From positions 1-51,511 of the forward strand of contig PARB01000105.1 of NCBI GenBank assembly GCA_002709505.1: a DNA stretch of 51,511 nt, written 5' to 3'. Of this stretch, positions 1-51,511 are shown one piece after another (position 1 is the first letter of the stretch; every line of letters starts with the position of its first letter). The DNA comes from Paracoccaceae bacterium. GTDB taxonomy: Bacteria > Pseudomonadota > Alphaproteobacteria > Rhizobiales > Stappiaceae. The notes below the pieces were generated by a model. The model saw only the letters and a program-made list of their open reading frames with translations, was not told the origin of the DNA and made no database searches. Both the position numbers and the translations under genes were made by a program.

Positions 1-123
1 AAGCTCAACGCCCGCGCCGAGCACGACATCGGCGCCGACATGGCAGAACGGCCCGATGCGCACACCGTCGCCAAGCTGCGCCCCGTCCTCGACAACCGCC
101 GAGGCATGAATCTGTGCCGTCAT
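1..123 (-). CDS. lpxA: UDP-N-acetylglucosamine acyltransferase LpxA (partial, N-terminus)
   Basis: Only the first 41 codons are present; the gene runs off the left edge. LpxA transfers a 3-hydroxyacyl chain from acyl-ACP to UDP-GlcNAc, the first step of lipid A synthesis in the cytoplasm. The fragment begins [18 protein letters not shown] and shows the hexapeptide rhythm (IHASAVV, GVRIGPF) of a left-handed beta-helix acyltransferase. The ATG overlaps the fabZ stop as ATGA, which means translational coupling. The order lpxD-fabZ-lpxA is the classical lipid A cluster. Confidence 0.93.
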
Positions 124-602
124 GAATTCCCGCCTGACGCCCCATCGACGAGCATAGCGCTGATCTCGGCCTCGGCGACCTTCACCCCGTCGACCGTCGC
201 GATCCCCTCGAACTTCCAGATGTTCGTCCGGTTGCGGATCTTGCGCATCTCGAAGCGCACCTGGTCGCCCGGAAGCACGGGCTTGCGGAACTTCACCTTG
301 TCGATGGTCATGAAATACACGAGCTTCGGCGCGCCGGACTGACCGCGGGAATGCACGCAAAGCGCGCCTGCGGTCTGCGCCATGCCCTCGATCAGCAGCA
401 CGCCCGGCATCACCGGCTGGCCCGGGAAGTGACCCATGAAGTGCGGTTCGTTCGCCGTCACGTTCTTGATGCCGACAGCGCTGTTGTCTCCGTCCATATC
501 GACGATCCGGTCGACCATCAGGAACGGATAACGATGCGGCAGAAGCTCCATAATCCGCAGGATATCGGCGCTATCGAGTGTGTTCTTATCGCCTTCGCTC
601 AT
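120..602 (-). CDS. fabZ: 3-hydroxyacyl-[acyl-carrier-protein] dehydratase FabZ
   Basis: A 160-residue hot-dog-fold dehydratase that removes water from 3-hydroxyacyl-ACP in type II fatty acid synthesis. It competes with LpxA and LpxD for the same hydroxyacyl-ACP pool, which explains its place between them. The catalytic His58 lies in [15 protein letters not shown] and the catalytic Glu72 in LLIEGMAQ. A longer reading frame extends upstream into lpxD, but the ATG at 602 has a GAGGA ribosome site just upstream and gives the family's usual length and N-terminus (helix [14 protein letters not shown]). It lies 34 bp after lpxD and overlaps lpxA. Confidence 0.96.
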
Positions 603-636
603 TTCGACGTCCTCAAGATGCCCATGTCTCGCACGC

Positions 637-1692
637 TCAGTCCTTGTCGCGCGCGCCCAAACCCCGTTCAGCAAGCTTGCTCAAGGTCTTGACCTCACGG
701 AACCAGACCTTGACCGGTTTCGCCGGAACACCGCCGTACCGCGCACCCGCCGGCACATCCGCTTCGACGACACTCACGGCCGCGATTTGCGCGCCCATGC
801 CCACGGTGACATGTCCGCGCACGCCGGACTGACCGCCGATCGCGACATAGTCTTCAAGGGTCGCGCTGCCGGAGATTCCGACCTGCGAGACGATCACGCA
901 ATGACGGCCGATCACGACGTTGTGCCCAATCTGGACCTGATTGTCGATCTTGGTGCCCTCGCCGATCACCGTATCCCGGTTCGCGCCCCGGTCCACCGTG
1001 GTGTTGGCGCCGATCTCGACATCATCCTGGATAATCACCCGACCGATTTGCGGAACCTTGAGATGCCCGCCCGGCCCCATCGCAAACCCGAAGCCGTCCT
1101 GACCGATGCACACGCCCGGATGAAGGATCACACGGTCGCCGATCAGCGCATGCTGGACCACCGCATTGGCGCCGACGGTACTGTTTCGCCCGATGCGCAC
1201 GCCGGCCCCGATGACCGCGTTCGCCTGGATCAGGCTTCCCGCCCCGATCTCGACCCCGGGGCCGACAATCGCGCCATGTTCGATCACCACACCCTGTTCC
1301 AGGGACGCAGTTTCATCCACGCTGGCACGCGGCGAGATCCCCGCATTTGTGCCTTCCAGGGAATGCGGCCGCATGGCGGTCGGATAGAGTTTGCCGAGAA
1401 CGATGCCCCAGGCCTTGTAGGGCTGGTCGACAACGATTGCGGCAACGCCCTCCGGCACTTTCGCCGCATGTTTCTTCGCCACCAGACAGGCGGCCGCCCG
1501 AGTGTCGGACAGCGCGTCCAGGTACTTGGTGTTGTCGAAGAAGACGAGATCGCCACTGCTCGCGTCCTCGAGCGGCGCAACACCGGTGATCTTGGCGGAC
1601 GCCGGCCCGCCAGCCAGGTCGCCACCGACCCACTCCGTGATCGCGGACGCACTGACCGGCTCGAAAGCCGGAAAAAAGAAAGGGTCTGTCAT
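637..1692 (-). CDS. lpxD: UDP-3-O-(3-hydroxyacyl)glucosamine N-acyltransferase LpxD
   Basis: A 351-residue cytoplasmic enzyme that adds the N-linked hydroxyacyl chain to UDP-3-O-acyl-glucosamine, the third step of lipid A synthesis. Residues 1 to about 105 form the uridine-binding N-terminal domain. From about 110 onward there are imperfect hexapeptide repeats (for example [20 protein letters not shown]) of a left-handed beta-helix. The catalytic His is in [12 protein letters not shown] (His257). Length is normal for the family. It follows bamA by 69 bp and precedes fabZ by 34 bp, consistent with one envelope-biogenesis transcript. Confidence 0.96.
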
Positions 1693-1761
1693 AGGGTCAC
1701 CACAGAAAAGCCGGCCGCCGAGGGTTCGGCGGCCGGATCACGTGTCCTGCATTCGCAAGGA

Positions 1762-4131
1762 TCAGAAACGGGTGCCGCCACCGATCCGGAAGAACTGGGT
1801 GCGGTCGCCGGTTTCCTTCAGGAGCGGCCAGGCGAAATCGGCACGCAACGGCCCGAAGGGCGACGCCCACTTGACGCCGACGCCGGCGGAGATACGCGGC
1901 GAGAAGCCGTTGGAGAGAACCGATCCGGCCGGCTGGTTGCCGCCACATCCGTTGGCGGTCTCCACGCAGCGAACGATCGCCGGATCCGAGTCCCAAACCG
2001 CACCGAAGTCGGTAAAGACGGCGCCGGACAGGCCCAGTTCCTTGGGCAGGCCGAGGATCGGGAATTCGGCTTCCGCATTGGCGTGGACGTACCAGCGGCC
2101 ACCGAGCGCGTCACCCGTGAGCGCGTCGCGCGGACCGATGCCCTGCGGCTCGAAGCCACGCAGCCAGCTATCGCTGTGCTGGAACTGGTCGGAGGCGCGC
2201 AGGTCGCGGCCGACACCCATGATGTTGCCGGCGCCGGCACGCAGGATACCGATCACGCCCCACTCGGGAAGCAGCTCCTTGTAGGCGCGCGCATCAACAG
2301 TCGTCGAAATGAAGCGGCTGTCACCGCCCAGACCGGCGAAATCCTGAGCGAACTTGAAGTAGAAGCCGTCGCGCGGGTTAAGCCGGCTGTCGCGTGTATC
2401 CCAGACCAGGGCATAGCCGATCGAGGACGTCAGGTTGCGACCAAGCGAGGTGCGAAGACCGTTGGAGATAATGGTTCCAGCATCCTGCGTCAGCTTCTGG
2501 TCGAAGATCCGATAAACCAGGTTCAGGCGCAGTTCGTCGTCGCGCAGCGGCAGGCCGAGGCCGATCGAGCCGCCCGTCGTCTGGAGCTCGTAGTTGCGGT
2601 AGTCGTTGCGATCGAAGGACTTGCGATAGGCGTCCAGCGAAAGCGCGATGCGACGGCCGAGGAAATACGGCTCGGTGAAAGCGAACTCATAGGACTGCGT
2701 CGACGAACCGACACCGACACGGGCACTGACGAACTGGCCGCGTCCGAGGAAGTTCTTCTCGCTGATGGTGACATCGCCAATGACACCGTCGGACGTGGAG
2801 TAACCGATACCGAAGCCGACCTCACCCGTTGCCTGCTCTTCGACATCGACGTTGATGACGATGCGGTCGGGCGCACTGCCCCGCGAGGTGGTGATCCGGA
2901 CATCCTTGAAGAACTGGAGGTCCTTCAGCCGGCGCTCCGCCTTGTCGAGCAGGACACGGTTGAAGGCATCGCCCTCGGCCAGGTCGAACTCGCGACGGAT
3001 GACATATTCCCGCGTGCGGTCGTTGCCGCGAATGTTGATCCGCTCGATGTAAACCCGCGGGCCTTCCTCAATGTAGTAGGTCAGCGAGATCGTGCGGTTT
3101 TCATAGTCGCGGCTCGCCCGCGGACGGATCTGCGCGAAGGCATAGCCCTGGCGCGACACGTCGAGGGTCAGGTCCTCAAGCGTCTTCTCGACGTCGAGCG
3201 ACGAATAGGTGTCACCCGGATCGGTGCGGATCTTGCGACGCAGCTCTTCCGGATCGACGCTCGACAGCGACGTCTGGAGGTCGATGTCGCCATAGGTGTA
3301 CTGCTCACCCTCTTCCACGGTGAAGGTCACGTAGAAGACGTTTTCCTCGCGGTCGAGGTCGGCGACAGCCGAGACGATCTGGAAGTCGGCGTAGCCGTAA
3401 CGATAGTAGAACTGGCGAAGCAGCTCCTGGTCCGCATCGAGACGATCCGGATCGAAGGAGTCGGTCGTGCGCAGGAAGCTGAGGAGACCGCTCTGGCGCG
3501 TGCGGATCACGTCGCGCAGACGACCGTCACTGAACTTGGTGTTGCCGATGAAGGTGATGCGCTCGATGCCAGTCCGATCGCCCTCGTTGATCTCGAACAC
3601 GAGGTCGACGCGATTGTTCGACCGGTCGATGATCTTCGGCTCGACGGTCGCGCGGTAGCGACCGGAGCGGCGATAGGCCTCGAGAATGTTCTGAACGTCC
3701 GACTGCACCTTCGCATTGGTGAGCATGGACCGCTCTTCCGTGCGCACGACACCCGTGAGGGTCTTGTCGTTGAGCCGCTTGTTCCCCTCGAAGGAAATCC
3801 GGTTGACCATCGGGTTTTCCGTGACGGTCACCACGAGGGCATTGCCCTGGCGGTTGATCGACACGTCACCGAACAGACCGGTCGCAAAGAGCGTCTTCAG
3901 CGATTCGTCCACGTCGGAGGGACCATAGGGCCGACCTGGCCGGATGGTCAGGTAGCTCTCGACGGTGGAGGCTTCAACGCGCGTGTTGCCACGCACGATG
4001 ATGCGGCTGACCGTGGCGGCGGAGGCCTCGACGGCACCGATCACGGGGAGCGAGCCGGAAAGGATCGGCGCGAAACCGCTCAGGATGGCGGCTACCAGGA
4101 TCGTTCTGGTGAGGTTCTGCAAACACTGCAT
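1762..4131 (-). CDS. bamA: outer membrane protein assembly factor BamA
   Basis: An Omp85-family protein that inserts beta-barrel proteins into the outer membrane. With the ATG at 4131 it has 789 residues; a TTG ten codons upstream is in frame but has no better ribosome site. Residues 1 to about 38 are a signal peptide ending near VEASA. Five POTRA domains follow (segments such as RIIVRGNTRVEASTV and RINIRGNDRTREYVIRREF), then a C-terminal 16-strand barrel from about residue 430. The protein ends GGGTRF, with the terminal aromatic residue typical of barrels. The rseP-bamA-lpxD order matches other proteobacteria. Confidence 0.95.
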   Translation of the reverse strand: MQCLQNLTRTILVAAILSGFAPILSGSLPVIGAVEASAATVSRIIVRGNTRVEASTVESYLTIRPGRPYGPSDVDESLKTLFATGLFGDVSINRQGNALVVTVTENPMVNRISFEGNKRLNDKTLTGVVRTEERSMLTNAKVQSDVQNILEAYRRSGRYRATVEPKIIDRSNNRVDLVFEINEGDRTGIERITFIGNTKFSDGRLRDVIRTRQSGLLSFLRTTDSFDPDRLDADQELLRQFYYRYGYADFQIVSAVADLDREENVFYVTFTVEEGEQYTYGDIDLQTSLSSVDPEELRRKIRTDPGDTYSSLDVEKTLEDLTLDVSRQGYAFAQIRPRASRDYENRTISLTYYIEEGPRVYIERINIRGNDRTREYVIRREFDLAEGDAFNRVLLDKAERRLKDLQFFKDVRITTSRGSAPDRIVINVDVEEQATGEVGFGIGYSTSDGVIGDVTISEKNFLGRGQFVSARVGVGSSTQSYEFAFTEPYFLGRRIALSLDAYRKSFDRNDYRNYELQTTGGSIGLGLPLRDDELRLNLVYRIFDQKLTQDAGTIISNGLRTSLGRNLTSSIGYALVWDTRDSRLNPRDGFYFKFAQDFAGLGGDSRFISTTVDARAYKELLPEWGVIGILRAGAGNIMGVGRDLRASDQFQHSDSWLRGFEPQGIGPRDALTGDALGGRWYVHANAEAEFPILGLPKELGLSGAVFTDFGAVWDSDPAIVRCVETANGCGGNQPAGSVLSNGFSPRISAGVGVKWASPFGPLRADFAWPLLKETGDRTQFFRIGGGTRF

Positions 4132-4312
4132 AAAGACGCTTCGCCTTCGGTTTTCCGTCAACCGGTGAACACGCAGGCCGCGCAGACACCAGGACAGTCA
4201 GATTCTCTATATCCGTCAGTCGTTTTACAGGCTTTTTCCAACGACGCAACCACACATGACCGCGTTTCCGCGTTTCCCGACAAAGCGTTGCACCGGCGAC
4301 ACGCAGCCTCGC

Positions 4313-5449
4313 CTAGAGCGAACTGAGATGGAGCACGTCGTTCCAGGTCGCAAAGACCATCAGGAACAGCACGATCGCAATGCCGATCCGGAATCCGTAC
4401 TCCTGCGTCCTTTCGCTCAGCGGCTTCCCGCGCAGGGCCTCCGCGGCATAGAAAAGCAGGTGGCCGCCATCGAGCATCGGGATCGGCAACAGGTTCAGGA
4501 GACCGATGCTTACCGACAGGATCGCCGTCAGGTTCAGCAGGGCTGCGAAGCCGAGCGTCGCCACCTGCCCGGAAATCTGGGCCACGCGGATCGGACCGCC
4601 GAGTTGGTCGACGGATTCGCGTCCGGTGACGATCCCCGCGATGTAGCCGGCCGTCCGCGAGACGACGAACCAGGTTTCCTTGCCGCCCTCGACCACCGCC
4701 TCAACGGGCCCGAAACTGCGCAGAATCACGTCTTCCTGGTTGGCGCTGCGGCTCACGCCAAGCTGACCGACCCTTTGCACATTGCCGAACCGGTCGCGGA
4801 TTTCGCGTCGGTTGGGCGTAACGACCAGATCAAGCGTCTGCGTTCCGCGCTCGACCGTGACGTTGAGCGGGACATCCGCGCTCACGCTGACGATCCTCTG
4901 CAGGTCGGAGAACGTCTCGACCGCCTTCCCGTCAATGGCGATAATCAGATCGCCCTGCTCAAGGCCGGCCTCGGCTGCCGCGCTGTTTTCCTGCACCTGA
5001 TCGACCCGCGGGGAGATTTCCGGGCGGCCCATGGTCGAAAACAGCACCGCGAATATCACGATGGACAGCAGGAAATTGGCAAACGGTCCCGCAGCAACGA
5101 TTGCCGCACGCCGGCCCACGCTCTTCGTCTGGAAGGCGCCGGCACGTTCCGTCTCGCTCATCCGCGCCAGTGCATCTGTATCGGGAGCGCTGGCCTCGTT
5201 CTCGTCGCCGGCGAATTTCACATAGCCGCCGAGCGGAATGGCCGACACTTTCCAGCGCGTGCCGTGCTTGTCGTCGCGACCGAACAATTCCGGGCCGAAA
5301 CCGACGGAAAACGCGACAACCCGCACGCCGCACCAGCGCGCGACGAGGAAGTGGCCGAGTTCGTGAAAGAAGACCACGATCGTCAATACGAAGAGGAACG
5401 GCAGGATATATCCGGCAACAGACCCGAACAGCGATCCGATCAATTCCAT
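4313..5449 (-). CDS. rseP: RseP-type site-2 zinc metalloprotease
   Basis: A 378-residue inner-membrane M50 protease that performs regulated intramembrane proteolysis (in E. coli, of the anti-sigma factor RseA) and clears signal-peptide remnants. The zinc motif HELGH is at residues 29-33 in the first transmembrane helix. The third zinc ligand is in LDGGH near residues 326-330, just before the last membrane helices. A PDZ region spans roughly 125-210 (QENSAAAEAGLEQGDLIIAI); a second PDZ, as in E. coli, is not evident. The ATG at 5449 is chosen over longer frames because AAGGAGA sits 7 nt upstream. The substrate anti-sigma factor is not in this window. Confidence 0.94.
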   Translation of the reverse strand: MELIGSLFGSVAGYILPFLFVLTIVVFFHELGHFLVARWCGVRVVAFSVGFGPELFGRDDKHGTRWKVSAIPLGGYVKFAGDENEASAPDTDALARMSETERAGAFQTKSVGRRAAIVAAGPFANFLLSIVIFAVLFSTMGRPEISPRVDQVQENSAAAEAGLEQGDLIIAIDGKAVETFSDLQRIVSVSADVPLNVTVERGTQTLDLVVTPNRREIRDRFGNVQRVGQLGVSRSANQEDVILRSFGPVEAVVEGGKETWFVVSRTAGYIAGIVTGRESVDQLGGPIRVAQISGQVATLGFAALLNLTAILSVSIGLLNLLPIPMLDGGHLLFYAAEALRGKPLSERTQEYGFRIGIAIVLFLMVFATWNDVLHLSSL

Positions 5450-5552
5450 GTTGTCTCCTTCGGCAGGCGTTGCCCGCCCCGCGCCGTCGGCGCGTCCTCG
5501 ATATCCCAACGGGTCCGGCATGCCTGTGCGCCGGCCCCGCCGAAGCGTGTCT

Positions 5553-6773
5553 CTAGTGCGCGATGCGCGAAAGCTCTTCCAGCGAGACCTGCCGCGCGGC
5601 CGCATCCACCGCCATCACATCCACGATGGAGCGCGCCTCATTCAGGTCGCCACTCGCCGTCATGCGCTCGAGCACGCGTTCAATGGTCTCCGCGATCCCG
5701 AGAAACCCGAGTTTGCGGTCCAGGAACGCCTTTACCATCACCTCGTCGGCCGCGTTCAGCGCTGCGGATGCCGCAGTCCCCGACGTCATGGCCGCACGTG
5801 CCAGCCTCAGCGCAGGGAACCGCACGGGGTCCGGCGTCTCGAAGGTGAGCGTTGCCAATGCGGCAAGATCAAGGCGTTGCGCGGGCGTATGCATGCGCCG
5901 CGGCCAGGCCAGGCAATGGGAAATCGGCGTTCGCATATCCGGAGCCCCGAGTTGTGCAAGCACGGACCCGTCGGAATATTGCACCATTCCATGAACAACA
6001 GATTGAGGATGAACCAGAACCTCCAGCTGATCCTGTCGCAGCGGAAACAGATGATGCGCCTCGATGATCTCGAAACCCTTGTTCATCATCGTCGCGCTGT
6101 CGATCGAAATACGCGCGCCCATGCTCCAGTTGGGATGTTTCAACGCGGCCTCGGGCGTAACCACACGCATTTCGTCCAGCGTATAGGTTCTGAAAGGACC
6201 ACCGGATGCGGTGAGCGTCAGGCATTCGATCTGCTCGATGTTGCCCTGCTCGAACACCTGAAACACGGCATTGTGTTCGGAATCCACGGGAAGGATTGTC
6301 GCTCCCGACGCACGGGCCGCGGACATGAACAGGTCGCCGGCACACACAAGGCATTCCTTGTTGGCGAGAGCGATGGTCGTGCCCTGCCGGACGGCGGCAA
6401 GCGTCGGCGCCAGACCGGCCGCGCCCACAATGGCTCCGACCAGCATGTCGACCGGGCGAACGGCGGCCTCCGCAATCGCGGAAGGCCCTGCCGCGCAGGT
6501 GATCCCCGTGCCGGCGAGCGCGGCCTTCAGGCTCTCGTAGGCGCTTTCGTCCGCAACCACGGCATGGTCAGCACGGACCCGGATCGCGGCCGCGGCAAGC
6601 GCCTCCGCATTCGTGTTCGCGGTGAGCGCGCAGATATCGAAACGGTCCGGATTGCGCGCCACGAGATCAAGCGTGCTCGTACCGATCGATCCACTGGCAC
6701 CGAGAATGCTCAGGCGCAACGGCGCGTTTGCCGCGCGCCCCGGGTCGGTCTGCCGGCTTCGGGTGTCAGCCAC
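5553..6773 (-). CDS. dxr: 1-deoxy-D-xylulose 5-phosphate reductoisomerase
   Basis: A 406-residue cytoplasmic enzyme of the MEP isoprenoid pathway that converts DXP to MEP using NADPH. The nucleotide-binding motif ILGASGSIGTSTL is near residues 23-35. The metal-binding acids are in PVDSEHNA, and the substrate flap TASGGPFR is present. It starts with GTG at 6773, four bases past the cdsA stop codon, so it is probably translationally coupled. Its product feeds undecaprenyl synthesis by the neighbouring uppS. Confidence 0.96.
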   Translation of the reverse strand: MADTRSRQTDPGRAANAPLRLSILGASGSIGTSTLDLVARNPDRFDICALTANTNAEALAAAAIRVRADHAVVADESAYESLKAALAGTGITCAAGPSAIAEAAVRPVDMLVGAIVGAAGLAPTLAAVRQGTTIALANKECLVCAGDLFMSAARASGATILPVDSEHNAVFQVFEQGNIEQIECLTLTASGGPFRTYTLDEMRVVTPEAALKHPNWSMGARISIDSATMMNKGFEIIEAHHLFPLRQDQLEVLVHPQSVVHGMVQYSDGSVLAQLGAPDMRTPISHCLAWPRRMHTPAQRLDLAALATLTFETPDPVRFPALRLARAAMTSGTAASAALNAADEVMVKAFLDRKLGFLGIAETIERVLERMTASGDLNEARSIVDVMAVDAAARQVSLEELSRIAH

Positions 6774-6776
6774 GCG

Positions 6777-7646
6777 TCAATAACCCCGCATCGAGATGAT
6801 CTGTCCGACGGGATCGCCCGCCGACCCGGTCAGGAAAACGGCAACCGCATATCCGAGAACGGCGGCCCCGACGAGCCCGTCCAAACGGTCCATCACACCC
6901 CCGTGCCCGGGAATGATATGGCCGGAATCCTTGACGCCGAAATGGCGCTTCAGCGCGGATTCAAACAGATCGCCAACCTGGGAAAACACCGAGAGAACCG
7001 CTGCGAACGCCAGCCAGACACCGGGACTTGCCCGCCCGGTGAGCAAAAATCCGATCCAGCCGACCGCAACCGCCGCCGCAAAGCCGCCAAGGGCGCCGCT
7101 CCAGGTCTTTTTCGGCGAAACCCGGACCCAGAGCTTGGGGCCTCCGACCCGCCGTCCGACGAAGTAGGCAATGATATCGGTCGCCCAGACCACGCCGAAC
7201 AGAAACACGATCACGGCAAGGCCGGCCGACCCGTCCCGAAGCGCGATCAAGACCGCGCCGGAGCTGCCGGCATAGACGATGCCGGCAGCGAGCCACAGGG
7301 TCTGTTTGTGCCGCTGCACACTCCCAAGGAGCGCAAGACCGGCGGAACTCACGAGCAGAAGCGCGAAACCGGCCTCGATCTCACCCGCAGCAGCTGCAAC
7401 CGCAGCACCAACAACGCTTGCATAGCCAATCGCGCTGGCAAGGGTCTCATGCTGCGCCCGGACGATCAGGATCCATTCGCGCAGCAGGATAAGCGCGCAG
7501 GCGCCGGCTCCAAGCGCGAACCAAGTGCCTCCGAGAGTGGTCACCAGCAGGGCGGCGGGAACGAGCAGGACCGCGGAGAGCACGCGCAGCCGAAGTTCGG
7601 ATCGCCGGGCGACGGGCGGTGAGCCGGGTGGCGGTCCGTCGCTCAT
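6777..7646 (-). CDS. cdsA: phosphatidate cytidylyltransferase CdsA
   Basis: A 289-residue polytopic inner-membrane enzyme that makes CDP-diacylglycerol from CTP and phosphatidic acid, the branch point for all phospholipids. Several hydrophobic helices run from residue 25 on. The C-terminal family signature is split here as KRHFGVKDSGHIIPGHGGVMDRLDG, which contains the metal-binding Asp residues. Its ATG overlaps the uppS stop (ATGA), and dxr starts immediately after it. The N-terminus is Pro/Gly rich before the first helix. Confidence 0.95.
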   Translation of the reverse strand: MSDGPPPGSPPVARRSELRLRVLSAVLLVPAALLVTTLGGTWFALGAGACALILLREWILIVRAQHETLASAIGYASVVGAAVAAAAGEIEAGFALLLVSSAGLALLGSVQRHKQTLWLAAGIVYAGSSGAVLIALRDGSAGLAVIVFLFGVVWATDIIAYFVGRRVGGPKLWVRVSPKKTWSGALGGFAAAVAVGWIGFLLTGRASPGVWLAFAAVLSVFSQVGDLFESALKRHFGVKDSGHIIPGHGGVMDRLDGLVGAAVLGYAVAVFLTGSAGDPVGQIISMRGY

Positions 7647-8413
7647 CTGGCGACTTTCGCCGACAGACCGCCGAAGCGCCGGTCGCGCGCGGCATAGGCC
7701 GCGAATGCCTGCTCGAGCGCCCGTTCGTCAAAGTCCGGCCAGTGAACGTCGGGAAAATAGAACTCGGCATAGGCCGCCTGCCAGAGCAGGAAATTGGACA
7801 GCCTCTGCTCGCCGCTGGTGCGGATGATCAGATCCGGGTCGGGAAGCGCTGCGGTGTCGAGATACTGCGCGATCCGCGCCTCCGTGACGTCGCCCGCTGT
7901 GAGCTTGCCGGCCTCGACGTCCTCTGCAATGCGCCGGATCGCCCGGGCGATCTCGTTGCGACCGCCGTAATTGAAGGCGACGACCAGCGTCATGCCCGTG
8001 TTGTCGCGGGTCAGCGCCTCGCCTTCCTCGATCAGGCCGAGAATGCGCGCGTCGAGACCCTCGCGTTCGCCGATCATCTCGACCCGCACGTTCTGGCGGT
8101 GGATCTCCGCCAGGTCCCGGCGCACGAAACGTTCGAGCAACCCCATGAGGAAGCCGACTTCCGCCGCGGGGCGGTTCCAGTTTTCGGACGAGAAGCTGAA
8201 CAGCGTGAGAACCTTCACGCCGCGATCGGAGCAATGGCGCACGATGCGACGCAGGGCGGTGACGCCGGCGCGATGGCCCTCCGTGCGCGGAAGTCCGCGC
8301 TTCACCGCCCATCGCCCGTTGCCGTCCATGATCACGGCGACATGCCGCGGAACGTCGACGCGCTCCGCCGCGCTGACCTGTGCGGATACGTTCAGGCCTG
8401 CCGTCACCGTCAT
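7643..8413 (-). CDS. uppS: isoprenyl transferase (undecaprenyl diphosphate synthase) UppS
   Basis: A 256-residue cis-prenyltransferase that condenses FPP with eight isopentenyl diphosphates to make the lipid carrier for peptidoglycan and O-antigen. Signature motifs are HVAVIMDGNGRWA (catalytic Asp30), the LFSFSSENWNRP loop, and RTSGEQRLSNFLLWQ with the downstream AEFYF. The ATG at 8413 has AAAGGGAG upstream and is preferred over a longer frame that would run into frr. It overlaps cdsA by 4 bp. Confidence 0.96.
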   Translation of the reverse strand: MTVTAGLNVSAQVSAAERVDVPRHVAVIMDGNGRWAVKRGLPRTEGHRAGVTALRRIVRHCSDRGVKVLTLFSFSSENWNRPAAEVGFLMGLLERFVRRDLAEIHRQNVRVEMIGEREGLDARILGLIEEGEALTRDNTGMTLVVAFNYGGRNEIARAIRRIAEDVEAGKLTAGDVTEARIAQYLDTAALPDPDLIIRTSGEQRLSNFLLWQAAYAEFYFPDVHWPDFDERALEQAFAAYAARDRRFGGLSAKVAR

Positions 8414-8453
8414 CCCCTGCTCCCTTTCGCTGTGATCACATCGCAACTTGCAA

Positions 8454-9017
8454 TCAGATCTGGGAGATTTCCTGTTCTTTCTTGGCAAGCATCGCGTCAA
8501 TGTCGGCAATCATCGCGTCGGTCATCTTCTGGACGCGGTCGGCGGACACGCGGCTGTCGTCCTCGCTGATGCTGCCGTCCTTTTCCAGCTTCTTCAGCGT
8601 TTCCATGCCGTCGCGACGAACGTGGCGGACGGCCACCTTCGACTGTTCGGCATATTTGTGCGCGATCTTGATCAGGTCCTTGCGCCGCTCTTCATTCAGT
8701 TCGGGAATCGGCAGACGCAGGTTGGTGCCGTCCACGACCGGATTGAGACCAAGGTTCGATTCGCGGATCGCGCGCTCGACGGCGCCTACCATCGACTTGT
8801 CCCAGACCTGAACGGAGATCATGCGCGGCTCAGGAACGCTGACCGTGGCCACCTGGTTGATCGGCATCGGCGATCCATAGGCCTCGACCGAGATCGCATC
8901 CAGCATGCTGGAGGATGCGCGACCGGTGCGCAGACCGGCAAGATCGGTCTTGAGGACGGCAATCGCCCCGGTCATCCGACGCTCGAGATCGCCAAAATCG
9001 ACATCCTGATCCGCCAT
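8454..9017 (-). CDS. frr: ribosome recycling factor
   Basis: A 187-residue factor that splits post-termination 70S ribosomes together with EF-G. The sequence shows the RRF signatures [31 protein letters not shown], and a long C-terminal helical arm ending KKEQEISQI. The ATG at 9017 is chosen over upstream in-frame starts because GAGAGGA lies just before it and the length matches the family. It sits between pyrH and uppS, the standard order. Confidence 0.97.
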
Positions 9018-9207
9018 AGTGTCCTCTCTCATCATTTCACGCGAACGGCCTTGCGCCGGTCGTCCCAACACATTGCGTCTTATTTCCATGACGCGCGGCG
9101 GAAACGCAAGCGCTTCCGCATCGCGCGTCCCTGTGAAATCCATGCTCAAACCGGGAAAACACGAGAGCACCCGCCGCACATTGGCAGACGGCGGCGATTT
9201 CCGGCAA

Positions 9208-9927
9208 TCAATCGGAAATGACTGTGTAAAGCCCTGCCCCGTTCATCACATCCACCAAAGCACCGGGCGTGCGGATGGAAAACACGATCACGGGAATCGC
9301 ATTGTCGCGCGCGAGCGCGATTGCCGTGGCATCCATGACCTTGAGGTCCCGCCCGAGAACTTCGCCGGGCGTCAGCGAGTCGTAGCGCTCCGCATCCGGC
9401 ACCTTCTTGGGATCGGCCGAATAGACCCCGTCGACGCTCGTGCCTTTCAAGAAGGCGTCGCAGCGCATCTCCGCGGCCCGCAGCGCGGCGCCGCTGTCGG
9501 TGGTGAAGAACGGGTTGCCCGTACCGCCGGCGAAGACGATCACGTCTCCGTCTTCCATGTAGCGCTCGGCGCTGCGCTGGGTGAAGGTCTCGCAGATCGA
9601 GGGCACCGGAACGGCGGACAGCACGCGCGCCGGGACGCCGAGGCGGCGCAGGGCATCGGCGAGCGTCAGCGAATTCATCACGGTCGCCAGCATGCCCATG
9701 TGGTCGCCGGTGACCCGGTTCCCGCCCTTGGCGGCAACCGCGACGCCGCGAAAGATGTTGCCGCCGCCGACAACGACCCCGACCTGGGCCCCAAGGCTCA
9801 CGGCCTCGGCGATTTCCTTGGCAACGCGGCCGACGGTCTCGGGATCGATCCCGAATTCCTGCGACCCCATAAGGGCCTCGCCCGACAGTTTTACAAGCAC
9901 CCGCCGCCAGCGAAGTTGTCTCGTCAT
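9208..9927 (-). CDS. pyrH: UMP kinase
   Basis: A 239-residue hexameric kinase of the amino-acid-kinase fold that phosphorylates UMP to UDP. The N-terminal phosphate-binding motif is [12 protein letters not shown]; the glycine-rich [12 protein letters not shown] follows, and the UMP-binding region is [14 protein letters not shown]. It is preceded by an intrinsic terminator after tsf, so it probably has its own promoter. A TATAAG -10-like hexamer is visible at 9964-9969 (minus strand), without a convincing -35. Confidence 0.97.
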
Positions 9928-10024
9928 CTTTTTGTCTCGCCGTTTGGGTTGGCCGGTTCTGTTCTTATAGGGTCCGGCAAGGCGGCAAACCGCTGCACTG
10001 ACGGGCCACGATGCCGGACAGAAG

Positions 10025-10051
10025 AAAGGCGCCGGAATGACCGGCGCCTTT
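10025..10051 (-). terminator. intrinsic terminator after tsf
   Basis: Perfect inverted repeat: arms AAAGGCGCCGG (10025-10035) and CCGGCGCCTTT (10041-10051) with a 5-nt loop. On the minus strand the stem is followed by TTTCTTCTG. It lies 9 bp beyond the tsf stop, so it should end the rpsB-tsf transcript before pyrH. Confidence 0.85.
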
Positions 10052-10059
10052 GTCGGGGC

Positions 10060-10983
10060 TTAACTGCCTGCCGCCGCGGCGACTTCGGCCGCGAAATCCG
10101 TCTCTTCCTTTTCGATCCCCTCGCCAAGGGCGAAACGGACGAATCCGGTCAGCTTGACCGGGCTGCCGAGATCCTTCGCGAAAGCTTCGATGGCCTGCTC
10201 GATCGTCTTGTCCGGGTCGATGACGAAGGCCTGCTTCTCCAGCGTCACTTCCTCGTAGAACTTGCGCAGGCGACCCTCGACCATCTTTTCGATGATGTTC
10301 TCGGGCTTGCCGGATTCACGCGCCTGTTCCGAAAAGATCTGACGTTCGCGTTCGACGACGTCGGCATCGAGCGACGCAACATCGAGGGACAGCGGGTTGG
10401 TCGCTGCGACATGCATCGCGATCTTGCGGCCGAAAGCGGTGACCTGCTCGGCATCGCCGGTCGATTCCAGCGCGACAAGCACGCCGATCTTGCCCATGCC
10501 GTCGGCAATCGCGCCATGGACATAGGTTGCGACAGCGCCATTCTCGACGGAAAGCGCGGCCGCGCGACGCAGCGACATGTTCTCGCCGATCGTTGCGATC
10601 GCTTCCTTGATCTCGTCGCCGACCGTCTTGTCGCGCCCCGGGAACGGAGCGTCGGCAAGGGCCTCGACGTCGCCATTGACGGCAAGCGCCGCCTGCGACG
10701 TCCCGGCGATCAGCGCCTGGAAGGCGTCGTTGCGGGCGACGAAGTCGGTTTCGGAGTTCAGCTCGACCACCGCCGCACGGGTGCCTTCCGACGCCACGCC
10801 GACAAGACCTTCGGCCGCGACGCGGCCGGCCTTCTTGGCGGCCTTCGCCAGACCCTTGGTGCGCAGCCAGTCGACGGCCGCGTCCATGTCGCCGTTGTTC
10901 TCTGCAAGGGCAGCCTTGCAGTCCATCATGCCCACGCCGGTCTTTTCGCGGAGCTCTTTCACCATCGCTGCGGTAATGCTCAT
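10060..10983 (-). CDS. tsf: elongation factor Ts
   Basis: A 307-residue nucleotide exchange factor for EF-Tu. The N-terminal UBA-like domain contains [19 protein letters not shown], the family signature, followed by [22 protein letters not shown]. The second signature, [16 protein letters not shown], is near residues 73-88. It has a GAGGCGA ribosome site. It is the second gene of the rpsB-tsf unit, with a 128-bp spacer that contains a hairpin. Confidence 0.97.
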
Positions 10984-11068
10984 AGATCGCCTCGTTGACG
11001 GGTGTTTACCCCGGCATTTCTAGCCGAGGCCTCACATAAGAATAATGACAGAAACGCTCAGGCGCTTC

Positions 11069-11096
11069 GCCCGGCAGACGCGGTGGACTGCCGGGC
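11069..11096 (-). other. rpsB-tsf intergenic hairpin
   Basis: A 9-bp perfect stem (GCCCGGCAG at 11069-11077, CTGCCGGGC at 11088-11096) with a 10-nt loop lies between the rpsB stop and the tsf start. No U-tract follows on the minus strand, so it is not a typical terminator. It could be an RNA-processing or partial-attenuation element, or simply stable GC-rich structure. Confidence 0.35.
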
Positions 11097-11111
11097 AGCG
11101 CAGGGGTTTCG

Positions 11112-11927
11112 TCAGCCGGCCTGCGCCGGGGTTTCTTCGGCAGTCGCCGCTTCGGCCGGAGCCTCGCTCGCGGCTTCCGTTTCCAGCGCCGGCTCGACCG
11201 GAGCTTCCTCGGCTGCGCCGACGTCGATACCCATGCCGCCCTGGGCACGGGAAATGCCGTCGATTGCGGCGCGGGCGATCAGATCGCAATAGAGGCTGAT
11301 GGCACGGCCCGCGTCGTCGTTGCCCGGAACCGGGTAGTCGATGCCGACCGGATCGCAGTTGCTGTCGACGATGGCGGCGACCGGAATGCCAAGACGCTTG
11401 GCTTCCTGGATGGCGATCGCCTCGCGGTTGGTGTCGATCACGAACAGGAGGTCCGGCAGACCGCCCATGTCCTTGATGCCGCCAAGGTTGCGCTCGAGCT
11501 TCTCGCGCTCGCGGTCCATGAAGAGCCGCTCTTTCTTGGTCAGGCCGCTCGGATTGCTGAGCGTCTCTTCCAGCTTGCGCAGACGCTGGATCGACTGGGA
11601 GATGGTCTTCCAGTTGGTCAGCATGCCGCCAAGCCAGCGGGCATTGACGTGGTACTGCGCGGAGCGACGGGCGCTCTCGGCAACCGCTTCCTGTGCCTGG
11701 CGCTTGGTGCCGACCAGCAGCACGCGGCCGCCGGCGGCGACGGTGTCGGACACCGTCTTCAGCGCCTGGTGCAGCAGCGGAACGGTCTGCGCGAGATCGA
11801 GAATATGAATGTTGTTGCGGACACCGAAGATGTAGTCGCCCATCTTCGGGTTCCAACGGTGCTTCTGGTGACCGAAGTGGACACCAGCTTCCAGCAGCTG
11901 ACGCATAGAGAATTCGGGCAGGGCCAT
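11112..11927 (-). CDS. rpsB: 30S ribosomal protein S2
   Basis: A 271-residue small-subunit protein. Family signatures are [20 protein letters not shown] at the N-terminus, [12 protein letters not shown], and [19 protein letters not shown]. The last 40 or so residues are an Ala/Glu-rich low-complexity tail ([20 protein letters not shown]), common in alphaproteobacteria and longer than in E. coli. AAGGAG lies about 10 nt upstream of the ATG. A good sigma-70-type promoter is 120 bp upstream. Confidence 0.98.
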
Positions 11928-12279
11928 GGCCGTGCAACTCCTTGATTTTCCGGTTAGACCTCCGCAGGGCGTGGCAGCGCTCGCGCGCTTACACCGGATG
12001 GACTCCGTTCAAGAACGAAAACCGACCCTGCGTGTGGAATGCGCGCGTTATAGTCGTCGTTGACCGGCAATTCAAGCCCGCGCGGGCGTGATGGGCAATT
12101 CCGTCGCCGGCGGGCCGCACAAAGCAGGCGTTCCGGCGCAACACCTCATGCGACGGGCCGAAGGATTGCCATCGACCCCAACGGTTCACGCAGCGGCAAT
12201 GCGGGCCGATACCAGCTGCCTCTGTTGCGCACCCCGTCGCAGGAGGCCGGGTGCGATTCGCCTCTTGCCAGACGGGCGG
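11928..12279. other. dnaE-rpsB intergenic region
   Basis: This 352-bp gap holds the rpsB promoter (12047-12075) and a roughly 110-nt rpsB leader. A perfect 12-bp palindrome GCCCGCGCGGGC abuts the upstream side of the -35 at 12076-12087. I see no convincing dnaE terminator and no further gene in 12088-12279. In E. coli, S2 represses its own mRNA through the leader; whether that applies here cannot be read from the sequence. Confidence 0.6.
12047..12075 (-). promoter_or_regulatory. rpsB promoter
   Basis: Minus-strand -35 TTGAAT (12070-12075), 17-bp spacer, -10 TATAAC (12047-12052). Both hexamers are close to consensus and spacing is ideal. Transcription would start near 12040, giving a leader of about 110 nt before the rpsB ATG. 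Confidence 0.7.
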
Positions 12280-15200
12280 TCAGGCGAGCTGGACCTCGAC
12301 CACGCCCTGGATCGTCTTCATCGCGCCGGCGATCTGGGGCGACAGGCGATAGCCGCCCGGAAGCTTGACCTCGACCTCCCTTGCCCCGCCCTCGGCCAGC
12401 ACGACGACACTGACATCGCCATCCCCGCGCTCGCTCAGGTGACGCTGCAGCCGGCGGGCCGCTTCGGGGTGATTGAGGAACACCGTCAGGCTCCGCTGGA
12501 CCTGGGCGGCCGCATCCTCGAGCGGCTTGACCGACTGGATCCTAAGGCTTGGCTCATCGTCGCGCATGTCGGCGCCGACGAGCAGCACCACGGATTTTCC
12601 AGGCTCCACGGCATCGCGATATTGCTGCAGGGATTCCGAAAACAGCAGCGCCTCATACTGGCCCGTTGGATCGGACAGACGCACGATCCCCATGCGGTTG
12701 CCGGAGCGGGTCTTGCGCTCCTGGCGTCCGAGCACGGTTCCGGCAAGCCGGCCGGCGGTCGCGCCCTGCTTCACCGCCTGCGCGAAATCCGCCCACATCT
12801 GCACCCGCATGCGCTCCAGCAGAGGCATGTAGGAATCAAGCGGGTGGGCGGACAGATAGAAACCGATGGCCGATTGTTCGCGCTGCAGCCGTTCCTCCGG
12901 CAGCCAGTCGTCCGTATTGGGGAGGTGCACCTCCTCGCCCCCTTCGCTGCCGCCGAACATGTCGTTCTGCCCGCTCAGCGCCTCTTCGTCGGTGCGCTGC
13001 GCGACCCCCAGAATGCGGTCCATCCCGGCAACCAGACGGGCCCGGTTGGAATCCAGCGCATCGAAGGCCCCGGCGTTGACAAGGCTTTCAAGCGTCCGCT
13101 TGTTCACCTGGCGCGCGCTGATCCGGGTTGCGAAATCGCCGATGCTGGCGAAGGGCTTGTCGCCGCGCACCTCGATGATGTGCTCCACCGCCTGTTCGCC
13201 AACGCCCTTGATCGCGCCCATGGCGTAACGGATCTTCCCGTCCTCGACCGAGAAATGCACGCCGGAATGGTTCACCGAAGGCGGCAGGACCTCCACCTTC
13301 ATCCGCCGCGCTTCGACACAGAAGTCGCTCAGCTTGTCGGTGTTTCCAAGATCCAACGTCATCGACGCGGCCATGAATTCGACCGGGTGGTTGGCCTTGA
13401 GCCAGGCGGTCTGGTAGGAGACCAGCGCATAGGCGGCGGCGTGCGACTTGTTGAAACCATAGTTGGCGAATTTCCCGACCAGATCGAAGATCGAACCGGC
13501 CTGCCCCTTGTCGATGCCCCGCTCCACGGCCCCGTCGACGAACCGCGCCCGCTGCACTTCCATTTCCGCGGCGATCTTCTTGCCCATTGCGCGGCGCAAA
13601 AGATCGGCTTCGCCGAGCGAATAGCCCGACAGAACCTGGGCGATCTGCATCACCTGTTCCTGATAGACGATGATGCCGTTGGTCTCGATCAGGATCGGCT
13701 CAAGCAGCGGATGCAGGCAATCGGGCTCCTGCTCGCCGTGCTTGACCGCATTGTAGACCGGGATGTTGTCCATCGGGCCCGGGCGGTAGAGCGCGACCAG
13801 GGCGATGATGTCCTCGAAGCGGTCTGGCTTCATGCCCGCGATCGCACGGCGCATGCCCTGACTTTCCAGCTGGAACACGCCGACGGTCTCGCCCGCCGCC
13901 AGCAGGCGATAGGTGGCCGGGTCGTCCATCGGCAAGCCGGCCATGTCGACGGTGATGCCCTTGTCGGCGATCAGCTTCACCGCCGTATCGATCACCGTCA
14001 GCGTCTTCAGGCCGAGGAAGTCGAACTTGACCAGTCCCGCTTGCTCCACCCACTTCATGTTGAACTGCGCAACCGGCATGTCGGAGCGCGGGTCGCGGTA
14101 GAGCGGAACCAGCTGCTCCAGCGGACGGTCGCCGATCACCACGCCGGCGGCATGCGTCGAGGCATGCCGGTAGAGGCCCTCGAGCTTCTGCGACATCGCC
14201 AGCAGACGTGCGACGATCTCCTCGTCGCGCTGCGCCTCCTGCAAGCGCGGCTCGTCGCGGATCGCCTGTTCGAGCGTTACCTGCTGGCCAGGCGTCGCCG
14301 GCACCATCTTGGACAGGCGGTCGACCTGGCCATAGGGCATCTGCAGGACGCGGCCGACATCGCGCAACACGGCGCGCGCCTGCAGCGTTCCGAAGGTGAT
14401 GATCTGCGCAACCTGCGCCCGGCCGTATTTCTCCTGAACGTAGCGGATCACCTCCTCGCGGCGGTTCTGGCAGAAATCGATGTCGAAATCCGGCATCGAC
14501 ACACGTTCCGGATTAAGAAACCGCTCGAACAGAAGCGCATAACGCATAGGATCAAGGTCAGTAATGGTCAATGACCATGCCACCAGAGAACCGGCACCCG
14601 AGCCGCGGCCCGGCCCGACCGGGATGTCATGCGCCTTCGCCCACTTGATGAAGTCGGCAACGATCAGAAAGTAGCCGGGAAAGCGCATCCGCTCGATGAC
14701 GCCAAGCTCATAGTCGAGACGGGACCAGTAATCCTCCTCCGACACATTCGGCGCGAGGCCATGTGCGGCCAGCCGGGCGGACAGCCCCTCCTTTGCCTGC
14801 CTGCGCAACTCCTCGACCTCGGCCGTGAAGGCCGCTTCCGGGTCGTCGGACGCACCGGCAAATTGCGGCAGGATGGGCGCGTGCTTGAGCGGGCGCGCAT
14901 GACAGCGGCGGGCGATCTCCACCGTGTTCGCGGTCGCCTCCGGCAGGTCGGCGAAAAGCTCCAGCATTTCCGCGCGGGTCTTGAAGCAATGCTCCGGTGT
15001 CAGCCGGCGCCGGTCGTCCTCAACGAGCACACGCCCCTCGGAAATGCAGATCAGCGCGTCATGCGCTTCGTAGTCGTCGCGATGGGCGAAGAACGGCTCG
15101 TTCGTCGCAACAAGCGGCAGGTCCAGCTCATAGGCGAGCGCGACCATATCGGGCTCCGTCGCGATCTCTTCCGGCATGTCGTGACGCTGGACCTCGACGT

Positions 15201-15720
15201 AGAGGCGGTCAGCGAAGCCGGCCTTCAAGGTCTGGAGCCGTGCACGCGCCAGGGTCATGTCCCCGGCGACCAGAGCTTGTCCGACCGGCCCGGCAACCCC
15301 GCCCGTCAGAAGGATCAACCCATCGGCATGATCCAGGAGACGATCCGAGGTCACATGCGCCTGGACGGAAGGGTCGGTATCCAGATAGGCCCGGCTGACG
15401 ATATCCATCAGGTTGGCGTAACCGGACTGATCGGCGGCAAGCAGCACGACATCGCTCAGATGGACAGTCTCGCGTCCCTTCTTCACACCGCCGTCCTGAA
15501 AATCGACCGGGATCTGCACCCCGACGATCGGCTGCACCCCCGCCCCCCAGGCCTTTTCCGAAAACTCGAGCGCGCCGAACAGATTGGCCGTGTCGGTGAT
15601 CGCGATCGCCGGCTGGTCGTCGGCACGCGCCAGATCGATGAGCCGGCCGAGCGGCAACGCCCCCTCAAGCAGCGAGAAAGCCGAATGCACGCGCAGATGC
15701 ACAAACCCGACGTCGGACAT
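12280..15720 (-). CDS. dnaE: DNA polymerase III subunit alpha
   Basis: A 1146-residue replicative polymerase. The N-terminal PHP domain opens FVHLRVHSAFSLLEGALPLG. The polymerase active site carries MPDFDIDFCQNRREEV with its two catalytic Asp, and upstream GPGRGSGAGSLVAWSL. The fingers motif YQEQVMQIAQVLSGYSLGEA and the GKFANYGFNKSHAAAYA segment are present. A helix-hairpin-helix and OB region follow (KTRSGNRMGIVRLSDPTG). This is the replicative DnaE1 type, not the short error-prone DnaE2/ImuC. The ATG at 15720 has AAGAGGG upstream. The gene follows the SOS-type 38-codon ORF by 187 bp with no clear terminator between. Confidence 0.96.
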   Translation of the reverse strand: MSDVGFVHLRVHSAFSLLEGALPLGRLIDLARADDQPAIAITDTANLFGALEFSEKAWGAGVQPIVGVQIPVDFQDGGVKKGRETVHLSDVVLLAADQSGYANLMDIVSRAYLDTDPSVQAHVTSDRLLDHADGLILLTGGVAGPVGQALVAGDMTLARARLQTLKAGFADRLYVEVQRHDMPEEIATEPDMVALAYELDLPLVATNEPFFAHRDDYEAHDALICISEGRVLVEDDRRRLTPEHCFKTRAEMLELFADLPEATANTVEIARRCHARPLKHAPILPQFAGASDDPEAAFTAEVEELRRQAKEGLSARLAAHGLAPNVSEEDYWSRLDYELGVIERMRFPGYFLIVADFIKWAKAHDIPVGPGRGSGAGSLVAWSLTITDLDPMRYALLFERFLNPERVSMPDFDIDFCQNRREEVIRYVQEKYGRAQVAQIITFGTLQARAVLRDVGRVLQMPYGQVDRLSKMVPATPGQQVTLEQAIRDEPRLQEAQRDEEIVARLLAMSQKLEGLYRHASTHAAGVVIGDRPLEQLVPLYRDPRSDMPVAQFNMKWVEQAGLVKFDFLGLKTLTVIDTAVKLIADKGITVDMAGLPMDDPATYRLLAAGETVGVFQLESQGMRRAIAGMKPDRFEDIIALVALYRPGPMDNIPVYNAVKHGEQEPDCLHPLLEPILIETNGIIVYQEQVMQIAQVLSGYSLGEADLLRRAMGKKIAAEMEVQRARFVDGAVERGIDKGQAGSIFDLVGKFANYGFNKSHAAAYALVSYQTAWLKANHPVEFMAASMTLDLGNTDKLSDFCVEARRMKVEVLPPSVNHSGVHFSVEDGKIRYAMGAIKGVGEQAVEHIIEVRGDKPFASIGDFATRISARQVNKRTLESLVNAGAFDALDSNRARLVAGMDRILGVAQRTDEEALSGQNDMFGGSEGGEEVHLPNTDDWLPEERLQREQSAIGFYLSAHPLDSYMPLLERMRVQMWADFAQAVKQGATAGRLAGTVLGRQERKTRSGNRMGIVRLSDPTGQYEALLFSESLQQYRDAVEPGKSVVLLVGADMRDDEPSLRIQSVKPLEDAAAQVQRSLTVFLNHPEAARRLQRHLSERGDGDVSVVVLAEGGAREVEVKLPGGYRLSPQIAGAMKTIQGVVEVQLA

Positions 15721-15907
15721 GAACCCTCTTCGACCCTTGAGCTCCTGCGCGAACGCCGGTCTGCATTCGCGCCCCGAGCGGGAAAATCCCGCAAGGAAAA
15801 AGAGCATCAAGTGTCGATGGTGCGAAAGCCCGTGTCGAGCCCCCGTACGGCTCCCTCCCCAGAAAGTGCCGGCTGCTCCACAGTGTCACAACAGGGGAAG
15901 AAGCGCG

Positions 15908-16024
15908 TCAGACCCGCGCAAGCTCGACCAGGACATCGCTCCAGATCAGCATCGTCGCGCCCAGCAGAACCAGGGAGCCAAGCGCCGCCAGGTCCTGAAG
16001 TGTCTCTCGAAAATCGTCGAGCAT
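15908..16024 (-). CDS. 38-residue single-span membrane protein, probable LexA-regulated gene
   Basis: Too short to be recognised by family. The ATG at 16024 is preceded by a very strong GGGAGGG (16029-16035). The N-terminal 13 residues form an acidic amphipathic helix (MLDDFRETLQDLAALG); residues 15-34 are a hydrophobic span (SLVLLGATMLIWSDVLV) and the tail ends ELARV. The promoter 35-65 bp upstream contains an exact alphaproteobacterial LexA box. By analogy with SidA, the 29-residue SOS-induced division inhibitor of Caulobacter, a role in checkpoint arrest is possible, but this is inference; no sequence homology is claimed. It could also be a leader ORF for dnaE. Confidence 0.6.
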   Translation of the reverse strand: MLDDFRETLQDLAALGSLVLLGATMLIWSDVLVELARV

Positions 16025-16060
16025 GGTGCCCTCCCGCGTCTCAAACCCTCGATAAAACCT

Positions 16061-16089
16061 AGTATGTTCTTTTTTTGTTCTTTTTGCAA
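16061..16089 (-). promoter_or_regulatory. SOS-type promoter with LexA box
   Basis: Minus strand: -35 TTGCAA (16084-16089), 17-bp spacer, -10 CATACT (16061-16066). The spacer contains GAACAAAAAAAGAAC (16066-16080), that is GTTC-N7-GTTC on the plus strand, the direct-repeat LexA site of alphaproteobacteria. It overlaps the -10, so bound LexA should block RNA polymerase. The T-rich N7 and flank also fit known alphaproteobacterial boxes. An 8-base core alone would be expected about once or twice by chance in 50 kb; the position inside a promoter is what carries weight. Confidence 0.65.
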
Positions 16090-16195
16090 GCCCCCTGCGG
16101 CGGACCGACCTCCGGCAGCGCAACTATGGTAAAGGGATCCTGAACAATGCCGGGAGCGCGGCCCTTCACCACCGCGCCACAATTCGCTTTCCCTC

Positions 16196-16224
16196 TTGAC
16201 CTTTTCGCCCGCCACCGCGATCTT
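16196..16224 (+). promoter_or_regulatory. probable promoter of the guanidine riboswitch / exporter unit
   Basis: -35 TTGACC (16196-16201), 17-bp spacer, -10 GATCTT (16219-16224). The -35 is good and the -10 is weak. Transcription would start about 16231, just before the first riboswitch hairpin at 16236. Confidence 0.4.
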
Positions 16225-16235
16225 GCCGGCATCCA

Positions 16236-16281
16236 GAGGACGACCTCCCCGCCATGGGCAAATTCACCGGGACGACCCGGT
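16236..16281 (+). ncRNA. guanidine-II (mini-ykkC) riboswitch
   Basis: Two hairpins with identical ACGA tetraloops: P1 GAGG-ACGA-CCTC (16236-16247) and P2 ACCGGG-ACGA-CCCGGT (16266-16281), separated by 18 nt. Paired stems with ACGR loops are the defining feature of the mini-ykkC class, which binds guanidinium and typically controls SugE-type exporters. The ribosome site GGGGA (16285-16289) of the downstream exporter begins 4 nt after P2, as expected for translational control. Confidence 0.88.
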
Positions 16282-16294
16282 CATGGGGAATGAC

Positions 16295-16606
16295 ATGTCC
16301 TGGATTCTTCTGATTGTTGCCGGTCTGCTCGAGGTCGTCTGGGCCTTCGCGATGAAACAATCCGCCGGCTTCTCTCGCCTCACCCCGACACTCTTGATGC
16401 TGGTCGCGATGCTCGGCTCCTTCACCTTGCTCGCGCTTGCCATGCGCAGCCTGCCACTCGGTACCGCCTATATGATCTGGACGGGCATCGGCGCGGTCGG
16501 CGCGTTCATTGTCGGGGTCGGATATCTCGGAGAAGAGCTGTCCCTGCAGCGGCTGATTGCTGCCGCGCTGATCATCGCCGGCATGGTGACGATGAAACTG
16601 TCGTGA
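16295..16606 (+). CDS. gdx: SMR-family guanidinium exporter (Gdx/SugE type)
   Basis: A 103-residue inner-membrane protein with four transmembrane helices, which works as an antiparallel dimer exchanging guanidinium for protons. It begins MSWILLIVAGLLEVVWAFAM; Glu13 in the first helix is the essential proton/substrate-binding residue of SMR proteins. Gdx-type residues GTAYMIWTGIGAVG follow in helix 3. The ATG at 16295 is preferred to the ATG at 16283 because GGGGA lies 5 nt before it, and the earlier start would leave no ribosome site outside riboswitch hairpin P2. The riboswitch supports guanidinium as substrate rather than quaternary ammonium drugs. It is convergent with lolD. Confidence 0.92.
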   Translation: MSWILLIVAGLLEVVWAFAMKQSAGFSRLTPTLLMLVAMLGSFTLLALAMRSLPLGTAYMIWTGIGAVGAFIVGVGYLGEELSLQRLIAAALIIAGMVTMKLS

Positions 16607-16682
16607 GCCAGGCGTCAGGAACCGGCGGGGCACGCAAGGCGCGTTGCGCTCCCGGTGTCGCGATCGGCGGCCGGATCCCGGT

Positions 16683-17399
16683 CTAGAGTTCCACGACCTG
16701 CCGGTCGCGAAGCGTGATCCGGCGATCCATGCGCGAAGCGAGCTCCATGTTGTGCGTCGCGATCAGCGCCGCCAGACCCGACGCACGCACCAGCGCCACC
16801 AGCGCATCGAACACATAGGCGGAGGTCACCGGATCGAGGTTTCCGGTCGGTTCGTCGGCGAGGAGAACGCGCGGCGCATTGGCAACGGCACGCGCGATCG
16901 CCACCCGCTGCTGCTCGCCGCCGGAGAGCTCCGACGGCCGGTGATCGGCCCGGGGACCCAGCCGCATGTAGTCGAGCAGCTGGCTTGCGCGCTCGCGCGC
17001 CTCGCGCTTGTCGAGACCGCGGATCAACTGCGGCATCATCAGGTTCTCAAGCGCGGTGAACTCGGGCAAAAGGTGATGGAACTGATAGACGAACCCCAGG
17101 CTGAGCCGGCGCATGCGGGTTCGTTCGGCATCGGCCAACCCCTCGCAGGCAACGCCGCCGATCAGCACCTCGCCGCTGTCGGGACGCTCCAGCAGGCCGG
17201 CAATATGCAAAAGGGTGGACTTGCCGGCTCCCGACGGCGCGACCAGCGCGACGAGCTCGCCCGGGTTCAGCGCGAGATTGGCATCGCGCAGGATCTCCAG
17301 CTGGCCCTCGCCCTCGCGAAAGGCCCGGCACACCCCGGACAGAACCAGCGGCAGCGCGTCGGCCTGCCCGTCGTGCAGATGCTCCATATCCATCGTCAT
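16683..17399 (-). CDS. lolD: lipoprotein-releasing ABC transporter ATP-binding protein LolD
   Basis: A 238-residue ATPase that powers release of outer-membrane lipoproteins from the inner membrane to LolA. Walker A is APSGAGKST (residues 54-62), Q-loop Gln106, signature LSGGEQQR (158-165), Walker B VLLADEP (178-184), and H-loop in ATHN. The start at 17399 is chosen because its ATG overlaps the permease stop as ATGA. It is the last gene of proS-lolC/F-lolD. Confidence 0.94.
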
Positions 17400-18685
17400 T
17401 CGTACCTGAGCGCCTCGACCGGATCCAGCCGGGCTGCGCGCCATGCCGGATAGAGTGTCGCCAACAGCGACAGCACCATGGCCATCACGACGACGGAGAG
17501 CGTTTCGCCGGTGTCCATCTCCGCCGGCAGCCGGCTGAGGAAATAGAGTTCCGGCGAAAACAGCTCGGTGCGAGTCATCCAGGAAATCGCCTGCCGGATG
17601 CTCTCGATATTGAGACAGACCACAAAGCCGAGGAGAAAGCCGGCAAGCGTGCCGACGATCCCGATGCTCGCGCCGGTGATCACGAACACCCTGAGGATCG
17701 CGCCGCGGGTGGCTCCCATGGTGCGCAGGATGGCGATGTCGCGCCCCTTGTCCTTCACCAGCATGGTCATGCCGGAGATGATGTTGAGGGCCGCCACGAT
17801 CACGATCAGCGTCAGGATCAGGAACATCACGTTGCGCTCGACCTCGAGCGCTGAGAAGAACGTCATGTTGCGCGACCGCCAGTCGCTGACGAAAGCGGGC
17901 CGCCCCGCGCCCTCCTCGATCTTCGGGCGAAGCTCGCCGACCATGTCGGGATCCGATGTGAACACCTCGATCCCCGTGGCGATGCCTTCCTGATTGAAAT
18001 AAAGCTGCGCCTCCGTCAGCGGCATGAAGGCGATCGTGCCGTCGTATTCCGACATGCCGATCTCGAAGATAGCGGCAATCGGATACCCCTTGACGCGCGG
18101 CGTGACGCCAAGCGCCGTGACGTTTCCGCGCGGGCTGACCAGCGTGATGCGGTCGCCGACCGTCACGCCGAGCTGTTGCGCCATGCGGGTGCCGATCGCA
18201 AGCCCCTGCCCCTCGTCGAACCCGTCGAGTGTGCCGGTCTTCACCGTGTCGGCGACGAGCGGCAGCTTGCGCAGGTCCACTTCGCGAACCCCGCGCACCA
18301 GCGCGCCGAACGCCCCCGACGGTCCCGACACCAGTGCCTGTCCTTCCACGAAGGGAAGCGTGAAGGTGACGTTTTCCAGGTTCTCGATCCGGGAGGCGAC
18401 GGCGTCATAGTCGTCGAGCTCGCTGCCGATCGGCTGGATCAGCAGGTGACCGTTGATGCCGAGGATCTTCGACAGCAACTCCCCGCGAAACCCGTTCATC
18501 ACCGCCATGACGATGATCAGCGTGGCAACGCCGAGCATGATGCCGAGAAAGGAAAAGCCGGCGATCACCGAAATGAAGGTCTCCCGGCGCCGTGACCGCA
18601 GGTAGCGGCCGGCCAGCATCCACTCGAACCCGGCAAACATCCGGGTTTCACCCACGTCCCTGGTCGTCGCCGCGCCGTCTGTCAT
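17396..18685 (-). CDS. lolC: lipoprotein-releasing ABC transporter permease (LolC/LolE family, LolF-like)
   Basis: A 429-residue FtsX/MacB-type permease. A first membrane helix ([22 protein letters not shown]) is followed by a large periplasmic domain (about 60-285), then three membrane helices ([58 protein letters not shown]). Only one permease gene accompanies lolD, so the complex is presumably a homodimer as in LolF-type systems; the symbol lolC follows common usage. It begins 37 bp after proS and overlaps lolD by 4 bp. Confidence 0.92.
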
Positions 18686-18722
18686 TCCCGCCTCTCGCGC
18701 CCCTGCGCCCCTTGCCTGGACC

Positions 18723-20054
18723 TCACGTGCCGGACCGGCTTTCGACCAGGCGGTTGACGGCGTCCTGCACCGACATCGCGACGCGTTCGCCGCTTGCGCG
18801 ATTCTTGAGTTCGACCGTGCCGTCCTTCAGCCCGCGCGGGCCGACGACAAGCTGCCACGGCAGGCCGATGAGATCCATCGTTGCGAATTTCGCGCCCGCA
18901 CGCGTGTCGACATCGTCGAGAAGCACGTCGAGCCCCGCCGCCGACAGTTGCGCCTCGATCTCGTCGCAGGCGGCGTCGGTCGCCGCGTCGCCGGGCTTCA
19001 GATTGATCAGGCCAACGTCGAACGGCGCGACGGAGGCGGGCCACACGATGCCGTCGTCATCGTGATGCGCCTCGATGATCGCACCGAGAAGCCGCGACAC
19101 GCCAACGCCGTAGGAGCCCATGTGAACCGGCACTTCGACGCCGTCGGGGCCGGCGACCTTTGCGTTCATCGGTTCGGAGTATTTCGTGCCGAAATAGAAA
19201 ATGTGTCCGACCTCGATGCCCCGCGCCGACATGCGCGCGTCTTCCGCAATCGCCTCATAGGCTGCGGCGTCATGCATCTCGTCGGTAGCGGCATAAGGCG
19301 CCGTCCAGGCGTCGATCACCGGCGTCAGATCGGATTCGAAATCTGTGTCCTCGCCCGGGATCGGCAGGTCGAGAATGGCCTTGTCGCAGAACACCTCGCT
19401 CTCGCCGGTCGAGGCCAGGATGATGAATTCGTGGCTCATGTCGCCGCCGATCGGCCCGGTGTCCGCCCGCATCGGAATGGCCTTCAGGCCCATCCGGTCG
19501 AAGGTCCGCAGATAGGCGACGAACATGCGATTGTAGGCGTGGCGCGCGCCTTCCTTGTCCAGATCGAAGGAATAGGCGTCCTTCATCAGAAACTCGCGGC
19601 CACGCATGATGCCGAAGCGGGGACGCAGCTCGTCGCGGAACTTCCACTGGATATGGTAGAGATTAAGCGGCAGGTCCTTGTAGGAGCGCACCGAGCCCCG
19701 GAAGATCTCCGTGATCATTTCCTCGTTCGTCGGCCCGTAGAGCATGGCCCGGTCCTGACGGTCCTGGATGCGCAGCATCTCCTTGCCATAGGCGTTGTAG
19801 CGCCCGCTTTCCATCCACAGGTCGGCCGGCTGGATGGTCGGCATGAGAAGCTCGTTGGCGCCTGCGCGGTTCTGCTCCTCGCGCACGATCTGCTCGATCT
19901 TGCGCAGCACGCGCAGCCCCAACGGCAGCCATGCGTAGATGCCCGCCGCCTCCTGGCGGATCAGCCCGGCGCGCAGCATCAGCCGGTGAGAGACGATTTC
20001 CGCCTCCTTGGGCGTTTCCTTCAGGATCGGAAGAAAATAGCGGGACAGGCGCAT
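18723..20054 (-). CDS. proS: prolyl-tRNA synthetase (short, type 2)
   Basis: A 443-residue class II synthetase that charges tRNA-Pro. Motif 2 is in [27 protein letters not shown], and motif 3 in [14 protein letters not shown]. The C-terminal anticodon-binding domain begins near residue 345. It lacks the roughly 180-residue INS editing insertion of E. coli ProS, the usual alphaproteobacterial form. The start [15 protein letters not shown] matches the family; no good Shine-Dalgarno precedes the ATG, and a TTG 51 bp upstream is the only in-frame alternative seen. Confidence 0.95.
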
Positions 20055-20283
20055 TCGGGGACACTCGGCTACTGGGTGGGCGCGACAGACCGACGATGAA
20101 GGCAACGCGGCCGACGTCTTGCGCGGGAATCTCTCAAGCGGCAGTCAAAGCGCATGCACTGCAAAAAGACAAGACCCGCGTCAATATCGGGCACATGAAT
20201 GTGCAGGTCGCAGGCTTTGGCGATGCAATCAGGCATTTCAAGACAGGGCCCGCAAAAAATTTGGGCGCGGCATGCACAAAATG

Positions 20284-20312
20284 GTGACAAGCGGATATCG
20301 ATGCGCTAGTGT
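20284..20312 (+). promoter_or_regulatory. putative promoter of the intergenic small RNA
   Basis: -35 GTGACA (20284-20289), 17-bp spacer, -10 TAGTGT (20307-20312). The -35 matches consensus at 5 of 6 positions and spacing is ideal; the -10 is moderate. It would start transcription near 20319. Confidence 0.4.
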
Positions 20313-20318
20313 CTGCGG

Positions 20319-20512
20319 CGATAACAAGGCGAAGAAGCTGCAAGGCTTACTTTGCTGACAAAGCAGACATCGCGGTCTGAGTCTTGGGAGGAAGAGCCTT
20401 CTGGCGCGCTGTAAAAGGCTGCTGCCCGTGCCGAACATCCTAGATGTCTTGGCATGTACGGAGGTTTGATACGCGAAACCTAAAAAGCAAGGCCTTGTGC
20501 CTTGCTTTTTTC
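20319..20512 (+). ncRNA. candidate structured small RNA (about 190 nt)
   Basis: Between a promoter-like element and a strong intrinsic terminator lie several local hairpins: CTTTG-CTGA-CAAAG; AGCCTT with AAGGCT; GTGCC..ACATC-CTA-GATGT..GGCAT with an internal loop; AGGTTT with AAACCT. No start codon with a ribosome site opens a usable frame. I considered 6S RNA and the signal recognition particle RNA but could not match their consensus motifs. The opposite strand carries two CCTCC anti-Shine-Dalgarno-like motifs, so a minus-strand RNA cannot be excluded, but the longer U-tract favours the plus strand. Confidence 0.5.
20482..20511 (+). terminator. strong intrinsic terminator
   Basis: Inverted repeat AAAAAGCAAGGC (20482-20493) / GCCTTGCTTTTT (20499-20510), loop CTTGT, followed by more T (TTTTTTCTTT on the plus strand). 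It could also work on the minus strand with a shorter U-tract. No protein gene ends just upstream on either strand, which is why it points to an RNA gene. Confidence 0.8.
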
Positions 20513-20742
20513 TTTGGCGGATCAAAACGCACTGCATTCGCCCCCGCCAGATCTTCAAGCGATCAAGCAGTCTGAACTTTCGTTTTACTGAAATTCCGCA
20601 GCCCCCACGATCGCGCGGCGGTTGCAAGCACGCGGATGCGCCACATGGTCAGCCATGCGGGCGGCCTTGCCGTTAAAGCCCTGCCCGGATGGTTGGGCGA
20701 CCTCGCTTCCTGCACCCGGCGAAGATCGCTTGTCTCGCCCGG

Positions 20743-21360
20743 TCAGCTTCGCTCGGCGAACCAGGCATCCAGGTCCTGCACCACCGGCAGTTTGCCGTTT
20801 GACTGGGGCCAGGAGTCGATCGCGAAAGCCGCGCCGTCGGAACTGCGCACCACGGCCGTTGCATGCGGATAGCGGCCGTCGAGGAAGAAACCGCGTGCGA
20901 CGGGGCGCGAGACCGTGTGATGCGAGAGATAGCCCTTGCCCTCCGCGAGCAGAAGCAGGCTGGTGGTATTGGTTGCCTCGTCGATACAGTCCATCTGCCC
21001 CGGAACACCGGAATTCTGGAGGTCGTAACCGCCCACGTCGTTCTCGGAGCCGACGACCGGGCCGGTCTTGCGTTCCGACCAGGCAACGGCTTCGGCGATC
21101 GCCTTGCGTTCAGCCGCCGGAGAGGTCCGGCCCTTGGCCAGAATGCGGCGAAGCGTGGCAAGGTCCTTGGCGGAATAGTCGACCGCGGTCTTGCGCGCGC
21201 AGCCGAACGCATGGCAGACGTAGATCCGGTCGGCTCGCGGCGCGACCCCGTCATGCGCCGCATACCAGGAGCGCGCCGGACCTGCCGCCTGACCGGCACA
21301 TCCGGCCGCCAGGAGAAGGCTTGCGAGAGCGACGACGCGCGTAGCCGGAGAGCTTGTCAT
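20743..21360 (-). CDS. hypothetical lipoprotein with transglutaminase-like Cys-His-Asp arrangement
   Basis: 205 residues. Residues 1-21 are a lipoprotein signal (ASLLLAAGC) with the lipid-modified Cys at 21. I do not recognise a named family. The C-terminal half has [17 protein letters not shown] (candidate nucleophilic Cys), YPHATAVV (candidate His) and FAIDSWPQS (candidate Asp) in the order and spacing of transglutaminase/BTLCP-like cysteine peptidases. A second Cys pair, CHAFGC, is near residues 49-54. It is divergent from trmFO. Function is inferred only from motif order; it could be a non-catalytic relative. Confidence 0.75.
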
Positions 21361-21501
21361 TCGAATCGGTTCCGTTTTCGGTCAGGCGAGACCGTATTAT
21401 CCGCGGTCCGATTGCCTCCGGGAAGGGGACGCGCTAAGTCAGCGGCCCTGAGCCGGTATATAGTAGTCTTCAACGTGCAAGCTGTCGCAAAGGGATTGAT
21501 C

Positions 21502-22914
21502 ATGAAGCCTGTCCATGTTGTCGGCGGCGGCCTCGCGGGTTCGGAAGCGGCCTGGCAGATGGCGCGCCGGGGTGTTCCGGTCGTCTTGCATGAAATGCGC
21601 CCGACCCGCGGCACCAACGCGCACAAGACCCAGGACCTCGCGGAACTGGTGTGCTCGAACTCGTTCCGCTCCGACGATGCAGATCACAATGCCGTCGGGC
21701 TGCTGCACGCGGAACTGCGCGCCGCCGGTTCGCTGATCATGTCGGCCGCCGACACCCATCAGGTGCCGGCCGGAGGCGCGCTCGCCGTCGACCGGGACGG
21801 ATTTGCCGCCGCCGTGACCAAGATGCTCGAGGATCATCCGCTGATCACCATCGAGCGCGGCGAAGTCGACGGCCTGCCGCCGGAAGACTGGGACAGCGTC
21901 ATCGTGGCAACGGGCCCGCTGACCTCCCCCGCGCTGTCGAGCGCGATCCTGGAGGCCACGGGCGAGGACGCGCTCGCCTTCTTCGATGCCATCGCGCCGA
22001 TCCTGCATTTCGATTCCATCGATCTCGACGTGTGCTGGTTCCAGTCGCGCTACGACAAGGTCGGCCCCGGCGGCTCCGGCAAGGACTACATCAACTGCCC
22101 GATGGACAAGGCGCAATACGACGCCTTCATCGACGCGCTGATCGCCGGCCCCAAGACCGAGTTCAAGGAATGGGAGCAGTCGACGCCCTATTTCGACGGG
22201 TGCCTGCCCATCGAGGTGATGGCGGAACGCGGACGCGAGACGCTGCGCCACGGCCCGATGAAACCGATGGGCCTGACCAACGCACACAAGCCCACCGAAA
22301 AGCCCTATGCGGTCGTTCAGCTGCGCCAGGACAATGCGCTCGGCACGCTCTACAACATGGTCGGCTTCCAGACGAAGCTGAAGCATGGCGCCCAGCTCGA
22401 GATCTTCCGCATGATCCCGGGACTGGAAGACGCCGTCTTCGCCCGGCTTGGCGGCTTGCACCGCAACACCTTCCTGAACTCGCCAAAGTTGCTCGACGGA
22501 ACCCTGCGCCTCAAGGCCCGCCCCGCCCTGCGGTTTGCCGGACAGATCACCGGCTGCGAGGGCTATGTGGAATCGGCGAGTGTCGGCTGCATGGCCGGCC
22601 TGTTCGCCAGCGCCGAACGGCTCGGCACCGCCTGCCCTCCGCCACCGCCGACCACGGCGATGGGTGCGTTGCTCGGGCATATCACCGGCGGACACATCCT
22701 GCGTGATGAACCGGGCCCGCGCTCCTTCCAGCCGATGAACGTGAACTTCGGTCTGTTTCCCCCGATCGAGGCACCCCGCCTCGACGACGAGGGCCGCCGG
22801 CTGAAGGGCAAGGAAAAGGGCAAGGCCAAGAAACTCGCCATGACGCGCCGCGCCCGTGCCGACTTCGAAACCTGGATCGCCTCGGCCGTGCCGACACGCG
22901 AAGCCGCTGAATAA
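21502..22914 (+). CDS. trmFO: folate-dependent tRNA (uracil-54-C5)-methyltransferase TrmFO
   Basis: A 470-residue flavoprotein that makes ribothymidine at tRNA position 54 using methylenetetrahydrofolate and FADH2. The dinucleotide-binding motif [16 protein letters not shown] is at the N-terminus. Conserved Cys51 lies in [11 protein letters not shown] and the presumed catalytic Cys234 in [15 protein letters not shown]; the C-terminal [16 protein letters not shown] motif is present. The ATG at 21502 has AAGGGA 6 nt upstream; much longer frames upstream are spurious. It is convergent with the mechanosensitive channel gene. Confidence 0.96.
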
Positions 22915-22945
22915 AACGCGCCCCGGCGCACTCCACGCGAAACCA

Positions 22946-22987
22946 ATGAAAACGGCCGGTGAAGCTCCCTTCACCGGCCGTTTTCAT
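22946..22987. terminator. bidirectional terminator between trmFO and the MscS gene
   Basis: A 19-bp perfect stem (22946-22964 with 22969-22987) and a 4-nt CTCC loop; outer arms are ATGAAAACGG and CCGTTTTCAT. It gives a TTTT tract in both directions, between two convergent genes. Confidence 0.88.
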
Positions 22988-23016
22988 GTCTTTCTCCGAC
23001 ACTGCGGCAGCAGGCG

Positions 23017-25011
23017 TCAGGCCTCCGACGCCATGTCCGCCAGGTCGTCCGTGCGGTCGCCGCGCTGCGGAGCCTTGTCCGCACCCTGCGTTGCCGCGGC
23101 CCCACGCTTCATTCCGGGCAGACCCGCATCGCGACCCAGATAGGTCACATTCGACGGGAAGGCGAAATCGGACCCATTCTCCTTGATGATGCGGCCGATC
23201 TCCAGCAGCAACTCTTCCTGGATCATCAGGAATTCGTCGCGGTCGGAGGTCGAGATGTAGGAGAAAATCTCGATATCGACCGAATAGGCGCCGTAGCCGA
23301 CAAGAGACACACGCAGCGCGATATGATCCAGCACCTTCGGATGACCGGTGAAATAGGTGTGGATCTGGCGCACGACACTCATCACCTGATCGCGCTCGGT
23401 CTCGTAGCGCAGGCCGATGGTATGGCGGAACAGGAAGCGGTCGCGGCGACTGAAATTGACGATCTTGCGCTTGGCGAGATCGGAATTGGCCACTGTGATC
23501 AGCGTGCGGTCGAGCGCGCGCAGGCGCGTCGAGCGGATGCCGATGGCCTCAACCGTCCCGGCAAAGCCCTCGAACTCGCAATATTCGCCAACGCGCACCA
23601 TCCGGTCGGCATAGAGGATGACGCCGCCGATCAGGTTTTCCAGCGTGGGCTGCGCGGCAAGCGCGACCGCCAGACCGCCGACACCCAGACCGGCGATAAC
23701 GCCGTAGATCGGAATGCCGATCCGCGTCGCGCCATATCCGAGCGTGATGATCGCGAAGGCCAGACCGAACAGCCGGAACGCCGAGAGCAACAGGCTGGAA
23801 TCGAGGCTTGCCGTTGGCATGGCCGGGTTCTTCGTCACATAGCTCGCCAGCAGGTCGACCGACTGATAGGCGAGCCAGGCGAGGCTGACCCACATCACCA
23901 CGGAGGAAAACGTGCCGATCGCGATCATCGGCGCGCCCGTGATGTTTATCTGCTCGTCGACCAGGTAGCGGAACACGATCACGACGATCAGCTGGAGCAG
24001 CGGCTGCTGGAAACCGCGCAGGCGACGGTGCACATCGGAGAGCGGCACGGCACGCCACCGGTTCCAGCGCTGCAGCATGACCGGGATGGAGACGGCCACC
24101 CCCAGCAGCAGGAACAGCGCTGCCCACTGCCAGTAGGCCTGCGACATGAACTGGTTCTGCAGCCAGTTGGGACCAGCCAGGATCAGGTCGTACCAGCGCG
24201 GCGCGACCAGGTAGCCCGGCGTGTAGATATAATATTCGTAGAAATCCTCGCCCTTGTCGGAGCGCGTCGGGAACATCTTGACGCTTTCATAGTCGTCCGG
24301 GATCCGGTCGACCGTTTCACGCGACACGAGATATTTCAGATCCCCTTTCGTCGCATCGGTGCGCTGAAAAACGATGCTGGTGCCGGGGATGGTCCACCGC
24401 TCCGGGAGGTCCGAGGCTTCCTTGGCATGAAGGAAGGACCCTGCCCGCTCTCCCGGAATTTCGTCCAGCGGAGGCAGAAAGATCCGGTCGAGGATTTCCT
24501 GAAACTGCAGAACGATCTCGACCCCGACCGCCGTGCGCGCGGTTTCGGGGACATCGCTCAGGTCGAAAATCTCGCGGGCCTTGGAGATCAACAGGCGCAC
24601 CACCTCGACCTGGCGCTCTTCTTCCTCCGACATGAACGCGCGGCCACTGTCGCGGAACGCGTCGCGGACGTCGCGCCAGACCCGGCTTGCTTCCGACATC
24701 AGCACCATGAAGCTCTCGAGCGATGCCCGCGGGCTGGTGGTGTCCGGCGGCGAGATCGGATAGTCGCGCAGCAGGGTCTGAAGGTCGGGAGCGCCCTTGT
24801 GGATATCGTCCACCGCCGACTCGACCGACTGCGTCGCCGCAGCTGGCGGTTGCGACGCAGTGATCCCGGTCTGCTCGGGCGCCATCGACGGGGCTTGCTC
24901 TTGCGCAGACGCAGATCCGCAGAACGCAACCACCCCGACGACAGCCGCCATGCGAAGTCCGGTGATGACGGCGCGCCCGACGCGCGGACCATAGGAGCGG
25001 AGAAGAATCAT
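23017..25011 (-). CDS. MscS-family mechanosensitive ion channel
   Basis: A 664-residue inner-membrane channel of the enlarged MscS/MscK-like type. Residues 1 to about 37 are a signal peptide (ending CGSASA-Q). A periplasmic domain of about 250 residues follows. Membrane helices are near 305-325, 345-360, 375-400 and 420-445. The pore helix GVGGLAVALAAQPTLENLIGG resembles MscS TM3. The cytoplasmic beta domain follows (FEGFAGTVEAIGIRSTRLR, RTLITVANSDLAKRKIVNFS), then a charged tail. The ATG at 25011 is preferred over a TTG nine codons upstream because it starts a clean signal peptide. It lies 58 bp after the NDUFAF6-like gene and may share its transcript. Confidence 0.9.
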   Translation of the reverse strand: MILLRSYGPRVGRAVITGLRMAAVVGVVAFCGSASAQEQAPSMAPEQTGITASQPPAAATQSVESAVDDIHKGAPDLQTLLRDYPISPPDTTSPRASLESFMVLMSEASRVWRDVRDAFRDSGRAFMSEEEERQVEVVRLLISKAREIFDLSDVPETARTAVGVEIVLQFQEILDRIFLPPLDEIPGERAGSFLHAKEASDLPERWTIPGTSIVFQRTDATKGDLKYLVSRETVDRIPDDYESVKMFPTRSDKGEDFYEYYIYTPGYLVAPRWYDLILAGPNWLQNQFMSQAYWQWAALFLLLGVAVSIPVMLQRWNRWRAVPLSDVHRRLRGFQQPLLQLIVVIVFRYLVDEQINITGAPMIAIGTFSSVVMWVSLAWLAYQSVDLLASYVTKNPAMPTASLDSSLLLSAFRLFGLAFAIITLGYGATRIGIPIYGVIAGLGVGGLAVALAAQPTLENLIGGVILYADRMVRVGEYCEFEGFAGTVEAIGIRSTRLRALDRTLITVANSDLAKRKIVNFSRRDRFLFRHTIGLRYETERDQVMSVVRQIHTYFTGHPKVLDHIALRVSLVGYGAYSVDIEIFSYISTSDRDEFLMIQEELLLEIGRIIKENGSDFAFPSNVTYLGRDAGLPGMKRGAAATQGADKAPQRGDRTDDLADMASEA

Positions 25012-25069
25012 GGCGTGGCCTTTGACAAATAAGAACAATCGCCAGAAGGCTAGCGCCTGATAATAAATT

Positions 25070-25945
25070 CTAGGTTACATCCCGACCCGACCGTTGGGCC
25101 TTGCGCCACGAGCGCCAGATCGCCCATTGCAACCGAAGCGCGGACTGTTCGGCCGAGTCATGAAACGGATCGAAGCCTGGGCGGTCCATCCGGTCGAGCA
25201 ACGGCCCGACGAGACACACCGGCAGAAAGGCCGGCACCACAGGGCGGGGCACGCCGGCGATGCCGGCACGGGTGCTGGCAAGATGGCGGCGCGCCGTTGC
25301 GCGAAGCTCCCCCAGGGCGGCGCGAAGCTGAGGCGTCGCATCTCCGGAAAAGATCGTCTCCGGATCGACGTCATGCGCCGCGAGCAGATCGGCCGGCAGG
25401 TAAAGCTGGCGCCGCCGCGCATGCCAGGGCAACGCGCGCAACAGTCCGGTCAGTGCGTAGGCGACGCCGGCATGACCGGCGATCTCCGCTGTTCCCGGAT
25501 CATCGCCTTTCGACAGGATGATTGCCGCCAGCTGGATCAGCGCCGACGACGTCTCTCCCGCATAGCCTTCCAGGTCGACGAGGCTCGGCATCGGGTCGTC
25601 GTAGAGATCGAACACGCGGGCATCGATCAGGTTTTCGAAGGCGGCTAGCGGCAGGGCGTATTTTGAGATTGCCGCCCTCACCGCGCCTGCAACCGGGTGC
25701 TGATCGATCTCGGCGCCCTCGGGAGCGTTCAACGCGTCCCGCCACCACTGGAACCGGATCTCGCCCGGCATCGGGTCGGAGACGACCTCGCGGACCCGGG
25801 CGATCTCCACGTTGAAGGCATACAGGGCTGCAAGGGCCGCCCGCTCCGCCTCCGGCGCATAGAGCAGCGACACATAGCGCTCGAAATCATGCTGGCGGAC
25901 GCGCTGGAGGCAATAGCCAGCGTCCGGGATTGAAGCCGATGTCAT
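25070..25945 (-). CDS. NDUFAF6-like squalene/phytoene synthase-family pseudoenzyme (complex I assembly)
   Basis: 291 residues with an all-helical squalene/phytoene synthase fold. Both catalytic Asp-rich motifs are missing: the first is replaced by FNVEIARVREVVSD and the second (RDVxED in true synthases) reads LLRALPWHARRRQLYLP. This pattern matches the mitochondrial complex I assembly factor NDUFAF6 rather than carotenoid or hopanoid enzymes. It lies 27 bp after an NDUFAF3-like gene, which supports that role. Automatic annotation would call it phytoene synthase; I think that is misleading. The start MTSASIPD at 25945 is the best of two close ATGs. Confidence 0.85.
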   Translation of the reverse strand: MTSASIPDAGYCLQRVRQHDFERYVSLLYAPEAERAALAALYAFNVEIARVREVVSDPMPGEIRFQWWRDALNAPEGAEIDQHPVAGAVRAAISKYALPLAAFENLIDARVFDLYDDPMPSLVDLEGYAGETSSALIQLAAIILSKGDDPGTAEIAGHAGVAYALTGLLRALPWHARRRQLYLPADLLAAHDVDPETIFSGDATPQLRAALGELRATARRHLASTRAGIAGVPRPVVPAFLPVCLVGPLLDRMDRPGFDPFHDSAEQSALRLQWAIWRSWRKAQRSGRDVT

Positions 25946-25972
25946 GCACACAAACCTAGGGCCGCGGTCACG

Positions 25973-26371
25973 TCAGTCCACGGCCAAAAACACGGCAGCC
26001 ACCGGTCGGCCTTCGGAAAGCAGGACGTTGTAGGTGCGCACCGCCGCCCCGGTGGACATCGGATCGGCGCTGATGCCGGCATCCCGCATCGCCGAGCGTA
26101 AGGCCGCCGACAGCGGCTTCAGGTCATCACCCGTGCCGACGAGCAGGACAGATATGTCCTCCTGCTCGCTCAGGACCTTCTCCAAGGCCTCCGGGGTCAG
26201 GTCCTCTGCCGACGACGCGGCAAAGCCGTATATGCCGCTTGGAACGCACAGAATGGAGCCGCGATGCGACATGTCCGCAAACCGGAAGCCGCCGTTGCCA
26301 TAGGCATCGATCGGCGCCCGGTCGGGAAAATGAGCATCCCGGACAACGATGCCTTCGCCGCGCTGCGCCAT
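25973..26371 (-). CDS. Mth938/DUF498 domain protein, NDUFAF3-like
   Basis: 132 residues, a small alpha/beta Mth938-like fold. Landmarks are VLLVGTGD near residue 75 and the C-terminal RTYNVLLSEGRPVAAVFL. The same landmarks (VVGTGD, MRxxGI, NxLxxEGR) occur in human NDUFAF3, a factor acting early in assembly of the complex I hydrophilic arm. The ATG at 26371 has GAAAGGGG upstream. It sits 22 bp after secF and 27 bp before the NDUFAF6-like gene, linking membrane insertion to complex I assembly. The biochemical activity is unknown even in mitochondria. Confidence 0.87.
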   Translation of the reverse strand: MAQRGEGIVVRDAHFPDRAPIDAYGNGGFRFADMSHRGSILCVPSGIYGFAASSAEDLTPEALEKVLSEQEDISVLLVGTGDDLKPLSAALRSAMRDAGISADPMSTGAAVRTYNVLLSEGRPVAAVFLAVD

Positions 26372-26393
26372 GGAATGCCCCTTTCTGCCGGCC

Positions 26394-27350
26394 TCAGGCC
26401 GATGCGGTTTCCGCGTCCTTGTCGGAGCCGCTGGAATCGCCATCGCTGCCGATCACCTTGGAGGCGCGCAGCTTCAGGACGATCAGGAACGGCGCCGCCA
26501 GGAAAATCGACGAATACGTCCCGATCACCACACCGAAGATCATCGCCAGGGTGAAGGACCGGATCACCTCGCCGCCGAAATAATACAGCGCGAGAAGCGC
26601 AAGCAGCGTCGTCACCGACGTCATCACCGTACGCGACAGCATTTCGTTGATCGAGCGGTCGAGAAGTTCCGGGAGCGGCGTTTTCTTGTATCGCCTCAGA
26701 TTTTCCCGGATCCGGTCGTAGACCACGACGGTGTCGTTCAGCGAATAGCCGATGATCGTCAGGATCGCGGCAATCGAGGATAGCGAAAACTCGAGCTGAA
26801 GGACGACGAACAGACCGACGGTGACAACGATGTCGTTGATCGTCGTCAGGATCGCGCCGACGGCGAAGTGCCACTCGAAGCGGAACCAGATGTAGAACAG
26901 GATGACGATCAGCGAGGCGGTGACGGCGATCATGCCCGCCTGCGCCAGCTCGCCGGACACACGCGGGCCGACAACCTCGACGCGCCGGAACTCGACGCTC
27001 TCGCCAAAGGTTTCGCGCACCTGCGAGACGACGGCCTGCTGCGCCAGTTCGCCGCCTTCCGGCTCCTGTACGCGAACAAGCACCTCGTCCGGCGCACCGA
27101 ACTGCTGCACCTGCACGTCACCGAGATTGAGCGTCGCGAGCTGTTCGCGAATGCCGCCAATGTCGGCCGGCGATTCATTCGTCTTCATCTCGAAGACGGT
27201 GCCGCCCTTGAAGTCGATGCCGAAGTTCAGCCCGACCGAAAAGAACAGCGCGATCGACGCAAGAAACACGACGGCCGACAGCGGGAAGGAGATCGTCCGG
27301 AACCGCATGAAGCGGAAGTGCGTATTGTCCGGAATGAGTTTGAGCAACAT
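26394..27350 (-). CDS. secF: protein translocase subunit SecF
   Basis: A 318-residue inner-membrane protein that, with SecD and YajC, uses the proton motive force to pull proteins through SecYEG. It has six membrane helices with a large periplasmic loop after the first (GGTVFEMKTNESPADIGGIR). The SecF signature regions NDIVVTVGLF and YSLNDTVVVYDRIREN are present with the conserved Asp residues. The C-terminal 20 residues are Ser/Asp rich. It is 18 bp downstream of secD. Confidence 0.96.
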   Translation of the reverse strand: MLLKLIPDNTHFRFMRFRTISFPLSAVVFLASIALFFSVGLNFGIDFKGGTVFEMKTNESPADIGGIREQLATLNLGDVQVQQFGAPDEVLVRVQEPEGGELAQQAVVSQVRETFGESVEFRRVEVVGPRVSGELAQAGMIAVTASLIVILFYIWFRFEWHFAVGAILTTINDIVVTVGLFVVLQLEFSLSSIAAILTIIGYSLNDTVVVYDRIRENLRRYKKTPLPELLDRSINEMLSRTVMTSVTTLLALLALYYFGGEVIRSFTLAMIFGVVIGTYSSIFLAAPFLIVLKLRASKVIGSDGDSSGSDKDAETASA

Positions 27351-27368
27351 GGTCTTGGTCCCCGTCGG

Positions 27369-28979
27369 TCAGATCGGCAGGTGGCTGGGGCGCTGCCAAC
27401 GCACCCACAGCGCAACCAGAAGCCGCGAGACGGTGAAAGCGGAAAACACCGTGGTGAAGATGCCGATCGCCAGCGTCACCGCGAACCCGCGGATCGGACC
27501 GGAGCCGAGCTGGAACAGAATGAGCGCCGCGATCAGCGTGGTGATATTGGCGTCCAAGATCGTGCCGAGAGCGCGCGAGTAACCGGCATCAATGGCGCTG
27601 ATCGCCGATCGCCCGGCGCGCGCCTCCTCCCGTATCCGCTCGAAGATCAGCACATTGGCGTCGACCGCCATGCCGATCGTGAGCACGATCCCGGCGATGC
27701 CCGGAAGCGTCAGCGTTGCCTGAAGCGCCGTCAGCGCCCCGAAGATCAGCAACACGTTGGTGACCAGCGCAAGGTCAGCAATCACGCCGAAGCGGCCATA
27801 GGCGAGCACCATGAAGGCGATGACCAGAGCCGCGCCAATAAGCGATGCGATCCGGCCGGCATCGACCGAATCCTGACCGAGCCCCGGCCCGATGGAGCGC
27901 TCCTCGACGACGGTCAACTTGGCCGGCAGCGCGCCGGCGCGCAGCAGCACCGCAAGGTCGTTGGCGCTTTCCACGGTGAAGTCGCCGGAGATCTGGCCGG
28001 AGCCGCCGGTGATCGGTTCGCGAATGACCGGAGCGGAAATCACCTCGTTGTCGAGAACGATGGCGAAGGGCCGCCCGACATTGCGCTGGGTCACGACCGA
28101 GAAGGTCCGCGCGCCCGAGGTGTTGAAGCGGAAATTGACCACCGGCTCGTTGGTTTCCGGATTGAAGGACACCTGGGCGTCGATCAGATCCTCGCCGGAC
28201 AGCAGCGGCGATTCCTCAAGCAGATAGGGGAATGGGGGATCGTCCTGCGAATACATCACGACGCTGCCGACCGGCGGGCGCGACTGCATCGCCTGCTCCG
28301 CCGACATCGACTGGTCGACCATGTGGAACGTGAGCTGCGCGGTCTGACCGACAAGATCCTTCAGCCGCTCCGGATCGCCCTCGCCCGGCGCTTCCACGAG
28401 GATCCGATCCTCGCCCTGACGCTGGATCGACGGCTCCGTCGTGCCGAATTCGTCGAGACGCAGGCGAATCACCTCGATCGACTGCTGCACGATCGAGCTC
28501 ATGCGCTGCGCCAGGCCCTGTTCGGTGTAGGCAAACCGGATCAGCCCGTCGTCGCTGACGGTCATGCCGAATTCCTCGACCGCCTGCCCGCCGAACATGT
28601 TGGCGACGAGCGGGTTGGTCAGTTCGCTGAGACGCTGGCGCGCCTCGTCGAGACGGGTCAGGTCGCGAATGCGCACCTGGGCGCCATCCGCCTGCACGCC
28701 GAGCCCGGTGTAGCCGATGCGCGGATCGTCGCGCAGCCGCTGGCGGATGTCACCGACCAGCGTGTTGAGCCGCTTCTTGATGTAGTCGTTGCGATCGACT
28801 TCGTAGAGGAGATAGGCACCGCCCTGCAGATCGAGACCGAGCACGATCTGGTTCTTGGGAAGCCAGCTCGGCAATCCCCGCAGCGTGTCGGACGACAGGA
28901 AGTTGGGCAGCGTGGTCACTGCCCCGGACAGGATGACGAGGACGATCAGGGCGATCTTCCAGCGTGCGAAATAAAGCAT
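27369..28979 (-). CDS. secD: protein translocase subunit SecD
   Basis: A 536-residue partner of SecF. An N-terminal membrane helix precedes the conserved QIVLGLDLQGGAYLLYEVD. The large periplasmic P1 region spans roughly 70-365 and five membrane helices fill the C-terminal third. The conserved proton-path Asp lies in GIVLTIGMAVDANVLIFERI. It follows yajC by 77 bp and precedes secF. Confidence 0.96.
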   Translation of the reverse strand: MLYFARWKIALIVLVILSGAVTTLPNFLSSDTLRGLPSWLPKNQIVLGLDLQGGAYLLYEVDRNDYIKKRLNTLVGDIRQRLRDDPRIGYTGLGVQADGAQVRIRDLTRLDEARQRLSELTNPLVANMFGGQAVEEFGMTVSDDGLIRFAYTEQGLAQRMSSIVQQSIEVIRLRLDEFGTTEPSIQRQGEDRILVEAPGEGDPERLKDLVGQTAQLTFHMVDQSMSAEQAMQSRPPVGSVVMYSQDDPPFPYLLEESPLLSGEDLIDAQVSFNPETNEPVVNFRFNTSGARTFSVVTQRNVGRPFAIVLDNEVISAPVIREPITGGSGQISGDFTVESANDLAVLLRAGALPAKLTVVEERSIGPGLGQDSVDAGRIASLIGAALVIAFMVLAYGRFGVIADLALVTNVLLIFGALTALQATLTLPGIAGIVLTIGMAVDANVLIFERIREEARAGRSAISAIDAGYSRALGTILDANITTLIAALILFQLGSGPIRGFAVTLAIGIFTTVFSAFTVSRLLVALWVRWQRPSHLPI

Positions 28980-29056
28980 GGCGTGGCCGTCTCTGGTATC
29001 CCCGCCTCACGCCTTGCGGCGTGCGGCGGAGAGGATTGGAAGTCGAACGTGTCGGT

Positions 29057-29392
29057 TCAGCCGTTGTCCTTCGCGGGCTCCGACTTGGAGCGCACTTCGG
29101 TGATCATGCTGCGCACGACCCGGACCTTCAGCCCCTCGGAGAGCTCGACCTGCACTTCGGCGTCGTCCACCACCTTGGAAATCTTTCCGATGATGCCGCC
29201 GGCGGTCACGATCGTATCGCCGCGACGCAGGTTGGCCACCATCTCCTGGTGCTGCTTCATCCGCTGACGCTGCGGCCGGATGATCAGGAAATACATGATC
29301 ACGAAGATCAGAATAAAGGGAAGAATGGACATCAGCAGGTCGGGTCCCCCGGCCCCTCCAACCCCTTGTGCGTAAGCAGGCGTAATCAGCAT
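29057..29392 (-). CDS. yajC: preprotein translocase accessory subunit YajC
   Basis: A 111-residue small inner-membrane protein of the SecDF-YajC complex. It begins MLITPAYAQG, then one membrane helix (LLMSILPFILIFVIMYFLII) followed by the signature RPQRQRMKQHQEMVANLRRGD and a beta-rich cytoplasmic domain. The ATG at 29392 has AAGGAG 6 nt upstream. It is the first gene of yajC-secD-secF-NDUFAF3-like-NDUFAF6-like. Confidence 0.95.
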   Translation of the reverse strand: MLITPAYAQGVGGAGGPDLLMSILPFILIFVIMYFLIIRPQRQRMKQHQEMVANLRRGDTIVTAGGIIGKISKVVDDAEVQVELSEGLKVRVVRSMITEVRSKSEPAKDNG

Positions 29393-29477
29393 CAAACTCT
29401 CCTTGACCGGGCCCGGCGCGTCTTGCGCCGCAACGCAATCTCGCCCCTGCCCGACGACTGAACCTCAGGTGGCGCGG

Positions 29478-29505
29478 ACTATACAAGCCGCGTGCCGCTT
29501 TGCAA
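29478..29505 (-). promoter_or_regulatory. promoter of the yajC-secDF operon
   Basis: Minus strand: -35 TTGCAA (29500-29505), 16-bp spacer, -10 TATAGT (29478-29483). It is about 85 bp upstream of yajC and sits in the divergent region shared with the DUF815 gene. Confidence 0.6.
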
Positions 29506-29642
29506 GGCGAACCGAACCGCAACGCTACCGGTGCCGGAGCGTCTTTCACCACCCCGGCGCCCCATGCTAGGAGGAGCGTCTTGCCTTCAACATCGGGCGC
29601 GGCGACAGGCGTCCGAACCAACTCCGGACACGGCCAGACATC

Positions 29643-30542
29643 ATGGACACCTCTCCGCCCGACAAGCACGCGTTGCAAGCGCTGAACGACAGGCTCGACA
29701 CGCTGATCTCGCTGATCGAACGCGCCGTTCCGCCGGCGCGCGACAAGCCTGACTTTGGCGCCGCCGATGCTTTCGTCTGGGCCGCCGGCACCTCGAGCCT
29801 GATGCCGGTGGCGCGCGTGAACCGGATCGATATCTCGCTGCTGCAGGGCGTGGACCGCGCCCGCGACCAGCTCATCGACAACACCAGGCGCTTTGCCAGA
29901 GGCTTTGCCGCCAACAACGTGCTGCTGTGGGGCGCGCGGGGCATGGGCAAGTCGTCGCTGGTCAAATCCGTTCATGCCAGCATCAACCGGGACTTCGCCG
30001 ATGCGGGCGATACGGCCCGCCTGAAACTCGTTGAGATCCACCGCGAGGACATCGAGACGCTTCCCGACCTGATGAGCGTCCTGAAACAGGCGCCGCATCG
30101 CACCATCCTGTTTTGCGACGACCTCAGCTTCGACAATGACGACACGTCCTACAAGTCGCTCAAGGCCGCGCTTGACGGCGGCATCGAGGGCCGGCCAGAC
30201 AATGTGCTTTTCTATGCCACCTCCAACCGGCGGCACCTGCTTCCGCGCGACATGATCGAGAACGAGCGGTCGACCGCCATCAATCCGGGCGAGGCAGTGG
30301 AGGAAAAGGTCTCGCTGTCGGATCGCTTCGGCCTGTGGCTCGGCTTCCACAAGTGCAGCCAGGACGATTATCTGGACATGATCAACGCCTACGCCCGCCA
30401 TTTCGAGCTCGATGTCGATCCGGCGGATCTGCGTTCGCAGGCGCTGGAATGGGCGACAACCCGTGGAAGCCGCTCGGGGCGTGTGGCCTTCCAGTTCATC
30501 CAGGACCTTGCAGGGCGGCTGGAGAAAAATCTTCAAGGGTGA
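29643..30542 (+). CDS. AAA ATPase of the DUF815 family
   Basis: A 299-residue cytoplasmic P-loop ATPase of unknown role. After an N-terminal helical region, Walker A is GARGMGKSS (residues 97-105), Walker B RTILFCDDLSF (about 155), and a sensor-1-like YATSNRRHLLP follows. SDRFGLWLGF is a further family landmark. No clear ribosome site precedes the ATG at 29643. It is divergent from yajC and is the first gene of a two-gene plus-strand group. What it remodels cannot be told from context. Confidence 0.88.
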   Translation: MDTSPPDKHALQALNDRLDTLISLIERAVPPARDKPDFGAADAFVWAAGTSSLMPVARVNRIDISLLQGVDRARDQLIDNTRRFARGFAANNVLLWGARGMGKSSLVKSVHASINRDFADAGDTARLKLVEIHREDIETLPDLMSVLKQAPHRTILFCDDLSFDNDDTSYKSLKAALDGGIEGRPDNVLFYATSNRRHLLPRDMIENERSTAINPGEAVEEKVSLSDRFGLWLGFHKCSQDDYLDMINAYARHFELDVDPADLRSQALEWATTRGSRSGRVAFQFIQDLAGRLEKNLQG

Positions 30543-30640
30543 CGGTCGTCCGCCTCCTGCCGTTGATCCGCGTCTCGCTGCACCCCACCTGCAATGCGGA
30601 CCGCAGGTTTCTTGATGGCAACCGGGAGCGAGCGAACATC

Positions 30641-31684
30641 ATGACCGGCAGGAAACTGACCCTGATCCTGATCGCCACGGCATTACTGGCTCTCACTCTG
30701 GGTCTGCTGCGCGGTCTGTCCGATTTCGATCTCGCCGACCGGGTGACAGAGGACATCGTCTTCCCCTCACAGTCCGGCCGGATCGCGGGCACCCTTCTCC
30801 TGCCGGCTTCATCTCCCGCGCCGCCGCCGGTGGTCCTCATCGTCCATGGCGACGGACCGCAGGACCGCTATTCGGCCGAGGGCTACCTTCCCCTCATCAA
30901 CGCCTTGCTGGACGCCGGGATCGGCGTGTTCAGCTGGGACAAGCCCGGCATCGGCGAAAGCGAGGGAGACTGGCGCAAGCAGTCGATGGACGACCGGGCC
31001 GCTGAGGCGCGCGCCGCGCATCAGGCAGTCAGGCAAGCAGCCGGCAACACGGTTGGGGCAATCGGTTATCTGGGATTCTCGCAAGCCGGCTGGGTCCTGC
31101 CGACGCTCGCCACAGACCCCGACGCAGACGCCTTTTTCGTCCTTGTCGGAGGGGCATTGAACTGGCAGCGCCAGGGGGCCTATCTGACCCGCAGCCGCCT
31201 GCAGGGCCTCGGCTGGTCAGAAGGCGCCATCGCAGCCGAGATCGACCGGCAGGCCGCCGCCGAGGCCGCACTGGACGACACGCCCGACGAGATGGCCAGG
31301 GTCGATGCCGCGGCCCGCCTGTTCGGCGTCCCGCGCGAGCGGGCGGGCTTCATCTTGCGCAACCGGGATGCCGACGCGACGGACGCCCTGAGAAAGGCCA
31401 AGGCTCCGGTCCTCGCGCTGTGGGGGGAAGACGATCTCAATGTCGATGCGTCGACCAACGCGCGGGACTATGCGCGTCTTCTGCTGCCCAATCATCCCGC
31501 CAATCGCGTCGACATCATCCCGGGCGCGACCCACGGCCTGCTGAAAAGCTGGCTCTTCAACTATCAGCTTCCGCAGGGCATGCCGTGGTGGGCCAGGACG
31601 GCCTTCGTCGTCCTCGGTCGCTATGCCTATGCCGACGGCGCAATCGCGACGATTGCCGGCTGGATCGACAAGACGGCCCGATAG
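30641..31684 (+). CDS. membrane-anchored alpha/beta hydrolase
   Basis: 347 residues. An N-terminal hydrophobic segment (LTLILIATALLALTLGLLRG) is a signal or anchor, so the enzyme is probably periplasmic or membrane-attached. The oxyanion motif VLIVHGDGP is near residue 66, the nucleophile elbow GFSQAG has Ser147, the acid is in WGEDDLNVD (about 287), and the His in GATHGLL (about 319). A helical cap lies at 165-255. The substrate is unknown; an esterase or peptidase-like role is possible. The ATG at 30641 is chosen because upstream frames overlap the DUF815 gene. Confidence 0.85.
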   Translation: MTGRKLTLILIATALLALTLGLLRGLSDFDLADRVTEDIVFPSQSGRIAGTLLLPASSPAPPPVVLIVHGDGPQDRYSAEGYLPLINALLDAGIGVFSWDKPGIGESEGDWRKQSMDDRAAEARAAHQAVRQAAGNTVGAIGYLGFSQAGWVLPTLATDPDADAFFVLVGGALNWQRQGAYLTRSRLQGLGWSEGAIAAEIDRQAAAEAALDDTPDEMARVDAAARLFGVPRERAGFILRNRDADATDALRKAKAPVLALWGEDDLNVDASTNARDYARLLLPNHPANRVDIIPGATHGLLKSWLFNYQLPQGMPWWARTAFVVLGRYAYADGAIATIAGWIDKTAR

Positions 31685-31703
31685 GGTCGCCTGACAGGCC
31701 GCG

Positions 31704-32237
31704 CTACGGCTGGGGCTTGAGCCGCGGCACGACCTCGCTGGGACCAAGCTGCGGCGCCGTTCCGGCAAGCGGATCTTCGCCCGCAGCCGCCTGTTCGGAG
31801 ATCGGCGGTCCGCTATAGTTGGCCGGCGGGGCCACCGTCGACGACTGCTTGCAATCGGTCAGCCAGACGTCATAGACGGCGTGTTCCACCGCATGCAGAC
31901 CGGGGCTTGCGGCAAACATCCAGCCGGTAAAAATCCGCCGCACCTCGTTTTCAAGCGTGATTTCATCGACTTCGACGAAAGCGGTGGTCTGCGGCGTTTC
32001 CGTCTGAGGACGGGTGTTGCACTGGCGCGGCGTCACCTGCAGCGCGCCGAACTGAACCGTTTCTCCGATATAGACATCAAAGGCGATGATCCGTCCGGTG
32101 ATCTTGTCGAGGCCGGAGAAGACGGCGACGGGATTTTCGATCTTTTCCGCCGACGCCGGTGCACTCAGCGCAAGAACCAGGGCAGCGGCCCCCAGAAGAG
32201 GGCCACGACCGACGCTTCGTCCTGCAAGTTTCAACAT
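31704..32237 (-). CDS. DUF2155 periplasmic protein
   Basis: 177 residues with a signal peptide of about 30 residues (GAAALVLALSAPASA-E). The conserved core includes AVFSGLDKITGRIIAFDV, GALQVTPRQCNTRPQ and RRIFTGWMFAASPGLHAVEHAVYDVWLTDC. The two Cys could form a disulfide. The C-terminus is Pro-rich and low complexity. The ATG at 32237 has GGAGTG upstream; a GTG at 32267 overlapping the valS stop (GTGA) is an alternative start. The function of the family is unknown. It is probably co-transcribed with valS. Confidence 0.85.
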   Translation of the reverse strand: MLKLAGRSVGRGPLLGAAALVLALSAPASAEKIENPVAVFSGLDKITGRIIAFDVYIGETVQFGALQVTPRQCNTRPQTETPQTTAFVEVDEITLENEVRRIFTGWMFAASPGLHAVEHAVYDVWLTDCKQSSTVAPPANYSGPPISEQAAAGEDPLAGTAPQLGPSEVVPRLKPQP

Positions 32238-32263
32238 GCATTTCACTCCGAACGACGACAGGC

Positions 32264-35116
32264 TCACGCAGCCGTCAACTCCGCGATCCGCGCCTGCGCC
32301 TCGCCAATCCGCGTCTTGCGCTCAAGCAGTTCGTCGCGCTTTTCCTTTTCAGCCACGACGATCGCTTCGGGTGCCTTGGCAAGGAAGCCTTCGTTGCCAA
32401 GCTTCTTGTCGATGCGCGCGATCTCGCCGTCCAGCTTCGCCGCTTCCTTGGCAAGGCGCGCGGCTTCCGCGTCGATGTCGATCACGTCTGCCAACGGCAG
32501 GCAGACCATCGCTTCGCGGCTGACAATCTGGACGGCACCGCGCGGCGCGGTGTCCGCAAGCGAAACGGTCTCCGCCCGTGCCAGCCTCAGGATCAGCGAC
32601 TCATGCGTTTCCAGACGGCGGCGGGTATCCTCATTCGCACCCGTCACCACAAGCGGAACCTTGGCGCCGGCCGGCACATTCATCTCCGCGCGCACCGAGC
32701 GAACGGACGAAATCAGGTCGACGAGCCAGTTGATTTCGGCCGCCGCCTCGAGGTCGCCGCCGAGCAAGCTCGGCCAGCGGGTGTGCGCCAGAAGCCGTGG
32801 ACGCGGCTTGCCCGCCCCTTCCGCTTCCACCGTGCGCGCCCAAAGCTCCTCCGTCATGAACGGCATGAACGGATGCAGGATCTTCAGGATCTCGTCGAGC
32901 ACCCAGGCCGCAGCGGCCCGTGTCTCCGCTTTCGCGCCCTCGGAGCCTTCGGCGAAGATCGGCTTGGCGAACTCCAGATACCAGTCGCAATAGGTGTTCC
33001 AGACGAAGCGATAGGCCGCGCCCGCCGCCTCGTTGAAGCGGAAGCCCTCCAGCGCCTCGGTGACCTCGGCGATGCAACGCCCCGTTTCCGTGACGATCCA
33101 GCGGTTGACGATCTCCGTGGCGGCCGCCGGGTCGAAGCCTTCCGGCCGCGTTCCGCCGTTCATCTCCACGAAGCGGGCTGCATTCCAGAGCTTCGTGACG
33201 AAATTGCGGTATCCGCCGACCCGGCTTGTCGCCAGCTTGATGTCACGCCCCTGGGCGGCCATTGCCGCGAGGGTAAAGCGCAACGCATCCGCACCGAATT
33301 CGTCGATCAGCGCCAGCGGGTCGATGACGTTGCCCTTCGACTTCGACATCTTCTGGCCCTTCTCGTCGCGGACCAGGGCGTGGATGTAGACGGTACTGAA
33401 GGGTTCGGTCGTCATGTAATGATCGCCGAACATCATCATCCGGGCGACCCAGAAGAAGATGATGTCGAAGCCGGTGACCAGAACGCTGGTCGGATAGTAG
33501 TTGGCAAGCTCCGCCGTCTTGTCCGGCCATCCGAGCGTCGAGAAGGGCCACAGTGCGGAGGAGAACCACGTGTCGAGAACGTCCTCGTCCCGGTAGAGAG
33601 CGATCGTCGCGGCATCGGCGCCCTCGCCCTCCCAGCGCGCGAGCGCGTCGTCCTGGGCGATCACTTCGCAGCTCTTGCCATAGTGTGCCTGAGCCGCTGC
33701 AATCGCGTCTTCTTCGGTGCGTTCGACAAAGATCTTGCCGTCGGGCCCGTACCAGGCGGGGATGCGATGGCCCCACCACAGCTGGCGCGAAATGCACCAG
33801 GGCTGGATGTTCTCCATCCACTCGAAATAGGTCTTTTCCCAGTTGCGCGGCACGAACTCGGTCCGCCCCTCGCGCACGCTGGCGATCGCCGGCTTCGCCA
33901 GCGTCTTGGCGTCGACATACCACTGGTCGGTCAGGAGAGGCTCGATCGGAACGCCGCCGCGATCGCCGTGCGGCACCATATGCGCATGCGGCTCGACCCG
34001 GTCGAGCAGGCCCCTTTCGTCCATCGCCTCGACCAGACGCTTGCGCACGTCGAACCGGTCGCCCCCTTCGAAGGCATCCATCGTCGCGGCAAGTTCGCCG
34101 GTCTGAGCGAGACCCTCGAGAAACTCCGGATTGTCGCGCAGCCGAACCCGCGCCTCCCGGTCGAGCACCGAGATCATCGGCAGGTCGTGCCGACGGCCGA
34201 CCTCGAAATCGTTGAAATCATGCGCCGGGGTGATCTTGACCGCACCGGAGCCCGCATCCGGGTCGGCATAGTCGTCCGCGACGATGGGAATCCGGCGCCC
34301 GACCAGCGGCAGGATCACATGCTTGCCGATGAGATCGCGATAGCGCGGATCCTCCGGGTTCACGGCGACCGCCGTGTCGCCGAGCATCGTCTCCGGGCGC
34401 GTCGTCGCGACGGTGATATAGGTCCGCGTCTCATAGGCGGTCGGATTGCCGTCCTCATCCCACTCGACAGGCGCTTCAAAGCTCTCGCCCGCCTCGAGCG
34501 GATAGCGGAAATGCCAGAGATTGCCCTGGATCTCGCGCTGCTCGACCTCAAGGTCCGAAATTGCGGTAAGGAACCGCGGGTCCCAGTTCACAAGGCGCTT
34601 GTCCTTGTAGATCAGCCCCTCGCGATACAGGCTGATGAACACCTCGAGCACAGCCTTCGACAGGCCCTCGTCCATCGTGAAGCGCTCGCGCGACCAGTCG
34701 CAGGACGCCCCCAGCCGCTTGAGCTGGTTCAGGATCATGCCGCCGGATTCAGCCTTCCACTCCCAGACGCGCTCGACGAATTTCTCGCGGCCCATGGCGC
34801 GCCGGTCCGGCTCCTGGCGCTCGGCGAGCTGACGCTCGACAACCATCTGCGTCGCGATGCCCGCGTGGTCCATGCCCGGCTGCCACAGCACGTCTCGACC
34901 GCGCATGCGTTCGAAGCGCACCAGAATGTCCTGCAACGTGTTGTTGAGGGCATGTCCCATGTGCAGGGACCCGGTGACATTGGGCGGCGGAATGACGATG
35001 GAATAGGACGCCGCACCGGGTTCGGCGCCGGCGCCGGCCTTGAACGCGTCGGCCTTTTCCCAGATCCCCGCGATACGGGGTTCGACAGTTGCGGCATCGT
35101 AAGACTTGTCGAGCAT
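32264..35116 (-). CDS. valS: valyl-tRNA synthetase
   Basis: A 950-residue class I synthetase. The HIGH-type motif is PPPNVTGSLHMGHALN (HMGH at 52-55) and the KMSKS motif is in GQKMSKSKGNVIDPLA (about 560). Between them lies the CP1 editing domain (roughly 195-340), which removes mischarged threonine. The C-terminus has the ValS tRNA-binding coiled coil (ARLAKEAAKLDGEIARIDKK). It is followed directly by the DUF2155 gene. Confidence 0.97.
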   Translation of the reverse strand: MLDKSYDAATVEPRIAGIWEKADAFKAGAGAEPGAASYSIVIPPPNVTGSLHMGHALNNTLQDILVRFERMRGRDVLWQPGMDHAGIATQMVVERQLAERQEPDRRAMGREKFVERVWEWKAESGGMILNQLKRLGASCDWSRERFTMDEGLSKAVLEVFISLYREGLIYKDKRLVNWDPRFLTAISDLEVEQREIQGNLWHFRYPLEAGESFEAPVEWDEDGNPTAYETRTYITVATTRPETMLGDTAVAVNPEDPRYRDLIGKHVILPLVGRRIPIVADDYADPDAGSGAVKITPAHDFNDFEVGRRHDLPMISVLDREARVRLRDNPEFLEGLAQTGELAATMDAFEGGDRFDVRKRLVEAMDERGLLDRVEPHAHMVPHGDRGGVPIEPLLTDQWYVDAKTLAKPAIASVREGRTEFVPRNWEKTYFEWMENIQPWCISRQLWWGHRIPAWYGPDGKIFVERTEEDAIAAAQAHYGKSCEVIAQDDALARWEGEGADAATIALYRDEDVLDTWFSSALWPFSTLGWPDKTAELANYYPTSVLVTGFDIIFFWVARMMMFGDHYMTTEPFSTVYIHALVRDEKGQKMSKSKGNVIDPLALIDEFGADALRFTLAAMAAQGRDIKLATSRVGGYRNFVTKLWNAARFVEMNGGTRPEGFDPAAATEIVNRWIVTETGRCIAEVTEALEGFRFNEAAGAAYRFVWNTYCDWYLEFAKPIFAEGSEGAKAETRAAAAWVLDEILKILHPFMPFMTEELWARTVEAEGAGKPRPRLLAHTRWPSLLGGDLEAAAEINWLVDLISSVRSVRAEMNVPAGAKVPLVVTGANEDTRRRLETHESLILRLARAETVSLADTAPRGAVQIVSREAMVCLPLADVIDIDAEAARLAKEAAKLDGEIARIDKKLGNEGFLAKAPEAIVVAEKEKRDELLERKTRIGEAQARIAELTAA

Positions 35117-35149
35117 TGTTTTTCTCGGATCCTGAAAACTGAACGCGTG

Positions 35150-35177
35150 GTTACTCGCAGGCGCGGCGCCAAGTCAA
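35150..35177 (-). promoter_or_regulatory. possible valS promoter
   Basis: Minus strand: -35 TTGACT (35172-35177), 16-bp spacer, -10 AGTAAC (35150-35155). The -35 is good and the -10 weak. It lies 34 bp upstream of the valS ATG, after the popZ terminator. Confidence 0.35.
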
Positions 35178-35233
35178 CCGTCGCCGGGAAGTGGGCGACA
35201 GCAAGGCGGCCGGATCATGAGCGGAAAATAAAT

Positions 35234-35256
35234 GCGCCGCCCCGGAAGGGCGGCGC
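35234..35256 (-). terminator. intrinsic terminator after popZ
   Basis: A 9-bp GC stem (GCGCCGCCC at 35234-35242 and GGGCGGCGC at 35248-35256), 5-nt loop, followed on the minus strand by ATTTATTTTCC. It lies 30 bp beyond the popZ stop and separates popZ from valS. Confidence 0.8.
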
Positions 35257-35287
35257 GGAGAGAAGCACAAAAAGGACGTTCGCCCTC

Positions 35288-35944
35288 CTACCGGCCGCGC
35301 GATACCCGCTCGATTTCCTGCCGTACGAGGCGCTCGACCATCGGAGGAAGGTTTTCATCGAGCCAGGACTTCAGCATCGGGCGCAGCATCTCCTTCACCA
35401 GATCCTCAAGCGTCCGGGCGTTGTTGGACAGGATCGTGCCGGCGAGATTGTTGAAGGCCGAATGCACCGCCTGGTTTGCCGTCGGAGACAGGAGTTCCTC
35501 GGTGAACCGCTCGCTCGTCGTCTGGGAGGCAGCGGCGGGTGCCGGCTCTTCTTCCACAAAGGCGATGTCGCCGACCTCTTCCTCGGCGCTGGCAAGACCC
35601 TCGACCATTTCGAACGCATCGTCTGCATCCGCAACGGCCAGGTCCTCGGTGAGCTCGAGAACGTCATCCGCCTCGCCGTCGGCCTCCGCCTCGACCTCGG
35701 GTTCCGGCTCGCTTTTCGCTTCGGGCTCCTGGAACTCGATCTCGTCGTCACCAGCGGAATCGAACAGCTTGTCGAGATCGTCCTGCGACATCTCGGCGGA
35801 GGCATCCTCCGCGACAACGGCTTCCGGCCCGGCTGCACTGTCTTCCGCTTCCGCTGCGGGCGTTTCCTCGTCGGAGATGATCCGGCGAATAGACGCCAGA
35901 ATTTCCTCCATGGAGGGTTCCTGAGCTTGATTGGCGTTGGCCAT
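35288..35944 (-). CDS. popZ: polar organizing protein PopZ (DUF2497)
   Basis: 218 residues. The N-terminal helix SMEEILASIRRIISDEE (11-27) is the partner-binding segment. Residues of about 28-145 are a disordered, Glu/Asp/Ala/Pro-rich linker. The C-terminal oligomerisation helices are ARTLEDLVKEMLRPMLKSWL and ENLPPMVERLVRQEIERV. PopZ forms a polar condensate that anchors the ParB-bound origin and cell-cycle regulators. The acidic linker is longer than in the 177-residue Caulobacter protein. It lies between valS and tolC, has its own terminator, and probably its own promoter. Confidence 0.93.
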   Translation of the reverse strand: MANANQAQEPSMEEILASIRRIISDEETPAAEAEDSAAGPEAVVAEDASAEMSQDDLDKLFDSAGDDEIEFQEPEAKSEPEPEVEAEADGEADDVLELTEDLAVADADDAFEMVEGLASAEEEVGDIAFVEEEPAPAAASQTTSERFTEELLSPTANQAVHSAFNNLAGTILSNNARTLEDLVKEMLRPMLKSWLDENLPPMVERLVRQEIERVSRGR

Positions 35945-36195
35945 ACCGATCCCCGTACTCGACTACTGCGATGCCCGGGCCAAAAACCCGACATCAAGGC
36001 TGAGACTCATGCCTCACGCCGTTCCGCGACTCACATGTTAAGAATATAACGCGTTCCAGCGCCGCGGGAAAAGCACAACGCAACGACGAATCCGCAGCAT
36101 CGCTCTTGTCAAGCGCAAGAAAGTGCCGATTCCGCTAGAATTCGGACAATTCCCGCACTCGCTGAGCGTATTCGGCCGGTAAAATACGTCGATTT

Positions 36196-37569
36196 TCAGC
36201 GGCCATCCGGCGTCGTGAGGCCGTACCAGCTGTTGCGAACCTTCTTGTAATGCGCCTTTTCGTCATAGCGCGCGACGGCAAGCCCAAGACGGTCGGCGGT
36301 CAGGGCGCCGGTTGCCGCAAGCAGGGCATAGGCCGCAACAGTCCGGTTGCGCTGAGCAGTCACCAGGCTGACCCGGCTGTTGACCAGCTCAAACTGGGCA
36401 TTCAGCACATCAAGCGTGGTGCGCTGCCCGACCCGCTGCTCTTCGATCACGCCCTCGAGGGCAAGCTGGTTCGCGGAGACCGCGTCCTGCGCGGCGGCGA
36501 TAGAAGCGACGGCGGCCTGATATTGCCCCCAGGCCGATACGATCGTTGCCCGGATCTGGTCGCGCGCCACGTCGAGCTGGATGCGGGTCTGGCCGAGATC
36601 CTCCTTCGCCTGACGGACACGCGAGGAAACGGCACCGCCCTGGTAGAGCGGGATGGAAACACGGCCGAAAATGCTGGCGGAATCCACCGTATCCACGGTC
36701 GAGGAGGTCGGCGGGCTCCACTGGCGCTGGACATTGCCTTCAAGCGTCACGGTGGGCAGCAACTCGCCTTCCGTGGTCTTCACGGCGAAGACGGCCGCAT
36801 CGACCAGATGCTGCGCGGACAGGATCGAGGGATGGTTGGCGGCACCCGAGCCGAGGGCGGCATCCAGCCCCTTGGGCAAACGACCGTAGATCGAGGTGCG
36901 CGCGGACAGGCGCTTGGGGTCCTCGCCGACCAGCTGCCGATAGATCGCGCGGCTGGTGTTCACATTGGCCATCGCCAGGTTGAGATCGGACTGCGCCTCG
37001 GAAAACCGGGCGCGGGCCTGCGACACGTCGGTGCGCGTGCCCTCGCCTACCTCGAAACGGTCCTCGGCGGCCCGCACCTGCTCCGAGAGAAACTCCAGGC
37101 TGCTGCGGCGCAGGGAGACGATCGCGGTGTTGGAGATCACGTCCATATAGGCGGTGGCCGCCTGCTGGAGAATCGCCTGTTCGGTGGCGCGCAGGCTCTC
37201 GCGCTCAGAGCGAACGACGGCCTCGGCCTGACGTGTGGAATTCACCGTGCGAAAGCCGCGAAAGATGTTCTGCGTCAGCGACAGTCCCGCCGTGGCGGTG
37301 TTGCGGTAACTGGCGCGTCCCGGAACGGAATCGGAATATTGCGCTCCGACGTCGAAGCGGCCGAACACCTGCGGACGCCACCCCGACAGCGCCTGCGGCA
37401 CCCGCTCGTCGACCGAGCGCAAGGTTGCCCGCGCCGCGTTGATCGTCGGATTGTTGGCGTAGGTTTGCGCCAGGGCCTCGTCAATTGACTGGGCATGGCC
37501 AATGCCAGGAACCGCTCCCGAAAGCACGAGAAAGGCGGCCGCACCAAGCCAGTAACCACTGCGTTTCAC
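36196..37569 (-). CDS. tolC: TolC-family outer membrane efflux protein
   Basis: 457 residues with a signal peptide (GAAAFLVLSGAVPGIGHA-Q). Two tandem outer-membrane-efflux repeats contain long coiled helices (for example SEQVRAAEDRFEVGEGTRTD and GVIEEQRVGQRTTLDVLNAQ) and trimerise into a barrel plus periplasmic tunnel. It serves type I secretion and drug efflux. It starts with GTG at 37569, with CAGGGG upstream; longer frames lack a signal peptide at their N-terminus. No inner-membrane partner is adjacent, so it likely serves several pumps. Confidence 0.93.
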   Translation of the reverse strand: MKRSGYWLGAAAFLVLSGAVPGIGHAQSIDEALAQTYANNPTINAARATLRSVDERVPQALSGWRPQVFGRFDVGAQYSDSVPGRASYRNTATAGLSLTQNIFRGFRTVNSTRQAEAVVRSERESLRATEQAILQQAATAYMDVISNTAIVSLRRSSLEFLSEQVRAAEDRFEVGEGTRTDVSQARARFSEAQSDLNLAMANVNTSRAIYRQLVGEDPKRLSARTSIYGRLPKGLDAALGSGAANHPSILSAQHLVDAAVFAVKTTEGELLPTVTLEGNVQRQWSPPTSSTVDTVDSASIFGRVSIPLYQGGAVSSRVRQAKEDLGQTRIQLDVARDQIRATIVSAWGQYQAAVASIAAAQDAVSANQLALEGVIEEQRVGQRTTLDVLNAQFELVNSRVSLVTAQRNRTVAAYALLAATGALTADRLGLAVARYDEKAHYKKVRNSWYGLTTPDGR

Positions 37570-37938
37570 GTCGAGTACCCCTGTTGACCTCTGTCGGTCC
37601 GCCTGGCGCCACCTTTGAAGACAGGTGTCGCGACAAGCGCCCTGTTTGTCCGCGAACCGACGGTTCGCAATCGCCTCAATCGAAATCAGGCCGTGTCGTT
37701 TTCGACATTCTCGCCTGCGAAAAATCCCTCGCCCGCCGAAGCGGCGGGAACCGGAGCATACTGTTACCGCGCTGACCGGCGGAGACAACCGCGCAAACTC
37801 CCGCTGCCGACTATTCCCGGGGTTATGCGTCCTCGCGGCAACACACGCGACACGCGCCACCTCAAGAATCGGAAATGCGGCCAGGCCAGGAGCCTGCGCC
37901 GCACCAGATCCTCGACAGGGACAAGACGCCGTTGCGGC
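37570..37938. other. tolC upstream region
   Basis: This 369-bp region holds a perfect 7-bp inverted repeat (37652-37668) and a second GC-rich hairpin with arms CCCGCCG/CGGCGGG (37732-37748). On the minus strand the latter is followed nine bases later by a T5 run, so it may end the pcm transcript. No gene is evident and no confident tolC promoter could be assigned. Confidence 0.5.
37652..37668. promoter_or_regulatory. inverted repeat, candidate operator upstream of tolC
   Basis: GCGAACC-GAC-GGTTCGC, a perfect 7-bp dyad with a 3-bp centre, 83 bp upstream of the tolC GTG. Size and symmetry fit a dimeric repressor such as a TetR- or MarR-type regulator. No regulator gene lies next to it, so this is only a candidate. 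Confidence 0.35.
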
Positions 37939-38601
37939 CTAGAACACGAATTCCTTCGCAACACGATAGCCCGGCAAGACATGGGCGGACGCGTTGAAGG
38001 CGAAGCGACCCGACACAACCTCGCCGGAGCGGACATAAAGACGCGCAGCCCCCGCGCCGCCCTCGCCCTCGATCGTGACCAGCCGGCCGCCATCCTTCAT
38101 CTGCGCCGTCAGCGCATCCGGCAATGTCTCGATGGCCCCATCGATGACGATAACGTCATAGGGTCCTTCGGACGCGGCGCCGGTCACCAGATCGCCATCG
38201 ACCACGGCGGCGTTCTCGATCCCGAGATCGACCAGAAGATCGGAGGCCGCGGCCGTTGCCTCGGCCGTCTCCTCGAGCCCGACGACCGAGCCGGCAAGCT
38301 CGGCGAGCACAGCAACGCTGTAACCGGTGGCGCAGCCGACGCACAACACGACGTCGTCCTTGCGCACGCCGGCAAGCTGAACGAGCTTGGCAAAGACATG
38401 CGGCTTCATCAGGTACCGCTGCGTGTCGCCCAGGGACAGGGGGATGTCGCTATCGCTGTAGGCAATGCAGCGCTTGGACGCCGGCACGAAACGTTCACGC
38501 GGGACCTTTCCCATGGCGTCGAGGATGCCATGGTCCGTTACGTCGTTGGTCCGCAACTGATTGTCGACCATATGGGTACGAGCCCGTTCGAAGTCGCCCA
38601 T
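37939..38601 (-). CDS. pcm: protein-L-isoaspartate O-methyltransferase family protein
   Basis: A 220-residue Rossmann-fold methyltransferase. The SAM-binding motif I is CVGCATGYS (88-96), motif II is near VVGLEET, and YDVIVIDGA follows. Canonical PCMT enzymes carry a QTIS substrate loop; here that position reads GDTQRYLMKP, so repair of isoaspartyl residues is not certain. Members of this variant sit upstream of tolC in many alphaproteobacteria. The ATG at 38601 has GAAGAGG upstream. Confidence 0.85.
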   Translation of the reverse strand: MGDFERARTHMVDNQLRTNDVTDHGILDAMGKVPRERFVPASKRCIAYSDSDIPLSLGDTQRYLMKPHVFAKLVQLAGVRKDDVVLCVGCATGYSVAVLAELAGSVVGLEETAEATAAASDLLVDLGIENAAVVDGDLVTGAASEGPYDVIVIDGAIETLPDALTAQMKDGGRLVTIEGEGGAGAARLYVRSGEVVSGRFAFNASAHVLPGYRVAKEFVF

Positions 38602-39027
38602 TGCGCGCCTCTTCAGCTTAGCGAGTGAGTGGTTCCGGTTCATTACCGGGGTCCGGTGCCTGTGACAAGCTGTGCGGTGCGAGATAGAGTTTGGCAATGC
38701 CTCATTTCGCGACGCATTCGCATGAACGGCCCGGCTGCGGCCAATCGCCCTTCGCCGCCTCACATCGCATTGGGCAAGCCGCACGTCAGCTGCGCCCTTC
38801 GCCCGATCATGTGCCAAGACCACTTGGCTCCTAGTGACGTCCGGCCGCTTTCGAAAATAACGGTCTCATCACGGTCCTTCGCAGATCTTTCCAGTGAAAA
38901 TTGTCATTTTTGACAGTAGACCACTTGCCGGCAGGCGCCATGCGCGCGTGAGAATGGCGGCCGCGATCGTGACAGCAGGTCAACACTGCCGATCTTGAGG
39001 TCCGCCCCCGCAACGGAGATTGCGACC
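38602..39027. other. divergent intergenic region upstream of pcm and the 81-residue gene
   Basis: 426 bp with no convincing gene. For pcm, a weak minus-strand -35-like TTGTCA near 38668 is the only promoter hint. An inverted repeat TGTCA-TTTT-TGACA lies at 38902-38915 and could be an operator. Nothing else is recognisable. Confidence 0.5.
38902..38915. promoter_or_regulatory. inverted repeat TGTCA-N4-TGACA
   Basis: A perfect 5-bp dyad around TTTT in an AT-rich patch of an otherwise GC-rich region, 112 bp upstream of the 81-residue gene. TTGACA at 38910-38915 could double as a plus-strand -35, though no good -10 follows at normal spacing. Confidence 0.25.
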
Positions 39028-39273
39028 ATGCATTTCGGAGACCCCTTTGCAGGCCCGATACCGGATCTCGACTGGTCCCTCGACTGGCGCTTCGACCAGA
39101 TGGTGCGCAAGCTCGAGACCAACGACCTGATGGCCGTCGCGCGCACGGTCGCCTTGCAACACTTCGGCGCGCCGGAAATCGACAACCTGACGCGCGAACA
39201 AAAGCGCGTGTTCGTCGAGGATTGCATGACTGCCGTTCGTTCGGCACGGGCCCGGAAATCAACCCCGGCTTGA
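39028..39273 (+). CDS. hypothetical protein, 81 residues
   Basis: Not recognised. A soluble, mostly helical small protein beginning MHFGDPFAGPIPDLDWSLD, Trp/Asp rich at the N-terminus, basic at the C-terminus (RSARARKSTPA), with one Cys near residue 68. The ATG at 39028 has GGAG 9 nt upstream. There is no signal peptide or membrane segment. It precedes the NIPSNAP gene by 200 bp on the same strand, with no evidence of co-transcription. Confidence 0.55.
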   Translation: MHFGDPFAGPIPDLDWSLDWRFDQMVRKLETNDLMAVARTVALQHFGAPEIDNLTREQKRVFVEDCMTAVRSARARKSTPA

Positions 39274-39473
39274 TGCTGTTCGCCGAAACGATCTCGCCCG
39301 CTTGCCGCAAAGAGGGCCATGCCGAGGCCTGCAACGATACGAAAATCCTGAACCGCGAATTGCACTAAGCTGGCGTCTTTCGATGCAACCGCAGCGCAAA
39401 CAGGCCAAGATACGGCAGATCGATTCGCTTGCACGCAACACCCAAACCCAATGCCTTCCCCTCGGAGACTGAA

Positions 39474-39803
39474 ATGCTGCTCGACGTTCGCACCTACAGA
39501 TGTCGCCCCGGCACGCTTGCCGCCCATCTGAAACTCTACGAAACCCGCGGAAAGGAGGCACAGACGCGCCATCTCGGGCAGCCGGTTGCCTTTCTCCTGA
39601 CCGAGACCGGGGATCCGAATGAGTACATCCACATCTGGGCATACGAAAACGCCGGCGACCGCGAGGCGCGGCGCGCGGCCATGTGGGCCGATCCCGAGTG
39701 GCTTGAATATCTGCGGCTCAGCGGCGAGCTCGGCGCGCTGGAGAGCCAGTCGAACCGGCTGATGAAACCCGCCGGTTTCTACAAGGCTCCGGTTCGGCCC
39801 TGA
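39474..39803 (+). CDS. NIPSNAP-family protein
   Basis: 109 residues of the dimeric ferredoxin-like NIPSNAP fold. Family landmarks are the start LLDVRTYRCRPGTLAAHLKLYE, the mid-region EYIHIWAYENAGDREARRAAMWADPEW, and the C-terminal LMKPAGF. These proteins are small and cytoplasmic, and their biochemical role is not established. The ATG at 39474 has GGAG upstream and gives a family-length protein. Confidence 0.85.
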   Translation: MLLDVRTYRCRPGTLAAHLKLYETRGKEAQTRHLGQPVAFLLTETGDPNEYIHIWAYENAGDREARRAAMWADPEWLEYLRLSGELGALESQSNRLMKPAGFYKAPVRP

Positions 39804-39812
39804 TGCAAGACC

Positions 39813-39839
39813 GCGGCAGCGGGTCCGGCCCGCCGCCGC
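39813..39839. terminator. GC hairpin between convergent NIPSNAP and DUF1467 genes
   Basis: An 11-bp stem with one mismatch (39813-39823 pairing 39829-39839) and a 5-nt loop, 10 bp past the NIPSNAP stop. It lacks a clear U-tract on either strand, so it is a weak terminator candidate. Confidence 0.35.
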
Positions 39840-39884
39840 GTACGATCAGGTCGCGGGCAGCGCTTGGGAGCGGGCTATGCCGGA

Positions 39885-40151
39885 TCAGCTGCTCGGCGGC
39901 TTGAACGGCAGATCGTCAAGCGTCAGCCCCGAATACACCCTCAGCCAGTAGAAAGCGGCGAAGACGACGGCGGCGATGGCCGTGGTCAGCAAGGCCTTCT
40001 TGAGCAAGTGCGGGCGCCTGGGCGCGCTTGCCTCGGTTCCGGGCGTGACGTCGCCGCTTTCCTCCTGCGTGACCACGCCGATCGGCAAGATCGCAAAGAG
40101 AATGATCCACCAGATGATGAAGAAGATGGCAAGCGAGGAGACGAGAGACAC
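39885..40151 (-). CDS. DUF1467 family membrane protein
   Basis: 88 residues from a GTG start at 40151 (VSLVSSLAIFFIIWWIILF). There are two membrane helices (about 5-25 and 55-72) with a short loop carrying the family motif ILPIGVVTQEESGDVTPGTE. A TTG at 40205 preceded by GCGGGG is an alternative start that would add 18 residues. The function is unknown. It ends the nuo-birA-rnj-mce transcript by position and lies 99 bp after mce. Confidence 0.8.
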   Translation of the reverse strand: MSLVSSLAIFFIIWWIILFAILPIGVVTQEESGDVTPGTEASAPRRPHLLKKALLTTAIAAVVFAAFYWLRVYSGLTLDDLPFKPPSS

Positions 40152-40250
40152 GGCCTGTTGGTTCCAATCGTTTGGGATCTGTGGACGGGCAACCGGGTGC
40201 CGCAATGCCCCGCAAATGACAACGCGGGACCGGATTGCGGCACAGCGGGG

Positions 40251-40655
40251 CTACACCTGTTCGAGTTCGACGAGCGTTCCGTTGAAGTCTTTCGGATGGA
40301 GAAACAGCACCGGCTTGCCATGCGCGCCGATCTTCGGTTCCCCCGTGCCAAGGACCCTGGCACCGCTTTCCTTCAGCCGGTCGCGCGCGGCAATGATATC
40401 CTCCACCTCGTAACACACGTGATGGATCCCGCCGGACGGGCTGCGTTCCAGGAAGGCGGCGATCGGCGACCCCTCGCCAAGCGGCTCGAGCAACTCGATC
40501 TTCGTGTTGGGCAGCTCGATGAACACCACCGTGACGCCATGGTCGGGCTCGGCCTGCGGCTGCGACACCCGGGCACCCAGAGTGTCGCGGTACATCGCGA
40601 CCGCGGGCCCGAGTTCCGGCACTGCAATTGCCACGTGATTCAACCGTCCGATCAT
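40251..40655 (-). CDS. mce: methylmalonyl-CoA epimerase
   Basis: A 134-residue vicinal-oxygen-chelate enzyme that interconverts (R)- and (S)-methylmalonyl-CoA in propionate metabolism. Metal ligands are in LNHVAIAVPEL (His7), the middle Glu/His segments (FIELPNTKIELLEPLGEGSP; GGIHHVCYEVED) and the terminal NGTLVELEQV. Length and order match the family. It is 95 bp downstream of rnj. Confidence 0.94.
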   Translation of the reverse strand: MIGRLNHVAIAVPELGPAVAMYRDTLGARVSQPQAEPDHGVTVVFIELPNTKIELLEPLGEGSPIAAFLERSPSGGIHHVCYEVEDIIAARDRLKESGARVLGTGEPKIGAHGKPVLFLHPKDFNGTLVELEQV

Positions 40656-40750
40656 TCAAGCCTCCCGCTCAATTTCGTCCAAGCGCCGTCCGCAACAAGG
40701 ACCGTCCTCATTGTGGGAGAGCCGGCCGCATCCGGCCAGCCCCCAAAACG

Positions 40751-42418
40751 TCACACGCGCGCGACGAGCGCCTGGGTCAGCGGCTTCTTGCCCCAGCAGT
40801 CGCGCACCGCGGCCCGGGCGGCACGGCGGGCGGCCTCGGCCACGACATCGAGGTTCTTGCGGCGGTTCTTCGGAATGCTCTCCAGCGCATGGATGACCTC
40901 GTCGATCACGATGTCCTCCATGTCGTCGCCGTCCTCGTCGGTTTCCGGCAGGCCGAAGAGCGCCGCCTGCGGCTCCCCGACAAGATCCCCGCGCGCATCC
41001 ACGACGACAGACACCACGATCGCACCGGCGAACGACAGCTTGCGCCGTTCCTGCACCCCGGTTTCTTCCGGGTCGCCGAAGATCATCCCGTCCTTGACCT
41101 CGATCCCGACCGGAATCTCGTCGACGATATCCAGCCGGCCCGGCGACAGGCGGACGAGATCGCCGTTGCGCGCGATCATCGTGTTCTTGATGCCATGCGC
41201 CTTGGCAAGATCATGGTGAGCCTTGAGGTGCATGGCCTCGCCATGCGCGGGAATCAGCGCCTGCGGCTTGAGCAGGTCGTAGAGTTGGGTCAGTTCGCCC
41301 CTGCGCGGATGGCCGGAGACATGCACCAGCGCGTCACGGTCGGTGACGATCTCGACGCGGGCCTCGGCGAGCTTGTTGACGATCGCATTCACCGCCTTCT
41401 CGTTGCCGGGGATCGTGCGCGAGGAAAACACCACCATGTCGCCTTTGGACAGCGCGACGTTCCGGTGATCGCCGGCCGCGATCCGCGCAAGTGCCGCCCG
41501 CTCCTCGCCCTGGCTGCCGGTGAGCAGCAGAACGACCTTTTCAGGCGGCAGATAACCGTAGGCATCCTCGGAGAGGAACGCCGGAAGGTCGTCCATATAG
41601 CCGAGCTCGGTCGCGACCTCGATCGCACGGTGCATCGAGCGTCCCATCACCACCACATCGCGGTCCGCCGCCTTCGCGGCCAGGGCTATGGAACGGATCC
41701 GCGCCACATTGGAGGCGAAGGTCGTGACGGCCACGCGCCGCTTCGCCCCCTGGATCACGCGGGTCAGATCCGCCGCGACGTCCATTTCGCTCGGGCTGAC
41801 GCCATCGCGCACGGCATTGGTGGAATCGCAGATCAGCGCGCGAACGCCCTCTTCGCCAAGCTGTGCCAGGCGTTCGACGTCGATCGGCCGGCCAATGCCC
41901 GGTGTCGGATCGATCTTCCAGTCGCCGGAATGCACCACCAGACCGGCGGGCGTGCGAATCGCCAATGCGCAAGGTTCGGGAATGGAGTGCGACATCGCCA
42001 CCATTTCTACATCGAACGGCCCGAGCTGGAACCGGTCGCCCTGCTTCACCACGCTGACCGGGATCTTGTCGACACCCGGCTCGCTTTGCGTCTTCGCAGC
42101 CAGCAGCCCCGCGGTGAATGGCGTCATGTAGAGCGGCGCCTTGAGCCGCGGCCACAGATGGATCAGCGCGCCATAGTGATCCTCATGGGCATGGGTGATC
42201 ACGATGCCGTCCAGCCGGTCGAGCTTGTCCTCGATGTAGCTGATGTCCGGCACCACGATGTCGACGCCCGGAAGGTCCGGGCCGGCAAATGTCACACCGC
42301 AATCGACCATCAGCCAACGCCGCTCGTGAGCGGGGCCGTAGCCGTAAAGTGCCATGTTCATGCCGATCTCGCCGAGACCGCCGAGCGCGACGAATACGAG
42401 CTCCTGATCGCCCGTCAT
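40751..42418 (-). CDS. rnj: ribonuclease J
   Basis: A 555-residue metallo-beta-lactamase/beta-CASP nuclease with 5'-3' exonuclease and endonuclease activity on mRNA and rRNA precursors. The zinc motif THAHEDHYGAL has His76, His78, Asp80 and His81. Further ligands are in VVHSGDWKIDPTP, and the beta-CASP signatures are in ALICDSTNAV and VSGHPRRGEL. The position between birA and mce, after nuoN, recurs in other Rhizobiales. Confidence 0.95.
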   Translation of the reverse strand: MTGDQELVFVALGGLGEIGMNMALYGYGPAHERRWLMVDCGVTFAGPDLPGVDIVVPDISYIEDKLDRLDGIVITHAHEDHYGALIHLWPRLKAPLYMTPFTAGLLAAKTQSEPGVDKIPVSVVKQGDRFQLGPFDVEMVAMSHSIPEPCALAIRTPAGLVVHSGDWKIDPTPGIGRPIDVERLAQLGEEGVRALICDSTNAVRDGVSPSEMDVAADLTRVIQGAKRRVAVTTFASNVARIRSIALAAKAADRDVVVMGRSMHRAIEVATELGYMDDLPAFLSEDAYGYLPPEKVVLLLTGSQGEERAALARIAAGDHRNVALSKGDMVVFSSRTIPGNEKAVNAIVNKLAEARVEIVTDRDALVHVSGHPRRGELTQLYDLLKPQALIPAHGEAMHLKAHHDLAKAHGIKNTMIARNGDLVRLSPGRLDIVDEIPVGIEVKDGMIFGDPEETGVQERRKLSFAGAIVVSVVVDARGDLVGEPQAALFGLPETDEDGDDMEDIVIDEVIHALESIPKNRRKNLDVVAEAARRAARAAVRDCWGKKPLTQALVARV

Positions 42419-42470
42419 CCTGTACTCCTATCTGACCGCCACTGGCGGCGCGCAGTCATATCCGCGCTTG

Positions 42471-43214
42471 TCAAAAAAACACATCGCCGGCGGAGATCGT
42501 CGTCATCGACCCATCCGCGCCGCGCAACAAGAGACGGCCCTCCTCGTCGAGACCGACGAAGGATCCGTGAAGCTCGTCCTGGCTCAGGCGAACGCGGATC
42601 GGCATGCCAATCCCTTGCGCCCGCGACAGCCAATCCGTGAGGATGCCCGAAAATTCCTCGTGTCTCCAACGGTCGAGCTGCCTCGAAACGCTCTCCGCCA
42701 GAGCCCCAAATCCGATCTCCGGCGTAACCCGGTAGCCCAGCCCCGCCAAGTCGGCAGCCGCATAGTCGGCAAGCTCCGGGTGGTGGGAAATGTTCAGACC
42801 GAACCCGCAGGCCACAGCCCGCCGGCCTTCGCCGACGACGGCGGCCTCCAGCAGGATACCGGATATCTTGGCGCCGTCCACGAGCAGATCGTTCGGCCAC
42901 TTCAGCCGGACCAGCCGATGCGTCCCGCACATCCGGTCAACCGCATCGGCAAGCGCAAGCGCACAGACCAGCGGAAGCTGGCCAAGCCGCGCCGGATCGG
43001 CCGGATCGATCAAGAGCAGCGACGCATAGAGATTGCCCGGCTCCGACGCCCAGGGGCGACCGCGCCGGCCGCGCCCGCCCGTCTGACGGCGGGCCACTAC
43101 CCATAGTTTCCCTGCATCGCCGTTGTGGGCATGATCAAGGGCGACCGCATTGGTCGAGCCGACAGTCTCCAGACCGACGACGCGATACGGCGGAACCGCC
43201 GGGATCGGATGCAC
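42471..43214 (-). CDS. birA: biotin--[acetyl-CoA-carboxylase] ligase (no DNA-binding domain)
   Basis: A 247-residue class I biotin protein ligase that biotinylates acyl-CoA carboxylases. The biotinyl-AMP loop is GRGRRGRPW (48-56), and the catalytic region KWPNDLLVDGAKISGILLE follows. It lacks the N-terminal winged helix of E. coli BirA, so it is not itself a biotin repressor. It starts with GTG at 43214, 26 bp after nuoN. Confidence 0.94.
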   Translation of the reverse strand: MHPIPAVPPYRVVGLETVGSTNAVALDHAHNGDAGKLWVVARRQTGGRGRRGRPWASEPGNLYASLLLIDPADPARLGQLPLVCALALADAVDRMCGTHRLVRLKWPNDLLVDGAKISGILLEAAVVGEGRRAVACGFGLNISHHPELADYAAADLAGLGYRVTPEIGFGALAESVSRQLDRWRHEEFSGILTDWLSRAQGIGMPIRVRLSQDELHGSFVGLDEEGRLLLRGADGSMTTISAGDVFF

Positions 43215-43240
43215 CCGGCCGTCGAACGACAGGCCCGCGA

Positions 43241-44695
43241 TCAGAACAGCGTCCCGGCTGCAGCCGCTGCCATCTCGACGATGGACCCCGCGAATACCAC
43301 GAAGAACATGACGAACAGGCTCGACAGGCCAAGCGTGAACTTCAGCTCGACCGGCATCGGCAGGAAGGCGCGGGCCGGCTCGTCGAAGAACATCACCTTG
43401 ACGATCCGCAGATAATAATAGGCGCCGACAACCGATGACAGGATGCCGATGATCGCCAGCGGATAAAGACCCGCCTCCACCGCAGCGAGGAACACGTAGA
43501 ACTTCGCGAAGAACCCGACGAAGGGCGGAATTCCGGCAAGCGAGAACAGGATGACGCCCAGAAGAACCGCCATCGGCAGGTTGGTGCGCGCAAGACCGCT
43601 GAGATCGGAGATCTCCTCGACCATGCCCTCCTTGCGGCGCATCGACAGGATGCAGGCAAAGGCGCCGAGCGTCATCGCCAGATAGGCGGTCATATAGATC
43701 ACGACGCCTTCCACGCCGGCCTGCGTTCCGGCCGCGAGGCCTACAAGCGCAAAGCCCATATGACCGATGGACGAATAGGCCATCAGGCGCTTGATGTTGT
43801 GCTGGCCGATCGCCGCGAAAGCGCCAAGCGCCATGGAGGCGATCGAGACGAAGACGATGATCTGCTGCCAGTCGTGGGTGACCGGCTCGAAGGCATCGAT
43901 CACGATGCGCGTCAGCATGCCCATCGCCGCGATCTTGGGGGCCGCCGCAAAGAAGGCCGTGACCGGGGTCGGCGCGCCCTCATAGACATCCGGCGTCCAC
44001 ATGTGGAACGGAACGGCGGAGACCTTGAATGCCAGACCGGCGAGAATGAACACGAGACCGAACACGAGGCCGAGCGACGATCCGCCCTGGGCGGTGATGG
44101 CAGCCGCGATCTCCGGGAAACCCGTGTTGCCGGTAAAACCGTAAACAAGCGACATGCCGTAGAGCAGCATGCCCGACGAGACCGATCCGAGCACGAAATA
44201 CTTCAGGCCCGCTTCCGTGGAGCGCACGCTGTCCCGGTTGAAGGCAGCGATCACATAGAGCGCCAGGGACTGAAGCTCGAGCCCGAGATAGAGGATGATC
44301 AGGTCGTTGGCCGACAGCATCAGCATCATGCCGAGCGTCGCCAGCAGGATCAGCACCGGATACTCGAACTGCTCGAAATTCTCGTTGCGCGCGAAGGCCA
44401 CCGACATGGCGATCGCAAATCCCGAGCCGATAAGCGTCAGGATCTTGAGATAGGTGGCAAAGCCGTCGAGCACGAAGGCGCCATGGAAGGTCGAGGTGCT
44501 CGTGATGCCGAATTGCGCCGGCAACAGCAGCGGCAGCGCCGCCACCGCCAGCAGCGCAACGGCGAGTGCGGTGACGTAGCGAACGGCCGTCCGCCCGCCG
44601 AAGACGCCCAGCATCAGCAGTGCCAGCGAACCGCCTGCGAGAAACAGCTCCGGCAATGCAGGCGCGAGGTCAGGGAGTTGATTGTAAGCAGTCAT
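43241..44695 (-). CDS. nuoN: NADH-quinone oxidoreductase subunit N
   Basis: A 484-residue antiporter-like subunit with about 14 helices in the complex I membrane arm. The conserved Glu is Glu140 in [15 protein letters not shown]. The helix-7 region carries [20 protein letters not shown] with its key Lys, and [19 protein letters not shown] follows. It is the last nuo gene, 24 bp after nuoM. Confidence 0.97.
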
Positions 44696-44719
44696 GGCTC
44701 GTCTCTCGTCCTCAACCCG

Positions 44720-46231
44720 TCAATGCGCCAGCATGGCGGTGGAATTCGCGGCCTCGATCGCCGCCTGGTAGTTGGTCACCAGCGCCGTGACCGACGCGGC
44801 CGTGGCGTCGAGGATGGGTGCGGGATAGAAACCGAACAGGATCGTCAGGATGATCATCGGCACGATGATCACGCGCTCGCGCAGGCTGAGATCCATGATC
44901 GACTTCAGGCTTTCCTTGTCGAGCGCGCCGAAGACGACGCGCTTGTAGAGAAACAGCGCATAGGCGGCCGACAGGATCACACCGGTGGTTGCGATCAACG
45001 CGACCCAGGTGTTCACCTGGAAGGCGCCCATCAGCGTCAGGAACTCGCCGACGAAACCGCTGGTGCCCGGCAGACCGACATTCGCCATCGTGAAGATCAG
45101 GAAAGCGACCGCATAGAACGGCATCCGGTTCACGAGCCCGCCGTAGGCAGAGATATCGCGCGTGTGCATCCGGTCGTAGATCACGCCCACGCAGAGGAAC
45201 AGCGCGCCCGAGACGATGCCGTGCGACAGCATCTGGAAGAGCGCACCCTGCACCCCCTGCTCGGTCATGGTGAAGATGCCCATCGTCACGTACCCCATGT
45301 GGGCGACGGAGGAATAGGCGATCAGCTTCTTGATGTCTTCCTGGGCGAGCGCCACCAGCGAGGTGTAGACGATGGCGATGACCGACAGCGTGAAGACCAT
45401 CGGAGCGAACATCTCGCTCGCAAGCGGGAACATCGGCAGCGAGAAGCGCAGGAAGCCGTAGCCGCCCATCTTCAGCAGGATCGCGGCCAGGATAACGGAG
45501 CCGGCCGTCGGTGCCTCCACGTGCGCATCGGGCAGCCAGGTGTGGACCGGCCACATCGGCATCTTCACGGCAAAGGACGCGAAGAACGCCAGCCACAGCC
45601 ACGTCTGCATTCCGGCCGGGAACCCGTGCGCCATGAGCGTCGGGATATCCGTCGTGCCGGCATCCCAATACATCGCCATCAGCGCGATCAGCATCAGCAG
45701 CGAGCCGAGCAGCGTGTAGAGGAAGAACTTGTAGCTCGCGTAGACGCGCCGCTTGCCGCCCCAGACACCGATGATCAGGAACATCGGGATCAGACCGGCC
45801 TCGAAGAACACGTAGAACATGACGAGATCAAGCGCGCAGAACACGCCGATCATCAGCGTTTCAAGCACCAGAAACGCGATCATGTATTCCTTCACCCGCA
45901 TCTGGACGCTGTTCCAGCTGGCCAGGATGCAGAAGGGCATGAGGAAGGTCGTGAGGATGACGAAGAGCATCGAGATGCCGTCGACGCCCATGCGGTAGCC
46001 GATGTTGCCGCCCAGCCACTCGCTGCTTTCCTCGAACTGGAAACCGGGGTTCTGCGGATCGAACCCGCCCCAGATGAAGAGCGACACCAGGAAGGTGAAC
46101 ACCGTCGTGATCAGCGCGACCCGGCGCATGTTGTCCTTGGCGCCGGCATCCTCGCCGCGCACCAGCAGGATGAAGAACACACCGACGAGCGGAAGGAAGG
46201 TCGTGATGGAAAGAAGCGGCCAGTTGCTCAT
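44720..46231 (-). CDS. nuoM: NADH-quinone oxidoreductase subunit M
   Basis: A 503-residue antiporter-like proton-pumping subunit. Conserved Glu144 is in [16 protein letters not shown]; the Lys/His region is [22 protein letters not shown]; then [19 protein letters not shown]. Its ATG overlaps the nuoL stop by one base (TGATG), suggesting coupled translation. Confidence 0.97.
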
Positions 46232-48192
46232 CAGTGAGCGCCCCCGACGGAGAACATGGACCAGGTGATCAGCGCGGCAACGCCGATCAGCATGGCGAAT
46301 GCATAGTGATAGAGGTACCCGGTCTGAAGCCGGACGACCCAGGTTGTGACGTTCTGGACACGCGCGGCAACGCCATCAGGTCCCATGCCGTCGATGACCG
46401 TGCCATCGCCCTTCTTCCAGAGCTGGCGGCCGATCCACATGGCGGGACGCACGAAGATCGCGTCATAGAGCTCGTCGAAATACCACTTGTTCAGGAGGAA
46501 GCGGTACAGGCCGTCGTGCCGCTCCGCCAGCTGGCGCGGGATCTCCGGCGAGCGGATATAGAACAGCCACGCAACCGCGAAACCGCCTAGCATCATGACG
46601 AAGGGCGATGCCTTCACCCACAGCGGAACCTCGTGGATGTCGTGAAGGACATGGTTCTCCTCCGACACGAAGAGCGCGCCCTTCCAGAAGGCGTCATAGC
46701 CGTCGCCGATGAACACGCCCTTGAAGACGAAGCCGGCAAGGAGTGCGCCGACCGCAAGGATCATCAGCGGCACGGTCATCACCAGCGGGCTTTCGTGGAC
46801 GTGCTTCATCACGTCGACCGAAGCCCGCGGCTTGCCGTGGAAGGTCATGAATGCGAGGCGCCACGAGTAGAAGGACGTCAGCGCCGCCGCTGCCACCGTC
46901 AGCCAGAAGGCGTAATGCGCAAAGACGTTATGCCCGACGTAGGCCGCCTCGATGACCGCATCCTTGGAGAAGAAGCCGGCGGTCAGCGGGAAACCGGTCA
47001 ATGCCAGCGTGCCGATCACCATCATCCAGTAGGTCAGCGGGATGTGCTTGCGCAGTCCGCCCATCTTGCGCATGTCCTGCTCGTTCGACACGGCATGGAT
47101 CACCGAGCCGGCGCCAAGGAACAGCAGCGCCTTGAAGAAGGCATGGGTGAACAGGTGGAAGATCGCGATGGAGTAACCGCCAACGCCAAGTGCCACGAAC
47201 ATGTAGCCAAGCTGCGAACAGGTCGAATAGGCAATCACCCGCTTGATGTCGTTCTGCACAAGACCGACGGTCGCGGCGAAGAACGCCGTCGTCGCGCCGA
47301 AGAGCGTCACCACCGTCAGGGCCGTATGCGACAGCTCGAAGATCGGCGACAGGCGCGCGACCATGAACACGCCGGCCGTGACCATGGTGGCGGCGTGAAT
47401 GAGCGCGGATACCGGCGTCGGGCCTTCCATGGCGTCGGGAAGCCAGGTGTGCAGCAGGAACTGCGCCGACTTGCCCATGGCGCCCATGAAGAGCAGCAGG
47501 CACACGACGGTGAGTGCGGCGTCCTGGCTCAGCTCTGCACCGAGGAACGTCAGGACCGTGCGCGGCTCCTCCGCGGCAAAGGCCTGGGCGTTGGCGAAGA
47601 TCGTGTCGTAATCCGTGGAGTTGAACAGGTAGAAGACGCCGAAAATGCCGAGAATGAAGCCGAAGTCACCGACCCGGTTGACGACGAAGGCCTTCATCGC
47701 CGCCGCGTTGGCCGACGGCTTCTTGTACCAGAAGCCGATCAGCAGATAGGACGCGAGACCCACGCCTTCCCAGCCGAAGAACATCTGCAGCAGGTTGTCG
47801 GAGGTCACCAGCATCAGCATGGCGAAGGTGAACAGCGACAGATAGGCGAAGAAGCGCGGCCGATGCGGATCGTGGTGCATGTAGCCGATGGAATAAACAT
47901 GCACGAGCGCGGACACCGAGTTGACCACCACCAGCATGACGGCGGTCAGCGTGTCGACGCGAATGGTCCAGTCGACGCTGAAGGTGCCGGAGGTCATCCA
48001 GCGCAGCAGCGTTTCGCGCGCAACCGGCGTTTCCCCGAAGCCGATGGAGAAGAACGCGACCCACGACAGCAGCGCTGCGACGATGAGAAGCCCGGAGGTG
48101 ATGTACTCGCTCGCCTTGGCACCGATCGCGCGGCCGAACAGGCCGGCAATCAGGAACCCGACGAGGGGCAGGAAGACGATAGCCTGATACAT
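46231..48192 (-). CDS. nuoL: NADH-quinone oxidoreductase subunit L
   Basis: A 653-residue distal membrane-arm subunit with 14 core helices plus the long lateral HL helix at the C-terminus. Conserved Glu142 is in [18 protein letters not shown]; the Lys/His region is [40 protein letters not shown] follows. It lies 7 bp after nuoK and overlaps nuoM by one base. Confidence 0.97.
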
Positions 48193-48199
48193 GGCGGCC

Positions 48200-48508
48200 C
48201 TACCCCTTCATCATGTTAACGTCTTCAACCGCGATGGAGCCGCGGTTGCGATAGAAGACGACGAGGATCGCGAGCCCGATGGCCGCTTCCGCCGCGGCGA
48301 CCGTCAGCACGAGCAGGGCAAAGACCTGACCGACGAGATCACCGAGGAACGACGAGAAGGCTACCAGGTTGAGGTTCACCGACAGGAGCAGGAGTTCCAC
48401 CGACATCAGGATGACGATGACGTTCTTCCGGTTCAGGAAGATCCCGAAGATCCCGATCGTGAACAATATAGCTGCGACCGCCAGATAGTGTGACAGACCG
48501 ATTTCCAT
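48200..48508 (-). CDS. nuoK: NADH-quinone oxidoreductase subunit K
   Basis: 102 residues and three membrane helices. The two conserved membrane Glu residues of the proton path are Glu38 ([17 protein letters not shown]) and Glu74 ([13 protein letters not shown]). The ATG at 48508 (MEIGLSHY) gives the family length; an upstream in-frame start adds a non-conserved N-terminus. Confidence 0.97.
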
Positions 48509-48596
48509 GGGCGCCTCGCGATGCTCCCCGATTAAGACTTGCAAGCTGGCACGCGCAGCGGATGCCGCGCGGCCGGAATGACTGTGATGAGGATCC

Positions 48597-49211
48597 TCAG
48601 ATCCCCTTGCCGGTTTCGACCTTCCGCACCTCGATGGCGGCGTCCCGGGTCCGTCCCACCTGGGTGGAGATGTCCTGGCGCTTCACGCCCTCCTTGTGGC
48701 GCAGCGTCAGCACGATCGCCCCGATCATCGCCACCAGCAGCACCAGACCGGCCGTCTGGAAATACAGGATGTAGCGCGTGTAGATCAGCTGCCCGAGTGC
48801 GGAGACGTTGGCTCCATCCTGCGGCACCGGTGCCGGCGCCGAGGTGTTTGCGATCACCTCCGGCGAGATCACCCAAACCCCGAGCACCAGCAGGAGCTCG
48901 ACCAGCAGGACCATCCCGATCAGGCCGCCCACCGGCATGTACTGCAGGAACCCCTGGCGCATCTCGACGAAATCGACGTCGAGCATCATCACCACGAAGA
49001 GGAACAGCACCATGACGGCGCCGACATAGACGACGACCAGCAGCATCGCCAGGAATTCGGCGCCGAGCAGGATGAAGAGACCGGCGGCATTGAAGAACGC
49101 CAGAATCAGGAACAGCACCGAATGCACGGGATTGCGCGAGGCAATCACCATGAAGGCGGACGCCACGGCGATCGCGGCGAAGAGATAGAAGAAGATGGCT
49201 TGCAGAACCAT
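48597..49211 (-). CDS. nuoJ: NADH-quinone oxidoreductase subunit J
   Basis: 204 residues with five membrane helices. The conserved third helix is [20 protein letters not shown], with the pi-bulge Tyr/Gly region of the E-channel. The start [12 protein letters not shown] at 49211 fits the family better than an upstream start. It lies 88 bp before nuoK. Confidence 0.96.
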
Positions 49212-49309
49212 GTCGCGGTGTGCCCCCGTCACCATGTTGAGTGGGCTTGTTCCCGAACAAGACGGCCTCGTCTTAGACCAGCCGCTGCCCGGCGTCCACT
49301 CCCCGCGCC

Positions 49310-49798
49310 TTATCGATAAGGCGCATCCATGGCGATGTTGTTTGCGATTTCCCGCTCCCAGCGATCGCCGTTCGCGAGGAGTTTTTCCTTGTCGTAATAG
49401 AGCTCTTCACGGGTCTCCGTGGCGAACTCGAAATTCGGACCCTCGACAATGGCGTCCACCGGACAGGCTTCCTGGCAGAAGCCGCAGTAGATGCATTTCA
49501 CCATGTCGATGTCGTAACGCGTCGTGCGGCGCGTCCCGTCGTTGCGGCGCGGGCCTGCCTCGATGGTGATGGCCTGCGCCGGGCAGATCGCTTCGCACAG
49601 CTTGCAGGCGATGCAGCGCTCCTCACCGTTGGGATAGCGACGCAACGCATGCTCGCCGCGAAAACGCGGGCTGACCGGCCCCTTCTCGAAGGGGTAGTTG
49701 ATCGTCGGCTTCGGCTTGAAGAAGTAGCGCATCGCCAGAAAGAAGGCGGACACGAACTCCTTGAGCAAGAGCGACTTGGCAGCCTGTTGCAGTGCCAT
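49310..49798 (-). CDS. nuoI: NADH-quinone oxidoreductase subunit I
   Basis: A 162-residue peripheral-arm ferredoxin-like subunit. Two 4Fe-4S motifs are [12 protein letters not shown] (Cys62, 65, 68, 72) and [12 protein letters not shown] (Cys102, 105, 108, 112), holding clusters N6a and N6b on the route to N2. It is followed by a 98-bp gap to nuoJ. Confidence 0.97.
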
Positions 49799-49902
49799 GG
49801 CGTCGAGCCTCGTTCTCTCGTTTCCAATCGGGCGGTTCCCGGGGTCATCCCGCGCCCGTGTTCACATCTCTCCCCGCCCCTGTCCGGCGGGATCAACTCG
49901 CA

Positions 49903-50139
49903 TTAGCCGGCCAGCGACCGGCCCGCGAGGTATCCGATCAGCGGGAACGCGATCAGACCGCACCCAAGGACCAGATAGCGGATCTGCTCCATGTAGCGAT
50001 CGAGAAAACCCTGTTTCCCGATCCGCTGGTTCTGCCGTTCCGCCGCGCCCTTCAGAACGCCGATGACGATCTTGTAGTCGATCCAGCCGATGTAGAGCCC
50101 GATGGCCGCGCCGATCAGACCCGCAAGAGAGAACGACAT
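49903..50139 (-). CDS. uncharacterised 78-residue membrane protein inside the nuo operon
   Basis: I do not recognise a family. Two membrane helices (about 4-22, SLAGLIGAAIGLYIGWIDY, and 54-74, IRYLVLGCGLIAFPLIGYLAG) flank a basic loop (KGAAERQNQRIGKQGFLDRYM). It lies 19 bp after nuoH and 104 bp before nuoI on the same strand, with a ribosome site (AGAGGG). Its position suggests a complex I accessory or assembly protein, but that is inference. Confidence 0.8.
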   Translation of the reverse strand: MSFSLAGLIGAAIGLYIGWIDYKIVIGVLKGAAERQNQRIGKQGFLDRYMEQIRYLVLGCGLIAFPLIGYLAGRSLAG

Positions 50140-50158
50140 TCAAGACCCTCTCGACCCG

Positions 50159-51217
50159 TCACGCGCCGGTGGGCGCCCAGCCCATCGCCATCAGGACGCC
50201 GGCGACCACGACGACCATGACCAGCGACAGCGGAAGGAACACCTTCCAGCCAAGGCGCATCAGTTGGTCGTAGCGGTAGCGCGGGACCATCGCCTTGACC
50301 ATCGCGAACATGAAGAACACCAGCAGCGACTTCAGCAGGAACCAGATCACGCCCGGCACCCAGGTGAAGGGCGCGAAATCAAGCGGCGGAAGCCAGCCGC
50401 CCAGGAACAGGATGGTCGTCAGCGAGCACATCAGCGCGATGGCGACATATTCGCCCAGCATGAACATCATGTAGGGCGTCGAGCCGTATTCGACCATGAA
50501 GCCGGCGACAAGCTCCGATTCCGCCTCCGCCAGATCGAACGGCGGACGGTTCGTCTCCGCAAGCGCGGAAATGAAGAACACCACGAACATCGGGAACAGC
50601 GGCAGCCAGTACCAGTTCAGGAACGTCAGCCACGGCACGCCGAGCATTGTGGCAAGGCCGGTCTCCTGCGACAGCACGATCTGCGACAGGTTGAGCGATC
50701 CCGCGCACATCAGCACCGTGACGATCACGAAGCCGATGGACACCTCATAGGACACCATCTGCGCCGCTGAGCGAAGCGCCGACAAGAACGGATACTTCGA
50801 GTTCGATGCCCAACCGCCGATGATGATGCCGTACACGCTGAGCGAGGAGATCGCGAAGATGAAGAGAATGCCGACATTGATATCGGCGATCACCCAGCCG
50901 TCCGCGACGGGCACCACCGCCCAGGCGGCCAGCGCCAGCGTCACCGTGACCAGCGGCGCGAGCAGGAACAGCCCCTTGTTGGCGCCGGCCGGAATGACCG
51001 GCTCCTTGAGCACGAACTTCAGAAGATCGGCGAAGGACTGCAGCAGGCCCCAGGGGCCAACCACATTCGGACCCCGGCGAATCTGCACTGCCGCCCAGAT
51101 CTTGCGATCCGCGTAGAGGATATACGCCACGATCACCAGCAGCACGACGAGAAGCAACACGCTCTGCGCCAGCATGATGATCAGCGGGAAAAGGTAATCC
51201 GCCCAGAAGTCCGCCAT
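50159..51217 (-). CDS. nuoH: NADH-quinone oxidoreductase subunit H
   Basis: A 352-residue membrane subunit that forms the quinone tunnel at the arm junction. Landmarks are [20 protein letters not shown], the acidic loop [19 protein letters not shown], and [20 protein letters not shown]. It starts 12 bp after the nuoG stop. Confidence 0.97.
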
Positions 51218-51229
51218 AATAGCCCCCGT

Positions 51230-51511
51230 TTACTCCGCGGCCTCTGCCGCACGCGCCTTGGCGAGAGCCGAACATTCGGCCATCGTCGCCGACGCACGCG
51301 CGATCGGATTGGTCATGTAGAAATCGCTCACCGCATTGTGGAACGCGGCCGAGTCCGGCTTTCCGCCGAGCTTTGCCAGTGCATCGACGCCCGACCCGTC
51401 GCCAGCCGCGATACCGTCGATTTCCGCCATATGCGGATGCACTTCGTAAAGCGCCGCCCGCAGCTCGCCAAGCGAGTCATACGGCAGTTGCGCCCCGAGC
51501 TGCGCGGACGC
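51230..51511 (-). CDS. nuoG: NADH-quinone oxidoreductase subunit G (partial, C-terminus)
   Basis: The C-terminal 93 codons; the rest is beyond the right edge. The fragment includes AQLPYDSLGELRAALYEVHP and the alphaproteobacterial NuoG end FYMTNPIARASATMAEC. The Fe-S and molybdopterin-like domains are outside the window. The frame is open to the last base. Confidence 0.94.
   Translation of the reverse strand, partial: ASAQLGAQLPYDSLGELRAALYEVHPHMAEIDGIAAGDGSGVDALAKLGGKPDSAAFHNAVSDFYMTNPIARASATMAECSALAKARAAEAAE

Follow-up and report, generated by a model that had tools for sequence, protein, structure and literature searches.

A 38-codon gene between a LexA-type box and dnaE is probably a diverged ortholog of the Caulobacter division inhibitor gene sidA

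SidA of Caulobacter crescentus (CCNA_02004; PMC10769358) is described in PMC4211646 as a 29-residue inner-membrane protein that acts on FtsW; it blocks division, interacts with both FtsW and FtsN, and is countered by suppressor mutations in ftsW or ftsI. A second inhibitor from the same species, the damage-induced, one-span DidA, is reported in PMC4211646 to be 71 aa long, SOS-independent, driven by DriD and bound to FtsN. The LexA box of C. crescentus is of the GTTC-N7-GTTC type (PMC9578287, Table 1). Similar damage-induced small membrane proteins that act late in division are found in other phyla, namely YneA in Bacillus subtilis, SosA in Staphylococcus aureus and ChiZ in Mycobacterium tuberculosis. 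All three are larger than the protein considered here. YneA binds FtsW, and low-confidence models published in 2026 put SidA at FtsW TM7, on the face opposite that of YneA, so that the action of SidA may differ from that of YneA (PMC13396833). Among the matches listed in the literature, no title or abstract beginning described a sidA outside Caulobacter. LexA control has also been assigned to dnaE: section 8 of PMC3323433 reports SOS regulation of this gene for C. crescentus and its recovery in multi-chromosome alpha-proteobacteria.

Here we compare with these systems a locus in a window of 51,511 nucleotides (the whole stretch of DNA analysed), which contains the following features.

16089-16084, minus strand: –35 element TTGCAA, its TTG present in 70% or more of the 28 family loci with an exact box
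16080-16066, minus strand: LexA-type box GAACAAAAAAAGAAC, a direct repeat GAAC-N7-GAAC (the plus strand reads GTTCTTTTTTTGTTC)
16066-16061, minus strand: –10 element CATACT, overlapping the box at its final base
16035-16029, minus strand: ribosome-binding site GGGAGGG, 4 nt 5' of the ATG
15908..16024, minus strand: 38-codon ORF, proposed sidA ortholog (ATG at 16024, TGA at 15910-15908)
12280..15720, minus strand: dnaE, DNA polymerase III alpha, the next large gene downstream after a 187-bp gap
16683..17444, minus strand: presumed lolD-like ABC ATPase, the upstream same-strand neighbour and a synteny marker
about 16295-16606, plus strand: presumed SMR/EmrE-like multidrug resistance gene, divergent from the proposed sidA promoter

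The first-pass annotation had described an SOS-type promoter with a LexA-type box between its –35 and –10 elements, followed by GGGAGGG and a 38-codon ORF with one hydrophobic span. All of these elements were located as claimed, on the minus strand, with a spacer of 17 between the two hexamers. By eye, 8 of the 12 hexamer positions agree with the consensus, and a promoter consensus scan of both strands with a threshold of 9 of 12 found none at the locus. The core GTTC-N7-GTTC occurs five times in the window versus 1.37 expected (0/100 shuffles reach five), in line with the earlier estimate of once or twice by chance, and the bare core taken alone is uninformative. Four further exact sites lie at 2521, 4103, 8198 and 40265. 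It is the conservation of the box and the reading frame that decides whether the locus is real.

We fetched 30 loci from the family, comprising the window's own locus, 13 from its genus and 16 from the rest of the family. The box is exact in 28 of them, and the other two (L024 and L025) have one mismatch by eye. The promoter consensus across the 28 loci with an exact box is TTGcAAAAAGAACAAAAc..GAACAta.T; in the –10 element, the first A and the last T are kept in at least 70% of these loci and the TA in 50-70%. Box and ATG are separated by 36-57 bp in 24 of these 28 loci and by 81-85 bp in three, the remaining one (L030) having been misassigned by the script, and GGGAGG was seen by eye 5' of the ATG in 11 of the 30. 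The ORF itself is under purifying selection: in five independent species pairs, 22 changes were counted at 147 synonymous sites and four at 423 non-synonymous sites, a pN/pS of 0.063 (Fisher P about 2e-10). Among the 24 distinct family proteins, the alignment shows Trp28 in every one, with Asp11 and Ala14 kept in at least 90%. The earlier claims of LexA-type control and of a real, tiny one-span protein were thus both upheld by the relatives.

The ORF translates to MLDDFRETLQDLAALGSLVLLGATMLIWSDVLVELARV (38 aa), in which a single hydrophobic stretch has its best 17-residue mean of 2.09 at residues 12-28. Scans of this peptide against Pfam and NCBIfam gave no family above its cut-off; NCBIfam returned none, and the best Pfam match was SelB-wing_1 (E 0.058, 13.6 bits versus a cut-off of 25). 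When 61 genomes were searched with the peptide at E ≤ 10, matches were found in 43, namely the window's own genome, 13/13 other members of the genus, 22/23 other members of the family and 7/24 other members of the order, these last being weak. A longer frame of 71 aa from a TTG start was rejected, since it would place the box inside the coding region and the conserved start is the ATG. Two loci from one family of the order (L046 and L047) keep the small ORF with a degenerate box (GAACAAAACATATAC and GAACAAAACAAATAC), possibly reflecting an altered LexA site or a loss of control.

We then compared this ORF with the region upstream of dnaE in Caulobacter. In genome G500, whose CtrA we take to match that of C. 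crescentus at 100% identity, one exact and two one-mismatch LexA boxes are followed by exactly 29 codons and then by dnaE. Among named genomes, a scan recovered 26 loci whose DnaE is 70-98% identical. L168 was truncated and excluded, which left 25 Caulobacteraceae-type loci (among them L179, also truncated). An exact box precedes dnaE in 23 of these and two one-mismatch boxes in L184, and an ORF of 29-30 codons precedes dnaE in 25/25; 29-codon ORFs occupy this place in C. vibrioides OR37 (L169) and DSM 9893 (L171). The published locus numbers point the same way: dnaE is given as CC1926 and recN as CC1983 (PMC1839093), and recN as ccna_02062 (PMC12700426), an offset of 79, by which dnaE and sidA would differ by no more than about one or two in locus number. 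Because the length of 29 residues, the position and the locus numbering agree, we take the Caulobacter ORF before dnaE to be the published SidA.

A profile combining 51 ORFs from the order of the window, several with starts set by eye and none from Caulobacter, was searched against 2,516 six-frame segments from the 25 Caulobacteraceae-type loci. The ORFs preceding dnaE took ranks 1-25, one per locus in 25/25 loci, and the first false match came 26th. The E-values of these ORFs, 0.0016-1.4 in a small database, are weak for each locus, so that the claim of homology depends on the consistency of rank and position. With a profile restricted to the family (24 ORFs), the top 10 matches were all correct, false matches were mixed in from rank 11, and 20/25 of the Caulobacteraceae-type ORFs were recovered at E ≤ 10. 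Against 1,959 segments from 80 regions of the class, the six best matches of the order profile were all boxed ORFs (E 1e-7 to 0.024); rank 7 was an unboxed chance match (E 0.15), and more boxed ORFs lay amid chance matches below. These results suggest that the window ORF is homologous to SidA, on the assumption that the Caulobacter ORF before dnaE is SidA. The first-pass annotation had proposed a SidA-like protein not related to SidA by sequence. The comparison and the kind of protein were well chosen; the lack of relationship looks wrong, since the window ORF shares with the 29-mers both the sidA position before dnaE and a detectable profile, and what was taken for a look-alike is probably an ortholog.

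The window protein resembles SidA in its LexA-type control, its tiny size with a single span, its place upstream of dnaE with lolD beyond, and its profile similarity. It differs in its length (38 versus 29 residues), its longer, acidic N-terminus, its C-terminal tail and its low pairwise similarity, and its activity is a prediction, whereas that of SidA is published. Since the N-terminus is basic in SidA and acidic in the window protein, the topology of the two may differ. If induced by damage, the protein would also resemble DidA and, in more distant organisms, YneA, SosA and ChiZ. We consider it likely that the window ORF is an unannotated ortholog of sidA whose product would arrest division at FtsW during the SOS response. 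Judging from SidA, LexA binding, damage induction, membrane insertion, contact with FtsW and division arrest are all expected of the window peptide. LexA bound to the box between the –35 and –10 elements would keep the promoter shut; upon DNA damage, active RecA would trigger LexA self-cleavage and release the promoter, and rapid synthesis of the 38-residue one-span peptide would follow. Once in the inner membrane, the peptide would hold the septal wall-synthesis complex (FtsW with FtsI and FtsN) inactive, and division would stay stopped until LexA returned. The block at FtsW, FtsI and FtsN is proposed because of the presumed orthology with SidA (PMC4211646).

Similar size, one span and SOS-type control would also fit a membrane-active peptide of the TisB/DinQ type, DinQ being a toxic single-span SOS peptide (PMC3567139). 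Such a peptide would insert into the membrane and lower its potential rather than target the divisome; antisense RNA control is a further mark of this type. However, the window ORF has its place and its profile in common with the Caulobacter ORF taken as SidA, and we regard such a peptide as unlikely here.

We further analyzed how widely the arrangement occurs. At E ≤ 1, the 24-protein family profile matched 212/297 genomes of the order, many of them weakly. Among 18 order loci obtained from the family-profile search, the box is exact in 12 and dnaE lies downstream in 16, although one of the 18 (L051) was read at the wrong place, where the contig ends. Two loci of the order, L041 and L049, have the box and the small ORF, with dnaE unmatched over a distance of about 1.5 kb, possibly through relocation of either dnaE or the small ORF.

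We surveyed the 500 bp upstream of dnaE in 164 genomes, comprising 54 from the order (of 57 searched; one was without a dnaE match, one was partial and one was counted under the class), 80 from the class (taken from 122 in which dnaE was matched) and 30 from the order of genome G373, which we take to be the Caulobacter order (of 31 searched, which were picked from 60). The sequence following each of the 164 upstream stretches was checked and reads as DnaE. We counted genomes in which dnaE is preceded by an exact box and then by an ORF of 24-60 codons with one span; 58/164 had this arrangement, versus 0.07 expected. The counts by sample were 24/54 in the order, 15/80 in the class and 19/30 in the Caulobacter order, with expectations from dinucleotide shuffles of 0.02, 0.02 and 0.03, respectively. 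These counts cover rows with an exact box only; among the one-mismatch rows, those of G454 and G457 appear to be fragments of the lolD frame, and that of G363 is uncertain. In addition, the wrong frame was picked for G423, and the 29-mers of G373, G490 and G510 fell below the hydropathy threshold. In the class, 64/80 genomes have no exact box in the 500 bp before dnaE (for G336, just 196 bp of upstream sequence). Likewise, an exact box before dnaE was found in 0/11 of the named loci L194-L204 (Dongia, Cypionkella, Acetobacter and others), whose DnaE is 49-54% identical to the query and of which L195 has a one-mismatch box. The DnaE match of L205 is just 26% identical, which makes the comparison unfair, and this locus was set aside.

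The neighbouring genes were compared in the same loci. In the window, the dnaE ORF runs from 12280 to 15810, and the ATG at 15720 was taken as its start. In 30/30 family loci, the small ORF is followed at about 0.1-0.5 kb by dnaE in the same orientation. A terminator consensus scan of both strands from 15650 to 16350 showed no terminator-like site (shuffles give 0.9), and co-transcription of the 38-codon ORF with dnaE is possible. The ORF at 16683..17444, which we take from its sequence to encode a lolD-like ABC ATPase, has an upstream match in 26/30 family loci and 13/25 Caulobacteraceae-type loci. Because the profile matches and the upstream lolD occur in both groups, the order lolD-sidA-dnaE looks ancestral. 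The presumed SMR/EmrE-like gene on the plus strand was matched in only 4/30 family loci and may be a recent neighbour.

The constant presence of dnaE raises the question of whether the box mainly regulates dnaE, the small ORF being a leader cistron or incidental. That dnaE is named in section 8 of PMC3323433, that it follows in all family loci and that the scanned interval between ORF and dnaE lacks a terminator-like site would agree with this explanation. However, the peptide is under purifying selection, with Trp28 invariant in the 24 distinct family proteins; the gap between ORF and dnaE varies widely in the dnaE-upstream survey (29-309 bp); and L041 and L049 keep box and ORF without dnaE nearby. 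We therefore think it quite improbable that dnaE is the main target, while co-regulation of dnaE is compatible with the ORF being a sidA ortholog. The site behind the earlier "LexA-regulated dnaE" is probably the same promoter region as that described here. What appears to be new, in comparison with PMC3323433, is that a conserved gene, putatively of the sidA type, lies between the LexA box and dnaE. As for a chance promoter-like sequence beside a chance ORF, the expected 1.37 bare cores in the window and hexamers matching at just 8/12 positions would allow it, but it is refuted by the joint conservation of box and frame in the family loci and by the 58/164 genomes found versus 0.07 expected, and it has next to no probability left.

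Taking the ORF as a sidA ortholog, we obtain a concrete candidate for the SOS division stop in the window's order, and the known checkpoint peptide would be more widespread than single-sequence searches show. A correction is also suggested to regulon maps that credit LexA control at this site to dnaE, and the diverged ortholog set would offer natural variation for mapping the inhibition of FtsW by a helix of about 30 residues. A broader proposal, on which our judgement is evenly balanced, is that sidA is an ancient alphaproteobacterial checkpoint gene, fast-evolving and easily missed, that lies before dnaE and is perhaps co-transcribed with it. If this is true, release of LexA would increase a division brake and the replicative polymerase at the same time. 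The earlier "LexA-regulated dnaE" would then chiefly, or jointly, represent regulation of sidA, and the peptide would supply the SOS division inhibitor still missing in rhizobia and their relatives, the group to which the window's order (presumably Hyphomicrobiales) seems to belong.

Finally, we examined the SOS setting in the window's own genome (G000). A lexA gene scoring above the NCBIfam cut-off lies at G000:C63 7758-8462, so that a repressor for the box is encoded. Searching the genome with a stricter form of the box gave 13 occurrences, and the reversed control gave two. The genome has the marks of an alphaproteobacterial SOS regulon, namely LexA and other genes preceded by the same type of box. 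At L269 (G000:C62:5237-5392), two LexA-type boxes lie in one promoter between divergent genes, which we take to be uvrA and ssb. A box with an immediate near-repeat (GAACAAATAGAGAAT) was observed at L262 (G000:C22:4037-4052), 51 bp before an unrecognised ORF of 483 aa, possibly a further SOS gene. At L264 (G000:C31:15600-15615), a box lies 167 bp upstream of an opposite-strand gene, presumably for a polysaccharide flippase.
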